This document shows, in pieces, positions 1-64,000 of a stretch of 64,000 bases of DNA. Position 1 is the first letter of the stretch; the number at the start of each line of letters is the position of its first letter. This stretch comes from Rhodobacteraceae bacterium F11138 (GTDB lineage Bacteria > Pseudomonadota > Alphaproteobacteria > Rhodobacterales > Rhodobacteraceae). The stretch covers positions 1 to 64,000 of the forward strand of contig JAEKDP010000010.1 in the NCBI GenBank assembly GCA_016521575.1, given 5' to 3'. Position numbers and translations under genes: made by a program. Below the pieces are notes generated by a model. That model searched no databases and was not told the DNA's origin. It saw only the letters and a program-made list of their open reading frames with translations.

Positions 1-524
1 TGGGCGAAGGGCAGATAACCCAGTTCATCGAGGATCAGGAAGTCGAGGCGGGAGATGAGATCGGCGGTTCGGCCCTGGCGTTCTGCGCGGGCTTCTGCGT
101 CCAGCTTGTTCACCAGGTCGACGACATTGAAGAACCGGCCTCGGCGCCGGGCCCGGATGCACGCGCGGGCGATGCTGACGGCGAGATGGGTCTTGCCGGT
201 GCCTGTTCCGCCGATCAGGACGAGGTTGCGCTGATGGTCGAGGAAGTCGCCGGTGGCCAAGTCACGGATCAGGGTCTCGTTAACCTCGGCGGTCTCGAAG
301 TCGAACTCTTCCAGTTCCTTGGCGAGCGGCAGCTTGGCGATGGTCATCTGGTATTTGACCGACCGGGCCTGCTTCTCGCGTATCTCGGCGGTGAGCAGGT
401 CGCCGATGATCTGTTGCGGTTCATGCTGGCGTTTGACGGCGGTGGTCAGCACCTCGTCATAGGCGGCCCTCATTCCGTAGAGCCGCAGCTTCCCCATCGC
501 GTCGATCACGTCTGAGCGTTCCAT
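1..524 (-). CDS. istB: IS21-family helper ATPase IstB, cut by the window edge
   Basis: IstB is the AAA+ ATPase that assists the IstA transposase in IS21-type transposition. The 174 visible residues carry a Walker A motif (GGTGTGKTH, about residues 105-113) and a Walker B motif (LILDELGYLPF, about 163-173); the C-terminus lies beyond position 1. The start at 524 is chosen because an AGGAG ribosome site sits just upstream. In IS21 elements istA precedes istB, but here the sequence upstream (above 540) is an integrase fragment instead, so the element has lost istA or this is a truncated copy. The family call is secure; whether it is functional is doubtful. Confidence 0.9.
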   Translation of the reverse strand, partial: MERSDVIDAMGKLRLYGMRAAYDEVLTTAVKRQHEPQQIIGDLLTAEIREKQARSVKYQMTIAKLPLAKELEEFDFETAEVNETLIRDLATGDFLDHQRNLVLIGGTGTGKTHLAVSIARACIRARRRGRFFNVVDLVNKLDAEARAERQGRTADLISRLDFLILDELGYLPFA

Positions 525-569
525 CCTGCGTTCTCCTCAAGTTGTCATATCGGTTGCAGTCGGCAATGG

Positions 570-770
570 GCCACGTGGTTCTACGCGCAGACCAAGGATT
601 TCCGGCGCCTCGTTGACCTCGGTGGCTGGAACAAATCGGACACCGCGAACCGGTATTGCAAAGTTGCCCCGAAGGACCTCGGGAATCGCCTGCTCCAGCA
701 CGGATGGGATTTCCGCGAAGATGTCGGGGCCCCGGTCAAATACGGCGAGCTGGTGACCGTTCGAAAGTAA
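570..770 (+). pseudogene. C-terminal remnant of a tyrosine recombinase/integrase
   Basis: An open frame without its own start reads ATWFYAQTKDFRRLVDLGGW, then NKSDTANRYCKVAPKDL, and ends at a TAA at 768-770. The pattern (Q-T-K-D, GGW, R-Y) matches the end of a phage-type integrase, where the Tyr of the RY pair is the nucleophile. The H-x-x-R and catalytic Arg boxes that should lie upstream are missing, replaced by the IS21 sequence. About 66 residues remain of the usual 300-400. It is probably the victim of the IS21 insertion. It looks unlike the integrase N-terminal remnant near 5.2 kb, so a second element is likely. Confidence 0.65.
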
Positions 771-816
771 TGACAATGGCCCGGAGGAGTGTCCTCCGGG
801 CCATTGTCATTTTTTC
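770..816 (+). terminator. Perfect 19-bp hairpin with T run
   Basis: The arms at 770-788 and 792-810 are exactly complementary over 19 bp (ATGACAATGGCCCGGAGGA against its reverse complement), with a 3-nt GTG loop and then TTTTT at 811-815. It follows the integrase stop codon directly, so it is the intrinsic terminator of that gene. It also insulates the next gene, which begins only about 25 bp downstream. Confidence 0.9.
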
Positions 817-839
817 GGTGGAGACGCATTGTCTGCGGC

Positions 840-3188
840 ATGTCAGATGAATTTTCCGCACATCCTGTTGTTCGCGCCGTTGACATCCTTGTCGGCCTCG
901 GAACTCTCGAGCGGGTTGAGATATGCCAGATCATTGCTCTCGTCGAATGCGTCGATGGCCTCTTTCTTGCCAAGGGTGCCGTGGCAGGCGTGACTGCCAA
1001 GCTGGGTCTCGAAATGGATGCGGCCGCGGACCGCGTCCGGGCTCTTCAAGATGATCTTGCCGGATGTTCTGCTACGGATGCCGCTTTACGCTTCCGCCTT
1101 TGGTCTCGGCTGACCGAAGCCATGGCGTTGCCGTCGGCTGCTCCCCTATCGACGAAGTCCGCGACGCGATCGGCATCTGCCTTTGCTGTTCGGGTTTCTG
1201 AGAGGCTGACGCCCTCGATCCGTGCTCGCCACCAGAGGGCCGATCTCAAGGCACCTGACGGCGGCATTGCTGAACTGATCGGAGTGAAGGCCGCGAACTA
1301 CTGGAAATCGGCGAAGACTGCCATGGTCGCGGAGCCACCTCTGCCGTTTCCCCAGATCGTAGCTGAGGAGATGTTAGCGCTCCTCTCGAATGACGAGGTT
1401 GTAGAGGCCGCTGCGAAGAAAGCCGATCCCGAAATCGCTGAGGCCCTGCGGCAAGGACAGGCCCGAGCGCGCAATGCCATGGCCGCTGGCGGGGTTTGGA
1501 TCGGTGGGGCGACCATCGTCGCCAACGCCGGTTTTTTGCCCTACATGCTGGCTGCACAGCTCAGCGCGGTCATCCCGTTGGTCGGTGGCCCCACCTTGGT
1601 CTCGCTTCTGGCGACTCTCATCAACCCCGTGACCGTCTTCGCGGGCGTAGCCGCGCTCGGATGGCTCGGAATGGGGCGTGGCTCACGCGTGGTGCGCAGC
1701 CAGTTGGCTGCCCGGCTCGGTGTGGTTATGGCGGCAAAAGGCACACAGCGCAGCGAGACAGGCTTGGATCGGTTCCTCGCCGACATGCGCAAGCTGGGCC
1801 AGGAGCCGTCCAGATCCTTCGGCTGGATGCCTGCGAAGGATCGCGAAGCGATGCGCCGCTGCGTTGCCGAGCTTACCGGTCGTTTGGCCGGGCCGCTTCC
1901 GTCACCGGCAGGACGACCACCGGAGCCCTGGTCGTCGAAGAAAATCACGACCGATGTCCCGGACACGGTGGCCACGCTGGGCCTGACCGCCGGCGAGATG
2001 CTCTGGCATGCCGCGGCGCTTGACCCGAACGTCATGCAAGCGGCTGACTTCTCCCGTTCTGCGGACCTCGGCGATCCCATGGCCTTCGCCTGCAGCGCGG
2101 CTGACTTCCTGACCTCCGGCGCCGGATGGTCCTTGCGGGGATACACGGCAGAGCGGCTGGTCATGGACAAGCTGATCGCAGATGGTCACGACGTCCGCCT
2201 CGCAGAGGCGAGCAACACGCCCGGCCTGGACCTCATCGTCGACGGGGCGCCCCTGCAGATGAAATGCGGGACTTCGCTTTCGAACTTGACCGAGCATTTC
2301 GAGAAATATCCGGACATCCCTGTGATCGCCAATGCCAGCCTTGCCGAAGAGGCCCTGGCAAGCGGCGCGCCATGGGCGCATCTCGTCACGACCCTTCCTG
2401 GCTTCGAGATCGCCAGCATCGAAGAGCAGATCGCAGAGACACTTGGCCACGCTGTCGATCTGGCTGACCCTGACATCCTGCAATTCGCGCTCTCCGTAGG
2501 CGTGCTGCGCGGTGGCCTTGAGGTCGCTCGCGGTCGGGTTCCCGTCTCTGACCTGCCCGCCTGGCTTATTCTCGATGGTGCCTCGCGGGGCCTGCTTGTT
2601 TTTGCTGGCGGCAAGGTCGGGGCATGGTTCGGACTCGTCGCAATTGGCCCAGCCGGCGCGCTCATCCTCGGCCCCGCAATCGGCGCCGCGGCACTCCTGG
2701 GGAATGGCGCCTTGAAGGGGCATGCTCAGAAGCAGCTCATGGCTGACTGGCATAACAACCTTCAGCGGGCCGCCAAGGATCTTCATCAGGCTATCGTGGT
2801 GGCCCTTGAGCGCCGGATCGCCCGGCTCGAAAAGAGATCTCGCATCTTTGACGAGAATTCATCGAAATCTGATCTCGAAGCCTGGATGACCCGGCGGGCC
2901 CAGGATGACATGATCGCGGCGCTGGAAGACCTTGCGAGGCTCAAAGCATCTCTTCCGATGGCGGAAGTCGATGCGATCCGGCTGCTTTTCACAGCGCGCG
3001 AAGTTGCGCCCACCGATCCATTGGTGCTGGCACGGGTCCACGACGTGGAAGGAACACTCGCCGCGAAGCCGGGCCTCAAGGCTGTCATGATCGATGCCGG
3101 TCGTCCTGCCGCAGATCTGATACGGGCGCAGGTGACGAAGCATTGGTTCGCTCGCAGCAAAACGGAAACCGACGACAAGGAGCCGTAG
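840..3188 (+). CDS. Large membrane-associated protein with PD-(D/E)xK nuclease-like core, unknown function
   Basis: No family name is recognised for this 782-aa protein. Residues 1-210 are mostly helical and soluble. Residues 216-278 are a long hydrophobic Gly/Ala-rich block, probably a pair of membrane helices. Residues 434-500 contain GYTAERLV (E438), then NTPGLDLIVDG (D464), then LQMK (Q473 to K475), the spacing of a PD-(D/E)xK nuclease fold with a QxK motif, followed by EHFEKYPDIPV. A second glycine-zipper-like hydrophobic block lies at 580-622, followed by a charged, coiled-coil-like tail. The start at 840 replaces an in-frame ATG at 789 that lies inside the terminator hairpin. No clear ribosome site or promoter is visible. 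It sits alone in a mobile-element region; a defence or toxin role is only inference. Confidence 0.75.
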   Translation: MSDEFSAHPVVRAVDILVGLGTLERVEICQIIALVECVDGLFLAKGAVAGVTAKLGLEMDAAADRVRALQDDLAGCSATDAALRFRLWSRLTEAMALPSAAPLSTKSATRSASAFAVRVSERLTPSIRARHQRADLKAPDGGIAELIGVKAANYWKSAKTAMVAEPPLPFPQIVAEEMLALLSNDEVVEAAAKKADPEIAEALRQGQARARNAMAAGGVWIGGATIVANAGFLPYMLAAQLSAVIPLVGGPTLVSLLATLINPVTVFAGVAALGWLGMGRGSRVVRSQLAARLGVVMAAKGTQRSETGLDRFLADMRKLGQEPSRSFGWMPAKDREAMRRCVAELTGRLAGPLPSPAGRPPEPWSSKKITTDVPDTVATLGLTAGEMLWHAAALDPNVMQAADFSRSADLGDPMAFACSAADFLTSGAGWSLRGYTAERLVMDKLIADGHDVRLAEASNTPGLDLIVDGAPLQMKCGTSLSNLTEHFEKYPDIPVIANASLAEEALASGAPWAHLVTTLPGFEIASIEEQIAETLGHAVDLADPDILQFALSVGVLRGGLEVARGRVPVSDLPAWLILDGASRGLLVFAGGKVGAWFGLVAIGPAGALILGPAIGAAALLGNGALKGHAQKQLMADWHNNLQRAAKDLHQAIVVALERRIARLEKRSRIFDENSSKSDLEAWMTRRAQDDMIAALEDLARLKASLPMAEVDAIRLLFTAREVAPTDPLVLARVHDVEGTLAAKPGLKAVMIDAGRPAADLIRAQVTKHWFARSKTETDDKEP

Positions 3189-3274
3189 GTAGAGTTGGCA
3201 AGGATCTGTCAATTCGACGGATTTTCGGGGGTTTTGGGAGGAAAACACCTTATTTCATTGAAGGTGTCTGCCCT

Positions 3275-3315
3275 CTTAGCAGGGGAGCGCCTTCGACCAC
3301 TCGGCCACGTCTCCG
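3275..3315 (-). pseudogene. Truncated tRNA-Ser(GCT) copy: promoter and 5' half only
   Basis: On the minus strand these 41 bases are identical to the 5' half of the intact tRNA-Ser at 4915-4955, ending just past the anticodon loop. Identity then stops, so anticodon stem, variable arm and T arm cannot form. A plausible promoter remains upstream: TTGTAT at 3346-3351 and CTATAC at 3323-3328, 17 bp apart. The replaced 3' side starts with a small hairpin (ACACCTT at 3245-3251 pairing with AAGGTGT at 3261-3267). The copy is inverted relative to the intact gene and marks an old recombination or integration junction. Confidence 0.8.
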
Positions 3316-3518
3316 CTGATCCGTATAGCGGCGCAAGCATAGGGAATACAAGGGGAAATTGCCCATCTCGCGAAACTTCGTGTGAGGCGGGTCAAACCCT
3401 TGAATTGGCACCGAAAGGCACCGAGTGGCAGCGGGTTTGGGCAAGATTTGGGCAACCAAATTCGGAAGAATTTCGCCCTTTCCAAGGGCTCGGAAGTCGC
3501 TCCAGGAGCGTTCACCCG

Positions 3519-4598
3519 TCACCAGGACCATCCACTCATAGAGAGGACCAAAGCCAGATCGCTGAGATCCTTCAGCCCGCCGCAGCTCACACACAGACCA
3601 CCGAAAGTCGCGCCACGGAACATCAGGGGTTGTCTCACGGCGCTCCTGATGATTCCGACCACTTCGCGCTCGGAAAGGCCTGGCGTGGCGATGGCGGCGG
3701 TCTTGAAAACTTGATTTTCAATGTCTGCCTCAGGCGCTGTGTGCGTCAGGCAAGTTGCGATCAGGTGAAGGAAGGTGTTGCGCTTGCCTTCGGGAACATA
3801 TCCTCCCCAGTAGCTCACGATCTTGTCGAGATCGCTTGAGATCATTGCAAAACGCTTGCGGGGGGCGAGGCCACGAGGCTCGCCGGATCGGGATTTTCCA
3901 GCCTGCTCAGCTTTCTTGTTCGAGAGCTGGCGACGTGTCGGACGGCCGGCGGCCTCAAAGATTTGGTCTGCAAGATCGTCGAATGCGTATCGGCGAAGCG
4001 TCCCGTCGACCGTCCTTACCTCTGTGCCTGCCTTTAAGTTGGTGGTGCAGGGGACCCGAAACACTCTCGACGCATCGCTGCACGCATTGTCCGCTCCCAA
4101 GTGCTTGAACAGGCCGATGAGGCAGCTGAGGCACGCGCTCCATCTGGGGCGCGCCTTCTTGGGTAGTGGATCAATCAACCAGATTGCTGCGAGTCCTCGG
4201 CCGGTGAAGGTCACAACCGACGGACGAGGTATGCTCTTGGCATCAAGCTCCATATGCAGCTTCTCGACCCAGTGCTCATGGGGCTGGTTGCTGCCCGGAG
4301 TGCGGTGCACATCGAGATCCAGATAGAGGGCGTTGATCTGCGCCAGGCGGCCGCCGTCGCGAGGGCCGTTGAAGCGGTTGAGAGTCAAATAGGTGCTTTC
4401 GTCAAGAAGCGACTCCACGATGATCGGCGCGGTTTCGACCGAATACGTGCGCGTGATCGCCTCGTCACGGCTTCGGATCATCACGAAGGAGGCTTTTCCG
4501 ATGCTCCCCGGAGGATGCAGCAACCGGACATAGTCGGCGGCCGATAGGTCGGCGGCGGCAGGTGTATTTCGCCGGGTGGAGGGAGATGAGTGTTCCAT
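3519..4598 (-). CDS. Primase-like replication protein of a mobile element (AEP type)
   Basis: The 359-aa protein has the layout of small archaeo-eukaryotic-type primase/Rep proteins found on plasmids and integrated elements. An acidic metal-binding motif LYLDLDVH lies at about 91-98, a TGRGLAAIWLID block at 132-143, and ASRVFRVPCTTNLK at 176-189. The C-terminal third (EREVVGIIRSAV) resembles the helical PriCT-type domain that follows such primases. It would start DNA synthesis for an autonomously replicating or excised element. It lies between the inverted tRNA-Ser halves, next to an AlpA-like remnant, with no other replication genes nearby. The AEP assignment is from motifs only and could be another RepB-like subfamily. 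Confidence 0.65.
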   Translation of the reverse strand: MEHSSPSTRRNTPAAADLSAADYVRLLHPPGSIGKASFVMIRSRDEAITRTYSVETAPIIVESLLDESTYLTLNRFNGPRDGGRLAQINALYLDLDVHRTPGSNQPHEHWVEKLHMELDAKSIPRPSVVTFTGRGLAAIWLIDPLPKKARPRWSACLSCLIGLFKHLGADNACSDASRVFRVPCTTNLKAGTEVRTVDGTLRRYAFDDLADQIFEAAGRPTRRQLSNKKAEQAGKSRSGEPRGLAPRKRFAMISSDLDKIVSYWGGYVPEGKRNTFLHLIATCLTHTAPEADIENQVFKTAAIATPGLSEREVVGIIRSAVRQPLMFRGATFGGLCVSCGGLKDLSDLALVLSMSGWSW

Positions 4599-4599
4599 C

Positions 4600-4756
4600 G
4601 CAAGGAACTGGCTCCCTGCGAGTAATCGCGGAAATCTGCGACTGGATGGCGTGGATGAGCGCCGATTTACTGAAGCTACGAAATTCTCGCTCCGGATATG
4701 CAGGTTTCCGTGCGAGGCAGTAAGAACCTACGTTTTTCGATGGCCGACGAGTCCAT
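4600..4756 (-). pseudogene. Frameshifted AlpA-like excisionase/regulator remnant
   Basis: Three short stretches in successive minus-strand frames together resemble one AlpA-type DNA-binding protein. From the ATG at 4756 the first frame reads KRRFLLPRTETC and hits a stop at 4676. A second frame reads FSKSALIHAIQS. A third reads RRFPRLLAGSQ and runs into the primase start. AlpA proteins have RRFL-R-E-x-C, then a recognition helix S-K-S-x-L-Y, then G-x-F-P. The order and spacing fit, so a small HTH gene upstream of the primase was probably inactivated by at least two frameshifts. Its loss would leave the element without its excision control. Confidence 0.45.
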
Positions 4757-4825
4757 GGGGCCGCGGTTGTCATCGTTGACAAATCGTTGCCAAACACTGG
4801 GGGCTTTCGTGGCGATACAGGTAAA

Positions 4826-4847
4826 CATATCCAATATGTCGAATATG
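4826..4847. promoter_or_regulatory. Short AT-rich repeats, possible operator or iterons
   Basis: CATATCCAATATG (4826-4838) is a 5-bp inverted repeat with a 3-nt centre. On the minus strand the stretch 4830-4847 reads as two tandem 9-mers, CATATTCGA and CATATTGGA. It lies upstream of the AlpA remnant and the primase, where an autoregulatory operator or Rep iterons would be expected. No function is proven. Confidence 0.3.
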
Positions 4848-4915
4848 ACATGCGCGAACAAGAAAGTGTGATTTTCGCCTTGTTTCTCGGGTCATGCCCC
4901 TCTAAACGGGTCGAC

Positions 4916-5005
4916 GGAGACGTGGCCGAGTGGTCGAAGGCGCTCCCCTGCTAAGGGAGTAAACGTTGACGCGTTTCGAGGGTTCGAATCCCTTCGTCTC
5001 CGCCA
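4916..5005 (+). tRNA. tRNA-Ser (anticodon GCT)
   Basis: The acceptor stem GGAGACG (4916-4922) pairs with CGTCTCC (4995-5001), followed by discriminator G and an encoded CCA (5003-5005). The anticodon stem CTCCC/GGGAG encloses the loop CTGCTAA with anticodon GCT. The long variable arm is normal for a class II tRNA. A likely promoter is TTGTTT (4880-4885) with CTAAAC (4902-4907). It reads AGC/AGU serine codons and is the probable integration target of the surrounding element remnants. Confidence 0.97.
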
Positions 5006-5153
5006 CCCACCATTTTCATTGAACCCTATGGGGCTGCTTGATAGCGTATATGTTACTGAGCTTATGCGCTCATCTGCGTTCGTTGATTTCATTGGCTTCG
5101 TTTCGGTTGCGCTCAGTTCTGTTCATTTGGTGGTACGAACTGTGGTATTCGCT

Positions 5154-5411
5154 ATGGCCTATACTTCGGGAAAACTGACGAAGAATCTGGTTCGAAAGCC
5201 GCTCCGCACCGATTTCGGCCTCGGCGGTGCTGACGTGGTGACGCTCAACGTGGCTCGCGAACGCGCCCTGGAGTATCGCCGCCTCGCCAAGCAGCGCCTC
5301 AGTCCGAAATACCACAAGGACCAGGACCTGCCCTGTTCCGAAGAAGCCGCCCGACAGGTCCACATCGAACGTCTGCCGACATGGCAGAACCCGAAGCACG
5401 GACGCGCTTGC
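5154..5411 (+). pseudogene. N-terminal remnant of a P4-type tyrosine integrase (DUF4102-like)
   Basis: The frame reads DFGLGGADVVTLNVARERAL, then EYRRLAKQRLSP, EEAARQVHIERLPTWQNPKH. This is the arm-binding N-terminal domain typical of integrases that insert at tRNA genes (pattern GLG....SL.EAR..A...R). The sequence before position 5160 and after about 5410 no longer matches, and the whole core and catalytic domain are absent. Its place about 150 bp downstream of the tRNA-Ser gene, pointing away from it, is the standard position of an island integrase, so this marks one edge of a former genomic island. Confidence 0.6.
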
Positions 5412-5649
5412 CGTCGCCTTGCTCTTCATCAACATGGCTTTGCAAATACGGCCAATGGACGGCGCGGAGCTATTTCCACTTCTGATCAAGATCGGCTTAA
5501 TCAACACATTTGCCTTCAACTGGGTGAACTTCAATTATGTAAGCAACTTGGTTTTCCTGAGGCTTGAGAACGTCTCAGGTTTGCTGATTGGATCGATCTC
5601 CGGCGATACCGGATCAGGTTCAGACTATTTCGCACACCGCTTTGATCAG

Positions 5650-6180
5650 ATGATTGATGAGTTGGCTGGCGTCGTAGCGTCGATCGCCCCTTGGAACTAC
5701 CCGCTCATGATGATGGCTTGGAAGCTGGCTCCTGCGCTTGCGGGCGGCAGTACCGTGGTGATGAAGCCGTCGGAGCAGACGCCGTTGACAGGGCTATTGC
5801 TGGCCGAGGTTTTGGTTGGTCTCCTTCCCGAAGGCGTCGTGAACGTGATCGTCGGCCAGGGGTTCAGCGTTGGCAATGCTCTGATCAATAATCCTGATGT
5901 CGATATGGTTTCGATCACCGGTGATGTGGCCACGGGGCGCAAGGTGCTTCAGGTCGCCTCCAAATCTGTCAAGCGCACGCACCTCGAACTGGGGAGGGCA
6001 AAGCGCCGGTCATCGTATTCGATGACGCAGACTTGCTCAGTACCGTTGAGGGGCTGAAGGCTTTCGGCTACTACAATGCGGGGCAGGACTGCACTACGGC
6101 CTGCCGAATTTACGCTGGTCCTAAGATCTACGACAATCTCGTGGCGGATCTTAGCACTGCAGCGGCCTCCATCGTCTACG
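5650..6180 (+). pseudogene. Broken aldehyde dehydrogenase (aminobutyraldehyde-type)
   Basis: The first frame reads GVVASIAPWNYPLMMMAWKL and continues to SVKRTHLELG. The reading frame then shifts near 5995, where about two extra bases break the expected HLELGGKAPV, and the second frame continues APVIVFDDADLLSTVEGLKA and FGYYNAGQDCTTACRIYAG. The catalytic Cys motif (GQDC) is present, but the N-terminal NAD-binding third and the C-terminus are missing. It is closest in wording to gamma-aminobutyraldehyde/betaine-aldehyde dehydrogenases (PatD/PuuC-like). It is clearly dead: truncated at both ends and frameshifted. Confidence 0.8.
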
Positions 6181-6403
6181 ATGGTTCAGGTCTTGAACCT
6201 TCTTTGTGTTTCGCATCGGTATCGCACGGACTTTGCTATGGGTATGACAGAGGCTGACGAACGGTCGAGGCTGGCGATGCGGATGCGGGTCTTGGCGGTC
6301 TGGCAGGCTGGCGGTTGATGTTATTTGCCGCACGGATTTGTGCCCGCGGGTTCGCGCAATGCATTCTGGTTTGGGCGCGGCTCTGACGATGTCGCCTGAC
6401 CTT

Positions 6404-7171
6404 CTAGAATGGCGCCAGGACAAGGGCGGTCAACAGCACCGTCACTTCGGTAAGCTGTTGGGCGGCCCCCAGGACGTCGCCTGTGTGGCCACCGATGCGC
6501 GCGCGCGCCAGCAGTGCAAGCCCGGACAGGATCAGCCCTGCGCACAGCCCGGTCGCCAGGGCCGCACCGCCAAGCGCTAACCAGGCCAACCCGACCCCCA
6601 GAACAAGAGACAGGATGGCGGTGCTGCCGATGGCCGTTCCCACCCCGTGCGCCAGCCCGTCGGTTCGGGCCAGGGGCAAGGCCGCCATCAGCGGGGGCAG
6701 GGCGGCACGCGACAGGATCGCGGCGGCCATGATTGCGGCCATGCCCAATGGCAGCAAAGCCGTCAACGCCAGCCAGCGTGCGCCCACCGTCAGGATCAAC
6801 ACCAGAACGCCATAGGTGCCGATATGGCTGTCGCGCATGATCTGAAGCCGTCTTTCGCGGGTCCAGCCACCCCAGAACCCGTCCGCCGTGTCGGCCAGAC
6901 CGTCTTCGTGCATGGCGCCGGTTGCGGCAATCTGGGTCGCCAGGATCACGCCTGCCGCAACAGAAACCGGCAGCCCGAGCGTCATTGCCACCCAGCCCGC
7001 TGCGCAGGCCAGACCCCCGACAACTGCGCCCACCAACGGAAAGGCCCAGACCGCGCGGGCTTGTCGTGCAAACAGATGATCGGGCAAATGGGGCAACGGC
7101 AGCCGGGTCAGCAGAGCGGTCGCCACCAGCAGGTCGGCAGGATGCGGCCGGGCTGAGTGTTGTTTGCGCAT
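6404..7171 (-). CDS. cobS: Cobalamin synthase (adenosylcobinamide-GDP ribazoletransferase)
   Basis: CobS (CobV) is the inner-membrane enzyme that joins adenosylcobinamide-GDP to alpha-ribazole (phosphate), the last assembly step of cobalamin. The 255-aa protein has several hydrophobic helices and the family motif HEDGLADTADGFWGG at about 88-102, whose acidic residues bind metal. Length is normal. The start at 7171 (MRKQHSARP) is preferred over an ATG at 7363 that would run far into cobT. It is divergent from cobT, which makes its ribazole substrate; the 79-bp gap is too short for a cobalamin riboswitch, and none is seen. Confidence 0.95.
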   Translation of the reverse strand: MRKQHSARPHPADLLVATALLTRLPLPHLPDHLFARQARAVWAFPLVGAVVGGLACAAGWVAMTLGLPVSVAAGVILATQIAATGAMHEDGLADTADGFWGGWTRERRLQIMRDSHIGTYGVLVLILTVGARWLALTALLPLGMAAIMAAAILSRAALPPLMAALPLARTDGLAHGVGTAIGSTAILSLVLGVGLAWLALGGAALATGLCAGLILSGLALLARARIGGHTGDVLGAAQQLTEVTVLLTALVLAPF

Positions 7172-7250
7172 GTCTTGGTCTTTCCGGGGCTTGTCGTGGA
7201 CGGCGGGTCGGTTAAACACCGGGGTCTGACCTGATGCAATGAGGCTTTGA

Positions 7251-8270
7251 ATGCTGCCCGACCTGATCGATCTGAATACCCTGCGCTCAGCACTGGCCGA
7301 CAGCGCCACTGCTGACGCAACCGCAACACAGGCTGCACAGGCCCGCAATGGCCAGTTGACCAAACCGCCGGGCGCGCTGGGGCGGCTTGAAGATCTGGCG
7401 ATCTGGTATGCCGGGTGGCGCGGCGATGAAAAACCCCGGATCGCAAAGCCTCAGGTGATCGTCTTTGCGGGCAATCACGGCGTGACGGACCAGGGCGTCT
7501 CTGCCTTTCCGCCCGAGGTGACGGTTCAGATGGTCGCCAACTTTCAGCACGGGGGCGCGGCGATCAATCAACTGGCCGCCGAGGCCGGAGCACGCATGGA
7601 CGTGCATGCGTTGGAACTGGACCGCCCGACCGCGGATTTCACCCGGGCCCCGGCCATGTCCGACGCGGAACTGCTGTCCGCGCTGCGCATCGGCTGGAAC
7701 GCGGTCGATCCCGAGGCCGATCTGTTGGTGGTGGGCGAAATGGGGATCGGAAACACGACGTCGGCGGCGGCGATCTGCCACGCGCTCTTTGGGGGCGCGG
7801 CAGCGGATTGGACCGGGCGTGGCACCGGGGTTGACGATGCCGGGTTGCATCTGAAGACCCGCGTGGTGGCCGATGGCGTGGCGCGCCATGGGGGGCAAAC
7901 GGATGATGGTCTGCGGGTGCTGGCACACCTTGGCGGGCGCGAGATCGCCGCCATGGCAGGGGCGATGGCCGCAGCCCGGGTTCTGGGCATTCCCGTCATT
8001 CTGGATGGCTTTATCTGCTGCGCTGCGGCGGCCTGTCTGCAGGCGATCGCGCCGACGGCTCTGGATCATGCCATCGCGGGGCATCAAAGCGCCGAGAGTG
8101 GCCATGCCGAACTGTTGGCCCGGCTGGGCAAGCAACCTCTGCTGGCGCTGAATCTGCGGCTGGGGGAAGGGTCGGGCGCGGCGCTGGCCATTTCGATCCT
8201 GAAAGGCGCGGTTGCCTGTCACAGCGGCATGGCCACCTTTGCCGAAGCCGGGGTTGCGGGCGCGGATTGA
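7251..8270 (+). CDS. cobT: Nicotinate-nucleotide--dimethylbenzimidazole phosphoribosyltransferase
   Basis: CobT (CobU in some nomenclatures) transfers phosphoribose from nicotinate mononucleotide to dimethylbenzimidazole, giving alpha-ribazole phosphate for the CobS reaction. The 339-aa protein has the conserved [13 protein letters not shown] segment, the glycine-rich [13 protein letters not shown] phosphate-binding region, and [11 protein letters not shown] near the end, whose Glu (about E306) is the expected catalytic base. Length and order match the family. It is divergent from cobS and convergent with the Kef-type antiporter gene, 19 bp away. Confidence 0.96.
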
Positions 8271-8289
8271 TCGGACTGCCGGTGCTGGC

Positions 8290-10173
8290 TCAGGCCGATT
8301 TCTTCTTCTGCTGCTGGCTTTCGCGGTTCAGCAGGGCGATTTCCAGTTCCTTCTCCAATTCGCGCGCGCGGGTCATATAGGCCGCGTTCTGGGTCGCGGG
8401 CAGGTTCGGATCCCAGACTTCGGCCAGTTGCCGCACCGCATAGCGGTCATGGGTATAGAATGTGCGCTCGGCGCTGTCGGCTTCGAATTCGCTGAGCCCC
8501 ACATTTTCCAGCACATAGCGTCCGGCCCGCAGGCTGCCGTCAAAGGTTTCTCGGACGATGTCGTCCGCCCCGGCGCGATACAGGTGATAGACATGATTGC
8601 GGTCATAAGCGCGGGCGATGATGTGCAAGCCGGGCTGTTCGCGCCGGGCATAGGCGACCAGTCGCGTCACCGCGTCCTTGTCATCCATCGCGGCAACCAG
8701 CACCCGTGCCTTGGCCAGCCCTGCCGCCTTGAGCAGTTCAGGCCGGGTGGGATCGCCAAGAAAGCCCCTGAAACCGAATTTGCGCATCAACTGGATGGTT
8801 TCCATATTGCTGTCCAGCACGATGGTCTTGAACCCGCTGGCCTGCACCAGACGATTGACGATCTGCCCGAACCGTCCGATCCCGGCAATGATCACCGGTC
8901 CCTGTTCGTCGATGGCATCCGGTTCATGCGGCCCGCCGCCGGCTTCGCGCATCCGGCTTGAGATGAAATCGTAGGTGATGAACAACAGCGGTGTGATCAG
9001 CATCGACAGCGCAATGATCAGCAACAGCTTTTCGGACACCGATTGCGGAATGACGTTTTGCTGCACGGAAAATGCCACCAGAACAAAGCCGAATTCCCCC
9101 GCCTGTGCCAGGCTCAGGGTGAACAGCCACCGGTTGCGGCCTTTCAGTCCGAACACACGACCCAGCGCATAGAGAATGACCCCCTTGGCGACAATCACCA
9201 GCAGAGCCAGCCCGATCAGGTCCGCAGGCTCGGAAAAGAACAGGCCGAAATTGATGCCGGCGCCCACCGTGATGAAAAACAGCCCCAGCAACAGCCCCTT
9301 GAACGGTTCCAGATCGCTTTCCAGTTCATGCCGGAATTCGCTGTTGGCCAGTACCACGCCCGCCAGGAACGCCCCAAGAGCAGGCGACAGGCCCACCAGT
9401 GTCATCAGGAATGAAATCCCGACCACAATCATCAGGGCCAGCGCGGTGTACATTTCGCGCAGGTTTGCTGCGTGAATATACCGGAACACCGGCCGCGTCA
9501 GATAGATCCCCGCCAGAATGATCGCCCCGACGGCCGCGATGGTGACCAGAGTGACCCCCCATCCCGGCAAGCCCTCGACCAGCGACAACCCGCCCCCATG
9601 GGGGCCGCCATGGTCGCCGGGACGTTGGATGGATCCGTCCTGCGTGATGCTGGACACGGCCTGACCCGCCAGCAACGGCAGGATGGCCAGGATCGGAATC
9701 ACCGCGATGTCCTGGGTCAGCAGCACCGAAAACGCCGAGCGCCCGCCGCTGGTCTGCATCAGTCCTTTTTCGGACAGGGTCTGCAGCACGATCGCGGTCG
9801 AGGACAGCGACAGCGACAGCCCGATGGCCAGTGCCACCAGCCAATCCTGCCCGGCGGACATCGCCGCCACCATCAAGGCCAGCGTACTGATGGTGATCTG
9901 CAGACCCCCCAGTCCGATCAGGCGGTGCCGCATATCCCAAAGGGCGCGGGGTTCCAGTTCGAGACCGATCAGGAACAGCATCATCACCACGCCGAATTCG
10001 GCAAAATGCTGCAACTCCTGGGTTTCATTGCCCACCAGCCCCAAAGCCGGACCGATGATGATCCCGGCCGCCAGATATCCCAGTACAGACCCCAACCCCA
10101 GCCTGGCGGCGATCGGCACGGCAATCACCGCGGCGGCCAGATAGATCGAGGCCTGGTACAGGAAACTTTCCAT
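8290..10173 (-). CDS. Kef-type CPA2 cation:proton antiporter with TrkA-N domain
   Basis: The 627-aa inner-membrane protein has a CPA2 antiporter domain of about a dozen hydrophobic helices (residues 1-400), including LGYLAAGIIIGP, FLIGLELEP and the transport-site motif LLTQDIAVIP (152-160). A His/Gly-rich loop lies near 188-196. A cytosolic Rossmann TrkA-N domain starts at about 426 with VIIAGIGRFGQIVNRL. It probably exchanges K+ or Na+ for protons under nucleotide or thiol control, like KefB/KefC or YbaL. The C-terminal tail is short and Lys-rich. The exact ion and gating ligand cannot be read from the sequence. Confidence 0.9.
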   Translation of the reverse strand: MESFLYQASIYLAAAVIAVPIAARLGLGSVLGYLAAGIIIGPALGLVGNETQELQHFAEFGVVMMLFLIGLELEPRALWDMRHRLIGLGGLQITISTLALMVAAMSAGQDWLVALAIGLSLSLSSTAIVLQTLSEKGLMQTSGGRSAFSVLLTQDIAVIPILAILPLLAGQAVSSITQDGSIQRPGDHGGPHGGGLSLVEGLPGWGVTLVTIAAVGAIILAGIYLTRPVFRYIHAANLREMYTALALMIVVGISFLMTLVGLSPALGAFLAGVVLANSEFRHELESDLEPFKGLLLGLFFITVGAGINFGLFFSEPADLIGLALLVIVAKGVILYALGRVFGLKGRNRWLFTLSLAQAGEFGFVLVAFSVQQNVIPQSVSEKLLLIIALSMLITPLLFITYDFISSRMREAGGGPHEPDAIDEQGPVIIAGIGRFGQIVNRLVQASGFKTIVLDSNMETIQLMRKFGFRGFLGDPTRPELLKAAGLAKARVLVAAMDDKDAVTRLVAYARREQPGLHIIARAYDRNHVYHLYRAGADDIVRETFDGSLRAGRYVLENVGLSEFEADSAERTFYTHDRYAVRQLAEVWDPNLPATQNAAYMTRARELEKELEIALLNRESQQQKKKSA

Positions 10174-10201
10174 TCTGCGGCGTCCTTTCAGGTGGCGTGT
10201 G

Positions 10202-10657
10202 TCATGTCGGCAGCGGCGCGTCGCGTTTCAGTTGATCCATCACGATCTGGCTCTGGACGCGGGCCACGGCCGGATGGCGCAGCAGCACCTCGTGGATCAG
10301 GGCATTCAGCGCGGGCAGGTCGTCGCAATAGACCCGCAGCAGATAGTCGGCTTCGCCGGTCATGGTCCAGGCGCTTGTGATTTCGGGCCGGGTCCGGACC
10401 AGACGGGCGAAACTGTCGGACTGATCCGGGCCATGGGTGCCCAGCTGCACCTGTACAAAACCCTGAACCCGCAGTCCCAGCCGCGCCGGGTCCAGGCGGG
10501 CGGAATAGCCCTGAATATAGCCTTCGGCCTCCAGCCGTTGGCGCCGCCGGCCGGCCTGACTGGGCGACAGGTTGAGTTTCTCGCCCAGCTGCTGCGCAGT
10601 CAGGTGGGCGTTTTGTTGCAAAGCCGCCAGAAGGCGGGCGTCGGTTGTATCCAGCAT
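10202..10657 (-). CDS. Lrp/AsnC-family regulator, probable local regulator of hppD
   Basis: The 151-aa protein has an N-terminal winged HTH (DTTDARLLAALQQNAHLTAQ, LSPSQAGRRRQRLEAEG) and a C-terminal RAM ligand-binding domain (TMTGEADYLLRVYCDDL). The start at 10657 (MLDTTDARLL) is used because it gives the normal family length; the upstream ATG at 10711 adds an atypical tail. It is divergent from hppD with 141 bp between them, and the shared gap contains a 12-bp perfect palindrome. This context suggests it senses an aromatic amino acid such as tyrosine or phenylalanine and controls hppD and itself. Confidence 0.9.
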   Translation of the reverse strand: MLDTTDARLLAALQQNAHLTAQQLGEKLNLSPSQAGRRRQRLEAEGYIQGYSARLDPARLGLRVQGFVQVQLGTHGPDQSDSFARLVRTRPEITSAWTMTGEADYLLRVYCDDLPALNALIHEVLLRHPAVARVQSQIVMDQLKRDAPLPT

Positions 10658-10739
10658 ATGCGGGCTTTCCTCGCTTTCTGACACTCTACGGCGAAACTGC
10701 CGCATTCCCAACGGTTTTCATGCCTGATTATGCGCAGAA

Positions 10740-10751
10740 TTTGCGCGCAAA
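10740..10751. promoter_or_regulatory. Palindrome between lrp-like gene and hppD, likely operator
   Basis: TTTGCGCGCAAA is a perfect 12-bp palindrome, centred 53 bp before the hppD start and 88 bp before the divergent Lrp-type gene. Lrp/AsnC proteins bind such dyads in shared promoters. An AT-rich TATATT (10758-10763) lies just downstream and could be the hppD -10 element. The assignment is inferred from position. Confidence 0.4.
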
Positions 10752-10798
10752 CCTGCCTATATTGTGCATGAAAGACATATGATTGACAGGAGACGCAC

Positions 10799-11893
10799 AT
10801 GGGTCCTTTTCCGCATAATGCCCCGAAATCCGTAATCAGCGCGGAAAACCCGGCGGGAACCGACGGGTTCGAGTTCGTTGAATTCGCCCACCCCGAGCCG
10901 GAAGAACTGCGCGCGCTGTTTGCGCGGATGGGCTATGCGCTGGTCGGCCGCCACAAGACCAGAAACGTCGAGCTGTGGCAGCAAGGCGACATCACCTATC
11001 TGCTGAATGCCGAGCCGGGCAGCTTTGCGTCCCGGTTCGTCGAGGAACACGGCCCCTGCGCCCCGTCCATGGGTTGGCGTGTGGTGGATGCCCAGCAGGC
11101 CTTTGATCATGCGGTGTCCAAGGGGGCAGAACCCTATGAGGGCGACGACAAGACCATGGATGTACCCGCCATCAAGGGTATCGGTGGCAGCCTGATCTAT
11201 TTCATCGACCGCTACTATGAAACCAGCCCCTATAATGAAGAATTCGACTGGCTGGCCCAATCCAAACCGCGCGGCGTCGGGTTCTTCTATCTGGATCACC
11301 TGACCCACAACGTCTTCAAGGGCAACATGGATAAGTGGTTCCATTTCTATGGCGATCTGTTCAATTTCAAGGAAATCCGGTTCTTTGACATCGAAGGCAA
11401 GTTCACCGGACTGTACAGCAGGGCGCTGACCTCGCCCTGCGGGCGTATCCGCATTCCGATCAACGAGGATCGCGGCGAGACCGGCCAGATCGTGGCCTAT
11501 CTGAAGAAATACAATGGCGAGGGCATCCAGCATATCGCGGTCGGATCGGACGACATTTACGAAAGCACCGATGCGATCGCCGAAAAGGGTGTCAAGTTCA
11601 TGCCCGGACCGCCGGACACCTATTACACCCTGAGCAAGGATCGCGTGACCGGTCACGATGAACCCCTGGACCGCATGAAGAAACACGGCATTCTGATTGA
11701 TGGCGAAGGCGTCGTGGATGGGGGTGAAACCAAGATCCTGCTACAGATCTTCAGCAAGACGGTGATCGGCCCGATCTTCTTTGAATTCATTCAGCGCAAG
11801 GGCGATGACGGGTTCGGCGAAGGCAATTTCAAGGCGCTGTTCGAAAGCATCGAACAGGAACAGATCGACAACGGCGAACTGGCCGCACAATAA
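10799..11893 (+). CDS. hppD: 4-hydroxyphenylpyruvate dioxygenase
   Basis: HppD converts 4-hydroxyphenylpyruvate to homogentisate in tyrosine catabolism, using Fe(II) and O2. The 364-aa length is typical of bacterial enzymes. The three iron ligands are visible: H167 in DHLTHNV, H245 in GIQHIAVGS and E329 in FFEFIQRKGD. The C-terminal vicinal-oxygen-chelate domain is complete, and a GGAG ribosome site precedes the start. Homogentisate dioxygenase and the later enzymes are not next to it, so it is a single gene controlled with the divergent Lrp-type regulator. It ends before a strong terminator. Confidence 0.97.
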   Translation: MGPFPHNAPKSVISAENPAGTDGFEFVEFAHPEPEELRALFARMGYALVGRHKTRNVELWQQGDITYLLNAEPGSFASRFVEEHGPCAPSMGWRVVDAQQAFDHAVSKGAEPYEGDDKTMDVPAIKGIGGSLIYFIDRYYETSPYNEEFDWLAQSKPRGVGFFYLDHLTHNVFKGNMDKWFHFYGDLFNFKEIRFFDIEGKFTGLYSRALTSPCGRIRIPINEDRGETGQIVAYLKKYNGEGIQHIAVGSDDIYESTDAIAEKGVKFMPGPPDTYYTLSKDRVTGHDEPLDRMKKHGILIDGEGVVDGGETKILLQIFSKTVIGPIFFEFIQRKGDDGFGEGNFKALFESIEQEQIDNGELAAQ

Positions 11894-11933
11894 CAACAAA
11901 TAACGGCATCTGGTGTGATGCCGCACAAGACAG

Positions 11934-11961
11934 CGCCGCGGGAATCAGCCCGCGGCGTTTT
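11934..11961 (+). terminator. Intrinsic terminator after hppD
   Basis: CGCCGCGGG (11934-11942) pairs perfectly with CCCGCGGCG (11949-11957) around a 6-nt loop and is followed by TTTT, then CGTTTT. It lies 41 bp after the hppD stop and before the converging 812-aa gene. Confidence 0.9.
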
Positions 11962-11988
11962 CGTTTTCCGCCCCATCAGAGCGTTGCG

Positions 11989-14427
<2,439 letters not shown>

Positions 14428-14599
14428 CCTGCCACCAACTCATGCAACCCGCAGCGCCTGCCTCGGGCGACTGCCCGGGGACTCTAGAGCAGGACTTGGC
14501 CGAGGAAAAGGAAAAGACACCCTAAACCCTTGCGGGATCGGCAGAACAATGCCCATGTTGAGCCGTAGACAACAACATAGTCAACGGAGACAAACCATC

Positions 14600-15307
14600 A
14601 TGAAACGTGCGTTGAGCATGGCAACCCTGTCCGGAATCATCGCCCTGAGCATGGCGGGTGAGGCCCTGGCCGAGACAGAGTCCCGCCTGATCACGGTCAC
14701 TGGCGAAGGCCGCATCGAAGCGGTCCCGGACATGGCCACCGTCACCCTGGGCGTGACCAACGAAGCGCCCGAAGCCAAGGCGGCGATGGACGCGACATCG
14801 GCCGCCGTGGCGCAGGTGCTGGATCGGCTGCAGGCCATGGGGCTTGAACCGCGGGACATCCAGACCCAGAGATTTTCGCTGAATCCGGTTTGGTCGGATC
14901 GTGGATATTCCGACGGCAAGCGCCCCGAGATCACCGGCTTTGTCGCCAGCAACATGGTCATGGCCCGGGTGCGCGACATCGAAACGCTGGGGCCTGTCCT
15001 GGACGCGGTGATTTCCGAAGGTGCGAATGATTTCAACGGATTGCAGTTCGGCGTTCAGGACAATAAGCCGCTGATCGAAGCCGCGCGCAAGGAAGCGGTC
15101 GAAGACGGCATCGCCAAGGCCCGCCAGTTGGCCGAGGCCGCGGGTGTGACCTTGGGGCCGGTGGTTTCGATCGCCGATCACGGGGGCAACAATCCACGTC
15201 CGATGAAAATGGAACTGGCGTCGGCGCGCGATGGGTCCATGCCGGTCGCGGCGGGCGAGATTTCGCTGACCGCCTCGGTGTCGATGGTGTTCTCGATCTC
15301 CGACTAG
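14600..15307 (+). CDS. Periplasmic SIMPL-domain (DUF541) protein
   Basis: The 235-aa protein has a signal peptide (MKRALSMATL, hydrophobic core, cleavage near ALA-ETES) and a SIMPL/DUF541 domain: LITVTGEGRIEAVPDMATVT at the start, a KPLIEAARKEAVEDGIAKAR helix and a C-terminal ISLTASVSMVFSI strand. Relatives include the 26-kDa periplasmic immunogenic proteins and YggE, linked to oxidative stress and outer-membrane integrity; the biochemical role is unknown. The start at 14600 is chosen for the clean signal peptide, with AACGGAGAC upstream as ribosome site. It is divergent from the 812-aa gene. Confidence 0.92.
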   Translation: MKRALSMATLSGIIALSMAGEALAETESRLITVTGEGRIEAVPDMATVTLGVTNEAPEAKAAMDATSAAVAQVLDRLQAMGLEPRDIQTQRFSLNPVWSDRGYSDGKRPEITGFVASNMVMARVRDIETLGPVLDAVISEGANDFNGLQFGVQDNKPLIEAARKEAVEDGIAKARQLAEAAGVTLGPVVSIADHGGNNPRPMKMELASARDGSMPVAAGEISLTASVSMVFSISD

Positions 15308-15366
15308 GCCAGATATCCGGCCGGGTGACGAACCCGGAGGCGAATCTGGCGACGAAATCTGGTGAC

Positions 15367-15388
15367 GGGGCCGCGCGGACGCGGCCCC
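15367..15388. terminator. GC-rich hairpin between converging genes
   Basis: GGGGCCGCG (15367-15375) pairs perfectly with CGCGGCCCC (15380-15388) around CGGA. No T run follows on either strand, so it may be a weak or factor-assisted bidirectional terminator for the SIMPL gene and metY. Confidence 0.4.
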
Positions 15389-15396
15389 GCGTCTGT

Positions 15397-16689
15397 TCAG
15401 GCCGAAGCCTTGGTCAGGGCCTGATCCAGATCGGCGATCAGATCGTCGGTGTCTTCGATGCCGATCGATATCCGCACCATGTTCGGGCTGGCCCCGGCGG
15501 CTTCCTGCTGCTCCGGTGACAGCTGCCGGTGTGTCGTGCTGGCGGAATGGATCACCAGCGAGCGGGTATCGCCCAGGTTGGCGACATGGCTGAAAATTTC
15601 CAGCGCGTTGACCAGTTTGACGCAGGCCTCATAGCCGCCCTTGATCGCAAAGGTGAACAGGCCCCCCGCGCCCTTGGGGCAGACCGTGGCGATGCGATCG
15701 TAGTAGGGGCTTGATTTCAGCCCGGCATAGGTCACGGCCTCGACGCGCGGATCGTTTTCCAGCCAGCTGGCGACCTTCTGTGCATTCTCGACGTGGCGCT
15801 GCATGCGCAGGGACAGGGTTTCGATGCCCATCAGGGTGTAATGCGCCGCCTGCGGGTTCATCGTCATGCCCAGATCGCGCAACCCGATGGCGATACCGTG
15901 AAACGTATAGGCCAGCGGGCCAAAGGTTTCGTGGAACTTCAGGCCGTGATAGGCGGGTTCCGGTTGGCTGAGCGAAGGGAACTTGTCGTTCGCGGACCAG
16001 TCGAATTTTCCGGAATCGACGATGCAGCCGCCGGTGACAGTGCCGTTCCCGGTCATGTATTTGGTGGTGGAATGCACGACCAGCGTGGCACCCAGGTCGA
16101 TGGGGCGGCACAGATAGGGCGTGGCGCTGGTGTTGTCGACGATCAGCGGAATTCCGGCGGCATCGGAAATTTCCGCGATGGCCGGGATGTCGGTGATATA
16201 GCCGCCCGGGTTGGCGATGGATTCGCAGAATACGGCCCGGGTGTCGTCGTCAATGGCGTCGCGGACCGCGTCCAGATCGTCGAAATCCACGAAGGTAGCT
16301 TTCCAGCCGAACCGCTTGATGGTCTGGCTGAACTGGGTGATCGACCCCCCGTAGAGACGGGTCGAGACCACGACGTTCCTGCCCGGCTCCATCAGCGGAA
16401 AGAGCGACATGATCTGTGCCGCGTGGCCGGAAGAACAGCAGACCGCGCCGGCGCCGCCTTCCAGCGTTGCAATGCGTTCCTGCAACACGGCCACGGTCGG
16501 GTTGGTCAGGCGTGAATAGATATATCCGACCTCTTGCAGGTTGAACAATGCCGCGGCGTGATCGGCGTCACGAAACACATAGGCGGTGGTTTGATAGATC
16601 GGTGTCTGCCGGGCGCCGGTGGCGGGGTCGGGGCGCGCGCCTGCATGAATCTGCAAAGTGTCAAAGCCGTAGGTCTGGCCGTCGGTCAT
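15397..16689 (-). CDS. metY: O-acetylhomoserine sulfhydrylase
   Basis: This PLP enzyme of the Cys/Met-metabolism family makes homocysteine from O-acetylhomoserine and sulfide in methionine synthesis. The 430-aa length is typical of MetY. It starts TYGFDTLQIHAGARPDPATG and carries the PLP-binding lysine in VVHSTTKYMTGNGTV, the SGHAAQ cofactor region and a YIYSRLTNPTV substrate segment. The start at 16689 has a GGAGAG site just upstream; the open frame running to 17391 is an artefact crossing the next gene. It could accept other O-acyl substrates, but the long MetY-type form and TYGFDTLQIHAG opening favour acetylhomoserine. Confidence 0.95.
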   Translation of the reverse strand: MTDGQTYGFDTLQIHAGARPDPATGARQTPIYQTTAYVFRDADHAAALFNLQEVGYIYSRLTNPTVAVLQERIATLEGGAGAVCCSSGHAAQIMSLFPLMEPGRNVVVSTRLYGGSITQFSQTIKRFGWKATFVDFDDLDAVRDAIDDDTRAVFCESIANPGGYITDIPAIAEISDAAGIPLIVDNTSATPYLCRPIDLGATLVVHSTTKYMTGNGTVTGGCIVDSGKFDWSANDKFPSLSQPEPAYHGLKFHETFGPLAYTFHGIAIGLRDLGMTMNPQAAHYTLMGIETLSLRMQRHVENAQKVASWLENDPRVEAVTYAGLKSSPYYDRIATVCPKGAGGLFTFAIKGGYEACVKLVNALEIFSHVANLGDTRSLVIHSASTTHRQLSPEQQEAAGASPNMVRISIGIEDTDDLIADLDQALTKASA

Positions 16690-16777
16690 GGAAACTCTCC
16701 TGAATGGTATTCGGCGACAAGTCCTATGCCATCGGTTTTGCCGTGACAACTGCACAGATGCGCCCATCGTCCCGCTT

Positions 16778-17782
16778 TCAGCGCATCCAGAACCCCGCCG
16801 ATTTGATCTGATTGCGCAGCGCCTGTTCGCGGCGCGGCAGGTTGTCTTGATCAAACAGCGCCCGCAGTTTGCGCCCGCGTCCCTGATACACCAGCCGCCG
16901 GATCGGGTCGTGCCCCTTGAGCACCTTCTTGATCCAGTTCGGAGCCGCGATTTCTTCGAGCAGGTCCACGACCGCGTCGCTTTCGCGGGCATAGAGCAGC
17001 GGAAACAGACGGTAGTGACAGCTGGTCTGGCCGTCCAGCACCCCCTCGGGCAGCGCATCGCGCCCCCCGCCCAGCGAATGCACAACCAGCGGCAGCGCGA
17101 CCTGATCCAGCCAGGGGTCCAGGCTTTGATCCACCAGTTCCGCCGGCGGATCATCGCGGATCGATTGCGCGTATTCCAGATAGCGCCGCCCGAATTCGAC
17201 GGGACAGGCGCCAAAGAAAAAGCCGGCGTTGAAATAGAGATAGCGCCGCCAATACCCTTCGGGCTGGGCCGGATCCAGGCTGCTTTCGAAATCCAGGCCG
17301 AACCGGTCGTACAGCGATTTCCAGATATCGCCGATGCCGGGGCCGTACAGCGTTGGCTTGGGCCAGGTGCCCTCACATCGCAGCGAGGCACCGGGGCGGG
17401 AAAAATCGAACGGGACAGCGCTCAGGTCCGCGGTGATCAGCGTATCGGTGTCAAAGAACACGAAGGGCTGATCGGGGGGCAGGGCGGACAAGGCTTCGAT
17501 CTTGTTGCCATGCGGATAGCTTTGTCCGAACACGCGGCTTTCGAACGGCAGGATTTCGGCCCCCAGCCGTTCCAGCAGGGCCAGCACCGCAGGGTTGCGC
17601 AGGTTGCACGGCCTGTCCCAGAGCGCGCCGGGCTGTGGGGTCGCCACGAACAGACGCCCCGCAAACGCAGGCGCGCAATGGCGCAGAGAGGCGGCGAACA
17701 GGGCTGCCTCGTATTGCAATCGCCCCGATTGGGCGACGATCACGATATTGAATGATGGGGCATATGTCTGAATGTCTGCCAT
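16778..17782 (-). CDS. Putative glycosyltransferase-like protein
   Basis: The 334-aa soluble protein begins with a Rossmann-like strand (SFNIVIVAQSGRLQYEAALF) and has FVFFDTDTLI at about 107-116, a DxD-type metal and nucleotide-sugar motif as in GT-A enzymes. Later segments (RYLYFNAGFFFGACP, LDPWLDQVALPLVVHSLGG) resemble glycosyltransferase-8-like acceptor-binding regions. It may transfer sugar to a surface polysaccharide or protein, but no polysaccharide genes adjoin it. It is on the same strand as metY, 88 bp upstream. Function is inferred only from the fold-like motifs. Confidence 0.6.
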   Translation of the reverse strand: MADIQTYAPSFNIVIVAQSGRLQYEAALFAASLRHCAPAFAGRLFVATPQPGALWDRPCNLRNPAVLALLERLGAEILPFESRVFGQSYPHGNKIEALSALPPDQPFVFFDTDTLITADLSAVPFDFSRPGASLRCEGTWPKPTLYGPGIGDIWKSLYDRFGLDFESSLDPAQPEGYWRRYLYFNAGFFFGACPVEFGRRYLEYAQSIRDDPPAELVDQSLDPWLDQVALPLVVHSLGGGRDALPEGVLDGQTSCHYRLFPLLYARESDAVVDLLEEIAAPNWIKKVLKGHDPIRRLVYQGRGRKLRALFDQDNLPRREQALRNQIKSAGFWMR

Positions 17783-17975
17783 ACCGTGCGATACCGGAAA
17801 CTTTGAAACATCCGGTTATCGCAATCCGCCAGATCATGAAAGACAGCAAAAGCTGCCGTGCCGGGAACGCAAAAAGCGCGGGCGGGATCAGCTGCACAAG
17901 CGCGTGGCGTGATGATCCGCGCCCGGCGGTTTGTCTGTGCGGTGTCTTGTGTGCCCTCCGTGCCGGAATAAAAAT

Positions 17976-17991
17976 TTGACCATTCGGTAAA
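17976..17991. promoter_or_regulatory. Degenerate RutR operator upstream of preT
   Basis: TTGACCATTCGGTAAA matches the known RutR consensus TTGACCAnnTGGTCAA at 12 of 14 defined positions. It lies 71 bp before the preT start, and a perfect copy precedes the amidohydrolase gene in the same cluster. RutR releases DNA when uracil or thymine binds. Confidence 0.6.
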
Positions 17992-18062
17992 AAATAATTT
18001 GCCAAACGCGAAACCTGTGGCAGTCTGAGCGGCAAGACCAGCAAAGCTACAGGGAGGCAGCC

Positions 18063-19412
18063 ATGCAAAAAGGTCAAATGGCATCCGGCATCGCCACGGG
18101 GCGTCTGTCCGCAGAGATGCTTGCCGAGAACTTCAGCGATCTTCACCCGCCCTACGCCCCGCATGAGGCGGCGGTCGCGGCGGACAGGTGTTACTTCTGC
18201 CATGACGCGCCCTGCGTCACCGCCTGTCCGACCGGTATCGATATTCCGCTCTTTATCCGCCAGATCCAGACCGGGCATCCGGCCGGGGCGGCGCGGACGA
18301 TTTTCGAGCAGAACATTCTGGGGGGCATGTGCGCGCGCGTCTGCCCGACGGAAACCCTGTGCGAAGAGGCTTGCGTGCGCGAAGTGGCCGAGGGCAAGCC
18401 GGTGGAAATCGGCCGCCTGCAGCGTCATGCCACCGACACCGTGATGGCACAGGGCACACACCCGTTCCAGCGCGCGGCGCCCACCGGAAAGAAGGTGGCC
18501 GTCGTGGGCGCGGGGCCTGCCGGATTGGCCTGTGCGCATCGCCTGGCGCTGTTGGGCCATGACGTCACGATCCACGAGGCGCGCGACAAACCCGGCGGGC
18601 TGAATGAATACGGGATTGCCGCCTATAAATCGACGCATGATTTTGCCCGGGCCGAGGTGGATTGGTTGTTGCAGATCGGGGGCATCACCATCGAAACTGG
18701 CAGCGCGCTGGGGCAGGGGCTTGCCCTGGCCGGGTTGCGGGATGCCCATGATGCGGTGTTCCTGTCGATCGGGCTGGGTGGTGTCAACGCGCTGCAGGCC
18801 GACGGGGCGGATATTGATGGCGTGCGCGACGCGGTGGATTTCATCGCCGAACTGCGCCAGGCCGGGGATCTGGCGGCGCTGCCCGTGGGGCGCAACGTGG
18901 TGGTGATCGGCGGTGGCATGACCGCGATCGACGCGGCGGTGCAGTCCAGGCTGCTGGGGGCGGAAAACGTCACCATCGCCTATCGCCGGGGACAGGACGC
19001 CATGGGGGCCAGCCGGTTCGAACAGGACCTGGCCACGTCCAAAGGCGTGCGGATCCTGACCAATGTTCAGCCGGTGGCTTTGCACGGCAATGGCGCGGTG
19101 CGCGAGATCGAACTGGAATACACCGTCAGCGACGGCGGTGGGTTGAAGCCAACCGGCGAGACGCTGCGGCTGGCGGCGGACCAGGTGTTCAGGGCCATCG
19201 GTCAAAGGCTGGAAAACGCGCCCGACGGGCTGGATCTGACAGGTGGAAAGATCGCGGTGACCGATACCGGTCGCACCAGCATCCCCGGGGTCTGGGCCGG
19301 CGGAGATTGCGCCAGCGGCGGCGATGATCTGACCGTGACGGCGGTGGCCGAAGGCCGCGATGCGGCGATGGATATTCACGACAGCCTGATGGGCTGCGGG
19401 CAGAAGGACTGA
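18063..19412 (+). CDS. preT: NAD-dependent dihydropyrimidine dehydrogenase, FAD/Fe-S subunit
   Basis: PreT is the electron-input subunit of the PreTA enzyme, which reduces uracil and thymine to dihydropyrimidines, the first step of reductive pyrimidine degradation. The 449-aa protein has an N-terminal iron-sulfur domain with cysteines in CYFCHDAPCVTACP and CARVCPTETLCEEAC. An FAD site (VVGAGPAGLACAHRLALLG) follows, then a NAD(P)-binding motif (VVVIGGGMTAIDAA) and a C-terminal FAD motif (VWAGGDCASGGDDLTV). A GGGAGG ribosome site precedes ATG 18063. It is 4 bp from preA in one operon, probably repressed by RutR. Confidence 0.95.
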   Translation: MQKGQMASGIATGRLSAEMLAENFSDLHPPYAPHEAAVAADRCYFCHDAPCVTACPTGIDIPLFIRQIQTGHPAGAARTIFEQNILGGMCARVCPTETLCEEACVREVAEGKPVEIGRLQRHATDTVMAQGTHPFQRAAPTGKKVAVVGAGPAGLACAHRLALLGHDVTIHEARDKPGGLNEYGIAAYKSTHDFARAEVDWLLQIGGITIETGSALGQGLALAGLRDAHDAVFLSIGLGGVNALQADGADIDGVRDAVDFIAELRQAGDLAALPVGRNVVVIGGGMTAIDAAVQSRLLGAENVTIAYRRGQDAMGASRFEQDLATSKGVRILTNVQPVALHGNGAVREIELEYTVSDGGGLKPTGETLRLAADQVFRAIGQRLENAPDGLDLTGGKIAVTDTGRTSIPGVWAGGDCASGGDDLTVTAVAEGRDAAMDIHDSLMGCGQKD

Positions 19413-19416
19413 ACTC

Positions 19417-20721
19417 ATGGCAGACCTGACAACGAACTTTCTGGGCATCAGCAGCCCCAACCCCTTTTGGCTGGCCAGCGCGCCCCCCACGGACAAGGAA
19501 TACAACGTGCGCCGCGCCTTCGAAGCCGGATGGGGCGGCGTGGTGTGGAAAACCCTGGGCCAGGAAGGCCCGCCCGTGGTGAACGTGAACGGCCCGCGCT
19601 ATGGCGTGGTCCATGGCGCGGACCGGCGCGTGCTGGGGTTGAACAATATCGAACTGATCACCGACCGCAGCCTTGAGGTGAACCTGGAAGAGATGGCGCG
19701 GGTCAAATCCGACTATCCCGACCGTGCCCTGATCGCCTCGATCATGGTGCCCTGCGAGGAAGCGGCCTGGAAGGCGATTTTGCCGCGTGTCGCGGAAACC
19801 GGGGCGGATGGGATCGAGCTGAATTTCGGCTGTCCCCATGGTATGAGCGAGCGCGGCATGGGCAGCGCCGTCGGGCAGGTGCCGGAATATATCGAAATGG
19901 TCACGCGCTGGTGCAAACAGTATTATGACCGCCCGGTGATCGTGAAGCTGACACCCAATATCACCGATATCCGCAAACCGGCGACCGCCGCGCGCAATGG
20001 CGGGGCCGATGCCGTCAGTCTGATCAACACGATCAATTCCATCACCACGGTCAACCTGGACAGCATGAGTCCCGAACCTTCGATCGATGGCAAGGGCAGC
20101 CATGGCGGGTATTGCGGCCCGGCGGTGAAGCCGATCGCATTGTCCATGGTGTCCGAAATCGCCCGCGACCCCGAAACCGCCGGGATGCCGATCAGCGGAA
20201 TCGGCGGGGTCACGACCTGGCGCGATGCGGCTGAATTCATGGCGCTGGGATGCGGCAATGTTCAGGTGTGTACCGCCGCCATGACCTATGGGTTCAAGGT
20301 GGTACAGGAAATGATTGCCGGACTCAGCGACTGGATGGATGACAAGGGCTATGGCTCGACCGCCGATTTTGTCGGCAAGGCTGTGCCCAATGTCACGGAT
20401 TGGCAGTATCTGAACCTGAATTATATTGCCAAGGCGCAGATCGATCAGGATTCCTGCATCAAATGCGGCCGCTGCTATGCCGCCTGCGAAGACACCAGCC
20501 ATCAGGCCATCGCGATGAACGAGGGGCGCGTGTTCGAGGTGATCGATGAGGAATGTGTCGCCTGCAACCTCTGTGTCGATGTCTGTCCGGTCGAGAACTG
20601 CATCTCGATGGTGCAGATGGAGCCGGGCCAGACCGATCCGCGCACCGGCGAGGTGGTTCCGTCCGAATATGCCAACTGGACGATGCATCCCAACAATCCG
20701 ATGGCGCAGGCCGGGGAATGA
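19417..20721 (+). CDS. preA: NAD-dependent dihydropyrimidine dehydrogenase, catalytic subunit
   Basis: PreA holds the FMN site where uracil or thymine is reduced with electrons from PreT. The 434-aa protein has a dihydroorotate-dehydrogenase-like barrel with the active-site Cys in ELNFGCPHGMSERGMGSAVG, the FMN/substrate block KLTPNITDI and GIGGVTTWRDAAEF. A C-terminal 2[4Fe-4S] ferredoxin domain has CIKCGRCYAAC and CVACNLCVDVCPVENC. Its length is right for PreA/PydA. It follows preT by 4 bp. The downstream rutR gene converges and begins directly after the preA stop. Confidence 0.96.
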   Translation: MADLTTNFLGISSPNPFWLASAPPTDKEYNVRRAFEAGWGGVVWKTLGQEGPPVVNVNGPRYGVVHGADRRVLGLNNIELITDRSLEVNLEEMARVKSDYPDRALIASIMVPCEEAAWKAILPRVAETGADGIELNFGCPHGMSERGMGSAVGQVPEYIEMVTRWCKQYYDRPVIVKLTPNITDIRKPATAARNGGADAVSLINTINSITTVNLDSMSPEPSIDGKGSHGGYCGPAVKPIALSMVSEIARDPETAGMPISGIGGVTTWRDAAEFMALGCGNVQVCTAAMTYGFKVVQEMIAGLSDWMDDKGYGSTADFVGKAVPNVTDWQYLNLNYIAKAQIDQDSCIKCGRCYAACEDTSHQAIAMNEGRVFEVIDEECVACNLCVDVCPVENCISMVQMEPGQTDPRTGEVVPSEYANWTMHPNNPMAQAGE

Positions 20722-21345
20722 TCAGGGCGGGGACAACAGTTTGCGATACAATGTGTCGATGAACTCGGGGGCGGTTGCAAACGGGTCTTCCTGTCCCAGC
20801 ACCGCCCTGACCTGGACGTCGAAATCGGCATAGTGCTGCGTCAGGGACCAGATCGAAAAGATCAGATGATACGGGTGGACGCGGGCAATACGCCCGGCAT
20901 CCATCCAGCCACGGATCACGTCTGTCTTGGTATCGACCAGCGTTTTGAGATCGCTGGAAAGCGCGGCATGGATGCGGGGCGCGCCCTGAACGATTTCATT
21001 GGCAAACAGGCGGCTTTCGCGTGGGAAATCCCGGCTCATCTGCAGTTTCCGGTGCACATAGGCCAGAAGCTCTTCCAGCGGGTCGCCGGTCTCATCCAGC
21101 GCGCGAAGCGGGGCCAGCCAGGTGTCCAGCAACTGTTCCAGCAGGGCGTTGTGAATGTCCTCCTTGGAGGGGAAATAATACAGCAGGTTGGGCTTGCTCA
21201 GATTGGCCGCCTTGGCGATCTGATCCACGGTTGCGCCGCGAAATCCGTGCGCCGAGAACACGTCCAGGGCGGCATCCAGTATCGCGGCGCGGTTGCGCGT
21301 CTGGATTCGGCTCGGGCGACGGGATGGGGGCATGGCGGGTTTCAT
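20722..21345 (-). CDS. rutR: TetR-family pyrimidine regulator RutR
   Basis: RutR is a uracil/thymine-responsive repressor-activator. The 207-aa protein has a TetR HTH (IQTRNRAAILDAALDVFSAH, VDQIAKAANLSKPNLLYYFP, KEDIHNALLEQLL) and a C-terminal YcdC/RutR-type ligand domain with GRIARVHPYHLIFSIWSLTQ and a YADFDVQVRAVLG segment. It is encoded next to preA and divergent from the amidohydrolase gene, and the gap between them holds a perfect RutR binding sequence. Autoregulation and control of the pyrimidine genes therefore follow from context and the operator. Confidence 0.93.
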   Translation of the reverse strand: MKPAMPPSRRPSRIQTRNRAAILDAALDVFSAHGFRGATVDQIAKAANLSKPNLLYYFPSKEDIHNALLEQLLDTWLAPLRALDETGDPLEELLAYVHRKLQMSRDFPRESRLFANEIVQGAPRIHAALSSDLKTLVDTKTDVIRGWMDAGRIARVHPYHLIFSIWSLTQHYADFDVQVRAVLGQEDPFATAPEFIDTLYRKLLSPP

Positions 21346-21435
21346 CCCTGAGGGTCATTTTACAGATATTTCAACCGGATCCGGGTGCGACGGCGGTCAG
21401 CTTCTTGACTGCATCCGGTTCCGTGATAGCGTCGC

Positions 21436-21453
21436 TTTGACCAGTTGGTCAAA
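21436..21453. promoter_or_regulatory. Perfect RutR operator
   Basis: TTTGACCAGTTGGTCAAA matches the known RutR consensus TTGACCAnnTGGTCAA at every defined base and is an inverted repeat with 8-bp arms. It lies in the 149-bp rutR-amidohydrolase gap, 42 bp before the amidohydrolase start. Confidence 0.85.
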
Positions 21454-21494
21454 TCATTCAGGCGCAATCAGACCAATCCGCAGGGGAGAACGAC

Positions 21495-22745
21495 ATGGCA
21501 GCACCGGCCGCAAATCTGAAAATCAACGGCGAGCGCCTGTGGGACAGTCTGATGGAGATGGCCAAGGTCGGGCCGGGCGTTGCGGGTGGCAACAACCGCC
21601 AGACCCTGACGGACGAAGACGCGCAGGGCCGTGCGCTGTTTCAGTCCTGGTGCGAAGCTGCGGGCTGCGCCATGGGACTGGATCAGATGGGCAACATGTT
21701 CGCGCGGCGCGAAGGCACCGACCCGGATGCGTTGCCGGTCTATGTTGGCAGTCATCTGGACACGCAGCCGACCGGCGGCAAATACGACGGGGTGCTGGGT
21801 GTTCTGGGGGGGCTTGAAATCATTCGGTCCCTGAATGATCTGGGCATCAAGACGAAACACCCCATCGTCGTCACCAACTGGACCAATGAAGAAGGAACCC
21901 GGTTCGCCCCGGCGATGCTGGCCTCGGGGGTATTTGCCGGTGTTCACACCCAGGACTGGGCCTATGCGCGCGAAGATGCCGAAGGGTTGAAACTGGGGGA
22001 TGAGCTGTCGCGCATCGGCTGGCGTGGCGATGAAGAGGTCGGCGCGCGCAAGATGCACGCGATGTTCGAATTGCATATCGAACAGGGTCCGATCCTTGAA
22101 GCCGAAGGCAAGCAGATCGGTGTCGTCACCCATGGTCAAGGGCTTAGCTGGACCCAGGTCACCATTACCGGCAGGGACAGCCATACCGGATCGACCCCGA
22201 TGCCGATGCGCAGGAATGCCGGGTTGGGCATGGCGCGGGTGCTGGAAAAGGTCGAAGAGATCGCCTGGTCCCATGCGCCTCATGCGGTTGGTGCGGCAGG
22301 GCATATCGACATATTCCCGAATTCACGCAACGTGATTCCGGGCAAGGCGGTGTTCACCGTCGATTTCCGCAGCCCCGATCTGAGCGCCATCGAAGACATG
22401 GAAACCCAAATGCGCGAACAGGCGCAAAAGATCTGCGACGACATGGGGTTGGGCGTGGAATTCGAAAAGGTCGGCGGCTTTGACCCGGTCACATTCGACA
22501 AAGACTGCGTGACCGCTGTGCGCAATGCAGCCGAACGACTGGGATACAGTCACATGGATCTGATTTCCGGGGCCGGGCACGATGCCTGCTGGATCAACCG
22601 GGTTGCGCCCACCGCGATGGTGATGTGCCCCTGTGTCGACGGGCTGTCCCATAACGAAGCCGAGGAGATCACCAGGGACTGGGCGCGCGCCGGAGCCGAT
22701 GTGCTGTTCCATGCCGTGCTCGAGTCAGCCGAGATCGTCGATTGA
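21495..22745 (+). CDS. Zn-dependent N-carbamoyl-beta-alanine-type amidohydrolase
   Basis: The 416-aa M20-family protein is of the AllC/HydC/PydC kind, which removes carbamoyl groups. Metal ligands are visible in YVGSHLDTQPTGGKYDGVLG, NWTNEEGTRFAP, FELHIEQGPILE and the C-terminal SGAGHDACW. The location beside preTA and rutR and the RutR operator 42 bp upstream point to N-carbamoyl-beta-alanine (beta-ureidopropionase) as substrate, the third step after PreTA and dihydropyrimidinase. The dihydropyrimidinase gene itself is not in the window. Allantoate or N-carbamoyl-L-amino acids are possible alternatives from sequence alone. Confidence 0.9.
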   Translation: MAAPAANLKINGERLWDSLMEMAKVGPGVAGGNNRQTLTDEDAQGRALFQSWCEAAGCAMGLDQMGNMFARREGTDPDALPVYVGSHLDTQPTGGKYDGVLGVLGGLEIIRSLNDLGIKTKHPIVVTNWTNEEGTRFAPAMLASGVFAGVHTQDWAYAREDAEGLKLGDELSRIGWRGDEEVGARKMHAMFELHIEQGPILEAEGKQIGVVTHGQGLSWTQVTITGRDSHTGSTPMPMRRNAGLGMARVLEKVEEIAWSHAPHAVGAAGHIDIFPNSRNVIPGKAVFTVDFRSPDLSAIEDMETQMREQAQKICDDMGLGVEFEKVGGFDPVTFDKDCVTAVRNAAERLGYSHMDLISGAGHDACWINRVAPTAMVMCPCVDGLSHNEAEEITRDWARAGADVLFHAVLESAEIVD

Positions 22746-23130
22746 AATCAAACCCGTATGTGGCACCAGCCCGGGCTACGCCGGCTGCGGTGACAATGTG
22801 CCCAATAGTTGCAGCAGGCGTGCCGGATGCGTATGGCGATGCCGTTGACGACCGGTGCTTTTCGGCCCGCTGCTGACCCAAAGCTGACCGCCAACACCTG
22901 TTTCCACGGTTTCAAGACCGGGCATTGGCCGCCGGCCAAGCCTGTTGCGTGTGACGTGCCCCTGGGCTGCGCGCCGCCGGTCGGGGACAAGGCCCCGCAC
23001 CACAGCGCCCAACACAATCTGACTCAACCCGATGTGCCTGACTGGTTGCGCCAGAGAACTGGGGATGACGAGTCTGATCTTTCATGTCATAGTGCGCCAT
23101 GATTTCTTGAATCGGGTGTATCTGTAATCA
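22746..23130. other. Intergenic stretch without a recognisable gene
   Basis: These 385 bp separate the amidohydrolase gene from tupB. Several short frames on both strands were read and none resembles a known protein or has a ribosome site. The last 60 bp are AT-richer and probably hold the tup promoter. No hairpin with a T run was seen. Confidence 0.5.
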
Positions 23131-23844
23131 ATGCAGGATTTTACGCAAGAATTCACATCTGCAATGTCCCTCATCCTGCATGGGGATGCCGAGCTATGGG
23201 CAATAGTACTGCTGTCGCTGCAGGTTTCGATGATGGCGGTGCTGATCGCGGCCCTGATCGGAATGCCGCTGGGGGCGGCTCTGGCCGTGGCGCGGTTTCG
23301 GGGGCGGCAGTTGCTGATCATCCTGTTGAATGCGCTGATGGGGCTGCCGCCGGTGGTGGTCGGGTTGCTGGTCTATTTGACGCTGTCGCGTTCCGGTCCA
23401 CTGGGGGTGCTGGAACTGCTGTACACACCGACCGCAATGATCGTGGCGCAGGTGGTTCTGGTGACGCCGATTGTCGCCGCCCTGACCCGGCAGACCATTG
23501 AAACGCTGGATGCGGAATATGCCGAACAGTTGCGCAGTTTCGGTGTGTCCCGGCTGGCCTCGGTTCCGACGCTGTTGTGGGATGGGCGGATCGCGCTGGC
23601 CACGGCGTTGCTGGCCGGGTTTGGCCGCGCCATCGCCGAAGTGGGTGCCGTGATCATCGTGGGCGGCAATATCAACCATGTCACGCGGGTGATGACCACG
23701 ACCATCGCGCTGGAAACCTCAAAGGGCAATCTGGCGCTGGCCCTGGCGCTGGGGGTGATCCTGATCGGCATGGCGATCAGCGTGACCGGCGCGGTCAGCC
23801 TGTTGTCGCTGCGCCAGGAAAACGAGACGATGCGCCATGCGTGA
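23131..23844 (+). CDS. tupB: Tungstate-type ABC transporter permease
   Basis: The 237-aa inner-membrane protein has five to six hydrophobic helices and the permease EAA-type loop (YAEQLRSFGVSRLASVPTLL) that contacts the ATPase. It follows the TupB pattern, with ALMGLPPVVVGLLVYLTLSR and AEVGAVIIVGGNINHVTRVM near the end. Together with TupA and TupC it would import tungstate or the closely related molybdate for molybdo- or tungsto-enzymes. It overlaps tupC by 8 bp. No clear ribosome site precedes ATG 23131; an internal ATG at 23164 is possible. Confidence 0.9.
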   Translation: MQDFTQEFTSAMSLILHGDAELWAIVLLSLQVSMMAVLIAALIGMPLGAALAVARFRGRQLLIILLNALMGLPPVVVGLLVYLTLSRSGPLGVLELLYTPTAMIVAQVVLVTPIVAALTRQTIETLDAEYAEQLRSFGVSRLASVPTLLWDGRIALATALLAGFGRAIAEVGAVIIVGGNINHVTRVMTTTIALETSKGNLALALALGVILIGMAISVTGAVSLLSLRQENETMRHA

Positions 23845-24580
23845 TCTGCCGCTTTCTGAAACCGGCCCGCAGCCCACGATCGAAGCCCAGGGGCTGCGCA
23901 TCGAACGCAAGGGGCGGATCCTGCTGGATGTGCCCTATCTGGCGGTGGACGGGCCGGGGCCGACGCTGATCATGGGCCCGAACGGTGCTGGCAAGAGCCT
24001 GCTGTTGCGCTGTCTGCACGGGTTGATCGTACCGGATTCCGGACAAGTGCGGCAGGGCAATGCGCCCTTGAAGGCCGCGGGCCGCGCGAAACAGGCCATG
24101 GTGTTCCAGACTCCGGTGTTGCTGCGTCGTTCGGTGGCGGCCAATCTGGACTATGTGTTGAAACGTCAGCGGCTGAGCCGGGCGGACCGGCACGCGCGGA
24201 TCGCGGCCTTGCTGGAAGAGGGCGGTCTGGCCGGGAAAGCGCGGCAATCCGCGCGCAGCCTGTCGGGGGGCGAAGGACAGCGGCTGGCGATCCTGCGGGC
24301 GCTGGCGACCGAACCCGGGGTTCTGTTTCTGGACGAACCGACCAGCGCGCTGGACCCGGCGGCCACGCAGGACATCGAGGCGATGATCCTGCGTGCCGCG
24401 CGCCGCGGCACCCGGATTGTGATGATCACGCATGATATCGGCCAGGCGCGCCGCCTGGGCCATGATATTCTGCTGATGCACGGTGGATGTGTGGCCGAAC
24501 ACGGTTTGGCGCATGATTTTTTTGATGCCCCGCAAAGCCAGGCCGGACGCCGGTTTCTGGCCGGGGCATTGGTTTTGTAA
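23837..24580 (+). CDS. tupC: Tungstate-type ABC transporter ATP-binding protein
   Basis: The 247-aa ABC ATPase has Walker A GPNGAGKS (about 47-54), signature LSGGEGQRLAILRALA, Walker B VLFLDEPTSALD and the H-loop MITHDIGQARRLGHD. It powers the TupB permease on the cytoplasmic face. It starts inside the tupB end (8-bp overlap) and is followed 22 bp later by tupA, so the three genes form one operon in the order B-C-A instead of the more common A-B-C. The metal specificity rests on the neighbouring TupA. Confidence 0.92.
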   Translation: MRDLPLSETGPQPTIEAQGLRIERKGRILLDVPYLAVDGPGPTLIMGPNGAGKSLLLRCLHGLIVPDSGQVRQGNAPLKAAGRAKQAMVFQTPVLLRRSVAANLDYVLKRQRLSRADRHARIAALLEEGGLAGKARQSARSLSGGEGQRLAILRALATEPGVLFLDEPTSALDPAATQDIEAMILRAARRGTRIVMITHDIGQARRLGHDILLMHGGCVAEHGLAHDFFDAPQSQAGRRFLAGALVL

Positions 24581-24602
24581 CCCTGAAAATTGGAGTGAGG
24601 GA

Positions 24603-25418
24603 ATGATCGGAAGTTGGATTCGGGCCGGAATGTTGACTGTTGCGCTTTGCGCGACAGCGGCCGTAGCGGAGGAAAATTTTATCGTGGTGCAATCCACCAC
24701 GTCGACGCAGAACTCGGGCTTGTTCGATGCGATCCTGCCGGAATTTCAGGAAAAATCCGGCATCGAAGTGCGCGTCGTGGCCGTGGGTACGGGACAGGCG
24801 ATCAAGAACGCCGTGAACGGCGATGGTGATGTGCTGCTGGTGCATGCCAAGCCGGCGGAAGAGAAGTTCGTCGCCGATGGATGGGGGGTGCAGCGTCAGG
24901 ACGTGATGTACAATGATTTCGTGCTGATCGGCCCGGAATCCGACCCCGCCGGGATTGCGGGCGGCAAGGACATCGTTGCCGCGCTTGGCGCGATCGCTGA
25001 AGCCCAGGCCCCGTTTGCGTCCCGCGGGGATGACAGCGGCACCCATAAGGCGGAACTGCGCCATTGGGGTGCAACCGGCATCGATGTGTCTGCGGCCTCG
25101 GGGGATTGGTATCGCGAAACCGGGTCGGGCATGGGCGCGACCCTGAATGCGGCGGCCGGTATGGGCGCATATGTGCTGAGCGACCGGGCCACCTGGATCG
25201 CCTTTGGCAACAAGGATGGCATGAAGATACTGGTCGAAGGCGACCCGCGTCTGTTCAACCAGTACGGCGTCATTCTGGTCAATCCCGAGAAACACCCGGG
25301 CGTCAAGGCAGAAGAAGGACAGGCCTTTATCGATTGGCTGACAGGTGATGCAGGGCAGGCGGCCATCGCCGGGTATACGCGTGACGGGCAGCAACTGTTC
25401 TTTCCGAACGCTGAATAA
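24603..25418 (+). CDS. tupA: Tungstate-binding periplasmic protein
   Basis: The 271-aa protein has a signal peptide (MIGSWIRAGMLTVALCATAAVA) and the TupA oxyanion-binding opening IVVQSTTSTQNSGLFD, equivalent to the TTTS motif. Further family segments are FASRGDDSGTHKAEL, GDWYRETGSGMGATLNAA and a C-terminal LTGDAGQAAIAGY. It captures tungstate in the periplasm for TupBC. The start at 24603 gives a clean signal peptide with GGAGTGAGG upstream; the earlier in-frame ATG at 24483 lies within tupC. Molybdate cannot be excluded. Two hairpins follow the gene. Confidence 0.93.
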   Translation: MIGSWIRAGMLTVALCATAAVAEENFIVVQSTTSTQNSGLFDAILPEFQEKSGIEVRVVAVGTGQAIKNAVNGDGDVLLVHAKPAEEKFVADGWGVQRQDVMYNDFVLIGPESDPAGIAGGKDIVAALGAIAEAQAPFASRGDDSGTHKAELRHWGATGIDVSAASGDWYRETGSGMGATLNAAAGMGAYVLSDRATWIAFGNKDGMKILVEGDPRLFNQYGVILVNPEKHPGVKAEEGQAFIDWLTGDAGQAAIAGYTRDGQQLFFPNAE

Positions 25419-25456
25419 GCAGACCCGGTGATTGCCCGACCCCAGCGGGTGACATA

Positions 25457-25526
25457 CCCTGTGGTCGTTGTTCCTGGCCACAGGGGCCTCGGGTGGCGGA
25501 AGGTGAGTGTTCCGCCACCCATTTTA
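25457..25526 (+). terminator. Double hairpin terminator after the tup operon
   Basis: A first hairpin pairs CCCTGTGG (25457-25464) with CCACAGGG (25478-25485). A second pairs GGGTGGCGGAA (25491-25501) with TTCCGCCACCC (25510-25520), 11 bp perfect, followed by ATTTTA. The second has the form of an intrinsic terminator. Confidence 0.75.
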
Positions 25527-25617
25527 CCAAGCACGCCCAGCCATGGGCAATGATCGCATCGGGCAGAAGCGCCAGCCCCGTCTTCGCCGCAAGTGGGTGC
25601 AAACACACGCGCGTATT

Positions 25618-26301
25618 TCAGGTACAGATCCCGTCCAGCTGGGCCCCTTTCCACGGCAGATAGACATCGCTTTCTCGCGTCGGCCCGGGAAGGTCGGATA
25701 CCGGAAACGCCGCCTTGAGCATCTCGTGCAGCCGATGTGTGCGCGCGCCGTCCGGTGCCAGAGCGCGGCAACAGACGTATTCCTCGACGATTGCGCCCTG
25801 TTGTTCAAAACCGTAGCTCAGGAAATCGGGCATGCCGTCGAGATCAAACAGATAGGGGTCGTCGACGCTGCCATGTTCCGCAGCAGCGCGCATTGGGCTA
25901 TACCCGGTGCGGTTGCGGTTCTGCCATTGCCAGACATGGGTCAGTTCATGCGCCAGCAACATGGATTGGATCAGGTACATACGTTCGGGATAGTGCGGCA
26001 TATATTCGTCCAAATACCAGTCGCGCACGAAATACACCCGATTCAACAGGGTTACTGCTGCGGGTTTGCTTGTGACGATGGCCTCTTTCACCGGCGGCAG
26101 GATAAGTTCGCGGCATGCTGTGCGCGGACGCGGTTTGCGTCGAAAGGTGACGGCACTCACGGGCGCGCCTTCGACCAGCCGCACCCGTTTGGTATCCAGC
26201 TGCGGACCATGCAGGGATTGCGCAAATCGCGTTTCGGATTCTGTCAGCGGACGGCCGCAGCCAGCGAGCAGTACAAGTATCAGGACCATGCGCAGCATCA
26301 T
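25618..26301 (-). CDS. Lipoprotein with HExxH-like metal motif, unknown function
   Basis: The 227-aa protein begins with a lipoprotein signal (MMLRMVLILVLLAGCG; Cys of LLAGC would be lipidated). At about 117-125 it has AHELTHVWQWQ, which fits the zincin pattern HExxH and suggests a metal site. A string RTGYSPMRAAAEHGSVDDPY follows and may supply the third ligand. The C-terminus contains paired cysteines (YVCCRAL, GICT). This layout is seen in Rhodobacterales hypothetical lipoproteins; peptidase activity is inferred only from the motif. It is convergent with tupA and on the same strand as the next exported protein. Confidence 0.7.
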   Translation of the reverse strand: MMLRMVLILVLLAGCGRPLTESETRFAQSLHGPQLDTKRVRLVEGAPVSAVTFRRKPRPRTACRELILPPVKEAIVTSKPAAVTLLNRVYFVRDWYLDEYMPHYPERMYLIQSMLLAHELTHVWQWQNRNRTGYSPMRAAAEHGSVDDPYLFDLDGMPDFLSYGFEQQGAIVEEYVCCRALAPDGARTHRLHEMLKAAFPVSDLPGPTRESDVYLPWKGAQLDGICT

Positions 26302-26446
26302 GGCCGGACCGTAGCCGCTTGGCGCGACGGCGTGTAGCCCCCGCAGCGCCGAAACGTCAAATATCCGTGCCGGATCAAAGACTCATGGCCGGTGCGCTGT
26401 CGGGTTGGCGCGTGGCAGCCCGTTGGGCCTGCCGCTGCGGCCAGGC

Positions 26447-27034
26447 TCAGTCGACCGCTGCGGCCTGTTCCACGCCCAGGCCCGCGGTACGGGCAACGGG
26501 GCGCAGCGGGCGTTTGGCGGTGGTGTCGTAATGTTTCTGACAGCGGCGCAGTTCGTCAAAAGCCTTGCGCGACCCGTTCAGGGGAAACCGGCCCAGCCGC
26601 GTTTCGCCATGCTGCCACTTCATCACGCGCTCGCGCCGGAACTGGGATATGAATTGATCCGCGTCGGGGCCGGTGGATCCGAACAGGATGTGCAGGCCGG
26701 GCAGGCCGTTCAGCAGCACCCCGTCCATGTCCAGAGTCCAGGCCGGCTGGGTGCCAAATTGCAGGCGGATCCTGTATTCGGCATCGGTCTTGAACGCGGT
26801 CCAGCGTCGGTCCAGGATGGTGATGTCCAATGCGCCGGTCTTGCGCGTATGATCGAAGCCAATGAAGAAGGCGGTGTTTTCTTCATATAGCCTGAAGGCC
26901 TGACACCCCTGGGACCCGGGGTAGAACGCAATCCGCCAATCGTCGATGGTTTTCCAGTCCACCGCCTGTGCCCGTGCGGTGGGCGCACAAAGCATCAACA
27001 GCGTGGTCAGAAAAAAGGAAATGTGGCGGGTCAT
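26447..27034 (-). CDS. Exported protein of unknown function
   Basis: The 195-aa protein has a signal peptide (MTRHISFFLTTLLMLCAPTARAQA, cleavage near ARA-QA). The mature part is predicted mostly beta (WRIAFYPGSQGCQAFRLY, TAFFIGFDHTRKTGALDITI, PDADQFISQFRRERVMKWQH) and has two cysteines that could form a disulfide (in SQGCQAF and RRCQKHY). It resembles small secreted Rhodobacterales proteins lacking a named domain. It lies upstream of the HExxH lipoprotein gene on the same strand, 145 bp away, and may be exported with it. No function is proposed. Confidence 0.75.
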   Translation of the reverse strand: MTRHISFFLTTLLMLCAPTARAQAVDWKTIDDWRIAFYPGSQGCQAFRLYEENTAFFIGFDHTRKTGALDITILDRRWTAFKTDAEYRIRLQFGTQPAWTLDMDGVLLNGLPGLHILFGSTGPDADQFISQFRRERVMKWQHGETRLGRFPLNGSRKAFDELRRCQKHYDTTAKRPLRPVARTAGLGVEQAAAVD

Positions 27035-27500
27035 TCGGGTCTCGTGCTGCGGATCGTTGCGGGTCTTGCGGCGGGAAATACAGCCCCTCGGTGCCCGTCG
27101 GTCGCGTCACGACCTGTGCCGCCGATCTTGCAACCCGAACGAAGATTGCGTCAAGTCGGGTTTCCGAACGGTTAAACCCGCACTGTTCCGCCGGGTCTGA
27201 AACGGTGATCGGTTGGGTGAAACAGCGCAGATGCCAGTCATGAAACCCCGTGGGGCCGGGGCAGAAGTCACCAATCGGACCCGGTTGCATCAACCGGAAA
27301 CGAACGCCTGGCGTGATCTTCCTGCCGGGTGCCTGCGGCACGGCGCCGCAACCTTGGATCTTTTCCGCCTCGCGCGCATCTAAGAACCTGCCACCGATAC
27401 AGTGCTGTTGCGCTGGATTGGGGCCGGACGGCGTGCAGACACGTTGTTCCGAAGTCACACAGGAAACCAACAGCAAGCGGTAGATATGCGGTTTTCCCAT
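26883..27500 (-). CDS. Possible small Cys-containing protein, doubtful gene
   Basis: An open frame of 205 codons fills most of the otherwise empty stretch 27035-27605 and overlaps the previous gene by about 150 bp. It starts MGKPHIYRLLLVSCV and has six cysteines in its first half (CTPSGPNPAQQHC, GCGAVP, DFCPGP, LRCF). Codon third positions are moderately GC-rich, as in a real gene, but no ribosome site is seen and no family is recognised. The part after about position 150 of the protein overlaps a confirmed gene and looks like noise, so a shorter or frameshifted gene is possible. Confidence 0.25.
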   Translation of the reverse strand: MGKPHIYRLLLVSCVTSEQRVCTPSGPNPAQQHCIGGRFLDAREAEKIQGCGAVPQAPGRKITPGVRFRLMQPGPIGDFCPGPTGFHDWHLRCFTQPITVSDPAEQCGFNRSETRLDAIFVRVARSAAQVVTRPTGTEGLYFPPQDPQRSAARDPNDPPHFLFSDHAVDALCAHRTGTGGGLENHRRLADCVLPRVPGVSGLQAI

Positions 27501-27605
27501 GAGTAAAATCGTTTCCGGTTCAATTTCCGGGAATAATGGTCAAACCGGTATTTCAGCCCTATGTTGCAGGCTGCAGGCAGCCTTGCGAAGATGATCGGAG
27601 CGCAC

Positions 27606-28706
27606 ATGAACATACATTCTCCTGAACCGGAGCAGCAACCCGACCGGACACAGGCCGAGGCGGCGCTTGGCGTGTTGCGCAGTTGGGCGCAGGGCGCGAC
27701 CGAAGCCGAAATTCTGGCGCTGGATCCGTCGATTGCCCGGCTGCTGCCCGACGCGCGGCTGAACTATCCTTCGCTGTCGCGCGAGTATCCGCAGGACTTC
27801 ACCGTGGATGCGGCGTATCGAGCCAGTCTTCCGGATCTGCAGAACGGTCCGTCCAGCCTGATTCGGGGTGCGCAGCAACAGATCCAGCATGTCGGCATTT
27901 CGAACTTTCGCCTGCCGATCCGGTTTCACACGCGTGATTCCGGCGATTTGACGTTGGAAACCTCGGTCACCGGCACCGTCAGTCTGGATGCGGGCAAGAA
28001 GGGCATAAACATGTCGCGCATCATGCGCAGCTTTTATGCACATGCCGAACGCATTTTCAGTTTCGAGGTGATCGAGGCCGCGCTGGACGATTATAAGTCC
28101 GATCTCGACAGCATTGATGCCCGGATTCAGATGCGGTTCTCGTTTCCGGTCAGGGTTGAAAGCCTGCGATCAGGTCTGAGCGGCTATCAGTACTACGATA
28201 TTGCGCTGGAACTGATCGAAAGCGAAGGCGCGCGCCAGAAGATCATGCATCTGGACTATGTCTATTCCTCGACCTGTCCCTGTTCTCTGGAACTGAGCGA
28301 ACACGCGCGCGGGATTCGCGGGCAATTGGCTACGCCGCATTCGCAACGATCGGTGGCGCGGATTTCGGTGCAGTTGGATTGCGAAGCCGACTGCATGTGG
28401 TTCGAGGATCTGATCGAAGCCTGTCGGCGCGCAGTTCCGACCGAGACCCAGGTGATGGTCAAGCGTGAGGATGAGCAGGCGTTCGCCGAGCTCAACGCAG
28501 CCAACCCGATCTTTGTCGAAGATGCGGCGCGGCTGTTCTGCGAACAATTGCAGGCAGATGATCGCATCGGCGATTTCCGCGTCATAGCAAGCCATCAAGA
28601 GAGCCTGCACAGCCATGATGCCGTCAGTATTCTTGTCGAGGGCGAAACTTTTGCCGCCGACAGCCTGGACCCCAGGCTGTTTTCGACCCTGGTGCACCCC
28701 GGCTGA
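27606..28706 (+). CDS. folE2: GTP cyclohydrolase I type IB
   Basis: FolE2 converts GTP to 7,8-dihydroneopterin triphosphate, the first step of folate (and queuosine) synthesis. It is the metal-flexible alternative to FolE. The 366-aa protein has the family blocks HVGISNFRLPIRF, ISRIMRSFYAHAE-like GINMSRIMRSFYAHAERIF, and the metal Cys-rich SSTCPCSLELSEHARGIRGQ, then TPHSQRSVARISVQL. It ends with SHQESLHSHDAVSI. The start at 27606 has GATCGGAGCGC as ribosome site; the upstream ATG at 27561 is less likely. FolB and FolP are encoded 14 kb away. Confidence 0.95.
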   Translation: MNIHSPEPEQQPDRTQAEAALGVLRSWAQGATEAEILALDPSIARLLPDARLNYPSLSREYPQDFTVDAAYRASLPDLQNGPSSLIRGAQQQIQHVGISNFRLPIRFHTRDSGDLTLETSVTGTVSLDAGKKGINMSRIMRSFYAHAERIFSFEVIEAALDDYKSDLDSIDARIQMRFSFPVRVESLRSGLSGYQYYDIALELIESEGARQKIMHLDYVYSSTCPCSLELSEHARGIRGQLATPHSQRSVARISVQLDCEADCMWFEDLIEACRRAVPTETQVMVKREDEQAFAELNAANPIFVEDAARLFCEQLQADDRIGDFRVIASHQESLHSHDAVSILVEGETFAADSLDPRLFSTLVHPG

Positions 28707-28927
28707 CATGACCGCCGGGTGTTGCGGATTTCCGGCGTAGGGCAGGCCATACCGATCTTGATCGGCGGAAATGCCGCACCGCAGCAAATAATGCTGCAAA
28801 TGCGAAATTCTTGTGATATGGTGGCGCAAGGCTTGTGCGCGACGGCCCGGATTCCCTGAAGCGGCCCTCGCGCCTTTGGTATTTGCCAGGAAACAGAATG
28901 ACAGTTCGAGATACGGAGCACAGCACT

Positions 28928-29575
28928 ATGAATTCCCTACCCAACGCGCTGGACATCCAGGCAGCCTGCATGCGTATGGCCAGCTTTGCGATCAGCAACA
29001 ACATTCGCATCATGGAGATCATGACGCGCTCGGCGATGCGCGCCCCCTATATGCCGGTGCAGGCAATGCGCGCAGCGGTTTCAGAACCCCAAAAGGCCCC
29101 GTCGCATTCGGCTGCCAAAGCGGAAACGGCTCGGAAAGCGGCCCCAAAGCCGGCGGCCAAACCCACGGCCCAGGCCGCACCTGAACCCGCATCCGAACCC
29201 GCAGCCGCACCGGTTGCGAAGCCCGCACGGAAAGCCGCGCCAAAAACCGCCCCCGCGACGATGACCCAGGCCAAAGCCGCTGCGGCACCCGCCGCAAAGC
29301 CAGCGCCTAAATCCACACCCGCGCCCAAACCCGCGCCAGCCCCTGCGGCGAAACCCGCGCCCAAGACTGCGGCGAAGACCGAAAGCCGGGCCGCGGTGCA
29401 GACGGCGATGGCACTGGACGCCGCTGACAAGACACCCGCCGCCGACAAGGCACCTGCCGCCGCCAAGACCGGCACCCGGACGCGCCGCGCGGCAACTCCG
29501 TCCAAGGCCCCTTCCAAAGGTGCACCGACAAAACGCAAGACCACGGCGGCCAAACCTGCGCCCAAGACGACTTGA
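28928..29575 (+). CDS. Lys/Ala/Pro-rich histone-H1-like protein
   Basis: The 215-aa protein has a short N-terminal region of about 50 residues (LDIQAACMRMASFAISNNIR) that may form an amphipathic helix, phasin-like. The remainder is a low-complexity tail of Ala, Lys and Pro with repeated AKPAPK units, like histone H1 or HctB. It is highly basic, so it may bind DNA or other polyanions, or coat granules if the N-terminus is phasin-like. ATG 28928 follows a CGGAG site. Low complexity prevents a firm family call. Confidence 0.8.
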   Translation: MNSLPNALDIQAACMRMASFAISNNIRIMEIMTRSAMRAPYMPVQAMRAAVSEPQKAPSHSAAKAETARKAAPKPAAKPTAQAAPEPASEPAAAPVAKPARKAAPKTAPATMTQAKAAAAPAAKPAPKSTPAPKPAPAPAAKPAPKTAAKTESRAAVQTAMALDAADKTPAADKAPAAAKTGTRTRRAATPSKAPSKGAPTKRKTTAAKPAPKTT

Positions 29576-29676
29576 TCCATGCCGATGGCTCGCGCCGGTC
29601 GCGGGCCATCCGTTTCTGTCCGGCCTTGTTTCAGGGCGCTTGACAGCATCGCGCGGGCAAGCCAACGCTGCGCCTC

Positions 29677-31125
29677 ATGATTGACCTGCGCCCCGTCGGA
29701 TATGTGATCGGCCTTTTGGTCGCCATTTTGGGGGCAACGATGTTGTTGCCCATGCTGGCCGACCTGATCGAGGCGCGGGCGCAGTGGCATGTGTTTTTCC
29801 AAAGCGCGGTCATCACCATGCTGACCGGCGGCCTGATCGCCATCTGTTGCTCGAACGGGGTCAAACAGGGGCTGAGCATTCAACAGACCTTTCTGCTGAC
29901 CAGCTCTGTCTGGGTGGCCCTGCCTTTGTTCGGCGCGATCCCTTTCATGATGGGCGCAACCGAGCTGAGCTTTACCGATGCGTTTTTCGAGGCCATGTCG
30001 GGGCTGACCACCACCGGATCGACCGTGCTGAGCGGATTGGACAGCCTGCCGCGGGGCATATTGCTGTGGCGTGGAATCCTGCAATGGCTGGGCGGGATCG
30101 GTATCATCGTGGTGGCGATGGTGTTCCTGCCCGAACTTCGCGTTGGCGGTATGCAGATATTCCGCAGCGAAGCCTTTGAAACCATGGGCAAGATCCTGCC
30201 ACGCGCAGCCGAGATCGCCAGCCGGATCTCGGTGATCTATGTCGCGCTGACGCTGGCGTGCATGCTGTGTTACCTGATCCTGGGCATGGGGTTTTTCGAT
30301 GCGCTGGTGCACGCGCTGACCACGTTGTCGACAGGCGGTTTTTCGAACTACGATGCGTCTTTCGGCACGTTTGCCGGGCCGATGGAATATGTGGCTTCGG
30401 TGTTCATGATTTTGGCGGCATTGCCGTTCGTGCGCTATGTGCAGCTGATCAACGGCAACACCACGGCGATCTGGCGCGATGCGCAGATACGCACGTTTCT
30501 GGCTACGATCCTGGTGCTGGTCCTGATCATGTGGTTCGAATTGCAACGGATCTTTCCGCATCACTGGGAACAGTCCTTTCGCGAGGCGCTGTTCAATATC
30601 ACGTCGATCATTTCGGGGACGGGCTATGCCAGCGTCGACTACATGACCTGGGGGCCTCTGCTGATCACGATGTTCTTCTTTATCGGTCTGATCGGAGGGT
30701 GTGCCGGATCGACCGCCTGTTCGGTCAAGATCTTCCGCTATCAGCTGTTGTTTGCATCTGTCCGCGCACAGTTGCAACGCATCCGCAGCCCGCATGGGGT
30801 CTTCACGCCGCGCTATGACGGGCGCGTCATTCCTGCCGACGTGCTCAGCTCGGTGATGTCGTTCTTTGTCTTCTTTGTTGTTACGCTGGGGATGGTCAGC
30901 TGGGCGCTGGCGCTGACCGGGCTGGATTTCACCACCGCCGTATCCGGGGCGGCAACCGCCCTGGGCAATATCGGTCCCGGGCTTGGGGACACCATCGGTC
31001 CGGCGGGAAATTTCGGACCGCTTGACGACAGCGCCATATGGATCCTGTCGGTTGCGATGCTGATTGGCCGTCTCGAACTGATGGCGGTCTATGTCATTCT
31101 CACCGTACAGTTCTGGAGAACCTGA
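29677..31125 (+). CDS. trkH: Trk potassium uptake membrane protein
   Basis: TrkH is the K+-translocating subunit of the Trk system. The 482-aa protein has about 12 hydrophobic segments arranged as four pore repeats. The filter-like loops are visible: AMSGLTTTGSTVL, ALTTLSTGGFSNYD, ITSIISGTGYASVD and ATALGNIGPGLGD. The FIGLIGGCAGSTACSVKIFR segment is diagnostic. It needs the NAD-binding TrkA, which is not encoded in this window. Start 29677 opens MIDLRPVGYVIGLL, as in other TrkH/TrkG proteins. Confidence 0.95.
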   Translation: MIDLRPVGYVIGLLVAILGATMLLPMLADLIEARAQWHVFFQSAVITMLTGGLIAICCSNGVKQGLSIQQTFLLTSSVWVALPLFGAIPFMMGATELSFTDAFFEAMSGLTTTGSTVLSGLDSLPRGILLWRGILQWLGGIGIIVVAMVFLPELRVGGMQIFRSEAFETMGKILPRAAEIASRISVIYVALTLACMLCYLILGMGFFDALVHALTTLSTGGFSNYDASFGTFAGPMEYVASVFMILAALPFVRYVQLINGNTTAIWRDAQIRTFLATILVLVLIMWFELQRIFPHHWEQSFREALFNITSIISGTGYASVDYMTWGPLLITMFFFIGLIGGCAGSTACSVKIFRYQLLFASVRAQLQRIRSPHGVFTPRYDGRVIPADVLSSVMSFFVFFVVTLGMVSWALALTGLDFTTAVSGAATALGNIGPGLGDTIGPAGNFGPLDDSAIWILSVAMLIGRLELMAVYVILTVQFWRT

Positions 31126-31339
31126 TACCGCCTGTCGCGGACGCCCCGTGCGGGCCGGTGCAGGGCCGGGCGAATCCCGAAGATCCCATAGACATCTGGT
31201 CCGGCATCATCCGTTCAGGGACGCAAGGTGCCAGGGTCATCGCGCAGGCCACGGTAGTTATCGCGTGCGCCATGCCCTGTTCTGCGCCGGGTCGGGGCGG
31301 GGCTATACCGACCCGGCGCAGAGGGGGCTGGGGATTTCG

Positions 31340-33079
31340 CTATTGCCAGCAGCTGACCAGCACGGTCATGCCGAACGCGACGCGGTTCAGCGCGGTGGGG
31401 GCAAGGTCGAGATCGCGGTTCTGGCCGGGATCGGCGGGGCTTAGCCCCGCCTGGTCCAGAATTTCACGGATCGCATCTGCGTCCGCTGCCAGGCTGACGT
31501 CCTTGGGCAATTGCCGGTTGTCGTTGGCGGCGGGCAACAGCATGCCCAGCACCGCGCCTGCGGCGTCGATCACCGGCCCTCCGGCATCGCCGGGCAGCGC
31601 GTTCAGCGCCAGCCGGGTCAGTTCCGGCTCCCCGGCCAGCCCCTTGACATCGGCCAGCGTGCCAAAGGTCAGCGTCGGTCCCCCCAAGGCGCCGCCATAG
31701 CTGAACCCGGACACCGCGACTTCGGACTGCAATCGGCCCTCGGTCGGGCGGAGCCGGGCCACCGACATCGGGGCCAGTGTCTGCTTGGGGCGCAGCACGG
31801 CAATCCCCAGCCCGGCATCCGCGGTCAGCACGTCGGCCTGATGTTCCTCGTCCAGGGTGATTCGGGCGCAGCCGGTGACCGCATCTGCGGTTGTGACAAC
31901 CGCGCCCCGGTTATCCACATAAAAGCCCGACCGGGTCAGGCGCGGTTTTCGCACCTCCAGCCCCGAAACCAGATCCACGTTCTGCGCTGCATCCCCGGCG
32001 CCGGGGTCAAGCACAGCATCGGTGGCAGTAAAACTGGACTGCATTGCATCAAGAATCCGCAGGCGGCGGGCCTCGTCGCCCTCGGGCCAGATCAGGGTGA
32101 ACCCCTTGATTTGCCCATCTGACAGCGTTGCCTGCGTATGCGAGACGATTCCGTTGCCGTGCCCTTCCAGCGTGAAACCGGTCTTGGTGCGATTGCGCGG
32201 CCCGTCCAGCGGAACGATTTCCAGCGTCTGCATGATGTCGTACAGGCCGAACAGGGTTGCCTGCGTTCCGGGCTGGCTGATCAGCAGCACCCGCGCGCCC
32301 AGATCGCCGGTCGCATCGTAATGGGCGAACGGTGGCTCGTACCGGGCGAACCCCACCTCGGCCATGGGCAGATCGATGGTGATCCCGGCCTCCACATCGT
32401 GGACCTGGCGCATACCGGCACTGATCAGCGGCGCGTTGTATTGCGCCATCAGGGCGCGCCGTTGCAGGGTGGTCAGAACCCCGGTCGCCTCATAGCCTTC
32501 GGCGGTCTGCCAGTCGGCCATCGAGCGGCGGGTCCCGGCACCGAACGAACCGTCGATCGCGGCGTTGTAGAACCCGGCCGCACGCAGCGCGGTTTGCAGA
32601 TCCTTGCGTTCTTGCGCCGTCAGCAGGCGTTCGCCACGGCGGGCCTGGGCCGGGGTTTCATCGGAGGGTTCAATTCGCGTTGGCGGCTGGCTTTCCGGAG
32701 CCTGGGGCGTGGCGGTGATGACACCGCGATTCAGCACATTGGTCCCGCCGGGCCAGTATTGCGACCCCAGATTGCGCGAAAAGGCGATAAAGCTGTCGCG
32801 CGGGATTTCACCGGTGGAGCGATAGGTCCGCAACACGCGTTGGGCATCGTCGCGCCGATAGGGCCCCAGCAAGATCCCGTACCAGTCGCTTCCAAGGGCA
32901 AAGCCGTTCACGTCCGCCAGCCGGGCGGCATAGTCTTCGGCGCGCCGCTGGGCCGTTGCCAGGTCGGGATGCGCTTCGATCTGCACCCAGACGCCGTTTG
33001 AACCGTCCTGCTGCGCCGCGGCGCCGGTTGCCCAGCCCATCAGCACACATACCAGTAACGAGAATACTCTTGCCATCAT
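31340..33079 (-). CDS. SPOR-like/peptidoglycan-binding protein with catalytically dead trypsin-like domain
   Basis: The 579-aa exported protein has a signal peptide (VFSLLVCVLMGWATGAAA), a SPOR-like repeat (about 28-90, VWVQIEAHPDLATAQRRAED), and a peptidoglycan-binding domain 1 (about 152-212, LQTALRAAGFYNAAIDGSFG). Its C-terminal domain (about 383-545) has the fold pattern of a trypsin/HtrA-like serine protease. All three triad positions are replaced: TTADAV has D399 where TxAH carries His, GIAVL has G425 where DLAVL carries Asp, and GDAGGP has A499 where GDSGGP carries Ser. It probably binds the wall and a partner and does not cleave. An alternative start is 33076. Confidence 0.85.
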   Translation of the reverse strand: MMARVFSLLVCVLMGWATGAAAQQDGSNGVWVQIEAHPDLATAQRRAEDYAARLADVNGFALGSDWYGILLGPYRRDDAQRVLRTYRSTGEIPRDSFIAFSRNLGSQYWPGGTNVLNRGVITATPQAPESQPPTRIEPSDETPAQARRGERLLTAQERKDLQTALRAAGFYNAAIDGSFGAGTRRSMADWQTAEGYEATGVLTTLQRRALMAQYNAPLISAGMRQVHDVEAGITIDLPMAEVGFARYEPPFAHYDATGDLGARVLLISQPGTQATLFGLYDIMQTLEIVPLDGPRNRTKTGFTLEGHGNGIVSHTQATLSDGQIKGFTLIWPEGDEARRLRILDAMQSSFTATDAVLDPGAGDAAQNVDLVSGLEVRKPRLTRSGFYVDNRGAVVTTADAVTGCARITLDEEHQADVLTADAGLGIAVLRPKQTLAPMSVARLRPTEGRLQSEVAVSGFSYGGALGGPTLTFGTLADVKGLAGEPELTRLALNALPGDAGGPVIDAAGAVLGMLLPAANDNRQLPKDVSLAADADAIREILDQAGLSPADPGQNRDLDLAPTALNRVAFGMTVLVSCWQ

Positions 33080-33282
33080 TCTGTCTCTGCCTGTTTTTTG
33101 GTTTTGCGCAGATAATCAGGAAAACCTTAAGAATACCATTCCCTTTCAGACCGGGTCCCGTCGCGGATGGCCTGCTTTGCGCCGTTGACCCCGCCGGGGG
33201 ACGGGCATAGGTACAACGCGCATGTGTCCGGCGCGTGATTGCGGGCCGGCCCGACCTTCTACACCGACAGGAATGCCGCCGC

Positions 33283-34215
33283 ATGACCGACCAGACCACG
33301 CCGCCCCGCTCGTTTCAGGAGATCATTCTGCGGCTGCAGACCTATTGGGCGGCCAAGGGCTGCGCGATCCTGCAACCTTATGACATGGAGGTCGGGGCCG
33401 GCACCTTTCACCCGGCGACCACCCTGCGCAGCCTGGGCAGCACGCCCTGGGCCGCGGCCTATGTCCAGCCGTCGCGGCGGCCCACCGATGGGCGTTATGG
33501 CGAGAACCCGAACCGGTTGCAGCACTATTATCAGTACCAGGTGCTGATCAAACCCAGCCCGCCCGATTTGCAGGATCTGTATCTGGGGTCGCTGCAGGCG
33601 ATCGGCATCGACATGCAGGTGCATGATATCCGCTTTGTCGAAGACGATTGGGAATCGCCGACCCTGGGGGCCTGGGGGCTGGGCTGGGAAGTCTGGTGCG
33701 ACGGCATGGAGGTCAGCCAGTTTACCTATTTCCAACAGGTCGGGGGCCATGACTGCGCCCCGGTGTCGGGTGAACTGACCTATGGGCTGGAACGTCTGGC
33801 GATGTATGTGCTGGGGATCGATCATGTGATGGACATGCCGTTCAACGATCCGCAGTCGCCCAGCCCGCTGACCTATGGCGATATTTTCAAGCAGACCGAA
33901 GAAGAATACGCCCGCTGGAATTTCGATGTCGCGGATACACAGGTGCTGCTGCGCCACTTCGAAGAAGCCGAGGCGGAATGCGCCGCGATCCTGTCCCATC
34001 CTGCCCAGGATCCCAAGACCGGAAAGTACATCGTCATGGCGCATCCGGCCTATGACCAATGCATCAAGGCGTCGCATGTCTTCAACCTGTTGGATGCGCG
34101 TGGAGTGATCTCGGTGACGGAACGGCAGGCCTATATCGGGCGGGTGCGGGCGCTGGCCAAGCAATGCGCGGATGCCTTCGTGACCACCGCCGCCGGAGGG
34201 GGGCAGCCGGCATGA
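33283..34215 (+). CDS. glyQ: Glycyl-tRNA synthetase alpha subunit
   Basis: GlyQ is the catalytic alpha subunit of the tetrameric bacterial glycyl-tRNA synthetase. The 310-aa class II core has the family opening [40 protein letters not shown] and [20 protein letters not shown], with [12 protein letters not shown] as the motif-3 helix. The start at 33283 ([10 protein letters not shown]) is taken over an upstream ATG at 33235, because it gives the usual length. It is followed by a small membrane protein gene and then glyS, all on one strand with short gaps, so the three are probably cotranscribed. Confidence 0.97.
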
Positions 34216-34249
34216 TCCCGCATCCGGCGTTCGGCGGCGCTGTTGCGCC

Positions 34250-34783
34250 ATGAGGGGCAAGCTGCTGGCCCTGGGGCTGCTGATCTGCGCCGTTGTTGCG
34301 GGTGGGGCGATGTACTATCTGCAGATCTACGGGTATTATCGCGAGGTCGCCGCCACCGGCCCTGAGGATGTCGTCATCGTGGCGCTGGCAAGCAACGCCC
34401 CCGAGCCGATTGCGCATTCCGGGTTTCGGGCCATCGACGCCGAGAGCTCGCCGATCCGGTACCGCGCCTGTTTCACCACCACCGTGTCCCCTGATGCGCT
34501 GGCAGAAACCCATTGGCAGATCAAGGCCGCCGACCCGCGCAACGCGCCCGGATGGTTCGACTGTTTCGACGCCGCCGCCATTGCCGGGCAGATCGCCGAC
34601 GGGTCCGCACGCGTGTTCATGGGGCAGAAGAACGTGCATTACGGTGTCGACCGCATCGTCGTCATCACCGACGACGGCCATGGGTTTGCCTGGAATGAAC
34701 TGAACGATTGCGGGGCCAAGGCCTATGACGGGACCGTTGTGGGCGAGGAATGCCCTGAACCCGAACACGACCCCGGCAGCTGA
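34250..34783 (+). CDS. Small membrane-anchored protein between glyQ and glyS
   Basis: The 177-aa protein has one N-terminal membrane helix (LLALGLLICAVVAGGAMYYL) and a periplasmic domain with four cysteines (YRACFTT, FDCFDAA, LNDCGAK, EECPEP), likely two disulfides. It probably belongs to a Rhodobacterales-restricted hypothetical family (possibly DUF6446) that sits between the two synthetase genes in many relatives. Positions relative to the glyQ stop (34 bp) and the glyS start (66 bp) suggest a shared transcript. Nothing in the sequence links it to aminoacylation, and no enzymatic motif is seen. Confidence 0.8.
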   Translation: MRGKLLALGLLICAVVAGGAMYYLQIYGYYREVAATGPEDVVIVALASNAPEPIAHSGFRAIDAESSPIRYRACFTTTVSPDALAETHWQIKAADPRNAPGWFDCFDAAAIAGQIADGSARVFMGQKNVHYGVDRIVVITDDGHGFAWNELNDCGAKAYDGTVVGEECPEPEHDPGS

Positions 34784-34849
34784 TTGCCGCCTCTCGACAC
34801 CGCTGGCGCAGATGTTATGCAGCCGCTCAAGACCAAGTAAGGACGCCCG

Positions 34850-36943
34850 ATGCCAGACCTGCTGATAGAACTGTTTTCCGAGGAAATCCCCGCCCGGATG
34901 CAGGGCCGTGCCGCCGAGGATCTGAAAAAGCGCATGACCGACGGGCTGGTCGAAGCCGGGCTGACATACGCCAGCGCCGCCGCATTTTCGACTCCGCGCC
35001 GCCTGACTCTGACCGTGCAGGGGCTGCTGGCGCGTTCGCCGGACCAACGGGAAGAACGCAAAGGGCCGCGTGCGGATGCGCCCGAAAAGGCAATCGACGG
35101 GTTCCTGCGCGGTGCCGGCGTTGCCCGTGATCAGCTGGAAACCCGCGACACGCCCAAGGGGCCGGTTCTGTTCGCGCTGATCGAGCGGCCCGGCCGCCCC
35201 GCGGCCGAGATCATTGCCGAGGTGCTGGAAACCACGATCCGCAATTTTCCCTGGCCAAAATCCATGCGCTGGGGGGCGGGCAACCTGCGCTGGGTGCGTC
35301 CTTTGCACTCTATTCTGTGCCTGTTGTCGGATACGGATGGCAATCAGGTCGTGCCGCTGGATCTGGACGGGATCATCGCCGGAAACACCACGCGGGGCCA
35401 CCGGTTCATGGCGCCGGATGCGTTCGCCGTCAGTTCTTTCGAGGATTACGAGACCAAGCTCAAACGCGCCCATGTGGTGCTGAACGCGGGCGAGCGGGCC
35501 GATCATATATGGGCGGATGCGACGAACCAGGCCTTTGCCGCCGGGCTTGAGGTGGTGCCGGATCAGGGGCTTCTGGCCGAAGTCGCCGGGCTGGTCGAGT
35601 GGCCCGTGGTGCTGCTAGGCACGATTGATGCGCAGTTCCTGGATCTGCCGCCCGAGGTGCTGCAAACCTCGATGCGCGAGCACCAGAAGTTCTTTTCCGT
35701 GCGCGATCCGAAAACCGGGCGCATCACGCGTTTCATCACCGTCGCCAACCGCGAAACGGCAGACAATGGCGCGACCATTCTTGCGGGCAATCAAAAGGTG
35801 CTGTCGGCACGTCTGGCGGATGCCAAGTTCTTCTGGGACAACGACCTGCGGGTGGCGACATCCGACAGGAATTTGACCGCCTGGACCGGGGCGCTGAAGA
35901 ACGTGACCTTCCACAACAAGCTGGGCAGCCAGGACGACCGCACCCGCCGCATTGCCGCGCTGGCCCGCGAATTGGCCCCGGCGGTGGGGGCCGACGCGGA
36001 TCAGGCGGAACTAGCTGCAGGGTTGGCCAAGGCCGATCTGTCCAGCGAAATGGTCTATGAATTCCCCGAGTTGCAGGGGCTGATGGGCCGCTACTATATC
36101 CAGGCCGCTGGCCATCCCGCAGAAATCGCCGCCGTGGCGCAGGAACACTATTCGCCGCTCGGCCCCTCGGATGACGTGCCCACCGCGCCGCTTTCGGTCG
36201 CCGTGGCGCTGGCCGACAAGCTTGACACGTTGACCGGGTTCTGGGCCATCGACGAGAAGCCCACCGGGTCAAAAGACCCCTTCGCCCTGCGCCGCGCGGC
36301 ACTGGGGGTGATCCGGTTGATGCTTGAGAATGGCCTCAGAATCGAACTGCGGTCGATTTGTCATCATGCTGGCAATGCACACCCCGCGCCAGACGGTAAA
36401 GACGGCAGGGAAACAGCCGACGACCTGCTTGCCTTCATCCACGACCGCCTCAAGGTCTATCTGCGCGATCAGGGCATTCGCCATGACATTATCGATGCCT
36501 GCATCGCGATGCCCGGCAATGACGATCTGTCCCTGCTGGTCAATCGCGCCCGTGCGCTGAACGACGTGTTGGCGACCGAGGATGGCGAGAACCTGTTGCA
36601 GGGCTTCAAGCGCGCCAACAACATCCTGACTCAGGCCGAGGACAAGGACGGGGTCGAATATTCCTTTGGTGCGGATGTGAAATTTGCCGAGGATGACAGC
36701 GAAAAGGCCCTGTTTGCGGCGCTGGACGCGGCTAAGGCGAAAATCGACCCGGCCCTCGCCGCGCAGGATTTCCCGACCGCGATGGCCGCGATGGCCGGTT
36801 TGCGTGCGCCGATCGACGCGTTTTTCGAAAATGTTCAGGTCAACACCGACAACCAGACCCTGCGCCGCAACCGGTTGAACCTGCTCAGCCAGATCCGCCA
36901 GATTTGTGTTTCGGTCGCCGACCTGACCCGGGTTGAGGGGTGA
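34850..36943 (+). CDS. glyS: Glycyl-tRNA synthetase beta subunit
   Basis: GlyS is the beta subunit that binds and positions tRNA-Gly. The 697-aa protein shows the family signatures LLIELFSEEIPARMQGRAAE at the N-terminus, FPWPKSMRWG, TRGHRFMAP, SMREHQKFFSVRD, and FFWDNDLRV. A C-terminal DALR-type anticodon-binding region ends it (LLVNRARALNDVLATEDGEN, TDNQTLRRNRLNLLSQI). Length is normal. It is the last gene of the glyQ cluster; a tandem palindromic repeat begins 4 bp after the stop codon. Confidence 0.97.
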   Translation: MPDLLIELFSEEIPARMQGRAAEDLKKRMTDGLVEAGLTYASAAAFSTPRRLTLTVQGLLARSPDQREERKGPRADAPEKAIDGFLRGAGVARDQLETRDTPKGPVLFALIERPGRPAAEIIAEVLETTIRNFPWPKSMRWGAGNLRWVRPLHSILCLLSDTDGNQVVPLDLDGIIAGNTTRGHRFMAPDAFAVSSFEDYETKLKRAHVVLNAGERADHIWADATNQAFAAGLEVVPDQGLLAEVAGLVEWPVVLLGTIDAQFLDLPPEVLQTSMREHQKFFSVRDPKTGRITRFITVANRETADNGATILAGNQKVLSARLADAKFFWDNDLRVATSDRNLTAWTGALKNVTFHNKLGSQDDRTRRIAALARELAPAVGADADQAELAAGLAKADLSSEMVYEFPELQGLMGRYYIQAAGHPAEIAAVAQEHYSPLGPSDDVPTAPLSVAVALADKLDTLTGFWAIDEKPTGSKDPFALRRAALGVIRLMLENGLRIELRSICHHAGNAHPAPDGKDGRETADDLLAFIHDRLKVYLRDQGIRHDIIDACIAMPGNDDLSLLVNRARALNDVLATEDGENLLQGFKRANNILTQAEDKDGVEYSFGADVKFAEDDSEKALFAALDAAKAKIDPALAAQDFPTAMAAMAGLRAPIDAFFENVQVNTDNQTLRRNRLNLLSQIRQICVSVADLTRVEG

Positions 36944-36946
36944 GCA

Positions 36947-37137
36947 GGCTTCCCGGAAACTGTCCAGTGGACAGTTTCGCCTGCGAACGAACGTAGTTCA
37001 TAAAGGCTTCCCGGAAACTGTCCAGTGGACAGTTTCGCCTGCGAACGAACGTAGTTCATAAAGGCTTCCCGGAAACTGTCCAGTGGACAGTTTCGCCTGC
37101 GAACGAACGTAGTTCATAAAGGCTTCCCGGAAACTGT
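36947..37137. repeat. Tandem array of a 58-bp unit with internal palindrome (3.3 copies)
   Basis: Three identical 58-bp units start at 36947, 37005 and 37063, and a fourth stops after 17 bp at 37137. Every full unit contains a perfect 21-bp palindrome, arms AAACTGTCCA and TGGACAGTTT around a G, and a conserved GTAGTTCATAAA end. There are no unique spacers. The array lies between glyS and the PPDK gene and could terminate or attenuate transcription or be a protein-binding site. The motif TTCCCGGAAAC recurs once more at about 37158. Confidence 0.97.
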
Positions 37138-37275
37138 GCGGTTCACGGGTGCGCTGGATTTCCCGGAAACAACCCCGGATATGTGCAAGCTTTTTCTTGC
37201 GTCGGCATGGCTTGGGCCTATGCTGCAATGCCAGAACCTTGACGCCGCAGCGCAGAAACTCAACGCGGAAATCCA

Positions 37276-39819
37276 GTGCAGAACGACCCGAACACCACGC
37301 TGATCACCCCTTCGGCCCCGATTGCGGCCCATACCCATGGCGGGCGGGCGAAATGCCTGCAGCGGTTGGTGCGGCTGGACATGCCGGTGCCGCCCACGGT
37401 GGCCCTGTCCTTTGACGCGGTGCATCGGCTGACCGAGGGCGAATTGCCCGACATCACGGCCATTGTAAGCGCATTCCCCAAGGATGCGTTGTTATGTGTG
37501 CGCCCGTCGTCGGAAGATCCGGATTGGGGCGGGCCGGGCGCTGTGTTGAACATCGGCATGAATGCCGCGCGTCACGCGGATTTCAGCGCCTCGCTGGGCG
37601 AGGCTGCCGCCGCGTCGCTGTATCTGCGGTTCGTGCAGGCCTATGCCATCCATGTGGCCCGGCTGGACCCGGATCTGTTCGACGATGTGGCCGAAGATCC
37701 GGCGCTGGGGTTGATCGAGACCTTGCAGGCCTATGAGACGGAAACCGATGAGCCGTTTCCCCAGGATCCGCAGGAGCAACTGGGCGGCGTGCTGCGTTCG
37801 ATGGCGCGCGCCTGGGAGGGCACCTCGGCCCGTCTGTTGCGCCAGGCAAAGGGCGCGCCGACGGATGCGGGCCTGGGGCTGGTCGTCCAGGAGATGATCC
37901 CGGGGCTGGGCCAGGGCGAGTGCGGCTCGGGCGTGTTGCAGCTGGTGAATTCGGCCACCGGCCAGCCGCAGATCACCGGGCGGTATCTGAGCCAGAGCCA
38001 GGGCCGCGATGCGATGCGCGCGGGGGCGGCGGCACTGTATCTGGAACGCGATGCCCGTGGTCCTTCGCTGGAAGAGGTGGCACCCGAAGCCTTTGCCGCG
38101 CTCAAGAGCCACGCGGCGTTGATGCGCAAGCGTCTGCGCGCCGAAATGCAGGTGGAATTCGTGATCGAGAACGGTCATGTGCATATTCTGGACGGGGTCC
38201 GCGTCGCCCGCAGCAGCCGCGCGGCGGTGCGGATCGCGGTTCAACTGGCCCGCGATGGCATCATTACACCTCAAGAAGCGGTGATGAGGGTCGATCCACA
38301 CGCCCTGACGGAACTGCTGCACCGGCAGGTGGCGCCGGATGCCGTGCGCGACGTGCTGGCACGCGGCATCGCGGCCAGCCCGGGGGCGGCCAGCGGGCGT
38401 ATCGTGTTCACCTCGGCCGAAGCCCAGGCGGCGGCGTCGCGGCGCGAGCCCTGCATTCTCGTGCGCCGGGAAACCTCGCCCGAAGATATCCGCGGAATGC
38501 ATGCGGCGGCGGGGGTGCTGACGGAACGCGGCGGCATCACCAGCCACGCGGCGGTGATCGGACGTGGTTTGGGGTTGCCCTGCATCGTCGGGGCATCGAC
38601 GCTCAAGTTCAGCAAGGGCAAGAAACAGCTGACGGCGCCGGATGGGCGTGTGTTTCGTGACGGCGATGTGATTACCATCGACGGCAGCACCGGTCAGGTT
38701 CTGGCCGGCGAGCCGGAGATGCTCGAGGCGGCGCTGGATGATGCGTTCCAGGAGCTGATGGGCTGGGCGGACGAAGCGCGCGATATCGGCATTCGTGCCA
38801 ATGCCGACAGCCCGGCGGATGCGCAGACGGCGGCCAATTTCGACGCCCAGGGAATCGGGCTGTGCCGCACCGAGCACATGTTCTTTGACCCCGGGCGCAT
38901 GACCGTGATGCGCGAAATGATCTTTGCCCAGACCTCGTCGGGGCGGGCGGCGGCATTGGAACGGCTGTTGCCGATGCAGCGCGAAGATTTCACGCAGCTG
39001 TTCCGGATCATGCAGGGCAAACCGGTCTGCATCCGTCTGTTCGACCCGCCCTTGCACGAATTCCTGCCCGCCACGCGCACCGGACAGAGAGAGCTGGCCG
39101 AAGCCCTGGATCTGCCGGTCAGCGATGTGGTGCGCCGGATCGAGGCGATGGAGGAATACAACCCCATGCTGGGCCTGCGCGGCGTGCGCCTGGGGGTAAC
39201 CATCCCCGAGATCTACGACATGCAGGCGCGGGCGATCTTCGAGGCGACATTGGCGGCCAGCCAGGATGGCGACCCGGTCGTGCCGGAAATCATGATCCCG
39301 CTGGTGTCCGCGCGGCGCGAGGTCGAACTGGTAAAGGCGCGCATCGATGCGGTGGCCGCCGCCGTGCAGGCAGAACAGAAACGCGCGTTCGATTTCCGCC
39401 TGGGGGTCATGGTTGAAACCCCGCGGGCCTGTCTGCGCGCGGCCGAGTTTTCGCCCTATACGTCCTTTCTGAGTTTCGGCACCAACGATCTGACCCAGAT
39501 GGCCTATGGCCTGTCGCGTGACGATGCGGGCCGCTTCATGTCCGACTACGTGAACCAGGGGGTGTTTCCGGAGGATCCGTTTCACGTTCTGGACACGGAC
39601 GGGGTGGGCGAACTGGTCAATCTGGGGGCAGAGCGCGGGCGTGCCAGCAATCCGGGAATCACCTTGTCGATCTGCGGCGAACATGGCGGTAACCCCGAAT
39701 CAATCGCCTTTTGCAGGGCTGCGGGGTTCGACTATGTGTCCTGTTCGCCGTTCCGGGTTCCTGTGGCGCGACTAGCTGCCGCACAACTGGCAATCGGACA
39801 CAGGATATGCGATTCTTGA
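37276..39819 (+). CDS. Pyruvate, phosphate dikinase-like protein (divergent ATP-binding half)
   Basis: The C-terminal half is clearly PPDK/PEP-utilising. The phosphohistidine loop is GGITSHAAVIGRGLGLPC (H424), then GIGLCRTEHMFF, PMLGLRGVRLGVTIPEIYDM, SFGTNDLTQMAYGLSRDDAG and the catalytic Cys in SICGEHGGNP (about C800). The N-terminal ATP-grasp half is unusual: the MPGMMDT block is replaced by PDWGGPGAVLNIGM, and the FTRNPATG block by LQLVNSATGQPQITG. At 847 aa it is somewhat short. It may be true PPDK or a paralogue with another phosphoryl donor. The start is GTG at 37276. Confidence 0.85.
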   Translation: MQNDPNTTLITPSAPIAAHTHGGRAKCLQRLVRLDMPVPPTVALSFDAVHRLTEGELPDITAIVSAFPKDALLCVRPSSEDPDWGGPGAVLNIGMNAARHADFSASLGEAAAASLYLRFVQAYAIHVARLDPDLFDDVAEDPALGLIETLQAYETETDEPFPQDPQEQLGGVLRSMARAWEGTSARLLRQAKGAPTDAGLGLVVQEMIPGLGQGECGSGVLQLVNSATGQPQITGRYLSQSQGRDAMRAGAAALYLERDARGPSLEEVAPEAFAALKSHAALMRKRLRAEMQVEFVIENGHVHILDGVRVARSSRAAVRIAVQLARDGIITPQEAVMRVDPHALTELLHRQVAPDAVRDVLARGIAASPGAASGRIVFTSAEAQAAASRREPCILVRRETSPEDIRGMHAAAGVLTERGGITSHAAVIGRGLGLPCIVGASTLKFSKGKKQLTAPDGRVFRDGDVITIDGSTGQVLAGEPEMLEAALDDAFQELMGWADEARDIGIRANADSPADAQTAANFDAQGIGLCRTEHMFFDPGRMTVMREMIFAQTSSGRAAALERLLPMQREDFTQLFRIMQGKPVCIRLFDPPLHEFLPATRTGQRELAEALDLPVSDVVRRIEAMEEYNPMLGLRGVRLGVTIPEIYDMQARAIFEATLAASQDGDPVVPEIMIPLVSARREVELVKARIDAVAAAVQAEQKRAFDFRLGVMVETPRACLRAAEFSPYTSFLSFGTNDLTQMAYGLSRDDAGRFMSDYVNQGVFPEDPFHVLDTDGVGELVNLGAERGRASNPGITLSICGEHGGNPESIAFCRAAGFDYVSCSPFRVPVARLAAAQLAIGHRICDS

Positions 39820-39847
39820 CGCATTGAAATCAACATATGGTGGTCGT

Positions 39848-39887
39848 GGCCGGTTCTAGGCCTCTGCTTTTTTAGCCGGAACCGGCC
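39848..39887. other. Inverted repeat after the PPDK-like gene
   Basis: GGCCGGTTC (39848-39856) pairs perfectly with GAACCGGCC (39879-39887) around a 22-nt loop that itself contains a six-T run. AAAAAT follows in place of a T run, so it is not a canonical plus-strand terminator. Confidence 0.5.
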
Positions 39888-39998
39888 AAAAATCGCTTGC
39901 AATTTTTCACAAACTGGACCTTTGCGGAATTCTTGGGTATCCGCTGCCCTGCGCTTGTCGCGGGAGGGTCCGGCGCGGACCGTTCTTTGGGGGATATT

Positions 39999-40658
39999 AT
40001 GCAACGATTTTTGACCGCTGCCACGGTCTGTTCGGTGTTGGCATTACCGTTGGGTCTGTTTTCATCCAGTGCCCACGCCGAAGCTGAACGCAGCAACCGT
40101 ATTGAAACCTCGACCGAGGTCAAAGCCCGCAAGGCTCTGGGCCCGTATCTCAAGTCGTTGCTGACCGCAACGCAGCCCAAGGCCGAGCTAAAGCCGATCG
40201 CGGCCAGCTATTCGAAAAGCTGGCTGGATGCGCAACCGCGCGCGACAGGGGATGCGCAGTGGCGATGCCTGTCCGAGGCATTGTACTTTGAAGCCCGCGG
40301 CGAGAACGTCAAAGGGCAGTTCGCCGTCGCCGAGGTGATCCTGAACCGGGTCAAAAGCGACCGGTTCCCCGACACGCTGTGCGGCGTTATCAATCAGGGC
40401 ACGGGACGCAGGTATCAGTGCCAGTTCACCTATACCTGCGATGGCCACAAGGAAGTCATCGCCGAGCGCAAAGCCTTTGAACGCGTCGCCAAGGTGGCGC
40501 GTGCGGTGATCGACGGGACGGATGTGGAACTGACCGACGGCGCGACCCATTATCACACGACCGCCGTGCGCCCGTCCTGGGCCCGTGTCTACAAACAGAC
40601 CGCGCGTATCGGGGTGCATGTCTTTTATCGCCACACCTATCGGACGGCCAGCAATTGA
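39999..40658 (+). CDS. Secreted cell-wall hydrolase, SleB family
   Basis: The 219-aa protein has a signal peptide (FLTAATVCSVLALPLGLFSS, cleavage near AHA-EAE) and a SleB/CwlJ-type hydrolase domain in its second half. The characteristic start CLSEALYFEARGENVKGQ contains the catalytic Glu, followed by AVAEVILNRVKSDRFPDTLC, QCQFTYTCDG and a GATHYHTTAVRPSW end. It cleaves peptidoglycan, probably as a lytic transglycosylase-like enzyme in wall turnover; spore function does not apply here. The start at 39999 has a TTTGGGGGA ribosome site and is preferred over 39897. It stands alone. Confidence 0.93.
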   Translation: MQRFLTAATVCSVLALPLGLFSSSAHAEAERSNRIETSTEVKARKALGPYLKSLLTATQPKAELKPIAASYSKSWLDAQPRATGDAQWRCLSEALYFEARGENVKGQFAVAEVILNRVKSDRFPDTLCGVINQGTGRRYQCQFTYTCDGHKEVIAERKAFERVAKVARAVIDGTDVELTDGATHYHTTAVRPSWARVYKQTARIGVHVFYRHTYRTASN

Positions 40659-41102
40659 CCGCCCTCGGCGCGGTTCCGGCATGGGCCGACCGTGCCAGAA
40701 CCGCAAAAAAGTGTTTCAAGTTGGTTAAAACGTGTCATAACTAAAACGTGATATCGCGCCGCCCGGGTCCGGGCAGGGTAGACCCGCGTTTGCGGGACAG
40801 GAGTTCCCGAAGACCAGACCGGCGCGAATAACTGGCCGCGATTGACGTCTTTTCGCAGGCGTCGTCGTCCATGCCAGACAGGGGTCAGCCTTTGCGATTC
40901 AGGGAGGGATCACGAAGGCTGACCTCTGCTTGTCGTTCCTGCCCATCGTGCGATGGATTTCAGGCCGGTGGGGTCGGAGAATATTCCGCTGCCGTCCGTT
41001 TTTGCACGGAACCTGTCGCAGACGCGGGTTTCGCAGGTCTGCCTGCGCTGGTAAACTGGTCCGCACCGTGCCCCAATTGCCCCTGAACGAAAGCCGACCT
41101 GT
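40659..41102. other. 444-bp intergenic region with inverted repeats, no gene seen
   Basis: No plausible protein was found in six frames. It contains a perfect 10-bp inverted repeat, GGTCAGCCTT (40883-40892) with AAGGCTGACC (40915-40924), and a small hairpin CCCGC-GTTT-GCGGG (40783-40796). Such structure could belong to an untranslated leader or a small RNA ahead of the folB operon, but no known RNA family was recognised. Confidence 0.45.
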
Positions 41103-42023
41103 ATGAGCTCTGAAGTCCGTCTTGCCTTTGCGCATCCCTCCGAACGCGCCGAGGCGACGGCGCAACCGGGGCCGCTGGACCGGATTTCCCTGCGCGATCA
41201 TATCGTCGAGGTCGAGATCGGCGCGTTTCAGGCCGAACGCGGGACCACCCAGCGGATTTGTTTCAACGTGGTGGTCGAGGTCCAGCCCCTGACCGGACCT
41301 GTCGATGATGATGTTGATCGCATTCTTTCCTATGACCGGGTCACCGAAGCGATCGCGCATGAACTGGCCGAGGAGCGGTTGAATCTGCTGGAAACTCTGG
41401 CTGAACGTATTGCGGAACGGATTCTGCAGGAACCGCAGGCGATGCGGGTTTTCGTGCGGATCGAAAAACTGGATCGCGGCCCCGGCGCATTGGGCGTCGA
41501 GATCGTGCGCGGACGCGATCAGGTGGTTTTGGACGGGCATGATCTTGACCGTCCGCATCCGCGTCTGATGTATCTTTCTTCCGACGCCATCCAGTCCGAC
41601 AATCTGACGGGCTGGATCGACCAGATGGTGGCGCGGGACCGTCCTCTGGTGCTGTGTGTGGGGGCGCATGACCTGCCCGTGCCCCGGACCGGTCACAAGA
41701 TGACCCAAAGACGGATCGATCTGTTGGCGATAGAACAGAATGCCTGGCGGCTGGCCGCGCGCGACCTGCGCTGCAAGGTGGTGGCGACGCGGACCGAACT
41801 GGACTGGGCGATGAAGAACGGTCAGATCTGTGTCTGGGCCCCGTCCAAGATCGTGCTGGACGCGGTCGATGGCCCGTCAGCGGCGCCGTCCGACGCGGTG
41901 GCCCTGGCGGCCTGGTTCGCAGCGACCTTTGAAGCCGGTGAAATGATGGTGATCGGTGCCGAATTGCCTGACGATCCCGGCGTACCGCTGCGGGCGGTGC
42001 CGGTGGAGCAGACCGTCCTGTGA
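41103..42023 (+). CDS. folB: Dihydroneopterin aldolase with amino-acid-kinase-like C-terminal extension
   Basis: The N-terminal 120 residues are FolB, which cleaves 7,8-dihydroneopterin to 6-hydroxymethyl-dihydropterin and glycolaldehyde: DHIVEVEIGAFQAERGTTQR, ILSYDRVTEAI, LNLLETLAERIAERIL with catalytic-type Glu and Lys (VRIEKLDRGPGA). The protein is 306 aa against about 120 for a normal FolB. The extension carries MTQRRIDLLAIEQNAWRL and VWAPSKIVLDAV then PSDAVALAAWFAATFEAGEM, which read like the second half of amino-acid kinases, but the glycine-rich phosphate loop is absent. It overlaps folP by 4 bp. Confidence 0.85.
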   Translation: MSSEVRLAFAHPSERAEATAQPGPLDRISLRDHIVEVEIGAFQAERGTTQRICFNVVVEVQPLTGPVDDDVDRILSYDRVTEAIAHELAEERLNLLETLAERIAERILQEPQAMRVFVRIEKLDRGPGALGVEIVRGRDQVVLDGHDLDRPHPRLMYLSSDAIQSDNLTGWIDQMVARDRPLVLCVGAHDLPVPRTGHKMTQRRIDLLAIEQNAWRLAARDLRCKVVATRTELDWAMKNGQICVWAPSKIVLDAVDGPSAAPSDAVALAAWFAATFEAGEMMVIGAELPDDPGVPLRAVPVEQTVL

Positions 42024-43018
42024 CCATGTACGCCCGCCCGCTTGTACAACAGGGGACCATGCGTCCCGCTGGTGCCGTGCCGCTGGCGGGGGGCGCGATC
42101 TGGTTCACCCATGTCGAACTGCTGCAACGCAACGCGGCGTCCCGGATCATGCCTGCGCAGGATCTGCCGGACCCCGTGCTGGACAGGTTGACCGCACCGC
42201 GTGAACCAATGGTCGGGCTGGATCTGTCGCAGCCACGGATCATGGGCATCCTGAATGTCACGCCCGACAGCTTCTCGGACGGAGGGGTGCATTTCGATCC
42301 CGACATCGCGTGCAAGGCCGCGCTGAACATGGCCGCCCAGGGGGCGGCGATGATCGATATCGGCGGAGAATCGACCCGCCCGGGCGCGGAATATGTGCCC
42401 CAAGATACCGAAATCGCGCGCACCGCCCCGGTGATCCGTGCCGTCAGCCGGGACGTGGCGATCCCGCTTTCGATTGATACGCGCAAGACGGCGGTGGCAG
42501 AGGCGGCACTGGATGCGGGGGCGGCCCTGGTCAACGATGTGTCGGGGTTCACCCATGATGCGGCCCTGGCAGCGATGTGCGCCGCGCGACAGGTGCCGGT
42601 ATGCGTGATGCATGCGCAGGGCGATCCGGCCACGATGCAGCAGGATCCGCAATATGAAAACGTGCTGCTGGACGTGTATGACTTTCTCGAGGCGCAAATT
42701 ACCCGGCTGGAACAACACGGCATTGCGCGCGCGCGGATACTGGCCGATCCGGGGATCGGGTTTGGCAAGAATTTGGCCCACAATCTGACATTATTGCGCA
42801 ATATCAGCCTGTTTCATGGGTTGGGGTGCGCCATCCTGCTGGGGGTCTCGCGCAAACGGTTCATCGGCACCATCGGGCAGGCCGCGCAGGCCGATGCGCG
42901 GGTGCCGGGTTCGATCGCCGTGGGGCTTGCCGGGGTGGCGCAGGGTGTGCAAATCCTGCGGGTGCATGACGTGGCCGAAACGGTCCAGGCCCTGCGGTTG
43001 TGGCAGGCGACAAGGTAA
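42020..43018 (+). CDS. folP: Dihydropteroate synthase
   Basis: FolP joins 6-hydroxymethyl-dihydropterin diphosphate with p-aminobenzoate to give dihydropteroate; it is the sulfonamide target. The 332-aa protein has the TIM-barrel signatures IMGILNVTPDSFSDGG and MIDIGGESTRPGAE, NDVSGF, DPGIGFGK and LGVSRKRFIG. An extra N-terminal segment of about 65 residues is typical of Rhodobacterales. The start is GTG 42020, overlapping the folB stop; ATG 42026 is an alternative. It lies in one operon with folB and glmM, with a 6-bp gap to glmM. Confidence 0.95.
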   Translation: MTMYARPLVQQGTMRPAGAVPLAGGAIWFTHVELLQRNAASRIMPAQDLPDPVLDRLTAPREPMVGLDLSQPRIMGILNVTPDSFSDGGVHFDPDIACKAALNMAAQGAAMIDIGGESTRPGAEYVPQDTEIARTAPVIRAVSRDVAIPLSIDTRKTAVAEAALDAGAALVNDVSGFTHDAALAAMCAARQVPVCVMHAQGDPATMQQDPQYENVLLDVYDFLEAQITRLEQHGIARARILADPGIGFGKNLAHNLTLLRNISLFHGLGCAILLGVSRKRFIGTIGQAAQADARVPGSIAVGLAGVAQGVQILRVHDVAETVQALRLWQATR

Positions 43019-43024
43019 AGGTGT

Positions 43025-44374
43025 GTGATGAGAGAATTGTTTGGAACCGACGGCGTGCGCGGCACGGCCAATACGCATCCGATGACGGCCGACATGGCGC
43101 TGCGGATCGGGGCCGCGGTCGGCAGATACTTCCGCCGTGACGCAGGCGGTGTGCATCGTGTGGTGATCGGCAAGGACACCCGGCTGTCGGGCTATATGTT
43201 CGAAAACGCCCTGACCGCGGGCCTGACCAGCACCGGCATGAATGTGCTGCTGCTCGGCCCCGTGCCGACGCCGGCGGTGGGGCTGATGACACGGTCGATG
43301 CGGGCGGATCTGGGGGTCATGATTTCGGCCAGCCACAACCCGGCCGAGGACAACGGGATCAAGTTTTTCGGGCCCGACGGGTTCAAGCTGTCGGATCAGG
43401 CCGAAGCCGAGATCGAACACCTGATCCACGCCGGGGTCGAACCGGCGCAGGCGGCCCGAATCGGACGTGCGAAACGGATCGATGACGCCCGGTTCCGCTA
43501 TGGCGAGCGTGTCAAATCCTCGCTGCCCCGCGATTTGCGTCTGGACGGGCTGAAGGTGGTGGTCGATTGCGCCAACGGGGCAGCCTATCGGGCTGCGCCG
43601 GACATCCTGTGGGAACTGGGGGCCGATGTGATCCCGGTCGGCGTGGCTCCGGATGGGTACAACATCAACCGTGATTGCGGTTCGACCCAGCCCCGCGCGG
43701 CGGCCGAGACCGTTGTGGCGCATGGCGCGGACGTGGGGATCTGTCTGGATGGCGACGCCGATCGGGTGATCATGATCGACGAGACCGGCACCGTGGCGGA
43801 TGGCGACCAACTGATGGCGCTGCTGGCGACCCGCTGGGCGGCAGAGGATCGTCTTGCCGGTGGCGCTTTGGTTGCGACGGTGATGTCCAACCTTGGACTG
43901 GAGCGGCACCTGCAGACGCAAGGGCTGCGGTTGGAGCGCACCGGGGTCGGGGACCGCTATGTCGTCGAACGCATGCGGGAAGGCGGTTTCAACCTGGGCG
44001 GTGAGCAATCCGGCCACATCGTGATGAGCGACTATGCCACCACCGGCGACGGGCTGATGGCGGGGCTGCATTTCCTGTCAGAGATGGTTCGGTCCGGGCG
44101 GCCCTCCAGCGTGCTTGCGCGCCAATTCGCCCCGGTGCCGCAGCTGTTGAAGAACGTGCGCTATGGCCAGGGGCAGCAGCCGCTTGAGTGGCCCGGCGTT
44201 CAGCAGGCCATTGCCGATGCGGAAACGGCGCTGATCGGCAAGGGGCGTCTGCTCATTCGCCGTTCGGGCACTGAACCGTTGATCCGGGTGATGGCGGAAT
44301 GCGAGGATGCGGCCCTGCTTGAGCGCACCGTGGATAGCGTTGTGGATGCGGTTTCGGTGGCGGTTTCGGCCTGA
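43025..44374 (+). CDS. glmM: Phosphoglucosamine mutase
   Basis: GlmM interconverts glucosamine-6-phosphate and glucosamine-1-phosphate on the way to UDP-GlcNAc for peptidoglycan and lipopolysaccharide. The 449-aa protein has the phosphoserine loop [20 protein letters not shown] (S102), the metal loop [10 protein letters not shown], the sugar-binding GGEQSGHI and the C-terminal phosphate-binding [12 protein letters not shown]. Length is normal. It is the third gene of folB-folP-glmM, an arrangement shared with many bacteria. The following DMT transporter gene converges, two bases after the stop. Confidence 0.97.
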
Positions 44375-44376
44375 TG

Positions 44377-45294
44377 TCAGCGTGAAAACAGACGCTGCAG
44401 CGCGCCGAACTGACTGAGCGCCACGCCTGACAGGATCAGCGTCATCGCCCCCAGGAAAACGCCGGGCAGCGGTTCACCCAGCAGCGCCGCGCCCAACAGC
44501 ACGGACCACAGCGGCACCATGTAGTTGACCAGCGACATGAACACCGGCCCCGCGCTGCGCACCACCGTGACCCGCAGCAGATTGGCCGCGGCGGTCGGCA
44601 CCAGCCCCAGAAACGCCAGAACCCACAAAGTGCGGGCGTCGGTTGCGGGCGGCGGCCCTTCGACCGCCCAGGCCAGTGGAACCACCACCGCCGCGCCCAG
44701 CAGCAACAGGATGGCAGACAGGCCCACGGGATCTACCGGCGGCAGACGGCGCATCAACACCGAACTGGTGGCATAGCAGGCGGCGGCGGCAACACAGGCA
44801 ATGCGACCGGGCAGTTCCAGCGCCAGCCCGCTGCTTTCAAATGCCTGCCCGCCGATCAGGATGGCAACCCCGGCAAACCCGATGACAAACCCCAACGCCC
44901 GGCGCGGGGTGATCCGTTCTCCCGGCACCAGGAAATGCGCCAGCGGCAGCACGATCAGCGCCGTACTGGCCATGGAGACCCCGGCAAACCCGGCGGTGAC
45001 AAATTGCTGTCCCCAGGAAATCAGCATGAAGGGCATGGCCGAACTGAGCGCGCCGATCAGCACCAGGCTGACGCGATTCGCCGTGGTCGGTCGCCGGGTG
45101 AACAGCGCGCCACCGCGCAACAGCCAAACAACGGTCGTCAACGCGGCGCCGAAACCGATGCGTGCCGCTGCCAGCCAGAACGGTGTGATGCCACGCAGGG
45201 CGATTTCGATCACCAGAAAGGTTCCGCCCCAGACAATCCCGAGGATGGCAACCATGGCCCAACTTCTGGCCGTGATATCGGGGGCTTCGTTCAT
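44377..45294 (-). CDS. DMT-family transporter (EamA)
   Basis: The 305-aa inner-membrane protein has ten hydrophobic helices in two EamA repeats. The first opens GIVWGGTFLVIEIALRGITP and continues AARIGFGAALTTVVWLLRGG; the second holds CVAAAACYATSSVLMRRLPP and the ending LLGAALLGEPLPGVFLGAMT. Such exporters carry amino acids, metabolites or drugs out of the cell; the substrate cannot be told. It is on the minus strand directly after glmM and upstream of nothing it clearly serves. Confidence 0.92.
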   Translation of the reverse strand: MNEAPDITARSWAMVAILGIVWGGTFLVIEIALRGITPFWLAAARIGFGAALTTVVWLLRGGALFTRRPTTANRVSLVLIGALSSAMPFMLISWGQQFVTAGFAGVSMASTALIVLPLAHFLVPGERITPRRALGFVIGFAGVAILIGGQAFESSGLALELPGRIACVAAAACYATSSVLMRRLPPVDPVGLSAILLLLGAAVVVPLAWAVEGPPPATDARTLWVLAFLGLVPTAAANLLRVTVVRSAGPVFMSLVNYMVPLWSVLLGAALLGEPLPGVFLGAMTLILSGVALSQFGALQRLFSR

Positions 45295-45344
45295 TGTTCA
45301 ACCCGAGGTCGGGAACGGGCGCGCGCGCTTTCCCGGAATTGCGA

Positions 45345-45367
45345 GACCCCGGCACAAGGCCGGGGTC
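45345..45367 (-). terminator. Hairpin downstream of ilvC
   Basis: GACCCCGGC (45345-45353) pairs perfectly with GCCGGGGTC (45359-45367) around ACAAG, 58 bp beyond the ilvC stop on the minus strand. No T run follows, so termination may be imperfect or factor-dependent. Confidence 0.55.
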
Positions 45368-45425
45368 AGCGTGAACCGCATCAGGGCGGATCGGACCAAG
45401 CGTCGGAAAAACCGGCGCATCGGGG

Positions 45426-47030
<1,605 letters not shown>

Positions 47031-47034
<4 letters not shown>

Positions 47035-47489
47035 TCGAACTGGATGAAATCGACCGCAAGTTGCTGCAGGCTCTGGCGCGCGACGCCGGACAGGGCACCG
47101 CGGTGCTGGGGCGTCGTTTCGGATTGTCCCAACCCGCCACATGGCGTCGGATCCGGCGGCTGGAACAGGCCGGAGTGATCCAGGCGCGCCGCTTGCGCCT
47201 GAATGCCGAGGCCTTGGGCTTTGGGGTCACCGTGTTCCTGGGGGTCAAGCTGGCCCGCAAGGGGCAGATCAGCCTGGAAGACTTCGAACGCGCCGTATCC
47301 GCCATTCCCGAAGTGCAGACAGTCGAGCATGTGCTGGGGCTGTACGATTATCGTTTGCGCGTGGTGGCCCGTGATCTGGCCGATTTCGAACGTGTTCTGC
47401 GCCGCCGCATCATGGCGTTGCCGGGGGCGGGGGATCTGGAGGCGAATGTGCTGCTGTCCGAAGAACGCCGGCCGGGCCCGATCGGATAG
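47031..47489 (+). CDS. Second Lrp/AsnC-family regulator, translationally coupled
   Basis: The 152-aa protein has its own HTH (IELDEIDRKLLQALARDAGQ, FGLSQPATWRRIRRLEQAGV) and RAM domain (IPEVQTVEHVLGLYDYRLRV). Its ATG overlaps the stop of the preceding Lrp gene in an ATGA arrangement, so the two are made together. The two proteins are full-length but clearly different in sequence, so they may form heteromers or sense different amino acids. Paired, overlapping Lrp genes are uncommon but occur in Rhodobacterales. Confidence 0.9.
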
Positions 47490-47608
47490 CATCGGCTGCG
47501 CCCGGCATGACAGCGGTGCGACGCAACACCATGGCTGTTTTGGCAAACAGGTTTTGCAAAGCGCTGCCTTGGCGGGGTATGCAGAGCCAACTGAAAACGG
47601 AGACTGCC

Positions 47609-48736
47609 ATGACTGCCCTGCTTGACACTGTTGATCCAGACGGCCTTGAAGAATTCTCGGTCGTGTTCACCGACCGTTCGCTCAACCATATGTCGCAACA
47701 ATTCCAACAGGTCATGCGCGACATCTCGGACTTGCTGAAACAGGTCTACAATGCCGACGCCGTCGCGGTGATTCCGGGCGGCGGAACCTATGCCATGGAG
47801 GCCGTCGCGCGCCAGTTCGCGCGCAACGCCGGTGTGCTGGTGGTGCGCAACGGCTGGTTTTCCTATCGCTGGAGCCAGATCATCGAGACCGGCGGGCTGA
47901 CAGCAAAAAACCGGGTCATGAAGGCCCGGCAGACAGGCAATACAAGCCCCGCGCCCTTTGCCCCCGCGCCGATCGATGATGTGGTTGCCGAAATCCGCGA
48001 GACCCGCCCCGACGTCGTGTTCGCCCCGCATGTGGAAACCGCCGCTGGCGTCATTCTGCCAGATGACTATATCACCGCGATGGCCCAGGCCGCCCACGAG
48101 GTGGGGGCGTTGATGGTGCTGGATTGCATCGCCTCGGGCTGTGTCTGGGTCGATATGAAATCCACCGGGGTCGACGTGCTGATCAGTGCGCCCCAAAAGG
48201 GCTGGAGCGCCTCGCCCTGCGCCGGTCTGGTGATGATGTCCGAACGCGCCGAGACGCGGCTGCAAGAGACCAGTTCAGACAGTTTTGCCATCGACCTGAA
48301 GAAATGGCGCCAAATGATGGTCGCATATGAAGAGGGCGGACATGCCTATCATGCGACCATGCCGACGGACGCGTTGCGCGACTTTCGCGATACGATGCTG
48401 GAAACCCGCGACTACGGTTTTGACCGTCTTTGCGCGGCGCAATGGGCCCTGGGCGACGGGGTGCGGTCGATGCTGGCGGAAAAGGGGATCGTTTCGGTCG
48501 CGGCCGAAGGGTTCGGCGCGCCCGGCGTGGTGGTCAGCTATACCGATGACGCGGCGATTCAGAACGGCAGCAAATTCGCCGCCAAGGGCATGCAGATCGC
48601 GGCGGGCGTGCCGCTGCAATGCGATGAGCCGGCGGAATTCCAGACCTTTCGTCTGGGGCTGTTCGGACTCGACAAGCTGTATGATGTGGACGCCACCATT
48701 GCCCGCCTCAGACGCGTGATCGACCAGGTGCTTTGA
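47609..48736 (+). CDS. Class V aminotransferase (alanine/serine--glyoxylate type)
   Basis: The 375-aa PLP enzyme has IPGGGTYAMEAVARQF near the cofactor, ALMVLDCIASGCVWVDM with the aspartate that contacts the pyridine ring, and the Schiff-base lysine in ISAPQKGWSASPCAGL. This follows serine--glyoxylate or alanine--glyoxylate aminotransferases and the 2-aminoethylphosphonate-type subgroup. It would transfer an amino group to glyoxylate or pyruvate. The start at 47609 (MTALLDTVDP) has a CGGAG site and replaces an upstream ATG at 47507. Exact substrates cannot be assigned; it follows the tandem Lrp genes. Confidence 0.88.
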   Translation: MTALLDTVDPDGLEEFSVVFTDRSLNHMSQQFQQVMRDISDLLKQVYNADAVAVIPGGGTYAMEAVARQFARNAGVLVVRNGWFSYRWSQIIETGGLTAKNRVMKARQTGNTSPAPFAPAPIDDVVAEIRETRPDVVFAPHVETAAGVILPDDYITAMAQAAHEVGALMVLDCIASGCVWVDMKSTGVDVLISAPQKGWSASPCAGLVMMSERAETRLQETSSDSFAIDLKKWRQMMVAYEEGGHAYHATMPTDALRDFRDTMLETRDYGFDRLCAAQWALGDGVRSMLAEKGIVSVAAEGFGAPGVVVSYTDDAAIQNGSKFAAKGMQIAAGVPLQCDEPAEFQTFRLGLFGLDKLYDVDATIARLRRVIDQVL

Positions 48737-48797
48737 CACCGTTTTCCCGCCGCCGAACGGATATCGGGGGCGGGGCGCGGCCCGTGACGCGTCGGAA

Positions 48798-49994
48798 TTA
48801 CCGTATGCCCAGGCCCATCTGCATCAGGCCGCGCCGCACCGGGGCCAGGGCGTACAAGGCGCTCAGCCCCATCGCGCGTGCGTCCCGCAGCGGACGCGCT
48901 GACGCCATCGAGGCGCGATTCAGAAAATCGATGCCCTGCACCCGCAGTTTGACATCCTTGATCCGGCCTTGGTGATATGCCGTCATCATGGCCGCATCGC
49001 CCAACCCGCCCGGGCGGCTTGTGGCAAGATCCCGCAGCAGGCGCAGATCGGCCAGCGACATATTCAACCCCTGCGCCCCGATCGGGGGCACCACATGCGC
49101 CGCTTCGGCCATCAGCGCCAGCCGTTCGCCCGACAAGCGCGCCGCCTGTTGGCTGATGATCGGCCAGATCGTGCGGCGCGTCGCCAGCGTCAGAGGGCCA
49201 AGCAGGTGACAGGATCGTTCGCTCATGGCGGCCTGGAAATCGGCGGTGTCCAGCGCCATCAATTCCAGCGCCTTGGGGCCGTGTTCCATCCAGACGACGG
49301 CGGAACTGGGGCTTCCCTGGTGATCCGGCAGCGGGACCAGGGTGAACGGGCCGCCGCTGCGATGGATTTCTGTCGATACGTTGTGATGCGGTTCGGGGTG
49401 GGTGACGGCAAAGGCCAGCGCCTTCTGGCCATAGCGGGTGGTCTGAACGTCAATCCCGGCGGCCTGCCGCATGGGAGAATCGCGCCCGTCGGCTGCGATC
49501 ACCAGGCGCGTGTGCACCTTGCTGCCATCGCTCAGCCCGACGCGGGCCCGGGTCTCGCGGGTGAACAGGGTCGTGGTGCCGGTGCCCGGGCGAAAATCGA
49601 CATTGGGCAGTTCTGCCAGACGTGCCACCATTTCGCGCCGCAGCAGCCAGTTGGGCAAATTCCAGCCGAAAGGCTGGTCCGACAGATCCGAGGCGCTGAA
49701 CTCGCGCACCGTGCGCGGTTCGGCTGTGTCCCCGCCTGCATCCACGATGCGCATGACCTGCAACGGGGCGGCAAACGGGGCCAGCCGGTCCCACAATCCG
49801 CACTCCATCAGCAACGTCCGCGCGGGCTGTAGAATCGCGGTGGTGCGCAAATCCGCGCCGGCATTGTCGCGTTCGGTCACCGGCGCGGCGGGATCCACGC
49901 AGATCACGTCAAATCCGGCGGCCCCGAATGTTGCCGCCGCGCTCAGCCCGGCAGGTCCGCCACCGGAGATCAGGATATCGCAACTTTGAGTCAT
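48798..49994 (-). CDS. UbiH/UbiF-family FAD-dependent hydroxylase
   Basis: The 398-aa flavoprotein has the FAD motif ILISGGGPAGLSAAATFGAA, the family DG block VIAADGRDSPMRQAAGI and MAEAAHVVPPIGAQGLNMSL near the end. This set identifies the ubiquinone-biosynthesis hydroxylases (UbiH/UbiF/Coq6), which hydroxylate the quinone ring in the ubiquinone pathway at the membrane. Which ring position it modifies cannot be told from sequence. The start at 49994 removes 12 weakly supported residues. It is followed on the same strand by a small membrane protein upstream. Confidence 0.9.
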   Translation of the reverse strand: MTQSCDILISGGGPAGLSAAATFGAAGFDVICVDPAAPVTERDNAGADLRTTAILQPARTLLMECGLWDRLAPFAAPLQVMRIVDAGGDTAEPRTVREFSASDLSDQPFGWNLPNWLLRREMVARLAELPNVDFRPGTGTTTLFTRETRARVGLSDGSKVHTRLVIAADGRDSPMRQAAGIDVQTTRYGQKALAFAVTHPEPHHNVSTEIHRSGGPFTLVPLPDHQGSPSSAVVWMEHGPKALELMALDTADFQAAMSERSCHLLGPLTLATRRTIWPIISQQAARLSGERLALMAEAAHVVPPIGAQGLNMSLADLRLLRDLATSRPGGLGDAAMMTAYHQGRIKDVKLRVQGIDFLNRASMASARPLRDARAMGLSALYALAPVRRGLMQMGLGIR

Positions 49995-50064
49995 CTCGGC
50001 CCTCCGCTTGCCTGCCAACCTAGTGCGCAACGGGCTGCAAGGCCAAGCGACATCCTGTCCGGCA

Positions 50065-50313
50065 TCAGCCCCGTGTGATCAGCAGCAGGGTCAAAAAGAC
50101 CACCGGCACCAGGGCCAGCGCGGGCAGGTACAAGCCGGGCAAACCAAAGATCAAAGCCAGCGACAGCCACAGGCAGACAAACCCGCCCAAAGCATACCAG
50201 ACATTGTCCTTGTCGCCGAACGCCAGGTCACGGGCGACCCAGCCGATGACCGGAATGCGAAAAAAGAGACGCTGCAAGAAGGGCAGGCGGGGCTGCGGAT
50301 GTGCAAGACTCAT
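50065..50313 (-). CDS. Small two-helix membrane protein
   Basis: The 82-aa protein has a Pro-rich N-terminus (LAHPQPRLPFLQRLFFRIPV) and two hydrophobic helices (VWYALGGFVCLWLSLALIFG and LYLPALALVPVVFLTLLLIT). It starts at 50313; the in-frame ATG at 50391 adds an unlikely polar tail. It lies between the UbiH-type gene and an HAD-phosphatase gene on the same strand. No family function is known to me. Confidence 0.75.
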   Translation of the reverse strand: MSLAHPQPRLPFLQRLFFRIPVIGWVARDLAFGDKDNVWYALGGFVCLWLSLALIFGLPGLYLPALALVPVVFLTLLLITRG

Positions 50314-50400
50314 GGCCGGGCTCCTGTTCAGGGTGTTCGTGGCCCTGACATAGGCGCTCTGGGGGCAGGTGCGACGCGCGGATTGTCGCAACAGTGCATT

Positions 50401-51045
50401 TCAAATGACGGTTTTCAGAAAAGCCGTCAGGTCATCGGTATGGTGATGGATATGGCGGGCCGGAAAAGCCTGGGGCGCGACATGCACGGTGCGCATGCCC
50501 ATGTCGTGCGGGGCCGACAGGTTGCGGTGATCGTCCTCGAACATGGCGGCGCATGTCGGATCGGTGCCATCGCGCGTGAAGACCGTTTCAAAGGCCGCGC
50601 GTTCCGGTTTGGGAAGAAACCCCGCGTGTTCGACGCCATAGACGGCATCAAAGACACCCTCCAATCCCCGTGCCGCCAACACCCGCCTGGCATAGGGGGC
50701 GGTTCCGTTCGTGTAGACGATGCAGCGCCCGGGCAGATCGCAGATATGGGCGCGCAGATCGGCGTCCTGTTCCAGGTGGTCCATCGAGATGTCATGGACC
50801 TCTGACAGATAGGGCCCCGGATCCACGTCATGTTCGCGCATCAGACCGGCCAGCGTAGTACCATACAGGTGCCAATAATGCTTGCGCAGCCGGTTCGCTT
50901 CGATGCGGTCGACCCCGAGCGACTGCATGACGTATGTCGTCATGCGCTGTTCGATCTGATCGAACAGCCGTGCCTGTGGCGGATACAGGGTGTTGTCCAG
51001 ATCGAACACCCAGGTGGTTATGTGTGAAAATGCGTTCTTGACCAT
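50401..51045 (-). CDS. HAD-superfamily pyrimidine 5'-nucleotidase-like phosphatase
   Basis: The 214-aa protein has the HAD motifs in order: motif I TWVFDLDNTLYPP (nucleophile Asp), motif II IVYTNGTAPYARR, motif III lysine in GFLPKPERAAF and motif IV FEDDHRNLSAPHDMG. The long helical cap fits the SDT1/PHM8-like pyrimidine 5'-nucleotidase group, which dephosphorylates UMP/CMP, though a phosphoglycolate-type role is possible. It starts at 51045 with MVKNAFSHITT and is divergent from a GntR regulator gene. Confidence 0.88.
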   Translation of the reverse strand: MVKNAFSHITTWVFDLDNTLYPPQARLFDQIEQRMTTYVMQSLGVDRIEANRLRKHYWHLYGTTLAGLMREHDVDPGPYLSEVHDISMDHLEQDADLRAHICDLPGRCIVYTNGTAPYARRVLAARGLEGVFDAVYGVEHAGFLPKPERAAFETVFTRDGTDPTCAAMFEDDHRNLSAPHDMGMRTVHVAPQAFPARHIHHHTDDLTAFLKTVI

Positions 51046-51148
51046 GGTGTTGCTCTAGGACAGCGGCGGCAAGAATTCAACGGCGGGGTTGAACGTCGGG
51101 CCAGCGCGCCTGTAAACATGGCCAGCATCGCAACCGGGGAGGGATCCG

Positions 51149-51802
51149 ATGTCGCAGACCAAACAGCCGCAAACGGATGCCTACAATCTGGTGCTGGAGG
51201 CGATAGACATTGGCGTCTACAAGCCCGGAGATCGGCTGGTCGAAAGCGATCTCGCCGAACGGTTCGGCGTGTCGCGCACGCCCATCCGCGAAGCGTTGCA
51301 GCGGCTTGAAACCCAGTCCTTGCTGGAACGGGACGGACGGTCGCTGATCGTGGCCTCGCTGGATCACAACCAGATGGCCGAATTGTATGTGGTCCGCCGC
51401 GAACTGGAAGGGCTGGCGGCCCGGCTGGCGGCGCGCCATGCCAACGATGAAGAGGTTTCGGTTCTGCGGGCGATGGTTGCGTCGGATGATGCCCTGATCA
51501 AGGATCCGGCCGCCCTGTCACGCGCCAACCGGCGGTTTCACAAGCAGATTCACCTGGCCTCGCACAATCGCTATCTGGTGCAGCAACTGGATCTGGTGCA
51601 TCGCACCATGGCACTGATGGCGACCACGTCGCTGGCGGCGCAGGGCCGTGGTGAAATTGCACAAAGCGAACATGACGGCATCGTCAAAGCCATCGAGGCG
51701 CGGGATGAGAGCGCCGCGGAAAAGGCGCTCAAGGATCACATTTCGGTGGCGTTCATGACCCGTTTGCAACAGGATGCCAACGCCCGCGAGCATTCGGGCT
51801 AG
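51149..51802 (+). CDS. GntR-family regulator (FCD type)
   Basis: The 217-aa protein has an N-terminal winged HTH with the GntR signature LAERFGVSRTPIREALQRLE and a C-terminal all-helical FCD effector domain (VVRRELEGLAARLAARHAND, NRRFHKQIHLASHNRYLVQQ, LKDHISVAFMTRLQQ) with the metal-binding histidines typical of the VanR/FadR-like set. Its effector is probably a carboxylate or sugar acid. A GGGGAGGGATCC ribosome site is present. The neighbours (HAD phosphatase, glycosyltransferase) do not reveal its target, so it may act elsewhere. Confidence 0.92.
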   Translation: MSQTKQPQTDAYNLVLEAIDIGVYKPGDRLVESDLAERFGVSRTPIREALQRLETQSLLERDGRSLIVASLDHNQMAELYVVRRELEGLAARLAARHANDEEVSVLRAMVASDDALIKDPAALSRANRRFHKQIHLASHNRYLVQQLDLVHRTMALMATTSLAAQGRGEIAQSEHDGIVKAIEARDESAAEKALKDHISVAFMTRLQQDANAREHSG

Positions 51803-51829
51803 GCTGCGCTCGCCCCGCAGGCAGCGGCA

Positions 51830-53734
51830 TCATGTGCTGGACAGCTCGGCTTCGGCCTGCCCATGCTGGGTCTTGTCCCAATAATAGGGGGCGACGATCA
51901 GTTCGTATAATGCCTTGTACGCCGCCAGGGCGGCCAACGGAAAATAGAACATCATCGTTGGCACCCAGCGCATGAGAAACCGCCGTTCGGGCGAGAAGAC
52001 GGCGACCAGGCCGATGGTGATCACCATCAGTTCGGCCAGCACGAACAGCGCCGAGAACCCATAGACAACGCCGTTTGGCACAAGGGTCTGCACCGGGTGG
52101 TCATAGCCCAACAGGATCAGCCAGAAGGTCCACAGAACCGGCGCCAGCAGGAACTGGCTGAGCGTGCCGACAAAGAACGCCTGAAAGCTGAGAAACCGCC
52201 AAAGCCCCAGATCGGCGAACAACTGGCGCGGGTTGCGCATGTGGACCAGATACGTGACCATGAACCCCTTCAGCCAGCGGGACCGCTGTTTGACCCAGGC
52301 CCAGGGGCGGCAATTGGCCTCTTCGTAGGTGACCGTATCAATCAGTTCCGTGCGATAGCCCGCGCGGCACAGGCGGACCCCCAGATCGGCATCTTCGGTG
52401 ACGTTGTGGGCGTCCCAACCGCCCAGTTCCTCCAGCTTGTCGCGCCGGAAAAACAGCGTCGTGCCCCCCAAAGGCACCACCAGCCCCATGCGGGCGATGC
52501 CGGGCAGCACGACGCGGAACCAACTGGCGTATTCGATCGTGAAACAGCGCGCCAACCAGTTGGTGCGCGGGTTGTAGTAATCCAGAATGCCCTGCAGACA
52601 GACCACGTCCGGGGGCGCATGGGAAAACCGGTCGACCACATGCTCGATCTGGCCCGGCACCGGCGCGTCCTCGGCATCCCAGACGCCAATGATGTCCCCC
52701 CGGCAGAAATCCAGAGCATAGTTCATCGCGCGTGGCTTGGTTGTCAGCCCGGAATAGGAGGGCACCCGAACCACCCGCATCCAGGCCGGCAAGCGGGTTC
52801 GGTTCAGGGTCGCATGGGTGATGTCGTCATGTTCTTCCAGCACCAGGATCACATCCAGCAGCGCCTTGGGATAGGTCAGTCGGGACAGGCGTCGTATCAG
52901 GGCGGCGGCGATTTCCTTTTCATGAAACAGGGGCACCAGAATCGAAACCTTGGGCAATCGTGGGGCCGGTGCGTTCGCCGCGTCCAATGCACGGGGCGCA
53001 GGGGCGGTTACGCGGTCATGGTTGACCAGGTGCATACAGGCCGCCGTCAGCTTGAGGGTGACGAACATGGTCAGCGTCGCAATGGCGATCAGACTCAGAA
53101 CGCCCAGCATCGTGGCCGGCGCAAGCATCAGCATGCCGACCATCGCGATCAGCGCCAGACACAGCCTGAACCGGTTGCCTGTTTGCCAGGTGCGGCAACT
53201 GAACTGCTCGGCGACGCGGGTCTCTGCGGCCTCGGCCATGCGCACCGAAAAAGCGCTGGCAATCGCCGCTTCGATCTGGGTGTCGGATGCCAGAACCGGG
53301 CGTATGTCTGAAAACCTGTCGGACAGTGCGTCGCGCACCCAATCGAAACGATCCGGGCGGTCGGTTGCGATCAGAACGGTGTCGCCCTGCCGTTGCCAGG
53401 GAATGACGCCGTGATGCAGCCAGAACTTGTAGGACATGCCTTTGCAAAGCTCGGGATCGGGCGGATGGCGGTCAAGATCCACCTGCTCGATGTCATTCTG
53501 CCGGGCCAGCGCGGCCTGCACATGTTCGTGGTTCGCCCAGCCCTCGGAGATCAGAATTTCACCGATCGGCGCGCCAAGTGTGCGTTGCAGTTGAAGCGCA
53601 CGGATCAGGTGACCCGGCGTGATGATGCCGCTCTGCACCAGATGGCGTCCCAATGGTTGCCGGGGCGCATCCGGTTTCAGTGGTATGGCGGCAGCGGGTC
53701 GAGGGGCCAGCAGCCGCAGATTTTGAGAGCTCAT
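51830..53734 (-). CDS. Membrane processive glycosyltransferase (GT2) with MshEN-type N-terminus
   Basis: The 634-aa protein opens with a pair of MshEN/GspE-N-like repeats (QPLGRHLVQSGIITPGHLIR, GAPIGEILISEGWANHEHVQ), a domain known to bind cyclic-di-GMP in other proteins. Two membrane helices (about 188-230) precede a family-2 glycosyltransferase domain with the DAEDAP metal motif, TEDADLGVRL and QRSRWLKG, the Q-x-x-R-W of processive enzymes. More helices follow. It would polymerise and export a surface polysaccharide, perhaps c-di-GMP-controlled. No partner outer-membrane genes are near. Confidence 0.85.
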   Translation of the reverse strand: MSSQNLRLLAPRPAAAIPLKPDAPRQPLGRHLVQSGIITPGHLIRALQLQRTLGAPIGEILISEGWANHEHVQAALARQNDIEQVDLDRHPPDPELCKGMSYKFWLHHGVIPWQRQGDTVLIATDRPDRFDWVRDALSDRFSDIRPVLASDTQIEAAIASAFSVRMAEAAETRVAEQFSCRTWQTGNRFRLCLALIAMVGMLMLAPATMLGVLSLIAIATLTMFVTLKLTAACMHLVNHDRVTAPAPRALDAANAPAPRLPKVSILVPLFHEKEIAAALIRRLSRLTYPKALLDVILVLEEHDDITHATLNRTRLPAWMRVVRVPSYSGLTTKPRAMNYALDFCRGDIIGVWDAEDAPVPGQIEHVVDRFSHAPPDVVCLQGILDYYNPRTNWLARCFTIEYASWFRVVLPGIARMGLVVPLGGTTLFFRRDKLEELGGWDAHNVTEDADLGVRLCRAGYRTELIDTVTYEEANCRPWAWVKQRSRWLKGFMVTYLVHMRNPRQLFADLGLWRFLSFQAFFVGTLSQFLLAPVLWTFWLILLGYDHPVQTLVPNGVVYGFSALFVLAELMVITIGLVAVFSPERRFLMRWVPTMMFYFPLAALAAYKALYELIVAPYYWDKTQHGQAEAELSST

Positions 53735-53843
53735 TCGAGCGATCCAACACGCTAAGTCAAAGTCAGGACTTACCGTGAAGGATCAGGGTTAACGGTCCGT
53801 AAATACGCAAGAATTTCCCACGCACGAACCGTTCGGCCGGCTG

Positions 53844-55007
53844 TTACGCCGGAACCCGCGCCGCCATGGCCGCCGCGAAGCGTTCGAACAGATAGAAACT
53901 GTCTTGCGGGCCGGGGCTGGCCTCGGGGTGGTATTGCACAGAATAAACGGGGCGATCCGCCATGCGGATGCCGCAGTTCGAGCCGTCAAACAGGGAGCGA
54001 TGCGTTTCCAGCACGTTGTCCGGCAGGCTCTGGGCATCGACGGCAAACCCGTGGTTCATCGAGGTGATCTCGACCTTGCCGGTCTCCAGATCCTTGACCG
54101 GATGGTTGGCGCCGTGGTGGCCGTGGTTCATCTTGATTGTTTTTGCCCCCAGCGCCAGGGCCAGCATCTGGTGGCCCAGGCAAATGCCAAAGACCGGGAT
54201 GTCCGTACTGTCGAGGATCTCGCGGATCATCGGCACCGCATATGTGCCGGTTGCCGCAGGATCGCCCGGACCGTTGGACAGAAAGACACCGTCCGGCTGA
54301 TGCGCCAGAACCTCGGCGGCGGTTGCTGTCGCGGGCATGACGATCACATCGCAACCGGCGCTGGCCAGGCAGCGCAGGATATTGCGCTTGGCCCCATAGT
54401 CCAGGGCCACGACCTTGTGTTTGGGGGCCGTCTGGGGCTTGTGGCCGCCCGGCCAGGCCCACCGCATTTCATCCCAGCGATAGGATTGCGCACAGGTCAC
54501 GTCGCGGGCCAGATCCATGCCTTCGAGGCCGGCGAAACCGCGCGCGGCGGCCAGCAGTTGCTCAAGATCGAAACTGCCGTCCGGATCATGGGCCAGCGCA
54601 ACATGGGGCGCACCTTGTTGGCGGATCGCGCGGGTCAGGCGGCGGGTGTCGACGCCACCGATCGCGATGGGGCCCCGACGTTCCAGCCAACTGCGCAGAT
54701 CTTCGCTGGCGCGCCAGTTGCTGGGCGCGGTGGGGTCCCATTTGACGACCATGCCCGATGCGACGGGATCGGCGGTTTCGTCATCATCAGTATTGACGCC
54801 GACATTGCCGATATGGGGAAACGTAAAGGTCACGATCTGTCCGGCATAGGACGGATCGGTCATGATTTCCTGATAGCCGGTCATGGCCGTGTTGAAACAC
54901 AGCTCGGCCGTGGTCAGACCGACCGCGCCAAAACCGGTGCCGTAAAACACGGATCCATCGGCCAGGGCCAGGCAAGCTGTCGGCTTGGAAGGGACCGAAT
55001 TGGTCAT
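53844..55007 (-). CDS. carA: Carbamoyl-phosphate synthase small subunit
   Basis: CarA is the glutaminase that feeds ammonia to CarB for arginine and pyrimidine synthesis. The 387-aa protein has the N-terminal domain [40 protein letters not shown] and [12 protein letters not shown], and the class I amidotransferase domain with [19 protein letters not shown] (nucleophile Cys), FLSNGPGDP and [12 protein letters not shown]. The start is at 55007 ([10 protein letters not shown]), with AGGAGTCG upstream, instead of the longer frame to 55292. carB is not in the window. It is divergent from the YqeY gene. Confidence 0.97.
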
Positions 55008-55191
55008 GACGCGACTCCTCTGGGGCTGAACTGATGGATACCTAAGGGCCATGCCGGGCATGGTCAAGCCTGTCCGAGAATCGCGACATTGTTTGTTTTC
55101 AATGGCTTGGCCTTGCGACAGCATGGTTGTACCGCGCATTGTCATTCGATAGAGTCGGGGTTTCGAAATCCATGGGGATGGGATAGGAAAG

Positions 55192-55656
55192 ATGGACATG
55201 CGTTCTCGGGTCAATATGGCCCTTAAACAGGCAATGCGGGACAAGGCGACGACCCGCTTGTCGACCCTGCGGCTGATATGCGCCGCCATCAAGGATCAGG
55301 ATATCGCCGTGCGCGGCGAGGGCGAGGGCAGCGGCGTCGGGGATGCCGAGGTTCTGGCCATTCTCAGCAAGATGACCAAGCAGCGCCAGGAAAGTGCGCG
55401 TGCCTACGAAGAGGGCGGGCGGCTGGATCTGGCCGAGCGTGAGCAGCAGGAAATCGCGATCATCGAGGAATTCCTGCCCAAACAGCTGGATTCGGATCAG
55501 GTGGCCGCAGCTGTGCGCAAGGCGGTCGAGAACACCGGCGCGGAATCGATCCGCGACATGGGCAAGGTGATGGCCGAACTCAAAGGCAAGTACACCGGCC
55601 AGATGGATTTCGGCAAGGTCGGCCCGCTGGTCAAGGACCGGCTCTGCGCGGGCTGA
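55192..55656 (+). CDS. GatB/YqeY domain protein
   Basis: The 154-aa protein has the YqeY signature: [60 protein letters not shown] and [15 protein letters not shown]. The fold matches the tRNA-binding tail of GatB, the amidotransferase subunit, so a tRNA-linked role is presumed but not shown. It is divergent from carA, a pairing that is common in alphaproteobacteria. GGGATAGGAAAG precedes ATG 55192. Confidence 0.93.
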
Positions 55657-55741
55657 ACCGCGTTTGCCAACATCTTGATCCTGTGCCGCTTACTGCGGCC
55701 GGGCGCGAACCGGGCCATCGGCGCCGGTCATGGTCTTGAGG

Positions 55742-56230
55742 TCATGCGGCGCGTAGATCGCGAGAAAGTTCATCATACAGGGCGATGCGCTCGTCTTCCG
55801 ACAGGAAGGCACCGATTTCGACCTCGCGGCCGTTGCCCTTGAGGGTCACATAATACGGCACCGGGCCGCCCTTGTTGTGCATCTGGGCCGTGGCCCAGTA
55901 TCGGTTGCAGTCCCATTCCTGGGACTGCCCGTTGGGGGCGTGCCGCACGAGATGGGCGCGCTCATCGGTCAGGGTCAGGATTTCCAGGATCTGCGCATTG
56001 CGGCGGCTGCGGCCGAGCGCCCACCAGAGCCCGGCCACCGCCAGCATCAGAAACGGCAGCAACCCCCACCACAGCTGGCTGCCCAGCAGGGAAAACAGCG
56101 GAATCAGCACCATCGCGAAAGTGGCAAGGATGAAGACCGCAAAACCTTTGGGCGGCAGCGATTGATGCGGCCAGAGGTGCAGCTCGCGGGTCGCGGCGCG
56201 GGGGTCTTGCGTGGTCCAGCTATAGGGCAT
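55742..56230 (-). CDS. DUF2244 membrane protein
   Basis: The 162-aa protein has two adjacent hydrophobic helices (about 32-72, FAVFILATFAMVLIPLFSLL and WWGLLPFLMLAVAGLWWALG) framed by a PHQSLPPKGF segment and the C-terminal domain RNAQILEILTLTDERAHLVR. This layout is the DUF2244 family, often encoded near cytochrome oxidase genes. Here the aa3 oxidase gene ctaD lies 2.2 kb downstream in the window, with two other genes between. A link to respiration is a context guess. Confidence 0.85.
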   Translation of the reverse strand: MPYSWTTQDPRAATRELHLWPHQSLPPKGFAVFILATFAMVLIPLFSLLGSQLWWGLLPFLMLAVAGLWWALGRSRRNAQILEILTLTDERAHLVRHAPNGQSQEWDCNRYWATAQMHNKGGPVPYYVTLKGNGREVEIGAFLSEDERIALYDELSRDLRAA

Positions 56231-56300
56231 GTGTTCCGTTCAGCCTGGCATGTGCTATAGGCCGGCATTCTGTTTCGCTGTCCGGGGCCGCCATCGGGGA

Positions 56301-57023
56301 TCAGCCCAGAAATGCCCTTGCGGCGTCAAACTGATCCTCGTCGAAATACCGCGATTCAGCCGAAATGAAGCGGCGCAGGATCTTCTGCGCCAGTTTCTGC
56401 CAGGCTTCATCGCCCACGATCGCGACCCGGCTGGGGATATGTCGATGGTCGCGCACCAGCTTGAAATGATCGCCAAGTGCCGCCAGACCCTGCCAGCCAT
56501 CGAAGTCGCGCAGATCCAGCAACAGCTTGAATGCTCCGTGATCGCGCACATAGGCATCCAGATTGTCCTCGGCGTGTTCATAGGCTTCGGAATCCAGTTT
56601 GCCGATCAGCTGTACATGCAGCACGTCTTCGCCCATCGGGGTCATATGAATGCTGCCCAGCGATTCCGTGAGCCAGCGCCGGGCGGCGTCCAGTTCGTCC
56701 GGCTCGAAAGTTTCCACCGGGCCGGGAAAAGCAAAACCCATCACCTTGATCCCGTTCTCGATCCAGTCGGCATCGGTCACAACGGCAATCCGGTCAAAGC
56801 CGCTCCAGTGACGCAGACCCAGACGTATGTCGGCCCAAGCGGCCCCGGCGGAAAATCCTTCGAAGCCGGGCCCGATGCGCACCAGCATCCGCAGCCGGTC
56901 ATGGTCGGCCATCGCCTGTTCCAGGGCAGGGGTCAGCACGTCGTGATAGTCCCGGGCTTCCAATTTGCCGGTCAGCTGAATTTCCATGACGCCCTGGGGT
57001 GTGACGGGTGTTGCTGTGATCAT
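56301..57023 (-). CDS. Double SpoIIAA-like (STAS-fold) protein
   Basis: The 240-aa protein has two tandem copies of a SpoIIAA-like domain (DUF3478): VMEIQLTGKLEARDYHDVLT to AVVTDADWIENGIKVMGFAF, and VLHVQLIGKLDSEAYEHAED to AIVGDEAWQKLAQKILRRFI. Each copy has the STAS-like strand-helix order and ends with an amphipathic helix. The family often functions in stress or lipid-associated contexts, but no activity is established. It starts at 57023 and is on the same strand as the DUF2244 gene, 71 bp upstream of it. Confidence 0.88.
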   Translation of the reverse strand: MITATPVTPQGVMEIQLTGKLEARDYHDVLTPALEQAMADHDRLRMLVRIGPGFEGFSAGAAWADIRLGLRHWSGFDRIAVVTDADWIENGIKVMGFAFPGPVETFEPDELDAARRWLTESLGSIHMTPMGEDVLHVQLIGKLDSEAYEHAEDNLDAYVRDHGAFKLLLDLRDFDGWQGLAALGDHFKLVRDHRHIPSRVAIVGDEAWQKLAQKILRRFISAESRYFDEDQFDAARAFLG

Positions 57024-57259
57024 TGCTCAGTCTCCGGATGAGGTGCCGCTTGTCCGGTTTTCGAACGCAGGCATTGCACCAGCAGGGAACACCATGTGCT
57101 GCAGGCGTTCAACCCCGCCAGGCTGTTCGGTCGCATATCATGGGTCTCGGCAGGCAGCCTTGATCGTCCCAACAGCCAAGATGCGTTGCGATGTACAACC
57201 TCAGGTGGCATCGTGGGTCGTGTAATGACCTTTCAACGACAAGACAGGCAAGCATCACG

Positions 57260-58345
57260 ATGACAAGAACGATCCGACGTTTTTCATTCATATTGGTCTG
57301 CGCGCTTCTGGCCTATTTGCTGTTCTGGCCGGTTCCGCTGGATCCGGTTGCCTGGTCGGCACCGGCCAATGCCGGCTATGTCGGCCCCTATGCGGCCAAT
57401 CACAAGCTGGCAGGGCTAAAGCGGCATGATCTGATGGGACATCACGGGCCCGAGGATCTGGCAATCGGCGCGGACGGGGCGCTGTATATCAACACCGGCG
57501 AGGGCGATATTCTGCGCCGGGCACCCGATGGCGAGCTGACAGTATTCGCGCAGACCAACGGACGCCCGCTGGGGATCGAGATGGGGCCGGACGGCGCGTT
57601 ATGGGTGGCTGATGCTTATCAGGGGCTCATGCGGGTGGACGACAATGGTGTCACACTTGTGCTGGACGAAACCCGGGACGGGACCCCGATCCGCTATGCC
57701 AACAGCCTGGATTTCGCACCCGATGGGGCCATCTGGCTGTCGGATGCGTCCACCCGGTTTGGCGCAAGGCAATGGGGCGGCACGCTTGAGGCGTCGTATC
57801 TGGAGATCCTGGAACATGGGCGCAGCGGGCGGATCATCCGCTTTGATCCATCCACCGGGGTTGCTGAAATCAAGCTTGCAGGCATCAGCTTTGCCAATGG
57901 TGTGGCAATGGGGGCGACCGGCGAATGGTTGCTGTTCTGTGAAACCGGCGAGTCAGCCCTGCGCAAGCTGTGGATCAAAGGCCCGAGGGCCGGCGAGGTC
58001 GAGGATGTTCTGACCGGCCTTCCGGGCTATCCCGACAATATCAAACGCGACGCGGCGGGCGGGTTTCTGTTGGGGCTGGTGTCCAAGCGCTCGGCGGCGG
58101 CGGACAAGACCGCACCCTATCCGTTCCTGCGCAAGATCGTGCAACGTCTTCCGGCCGCGATGCGCCCCAAGGCCGTCAGCTACGGGTTTGTCATTCACCT
58201 GAACGAAGACGGCGAGGTCACGGAAACCTGGCAGGACCCGGCGGCGGATTACCCGTTGGTCACAGGTGCGGTGCGCGATCCGGATGGGTCGTTGTGGGTG
58301 TCGTCGCTTGGTGCCGATTGGTTGGCGCAACTGGTCGGGCCATGA
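57260..58345 (+). CDS. SMP-30/strictosidine-synthase-like beta-propeller esterase
   Basis: The 361-aa protein has an N-terminal membrane anchor or signal (FSFILVCALLAYLLFWPVPL) and a six-bladed propeller with repeated DG-x-L-W/Y blades: GPEDLAIGADGALYINTGEG, GIEMGPDGALWVADAYQGLM, NSLDFAPDGAIWLSDASTRF and GAVRDPDGSLWVSSLGADWL. The Ca-binding and lactonase-like acidic residues fit the SMP-30/gluconolactonase and strictosidine-synthase-like group. It faces the periplasm; substrate is unknown. The start at 57260 (MTRTIRRFSF) replaces 57191. Confidence 0.88.
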   Translation: MTRTIRRFSFILVCALLAYLLFWPVPLDPVAWSAPANAGYVGPYAANHKLAGLKRHDLMGHHGPEDLAIGADGALYINTGEGDILRRAPDGELTVFAQTNGRPLGIEMGPDGALWVADAYQGLMRVDDNGVTLVLDETRDGTPIRYANSLDFAPDGAIWLSDASTRFGARQWGGTLEASYLEILEHGRSGRIIRFDPSTGVAEIKLAGISFANGVAMGATGEWLLFCETGESALRKLWIKGPRAGEVEDVLTGLPGYPDNIKRDAAGGFLLGLVSKRSAAADKTAPYPFLRKIVQRLPAAMRPKAVSYGFVIHLNEDGEVTETWQDPAADYPLVTGAVRDPDGSLWVSSLGADWLAQLVGP

Positions 58346-58397
58346 TCGGCCGGCACCCTGTCGATCCTGCCTGTCCGGCATAGAACCCGCCCCACAT

Positions 58398-58430
58398 AAA
58401 AAATGGCCCGCGGCGATGCCAGCGGGCCAT
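58398..58430 (-). terminator. Terminator downstream of ctaD
   Basis: On the minus strand ATGGCCCGC pairs with GCGGGCCAT (plus positions 58403-58411 and 58422-58430), and a run of six T follows (plus A run 58398-58403). It lies 24 bp beyond the ctaD stop and also separates it from the converging propeller gene. Confidence 0.85.
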
Positions 58431-58453
58431 ATTCCGTGTTGCGGTTGCCGCGT

Positions 58454-60127
58454 CTAATGCGCGTGCTTGTGGTCCCATTCTTCCTGCTTGGGCAGGATTT
58501 CGAACGTGTGTTCCGGCGGCGGGCTGGGGATGGTCCATTCCAGCGTATCCGCATATTCGTTCCAGGGGTTGTTTTCGGTCACTTTGGCACCGCGTGTGAG
58601 CGTGTACCAGATGATGCCGAAGAACAGCAGGAACGACGCGAACGACAGGAAGGCACCCAGGCTGGACCAGTAGTTCCAGTAGGCGAAGGCCTCGGGATAG
58701 TCGATGTAGCGGCGCGGCATACCCTGACGACCCAGAAAGTGCTGGGGGAAGAAGGTCAGGTTGGCGCCAATGAACATCATCCAGAAATGCACCTTGGCTG
58801 CTGCTTCCGGATACATGCGGCCGGTCATCTTGGGCAGATAGAAATACATGCCCGAGAAGATGGCGAACACGGCACCCAGGCTCATCACATAGTGGAAGTG
58901 GGCCACCACATAGTAGGTATCGTGATAGTACCGGTCCACGGCCGCCTGGGACAGCACGATGCCGGTCACGCCGCCGATGGTGAACAGGAACAAGAACCCG
59001 AAGGCCCACAGCATCGGGGCGCGCATCTCGATCGAACCGCCCCACATGGTCGCGAGCCAACTGAAGATCTTGACCCCGGTGGGCACCGCGATGACCATGG
59101 TTGCCAGCATGAAATAGGCCTGCTGGTTCAGGGTCATGCCGACCGTGTACATGTGGTGCGCCCAGACGACAAAGCCCAGGGCCCCGATGGCGATCAGCGC
59201 CCAGACCATCGGCAGATAGCCGAAGATCGGCTTGCGGCTGAAGGTGGCGATGACGTGGCTGATGATGCCGAACCCGGGCAGGATCACGATGTACACTTCC
59301 GGATGGCCAAAGAACCACAGGATGTGCTGATACAGGATCGGGTCGCCGCCACCGGCGGGATCAAAGAAGGTAAAGCCAAAGTTGCGATCCATCAGCAGCA
59401 TGGTGATGGCACCGGCCAGAACCGGCAGGGACAGCAGGATCAGCCAGGCTGTGACGAAGATCGACCATGAGAACAGCGGCACCTTGAACAGGGTCATGCC
59501 GGGGGCACGCATGTTCAGGAAGGTGGTGATCATGTTGATCGCACCCAGGATCGAGCTGGCACCGGAAACGTGCACGGCGAAGATGGCGAAATCCATCGAC
59601 ATGCCGCCTTCGTTCACCGACAGCGGCGGGTACAGAACCCAGCCCACGCCGGACCCGGCCTGGTCATTGCCGCCCGGTGTCAGGATCGAGCAGATCGCCA
59701 GGCTGGTGCCGAACACATACAGCCAGAACGACAGGTTGTTCATCCGCGGAAAGGCCATGTCCGGCGCGCCGATCTGCAACGGCATGAAATAGTTGCCGAA
59801 CCCGCCGAACAGCGCCGGAATGACCACGAAGAACATCATCAGGATGCCGTGGCCGGTGATCAGCACGTTCCACAGATGGCCGTTGGGCGTGCATTCCGCC
59901 GCCGAGTCGGCAAACAGCCGGGCACCTTCCATGCACATATGTTGCACCCCGGGCTCCATCAGCTCGAGTCGCATGTAAACGGTAAATCCGACCGATATCA
60001 GACCCGCAAGAGCGGATACGATCAGATAGAGAATCCCGATATCCTTATGGTTGGTCGACATGAACCAACGCGTAAAGAAACTGCGCTCGTCCTCGTGCTC
60101 GTGACCATGAATGGCTGCGTCTGCCAT
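58454..60127 (-). CDS. ctaD: Cytochrome c oxidase subunit I (aa3 type)
   Basis: CtaD (CoxA) carries haem a, haem a3 and CuB, reduces O2 to water and pumps protons at the inner membrane. The 557-aa protein has 12 membrane helices. The CuB/Tyr region reads [20 protein letters not shown], the CuB histidines lie in [12 protein letters not shown]-like [11 protein letters not shown], and the haem ligands include [16 protein letters not shown]. The GHPEVY form marks the A1 (mitochondrial-like) type with K-channel Tyr. Other subunits are encoded elsewhere, as usual in Rhodobacterales. A perfect FNR box lies about 100 bp upstream. Confidence 0.97.
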
Positions 60128-60227
60128 TTGGTGCCTCCTGTTGAAAATGACCGCGCGCCGGGAATGAGGTGCGCGTGTGTTCCCTTCAGGTTTTAGAATG
60201 GCTGTAAGGGGGCTTCAATGGCCGAGT

Positions 60228-60241
60228 TTGATCTGGATCAA
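60228..60241. promoter_or_regulatory. Perfect FNR/FnrL box
   Basis: TTGATCTGGATCAA matches the FNR/FnrL consensus TTGAT-N4-ATCAA at every defined base. It lies in the 233-bp gap between the divergent ctaD (start 60127) and HIT gene (start 60361), centred about 107 bp from the former and 127 bp from the latter. FnrL is the O2-sensing regulator of Rhodobacterales; oxygen control of ctaD is therefore likely, and repression under low oxygen is the natural guess. Confidence 0.8.
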
Positions 60242-60360
60242 GATAAATTGCCGCGCCCCCCCCTGCATTTGGGCCGTGCGCAGGCGGTTTGCGGGCTTGA
60301 CGGGGGGCCGGGGGCGGCTCACAAACCGCAGGACGTTTTCGCCGCAGAAGGGGTTTTGCC

Positions 60361-60792
60361 GTGTCCGATGCTTCCGTTCCATATGATTCCGACAATATCT
60401 TTGCCAAGATCCTGCGCGGGGAAATTCCGTCGACCCGGGTGTACGAGGATGACGCGACGCTGGTTTTCATGGACATCATGCCGCGCGCGGACGGGCATTG
60501 CATGGTGATCCCGAAGACGCCTTGCCGCAATGTTCTGGACGCAACCCCGGATCAGTTGGCGGCGGTGATGCAGACGGTGCAGAAAGTCAGCCGTGCGGTG
60601 ATGCGCGCCTTTGACGCCACCGGAGTGACGATCCAGCAGTTCAACGAAGCCGATGGCGGACAAGAGGTGTTTCACCTGCATGTCCACATTCTGCCGCGCC
60701 ATGCCGGTGACAGTCTGCGGCCGCCCGGAAACATGGGGGACATGGATCAGATCGCGGAACACGCACGCAAGATTCGTGCGGCGCTGGAGTAG
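60361..60792 (+). CDS. HIT-family nucleotide-binding hydrolase
   Basis: The 143-aa protein is of the HIT (histidine triad) family, Hint branch. It has the opening DNIFAKILRGEIPSTRVYED, the FMDIMPRADGHCMVIPK strand and the catalytic HLHVHILPR (H105, H107, H109). HIT proteins hydrolyse nucleoside phosphoramidates or similar nucleotides. The start codon is GTG at 60361. It is divergent from ctaD and shares the FNR box region with it. Its cellular substrate is not known. Confidence 0.93.
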   Translation: MSDASVPYDSDNIFAKILRGEIPSTRVYEDDATLVFMDIMPRADGHCMVIPKTPCRNVLDATPDQLAAVMQTVQKVSRAVMRAFDATGVTIQQFNEADGGQEVFHLHVHILPRHAGDSLRPPGNMGDMDQIAEHARKIRAALE

Positions 60793-60820
60793 ACCCGCAA
60801 GAGGGTTATGAAACAACGCG

Positions 60821-61276
60821 TTACGGGGTGTAGTTGATCCAGTCTCGGCTTGGCTCTGCTGCGTAGTGATCGGACAGGCACCGGTCATGTTCGGAAAAGG
60901 CGTCCAGCACGGCGCAGACATGGTCATGCCGGCCGTCACAGGCCGTGGCGATGCGGGACAGTTCGCGTTCCAGACTTTGCAGCCGAGCGATGCGGCGGCG
61001 CACCGCGTCCCGCTGGATGCGCGCGATGTCATGGGCGCGGTCCAGCGCGTCGCCTTTGGCCCCTTCAAGCGATATCAACGCCGCGATATCCGGCAGCGGC
61101 AATCCCAGATCGCGCGCATGACGTATGAAACCCAACCGCCCCAGCGCAGCCTTGCTGTAGCGGCGCTGATTGCCCGCTGTGCGCTCGGGTTCAGGCAGCA
61201 GCCCCTTTTGTTCATAGAACCGGATCGTCGGAACCTTGACCCCGGTGCGCCGCGCCATTTCTCCGATCGAAAACAT
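60821..61276 (-). CDS. MerR-family metal-responsive regulator
   Basis: The 151-aa protein has the MerR winged HTH (FSIGEMARRTGVKVPTIRFY, EQKGLLPEPERTAGNQRRYS) and a coiled-coil dimerisation helix. The tail contains cysteine and histidine residues (TACDGRHDHVCAV, HDRCLSDHY), which may bind a metal. The divergent CDF exporter gene and the classical 19-bp-spacer promoter between them make it a probable zinc, cobalt or cadmium sensor activating that exporter, in the manner of ZntR. The exact metal is not fixed by the sequence. Confidence 0.9.
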   Translation of the reverse strand: MFSIGEMARRTGVKVPTIRFYEQKGLLPEPERTAGNQRRYSKAALGRLGFIRHARDLGLPLPDIAALISLEGAKGDALDRAHDIARIQRDAVRRRIARLQSLERELSRIATACDGRHDHVCAVLDAFSEHDRCLSDHYAAEPSRDWINYTP

Positions 61277-61285
61277 GATACCCCC

Positions 61286-61316
61286 TTGAACCTCTAGCGA
61301 CTAGAGATCCTAAATG
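61286..61316 (+). promoter_or_regulatory. MerR-type promoter with operator dyad
   Basis: The -35 TTGAAC (61286-61291) and -10 TAAATG (61311-61316) are separated by 19 bp instead of the normal 17, the hallmark of MerR-activated promoters. A perfect dyad CTCTAG-CGA-CTAGAG (61292-61306) fills the spacer. It drives the CDF exporter gene at 61348. Confidence 0.85.
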
Positions 61317-61347
61317 TCTTTCTGCGACCAGTAAAGGACACAGAATC

Positions 61348-62265
61348 ATGCCACACGATCATCACGGCCATCATCATCACATCGATCCGGACGCCGGGGA
61401 TGCCCGCGTGGCCTGGGCGGTGGTTGTCAACGTGGCGCTGACCGTGGCGCAGATCGTGGGCGGGCTGTTGTCGGGGTCGCTGGCGCTGATCGCCGATGCG
61501 CTGCATAATTTCTCGGATGCTGTGGCCCTGGTCATCGCTTTCGCGGCCCGCAAGATCGCTCGCCGTCCGGCGGATGGGCAGATGAGTTTTGGCTATGGCC
61601 GGATCGAGGTGGTGGCGGCGCTGATCAACTATACCACGCTGATCGTGATTGCGCTGTATCTGGTCTACGAGGGTATTTTCCGGTTCTTTCAGCCGCAACC
61701 GGTGGACGGCTGGCTGGTGGTGTGGATCGCTGCAATCGCGCTGCTGGTCGATCTGGTGACGGCGGTGCTGACCTATTCCATGGCCAAGGACAGCATGAAC
61801 ATTCGGGCCGCATTCCTGCACAACCTGGCGGATGCATTGGGCTCGGTCGCGGTGATCGTCGCGGGCACGCTGGTGATACTCTATCAATGGACCTGGGTGG
61901 ATCCGTTGGTCACATTGCTGATTGCCGGCTACATCCTGTGGCATGTCAAAAGCGAAATCGGCGGCGTCATCCGGGTGTTGATGCTGGGTCTGCCCGATGG
62001 CTTGAAAATGGACGAGGTGATCGCCGAAATCCGGGCCATGCGGGGCGTGCAGGATCTGCACCACGTTCATCTGTGGCAGATGCAAGAACACCAGCCCGCC
62101 TTTCAGGCGCATGTGGTCGTTTCCGATGCGGATTGGGCCGGGGCCGAAACGATCCGTTCGGACATCAAGACCCGGCTGATGCGCCGTTTCGGCATCGACC
62201 ATGCCACGCTGGAGTTGGAAAGCAGGGCCAATGGATGCGTCGGTGCCAGGGTGATCGGGCATTGA
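61348..62265 (+). CDS. Cation diffusion facilitator metal exporter
   Basis: The 305-aa inner-membrane protein is of the CDF/ZnT family. It exports divalent metal, probably Zn2+, against protons. An N-terminal His-rich stretch (MPHDHHGHHHHIDPD) fits metal binding. The transport-site motifs are HNFSDA in helix 2 (preceded by LALIADAL) and HNLADA in helix 5. The cytoplasmic C-terminal domain follows (VQDLHHVHLWQMQEHQPAFQ). It is expressed from the MerR-type promoter immediately upstream, with AAAGGA as ribosome site. Zinc is most likely, but Co or Cd cannot be excluded. Confidence 0.94.
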   Translation: MPHDHHGHHHHIDPDAGDARVAWAVVVNVALTVAQIVGGLLSGSLALIADALHNFSDAVALVIAFAARKIARRPADGQMSFGYGRIEVVAALINYTTLIVIALYLVYEGIFRFFQPQPVDGWLVVWIAAIALLVDLVTAVLTYSMAKDSMNIRAAFLHNLADALGSVAVIVAGTLVILYQWTWVDPLVTLLIAGYILWHVKSEIGGVIRVLMLGLPDGLKMDEVIAEIRAMRGVQDLHHVHLWQMQEHQPAFQAHVVVSDADWAGAETIRSDIKTRLMRRFGIDHATLELESRANGCVGARVIGH

Positions 62266-62271
62266 GGACAA

Positions 62272-62925
62272 CTAGCGGGCGTCAAACACCTGCGGGAAGG
62301 TGGTGCGCAATGCCAGATCGACATCGTTCAGCGTCACCGGCAGCCCCAGATCAATCAGGCTGGTGACACCGTGTTCGGCGATTCCGCAGGGCACGATTCC
62401 GCTGAAATGGTCCAGATCGGGCTCCACGTTGATCGAAATGCCGTGAAAGCTGACCCATTTGCGTAGACGGATGCCGATGGCGGCGATCTTGTCCTCGGCC
62501 TTTGTGCCATTGGCGCTCAGGGGCTTGTCATCGCGTTCAACCCAGACCCCGACGCGGCCATCGCGAATGTGGCCGGTGACGTTGAATTCGGCCAGTGCCG
62601 CGATGACCCAGGTCTCCAGTTGCTTGACAAAGGCGCGGACGTCGTGCCCGCGTTTCCCGACGTCCAGCATCACATAGACCACCCGCTGTCCGGGACCGTG
62701 GTATGTGTATTGTCCGCCGCGCCGGGTCTGATGAACCGGAAAGCGGTTCGGGTCGGTCAGGTCTTCGATACGCGCACTGGTGCCCGCGGTGTACAGGGGC
62801 GGATGTTCCAGCAGCCAGATGCATTCGCGGGCCTGTTTCGCGGCAATCGCGGCGGCGCGGGCCTCCATGAAATCGACGGCGGTCTCATACTCCGTCAGCC
62901 CATCTGATATGATCCATTCCACCAT
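62272..62925 (-). CDS. lipB: Lipoyl(octanoyl) transferase
   Basis: LipB moves octanoyl groups from acyl-carrier protein to lipoyl domains of 2-oxoacid dehydrogenases and the glycine cleavage system. The 217-aa protein has [20 protein letters not shown], the catalytic lysine in [12 protein letters not shown] (K156) and the catalytic Cys in [13 protein letters not shown] (C180). The start at 62925 (MVEWIISDG) gives the usual length; the longer frame to 63444 is spurious. Lipoyl synthase is not encoded nearby. It is convergent with the CDF gene (6 bp apart). Confidence 0.97.
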
Positions 62926-63081
62926 GTCCGGTGCTTTACCCCGACGCGGCGCGGGGGGGAAGCCCGCACCGCATGCGACCCGGCCGGATCGGCCACGCAA
63001 AAGGACGGGCCGGGCCGCCGTTTTTCCCTTCACAAGCCCCCAGCCTTGGTCTATAGCCCGGCCTGACCAAGCCTGGGCGTG

Positions 63082-63168
63082 CGGCCGTGGCGGAATTGGT
63101 AGACGCGCAGCGTTGAGGTCGCTGTGGGGTAACACCCGTGGAAGTTCGAGTCTTCTCGGCCGCACCAA
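63082..63168 (+). tRNA. tRNA-Leu (anticodon GAG)
   Basis: The acceptor stem GCGGCCG (63082-63088) pairs with CGGCCGC (63158-63164), followed by discriminator A and encoded CCA (63166-63168). The anticodon stem CAGCG/CGCTG encloses TTGAGGT with anticodon GAG. The long variable arm is normal for leucine class II tRNA. It reads CUC/CUU codons and stands alone. Confidence 0.97.
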
Positions 63169-63346
63169 ATCATGGACATTGCCAACTGACTGCATGCCGC
63201 ACAGCGCCGTTTCTGGACGCGCAAGGCCGCCGGGACAGTGTCGCTTGGGGCTGGCGCGGCGGTTCGCGCGGATCGGGAAACGACATGCAATCTTCTTGAA
63301 CATGGATGTATCTGGTCTAGTCTGTTTGACGACAAGGAGAACGATC

Positions 63347-64000
63347 ATGTTTGAACGTCTGAAAACCCTCCCGCTGGTTCTTGCCCTTCTGGCCCCGGCG
63401 CCATTGGTGGCTGACGCGGACGGGCCGGACTTTTTCGGTGTCACCGGGGTTTCTGACGATGATGTGCTGAATATCCGCTCGGGACCCGGCGGTTCGCATG
63501 AGAAGATCGGGCAGATTCCGTTTGACGGGGACGGGATCCGGAACCTGGGCTGCGAGGGCGGGCTGAGCTTTGCCGAGTGGGCGGAGGCGTCTGAGGCAGA
63601 GCGCGGTGCAGCGTCAAGGCGGCGCTGGTGTCAGGTACGGTATCGCGGTGTTCAGGGCTGGGTTGCCGGGCGCTATCTGACCGAGGGCAGCGCGCCGCCA
63701 GCCGACACGGTTGCGCCGAGTTTTGACTGTGCCAAAGCGCAGGGCAGCGCACAACAGGCCGTTTGCGCCGACCCACATCTGGCGCGGCTGGATCTGGAAC
63801 TGGCGCGCTTGTACGGGCTGGTGGTGAATGGGCCGCACATGACAGCTGACCGTTTGCCGGAATTGAAGGCGATGCAGCGCGGCTGGATAAAGGGGCGCGA
63901 TGACTGCTGGAAGGCGCTTGCCGGGCTGAACGACTGTATTGCGGGAAGCTATGCGATGCGGATCGACGCGCTGCGCACCGGGTATTCCGATGCGCGCGCG
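63347..64000 (+). CDS. Secreted SH3/LprI-like protein, cut by the window end
   Basis: A frame open to the last base gives at least 218 residues. A signal peptide ([20 protein letters not shown], cleavage near VADA) is followed by an SH3-type domain with [20 protein letters not shown] and [16 protein letters not shown] second part (about 127-205) resembles the LprI/DUF1311 family ([38 protein letters not shown]) with paired cysteines. It probably acts in the periplasm, possibly near the cell wall or as a lysozyme-inhibitor-type protein. The start at 63347 has an AAGGAGA site. The C-terminus is unknown. Confidence 0.85.

Follow-up and report, generated by a model that had tools for sequence, protein, structure and literature searches.

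A hairpin-forming palindrome repeated behind glyS of a Rhodobacteraceae bacterium probably belongs to a family of non-autonomous mobile elements

Among described repeats, those closest to the sequence reported here are the GTAG and CGTC REPs, the RPEs, the ends of IS200/IS605 elements together with TnpA-REP, and the palindromic amphipathic repeat coding sequence (PARCEL). According to the accessible part of the source, CGTC REPs are defined by a CGTC tag, a stem of 8-9 bp that starts with A-T, a loop of 4-5 nt and a CCA tail, and they are also without a known transposase (PMC3733652). GTAG and CGTC REPs are described there as short imperfect palindromes with a conserved foot tetranucleotide, which are found mostly downstream of coding regions and in some cases inside genes; all of these properties recur in the family analysed here (PMC3733652). 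RPEs are, in the accessible text, palindromes that occur in intergenic DNA and are also fused in frame inside protein genes, which is a further likeness (PMC2229807). At the ends of IS200/IS605 elements and in TnpA-REP, a single-strand hairpin is accompanied by a tetranucleotide that interacts with a flanking target tetranucleotide; this arrangement may have its counterpart here, and the interaction of guide and target is reported in the accessible part to be partly non-canonical (PMC6006769). The fourth system shares with the present family palindromic repeats in coding sequence and a horizontal distribution, but is a coding repeat, unlike the present family; this comparison is one of descriptions only, taken from the accessible text (PMC2996958). 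The titles and abstract openings of the literature matches listed contained no description of the present element family.

Downstream of glyS, the window (the whole stretch of 64,000 bp that was analysed) contains a tandem array at 36946-37137. In agreement with a preliminary description of this DNA, it consists of three 100% identical units with a period of 58 bp plus 18 bp of a fourth; the units start at 36946, 37004 and 37062, and the last fragment spans 37120-37137. The units are contiguous and without spacers, and the array is indeed not a CRISPR. The stop codon TGA of glyS is located at 36941-36943 and the first unit starts 3 bp later, not 4 bp as had been stated. The palindrome AAACTGTCCAGTGGACAGTTT, with its 10-bp arms and central G, is found without mismatch at 36957, 37015 and 37073, compared to 0 matches in 100 dinucleotide shuffles of the window. 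The perfect 21-bp palindrome described earlier was thus found three times, but its arms are longer than had been recognized: The P3 stem contains an extra outer G-C pair (GAAACTGTCC/GGACAGTTTC), and in copy 1 a further outer helix GCAGGC/GCCTGC follows beyond it. The proposed genome-wide search for the unit was carried out; at up to two mismatches, no copies of the 21-mer were detected outside the array in the 4.48-Mb assembly (28 contigs), and the covariance model R2 introduced below found no copies besides the array in this genome (G000). The 11-mer TTCCCGGAAAC of the unit occurs a fifth time beyond the array, possibly as a decayed remnant. The product of the gene downstream of the array is presumably pyruvate phosphate dikinase-like. 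A promoter-like stretch (TTGCGTC...TATGCT) precedes this gene at 37190-37230, outside the array; judged by eye it is apparently conserved in relatives, and the promoter scan did not report it. The features are compiled in Table 1.

Table 1. Positions of the array, its structural parts and the neighbouring genes in the window.
Feature	Position	Strand	Basis
glyS, glycyl-tRNA synthetase beta subunit	34850..36943	+	ORF; Pfam PF02092, E 9.1e-187
GTGA foot before copy 1	36940..36943	+	sequence; family logo GGG-GTGA; contains glyS TGA
copy 1, sole complete one	36944..37003	+	R1/R2 match, folding, family covariation
copy 1 P1	36944-36949/36979-36984	+	
copy 1 P3, AGT loop	36956-36965/36969-36978	+	
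copy 1 GAAC	36985-36988	+	
copy 1 P4 GAAC-GTA-GTTC	36989-36999	+	
copy 1 right end ATAA	37000-37003	+	
copy 2, identical 58-bp unit, ATAA ahead instead of GTGAGC	37004..37061	+	
copy 3, identical 58-bp unit, ATAA ahead	37062..37119	+	
partial fourth unit, breaks off within 5' arm of P3	37120..37137	+	
TTCCCGGAAAC	37160..37170	+	11-mer recurrence
PEP-utilising enzyme family gene, co-directional, downstream	37276..39819	+	ORF; Pfam PF02896, PF00391

The 21-mer was present with up to two mismatches in 43 of 394 genomes of the window's family, and its reversed pattern in 0. A first covariance model (R1) was built from 8 copies by means of a structural alignment with uniform P1 length; it matched 18 of 25 family genomes compared to 1 of 16 genomes of other families. 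With a second model (R2), made from 68 matches, 29 of 41 family genomes were matched; they contain 1-9 copies each, or 27 in the case of G019. Note that both models were made from family copies, and their matches therefore lean to the structure of those copies. Copy 1 of the window was matched at 36937-37005 with 60 bits by R1 and 73.7 bits by R2. Matches of at least 50 bits in named records include Rhodobacter, Shimia, Ruegeria, Tritonibacter, Aliiroseovarius and Primorskyibacter; on the basis of these records, we infer that the element family is one of Rhodobacteraceae in the wide sense. Matches of 46-50 bits were obtained outside this family in the Clostridiales MAG RUG14706 (L130, L135) and in a Rhizobium MAG (L165), and the full structure is therefore perhaps not confined to Rhodobacteraceae; transfer, contamination of the MAGs or a wider distribution could explain these matches. 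In G019, 18 near-identical module copies were read, most of them within a longer dispersed repeat (L296, L299, L301-L315) that contains the element module and may be a larger mobile unit. Two subtypes alternate in L078 (2100-2584, G001), which has five diverged copies about 100 bp apart; the sequences of these copies differ and their structure is kept.

The family layout is GTGA foot, P1, an optional P2, P3 (a 10-bp hairpin), P1', GAAC and P4, and the element comprises about 42-75 bp in Rhodobacterales. The aligned flanks agree in many copies (GGGGTGAG - P1 - TCTTGG or P2 hairpin - P3 - P1' - GAAC - P4). As judged by eye, P3 has a 10-bp stem, commonly with G-A-A-A-C, and a 3-nt loop, and is without a CCA tail; some copies have CGTC ahead of it. 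Paired substitutions are frequent among the mismatches to the 21-mer, for example AAACCGTCC...GGACGGTTT and AAACAGTCC...GGACTGTTT. Covariation was determined from 91 distinct copies, which are the 99 matches from 75 selected loci minus 8 identical rows. In this alignment, which was fitted to the covariance model and is biased toward its pairing, 94.3% of the cells form a pair compared to 69.3% in shuffles, and 390 double changes were observed compared to 103.8. When the partners were slid by 1-3 columns, 27-50% were paired. Strong covariation was found in all four helices. In P4, the window differs from the usual GGGC-GGA-GCCC of the family by two pairs that are changed on both sides. The foot logo of the 91 copies has G 0.80, T 0.75, G 0.79 and A 0.71. 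Its positions 1-2 covary with the AC of GAAC, and the two G-A mismatches between GTGA and GAAC are mostly conserved. The GTGA in front of copy 1 is proposed to be the insertion target and the partner of GAAC.

The state of the glyS site was compared between genomes. glyS was present in 106 of 110 family genomes, and the best 30 of these 106 loci, including that of the window, were examined. In 29 of 29 other genomes among these best-scoring loci, no model match was found at the site; most of these glyS genes end with GAR-GGN-stop. Within the same genus, G002 contains one copy at glyS, and G001, G003 and G004 contain none; the site is also empty in G009 and G047. One copy each occurs at the same glyS stop in G392 and G323. 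The copy of G392 is 93% identical to that of the window over 44 bp, and the copy of G002 84%. This order of identities does not fit simple descent; since the G392 copy is nearer to the window's copy than that of G002, separate insertions, also in G000 and G002, are possible.

Other copies indicate how the element is placed. In 22 of the 91 copies, a same-strand ORF of at least 120 codons ends exactly at the TGA or TAA of the foot, compared to a mean of 0.25 and a maximum of 2 at other offsets. Where the foot holds a stop triplet, an ORF ends there in 22 of 56 cases. For GTGA/GTAA anywhere in the loci, the value is 145 of 2196, with the elements' own feet and overlapping loci included. The closest control, neighbouring stop triplets, ends ORFs in 55 of 379 cases and weakens the coupling to stop codons. 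Furthermore, several copies apparently follow the same gene in different genomes, and the 22 cases are therefore not all independent. By eye, the genes upstream of copies presumably include asd, frr, carB and rlmE.

Intragenic copies were compared by alignment with relatives that are located on named plasmids and are without the palindrome. The IS3 transposase gene of L116 contains one clean insertion of 42 bp with respect to two relatives. The gap at the insert is 44 minus 2 in L033 (IS630), 42 in two pieces in L145 (IS5-type) and 46 minus 4 in L018, and 43-bp inserts in poorer alignments were seen in L031 and L166. A recount in a fixed window gave 42 for L116 with both relatives, 37 for L033, 41 for L145, and 43 for L018, L031 and L166; the values for L033, L145 and L018 are read as including gaps away from the insert. 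Inspection by eye indicated that the reading frame is kept in L116, L033, L145 and L018, which are in-frame palindrome insertions in protein genes as known from RPEs, and shifted in L031, L035 and L166. No target duplication was seen by eye in L116, L033 and L145. About 9 bp of the empty site are without counterpart in the occupied sites of L033 and L145. The empty site of L116 is without GTGA; there the GTGA belongs to the insert, contrary to what is expected of a simple insertion after a pre-existing GTGA.

These placements bear on the possibility that the unit is a cis-acting RNA of the glyS 3' UTR, i.e. a terminator, attenuator or 3'-end protector, that was amplified because more hairpins help. 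Such a role would agree with the sense orientation of the array directly at the glyS stop, with the position of other copies directly after ORF stops, and with the very stable RNA fold of the unit (-28 kcal/mol, z -5.4). However, copies lie within transposase genes, where four keep the reading frame by eye, and in 29 of 29 other genomes among the best-scoring loci the element is missing from glyS. The terminator scan, moreover, found no terminator-like site within the array and two downstream of it, at 37389 and 37468. An intrinsic terminator was thus rejected, and the transcription attenuation considered in the preliminary description is not supported, given the same scan and the copies inside open reading frames. 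In a search with Rfam 15 at gathering scores, 20 family loci gave 0 matches and no Rfam family covered the element; for the window at 36500-37600, the only match was RF02604 with 14.7 bits against a cut-off of 137. RNA helices normally accept G-U pairs. Across the family copies, G-U accounts for 21 of 1770 pairs (1.2%), compared to 6 of 92 pairs in four tRNAs of the fetched loci, which are a small control. Given the normal tolerance of RNA helices, this near absence suggests that pairing is kept at the DNA level, that is, that the hairpin is a DNA rather than an RNA structure. An RNA function of the array is therefore unlikely.

A cluster of putative double-stranded DNA sites for a dimeric protein would explain the perfect dyad at fixed spacing and the strict Watson-Crick palindrome. 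We consider such a cluster very unlikely, since the P3 stem differs over much of its length between loci while pairing is maintained, unlike a base-specific site, since P1, the foot and P4 outside P3 covary too, and since G000 contains a single locus. The type III toxin-antitoxin repeats were dismissed as well because the adjacent gene is not a toxin.

Nine homogeneous arrays (window, L021, L022, L079, L080, L081, L149, L347, L349) were inspected by eye. In all nine, the first copy is preceded by GTGA and the internal copies are without it; in eight of them NNAA is found at the internal position or within a few bases. L349 has the internal junction GCAT, one further junction of L079 is GGGA, and in L149 the second copy is truncated. 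Among the mixed clusters, L095 and L351 contain copies with a GTGA of their own, L350 has CCAA, and L078, L280 and L348 vary; L034, L039, L082-L084 and L086 are further clusters outside this classification. If insertion had recurred at a single GTGA, this tetranucleotide would be left before the first copy only; slippage at the hairpin base could have the same effect. The partial last copies of the window, L080, L021 and L149 favour slippage. The identical units in the window, together with the one copy in G002 and none in G001, G003 and G004, fit the recent amplification suggested earlier, and the array is probably a recent local amplification of one insertion. That the copy number is an artefact of the draft assembly with its 28 contigs is highly improbable, as arrays with periods of 61-74 bp occur in other assemblies and the array of the window has just 192 bp. 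A local slippage repeat that arose around a palindrome formed by chance and belongs to no family would have identical units and a non-integer copy number, but is contradicted by the homologous structured copies in many genomes and their covariation and can practically be dismissed; slippage may account for the amplification step and not for the unit.

The Y1/RAYT transposase (PF01797) is absent from G000 and was found in 15 of 149 family genomes. An R2 match lies near one place among 30 Y1 loci, L271/L276 of G019, beside a degenerate IS200. With no linkage across G000, the 149 family genomes and the 30 Y1 loci, a RAYT/Y1 partner was rejected. These counts and the low copy number per genome speak against a mobile element. 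Membership in the GTAG REPs was excluded because the foot of the 91-copy logo is GTGA and not GT[AG]G and because no Y1 gene flanked by repeats was found; as seen by eye, stem, loop and missing CCA tail exclude the CGTC REPs. Compared to the REPs in the accessible description, the present family is distinguished by GTGA opposite GAAC, a 10-bp stem with a 3-nt loop, a second helix and P4, by few copies per genome, and by head-to-tail arrays in place of the mainly head-head dimers of CGTC elements (PMC3733652). RPEs have 105-146 bp and are Rickettsia-specific, in contrast to the shorter elements of Rhodobacterales, and the aligned intragenic copies of the present family are in transposase genes, unlike those of RPEs; the two were compared by description only, from the accessible text (PMC2229807). 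The candidate guide GAAC follows the hairpin on its 3' side, in contrast to the 5' guides that the accessible part reports for IS200/IS605, and no Y1 transposase is linked to the family (PMC6006769).

The copies have a common structure, are dispersed, have occupied and empty sites, and reside in unrelated genes. We therefore regard the unit as a probable mobile palindrome that is non-autonomous, forms a hairpin, belongs to a Rhodobacterales-wide family and works in the manner of REPs, RPEs and IS200/IS605 ends; of the roles suggested in the preliminary description, that of a mobile palindromic element has the best support, namely the dispersed family, the empty and occupied sites and the copies in transposase genes. 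The element would move as single-stranded DNA folded into the hairpin, would be cut in trans by a putative enzyme, and would be joined beside tetranucleotides similar to GTGA, which would pair with the GAAC of the hairpin foot. Such targeting would explain why copies are placed at GGGTGA stop codons, where they do the host the least harm. We infer that a single insertion, common to G000 and G002, landed on the glyS stop. In the lineage of G000, P1-P3-P4 would then have been amplified head to tail to 3.3 copies, either through further insertions at one and the same GTGA or through replication slippage promoted by the hairpin. A mobile palindrome of this kind needs no host function for the array.

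The hairpin has a wider distribution. At least 120 stretches of GTDB genomes contain the exact pattern GAAAC-N-GTCC-NGN-GGAC-N-GTTTC; among the matches, of which 80 loci were listed, are Clostridia, Adlercreutzia, Streptococcus and Bdellovibrionales, and the flanks are mostly of another kind. It is present in 19 of 2.9 million viral contigs, compared to 0, 0 and 0 for three stem-permuted controls. An origin of the array from a plasmid or phage was rejected; in the plasmid search, the array had no match at E 0.01. The hairpins outside Rhodobacterales are possible homologues of P3 of the family. In the Clostridia-type loci L103, L106, L125, L131, L150 and L154, a tRNA or tmRNA gene is followed by the hairpin at a distance of about 80-100 bp. 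In L103 (4539-6034, Ruminococcaceae MAG), a tRNA gene (Ser by eye) is followed by a 306-aa ORF between two 138-bp copies, 93% identical, that have the same hairpin; each copy ends with a repeat of the sequence of the tRNA 3' end. This looks like a tRNA-anchored gene cassette. The Clostridia form in L108, L131, L154, L170 and L175 has, by eye, a P2 hairpin (CCAAATC...GATTTGG) that adjoins the same P3 and resembles the P1/P2/P3 junction of Rhodobacterales copies. It is conceivable, albeit doubtful, that one single-strand DNA enzyme other than RAYT spreads palindromes of this pattern across several phyla. In Rhodobacterales, with a tetranucleotide foot against GAAC, mostly conserved tandem G-A mismatches and partners that change together, the element could then reprogram its choice of target.

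The probably mobile palindrome of the glyS locus represents a new family of a known kind, REP/RPE-like, with an unusual anatomy. For annotation, it follows that gene ends and odd in-frame insertions in transposase genes can stem from the element. For the question of how short palindromes without an enzyme of their own, such as CGTC REPs and RPEs, are spread, the present family provides a clean test with its defined structure, its empty and occupied sites, its inserts of about 42 bp in some genes and its covarying foot partners.
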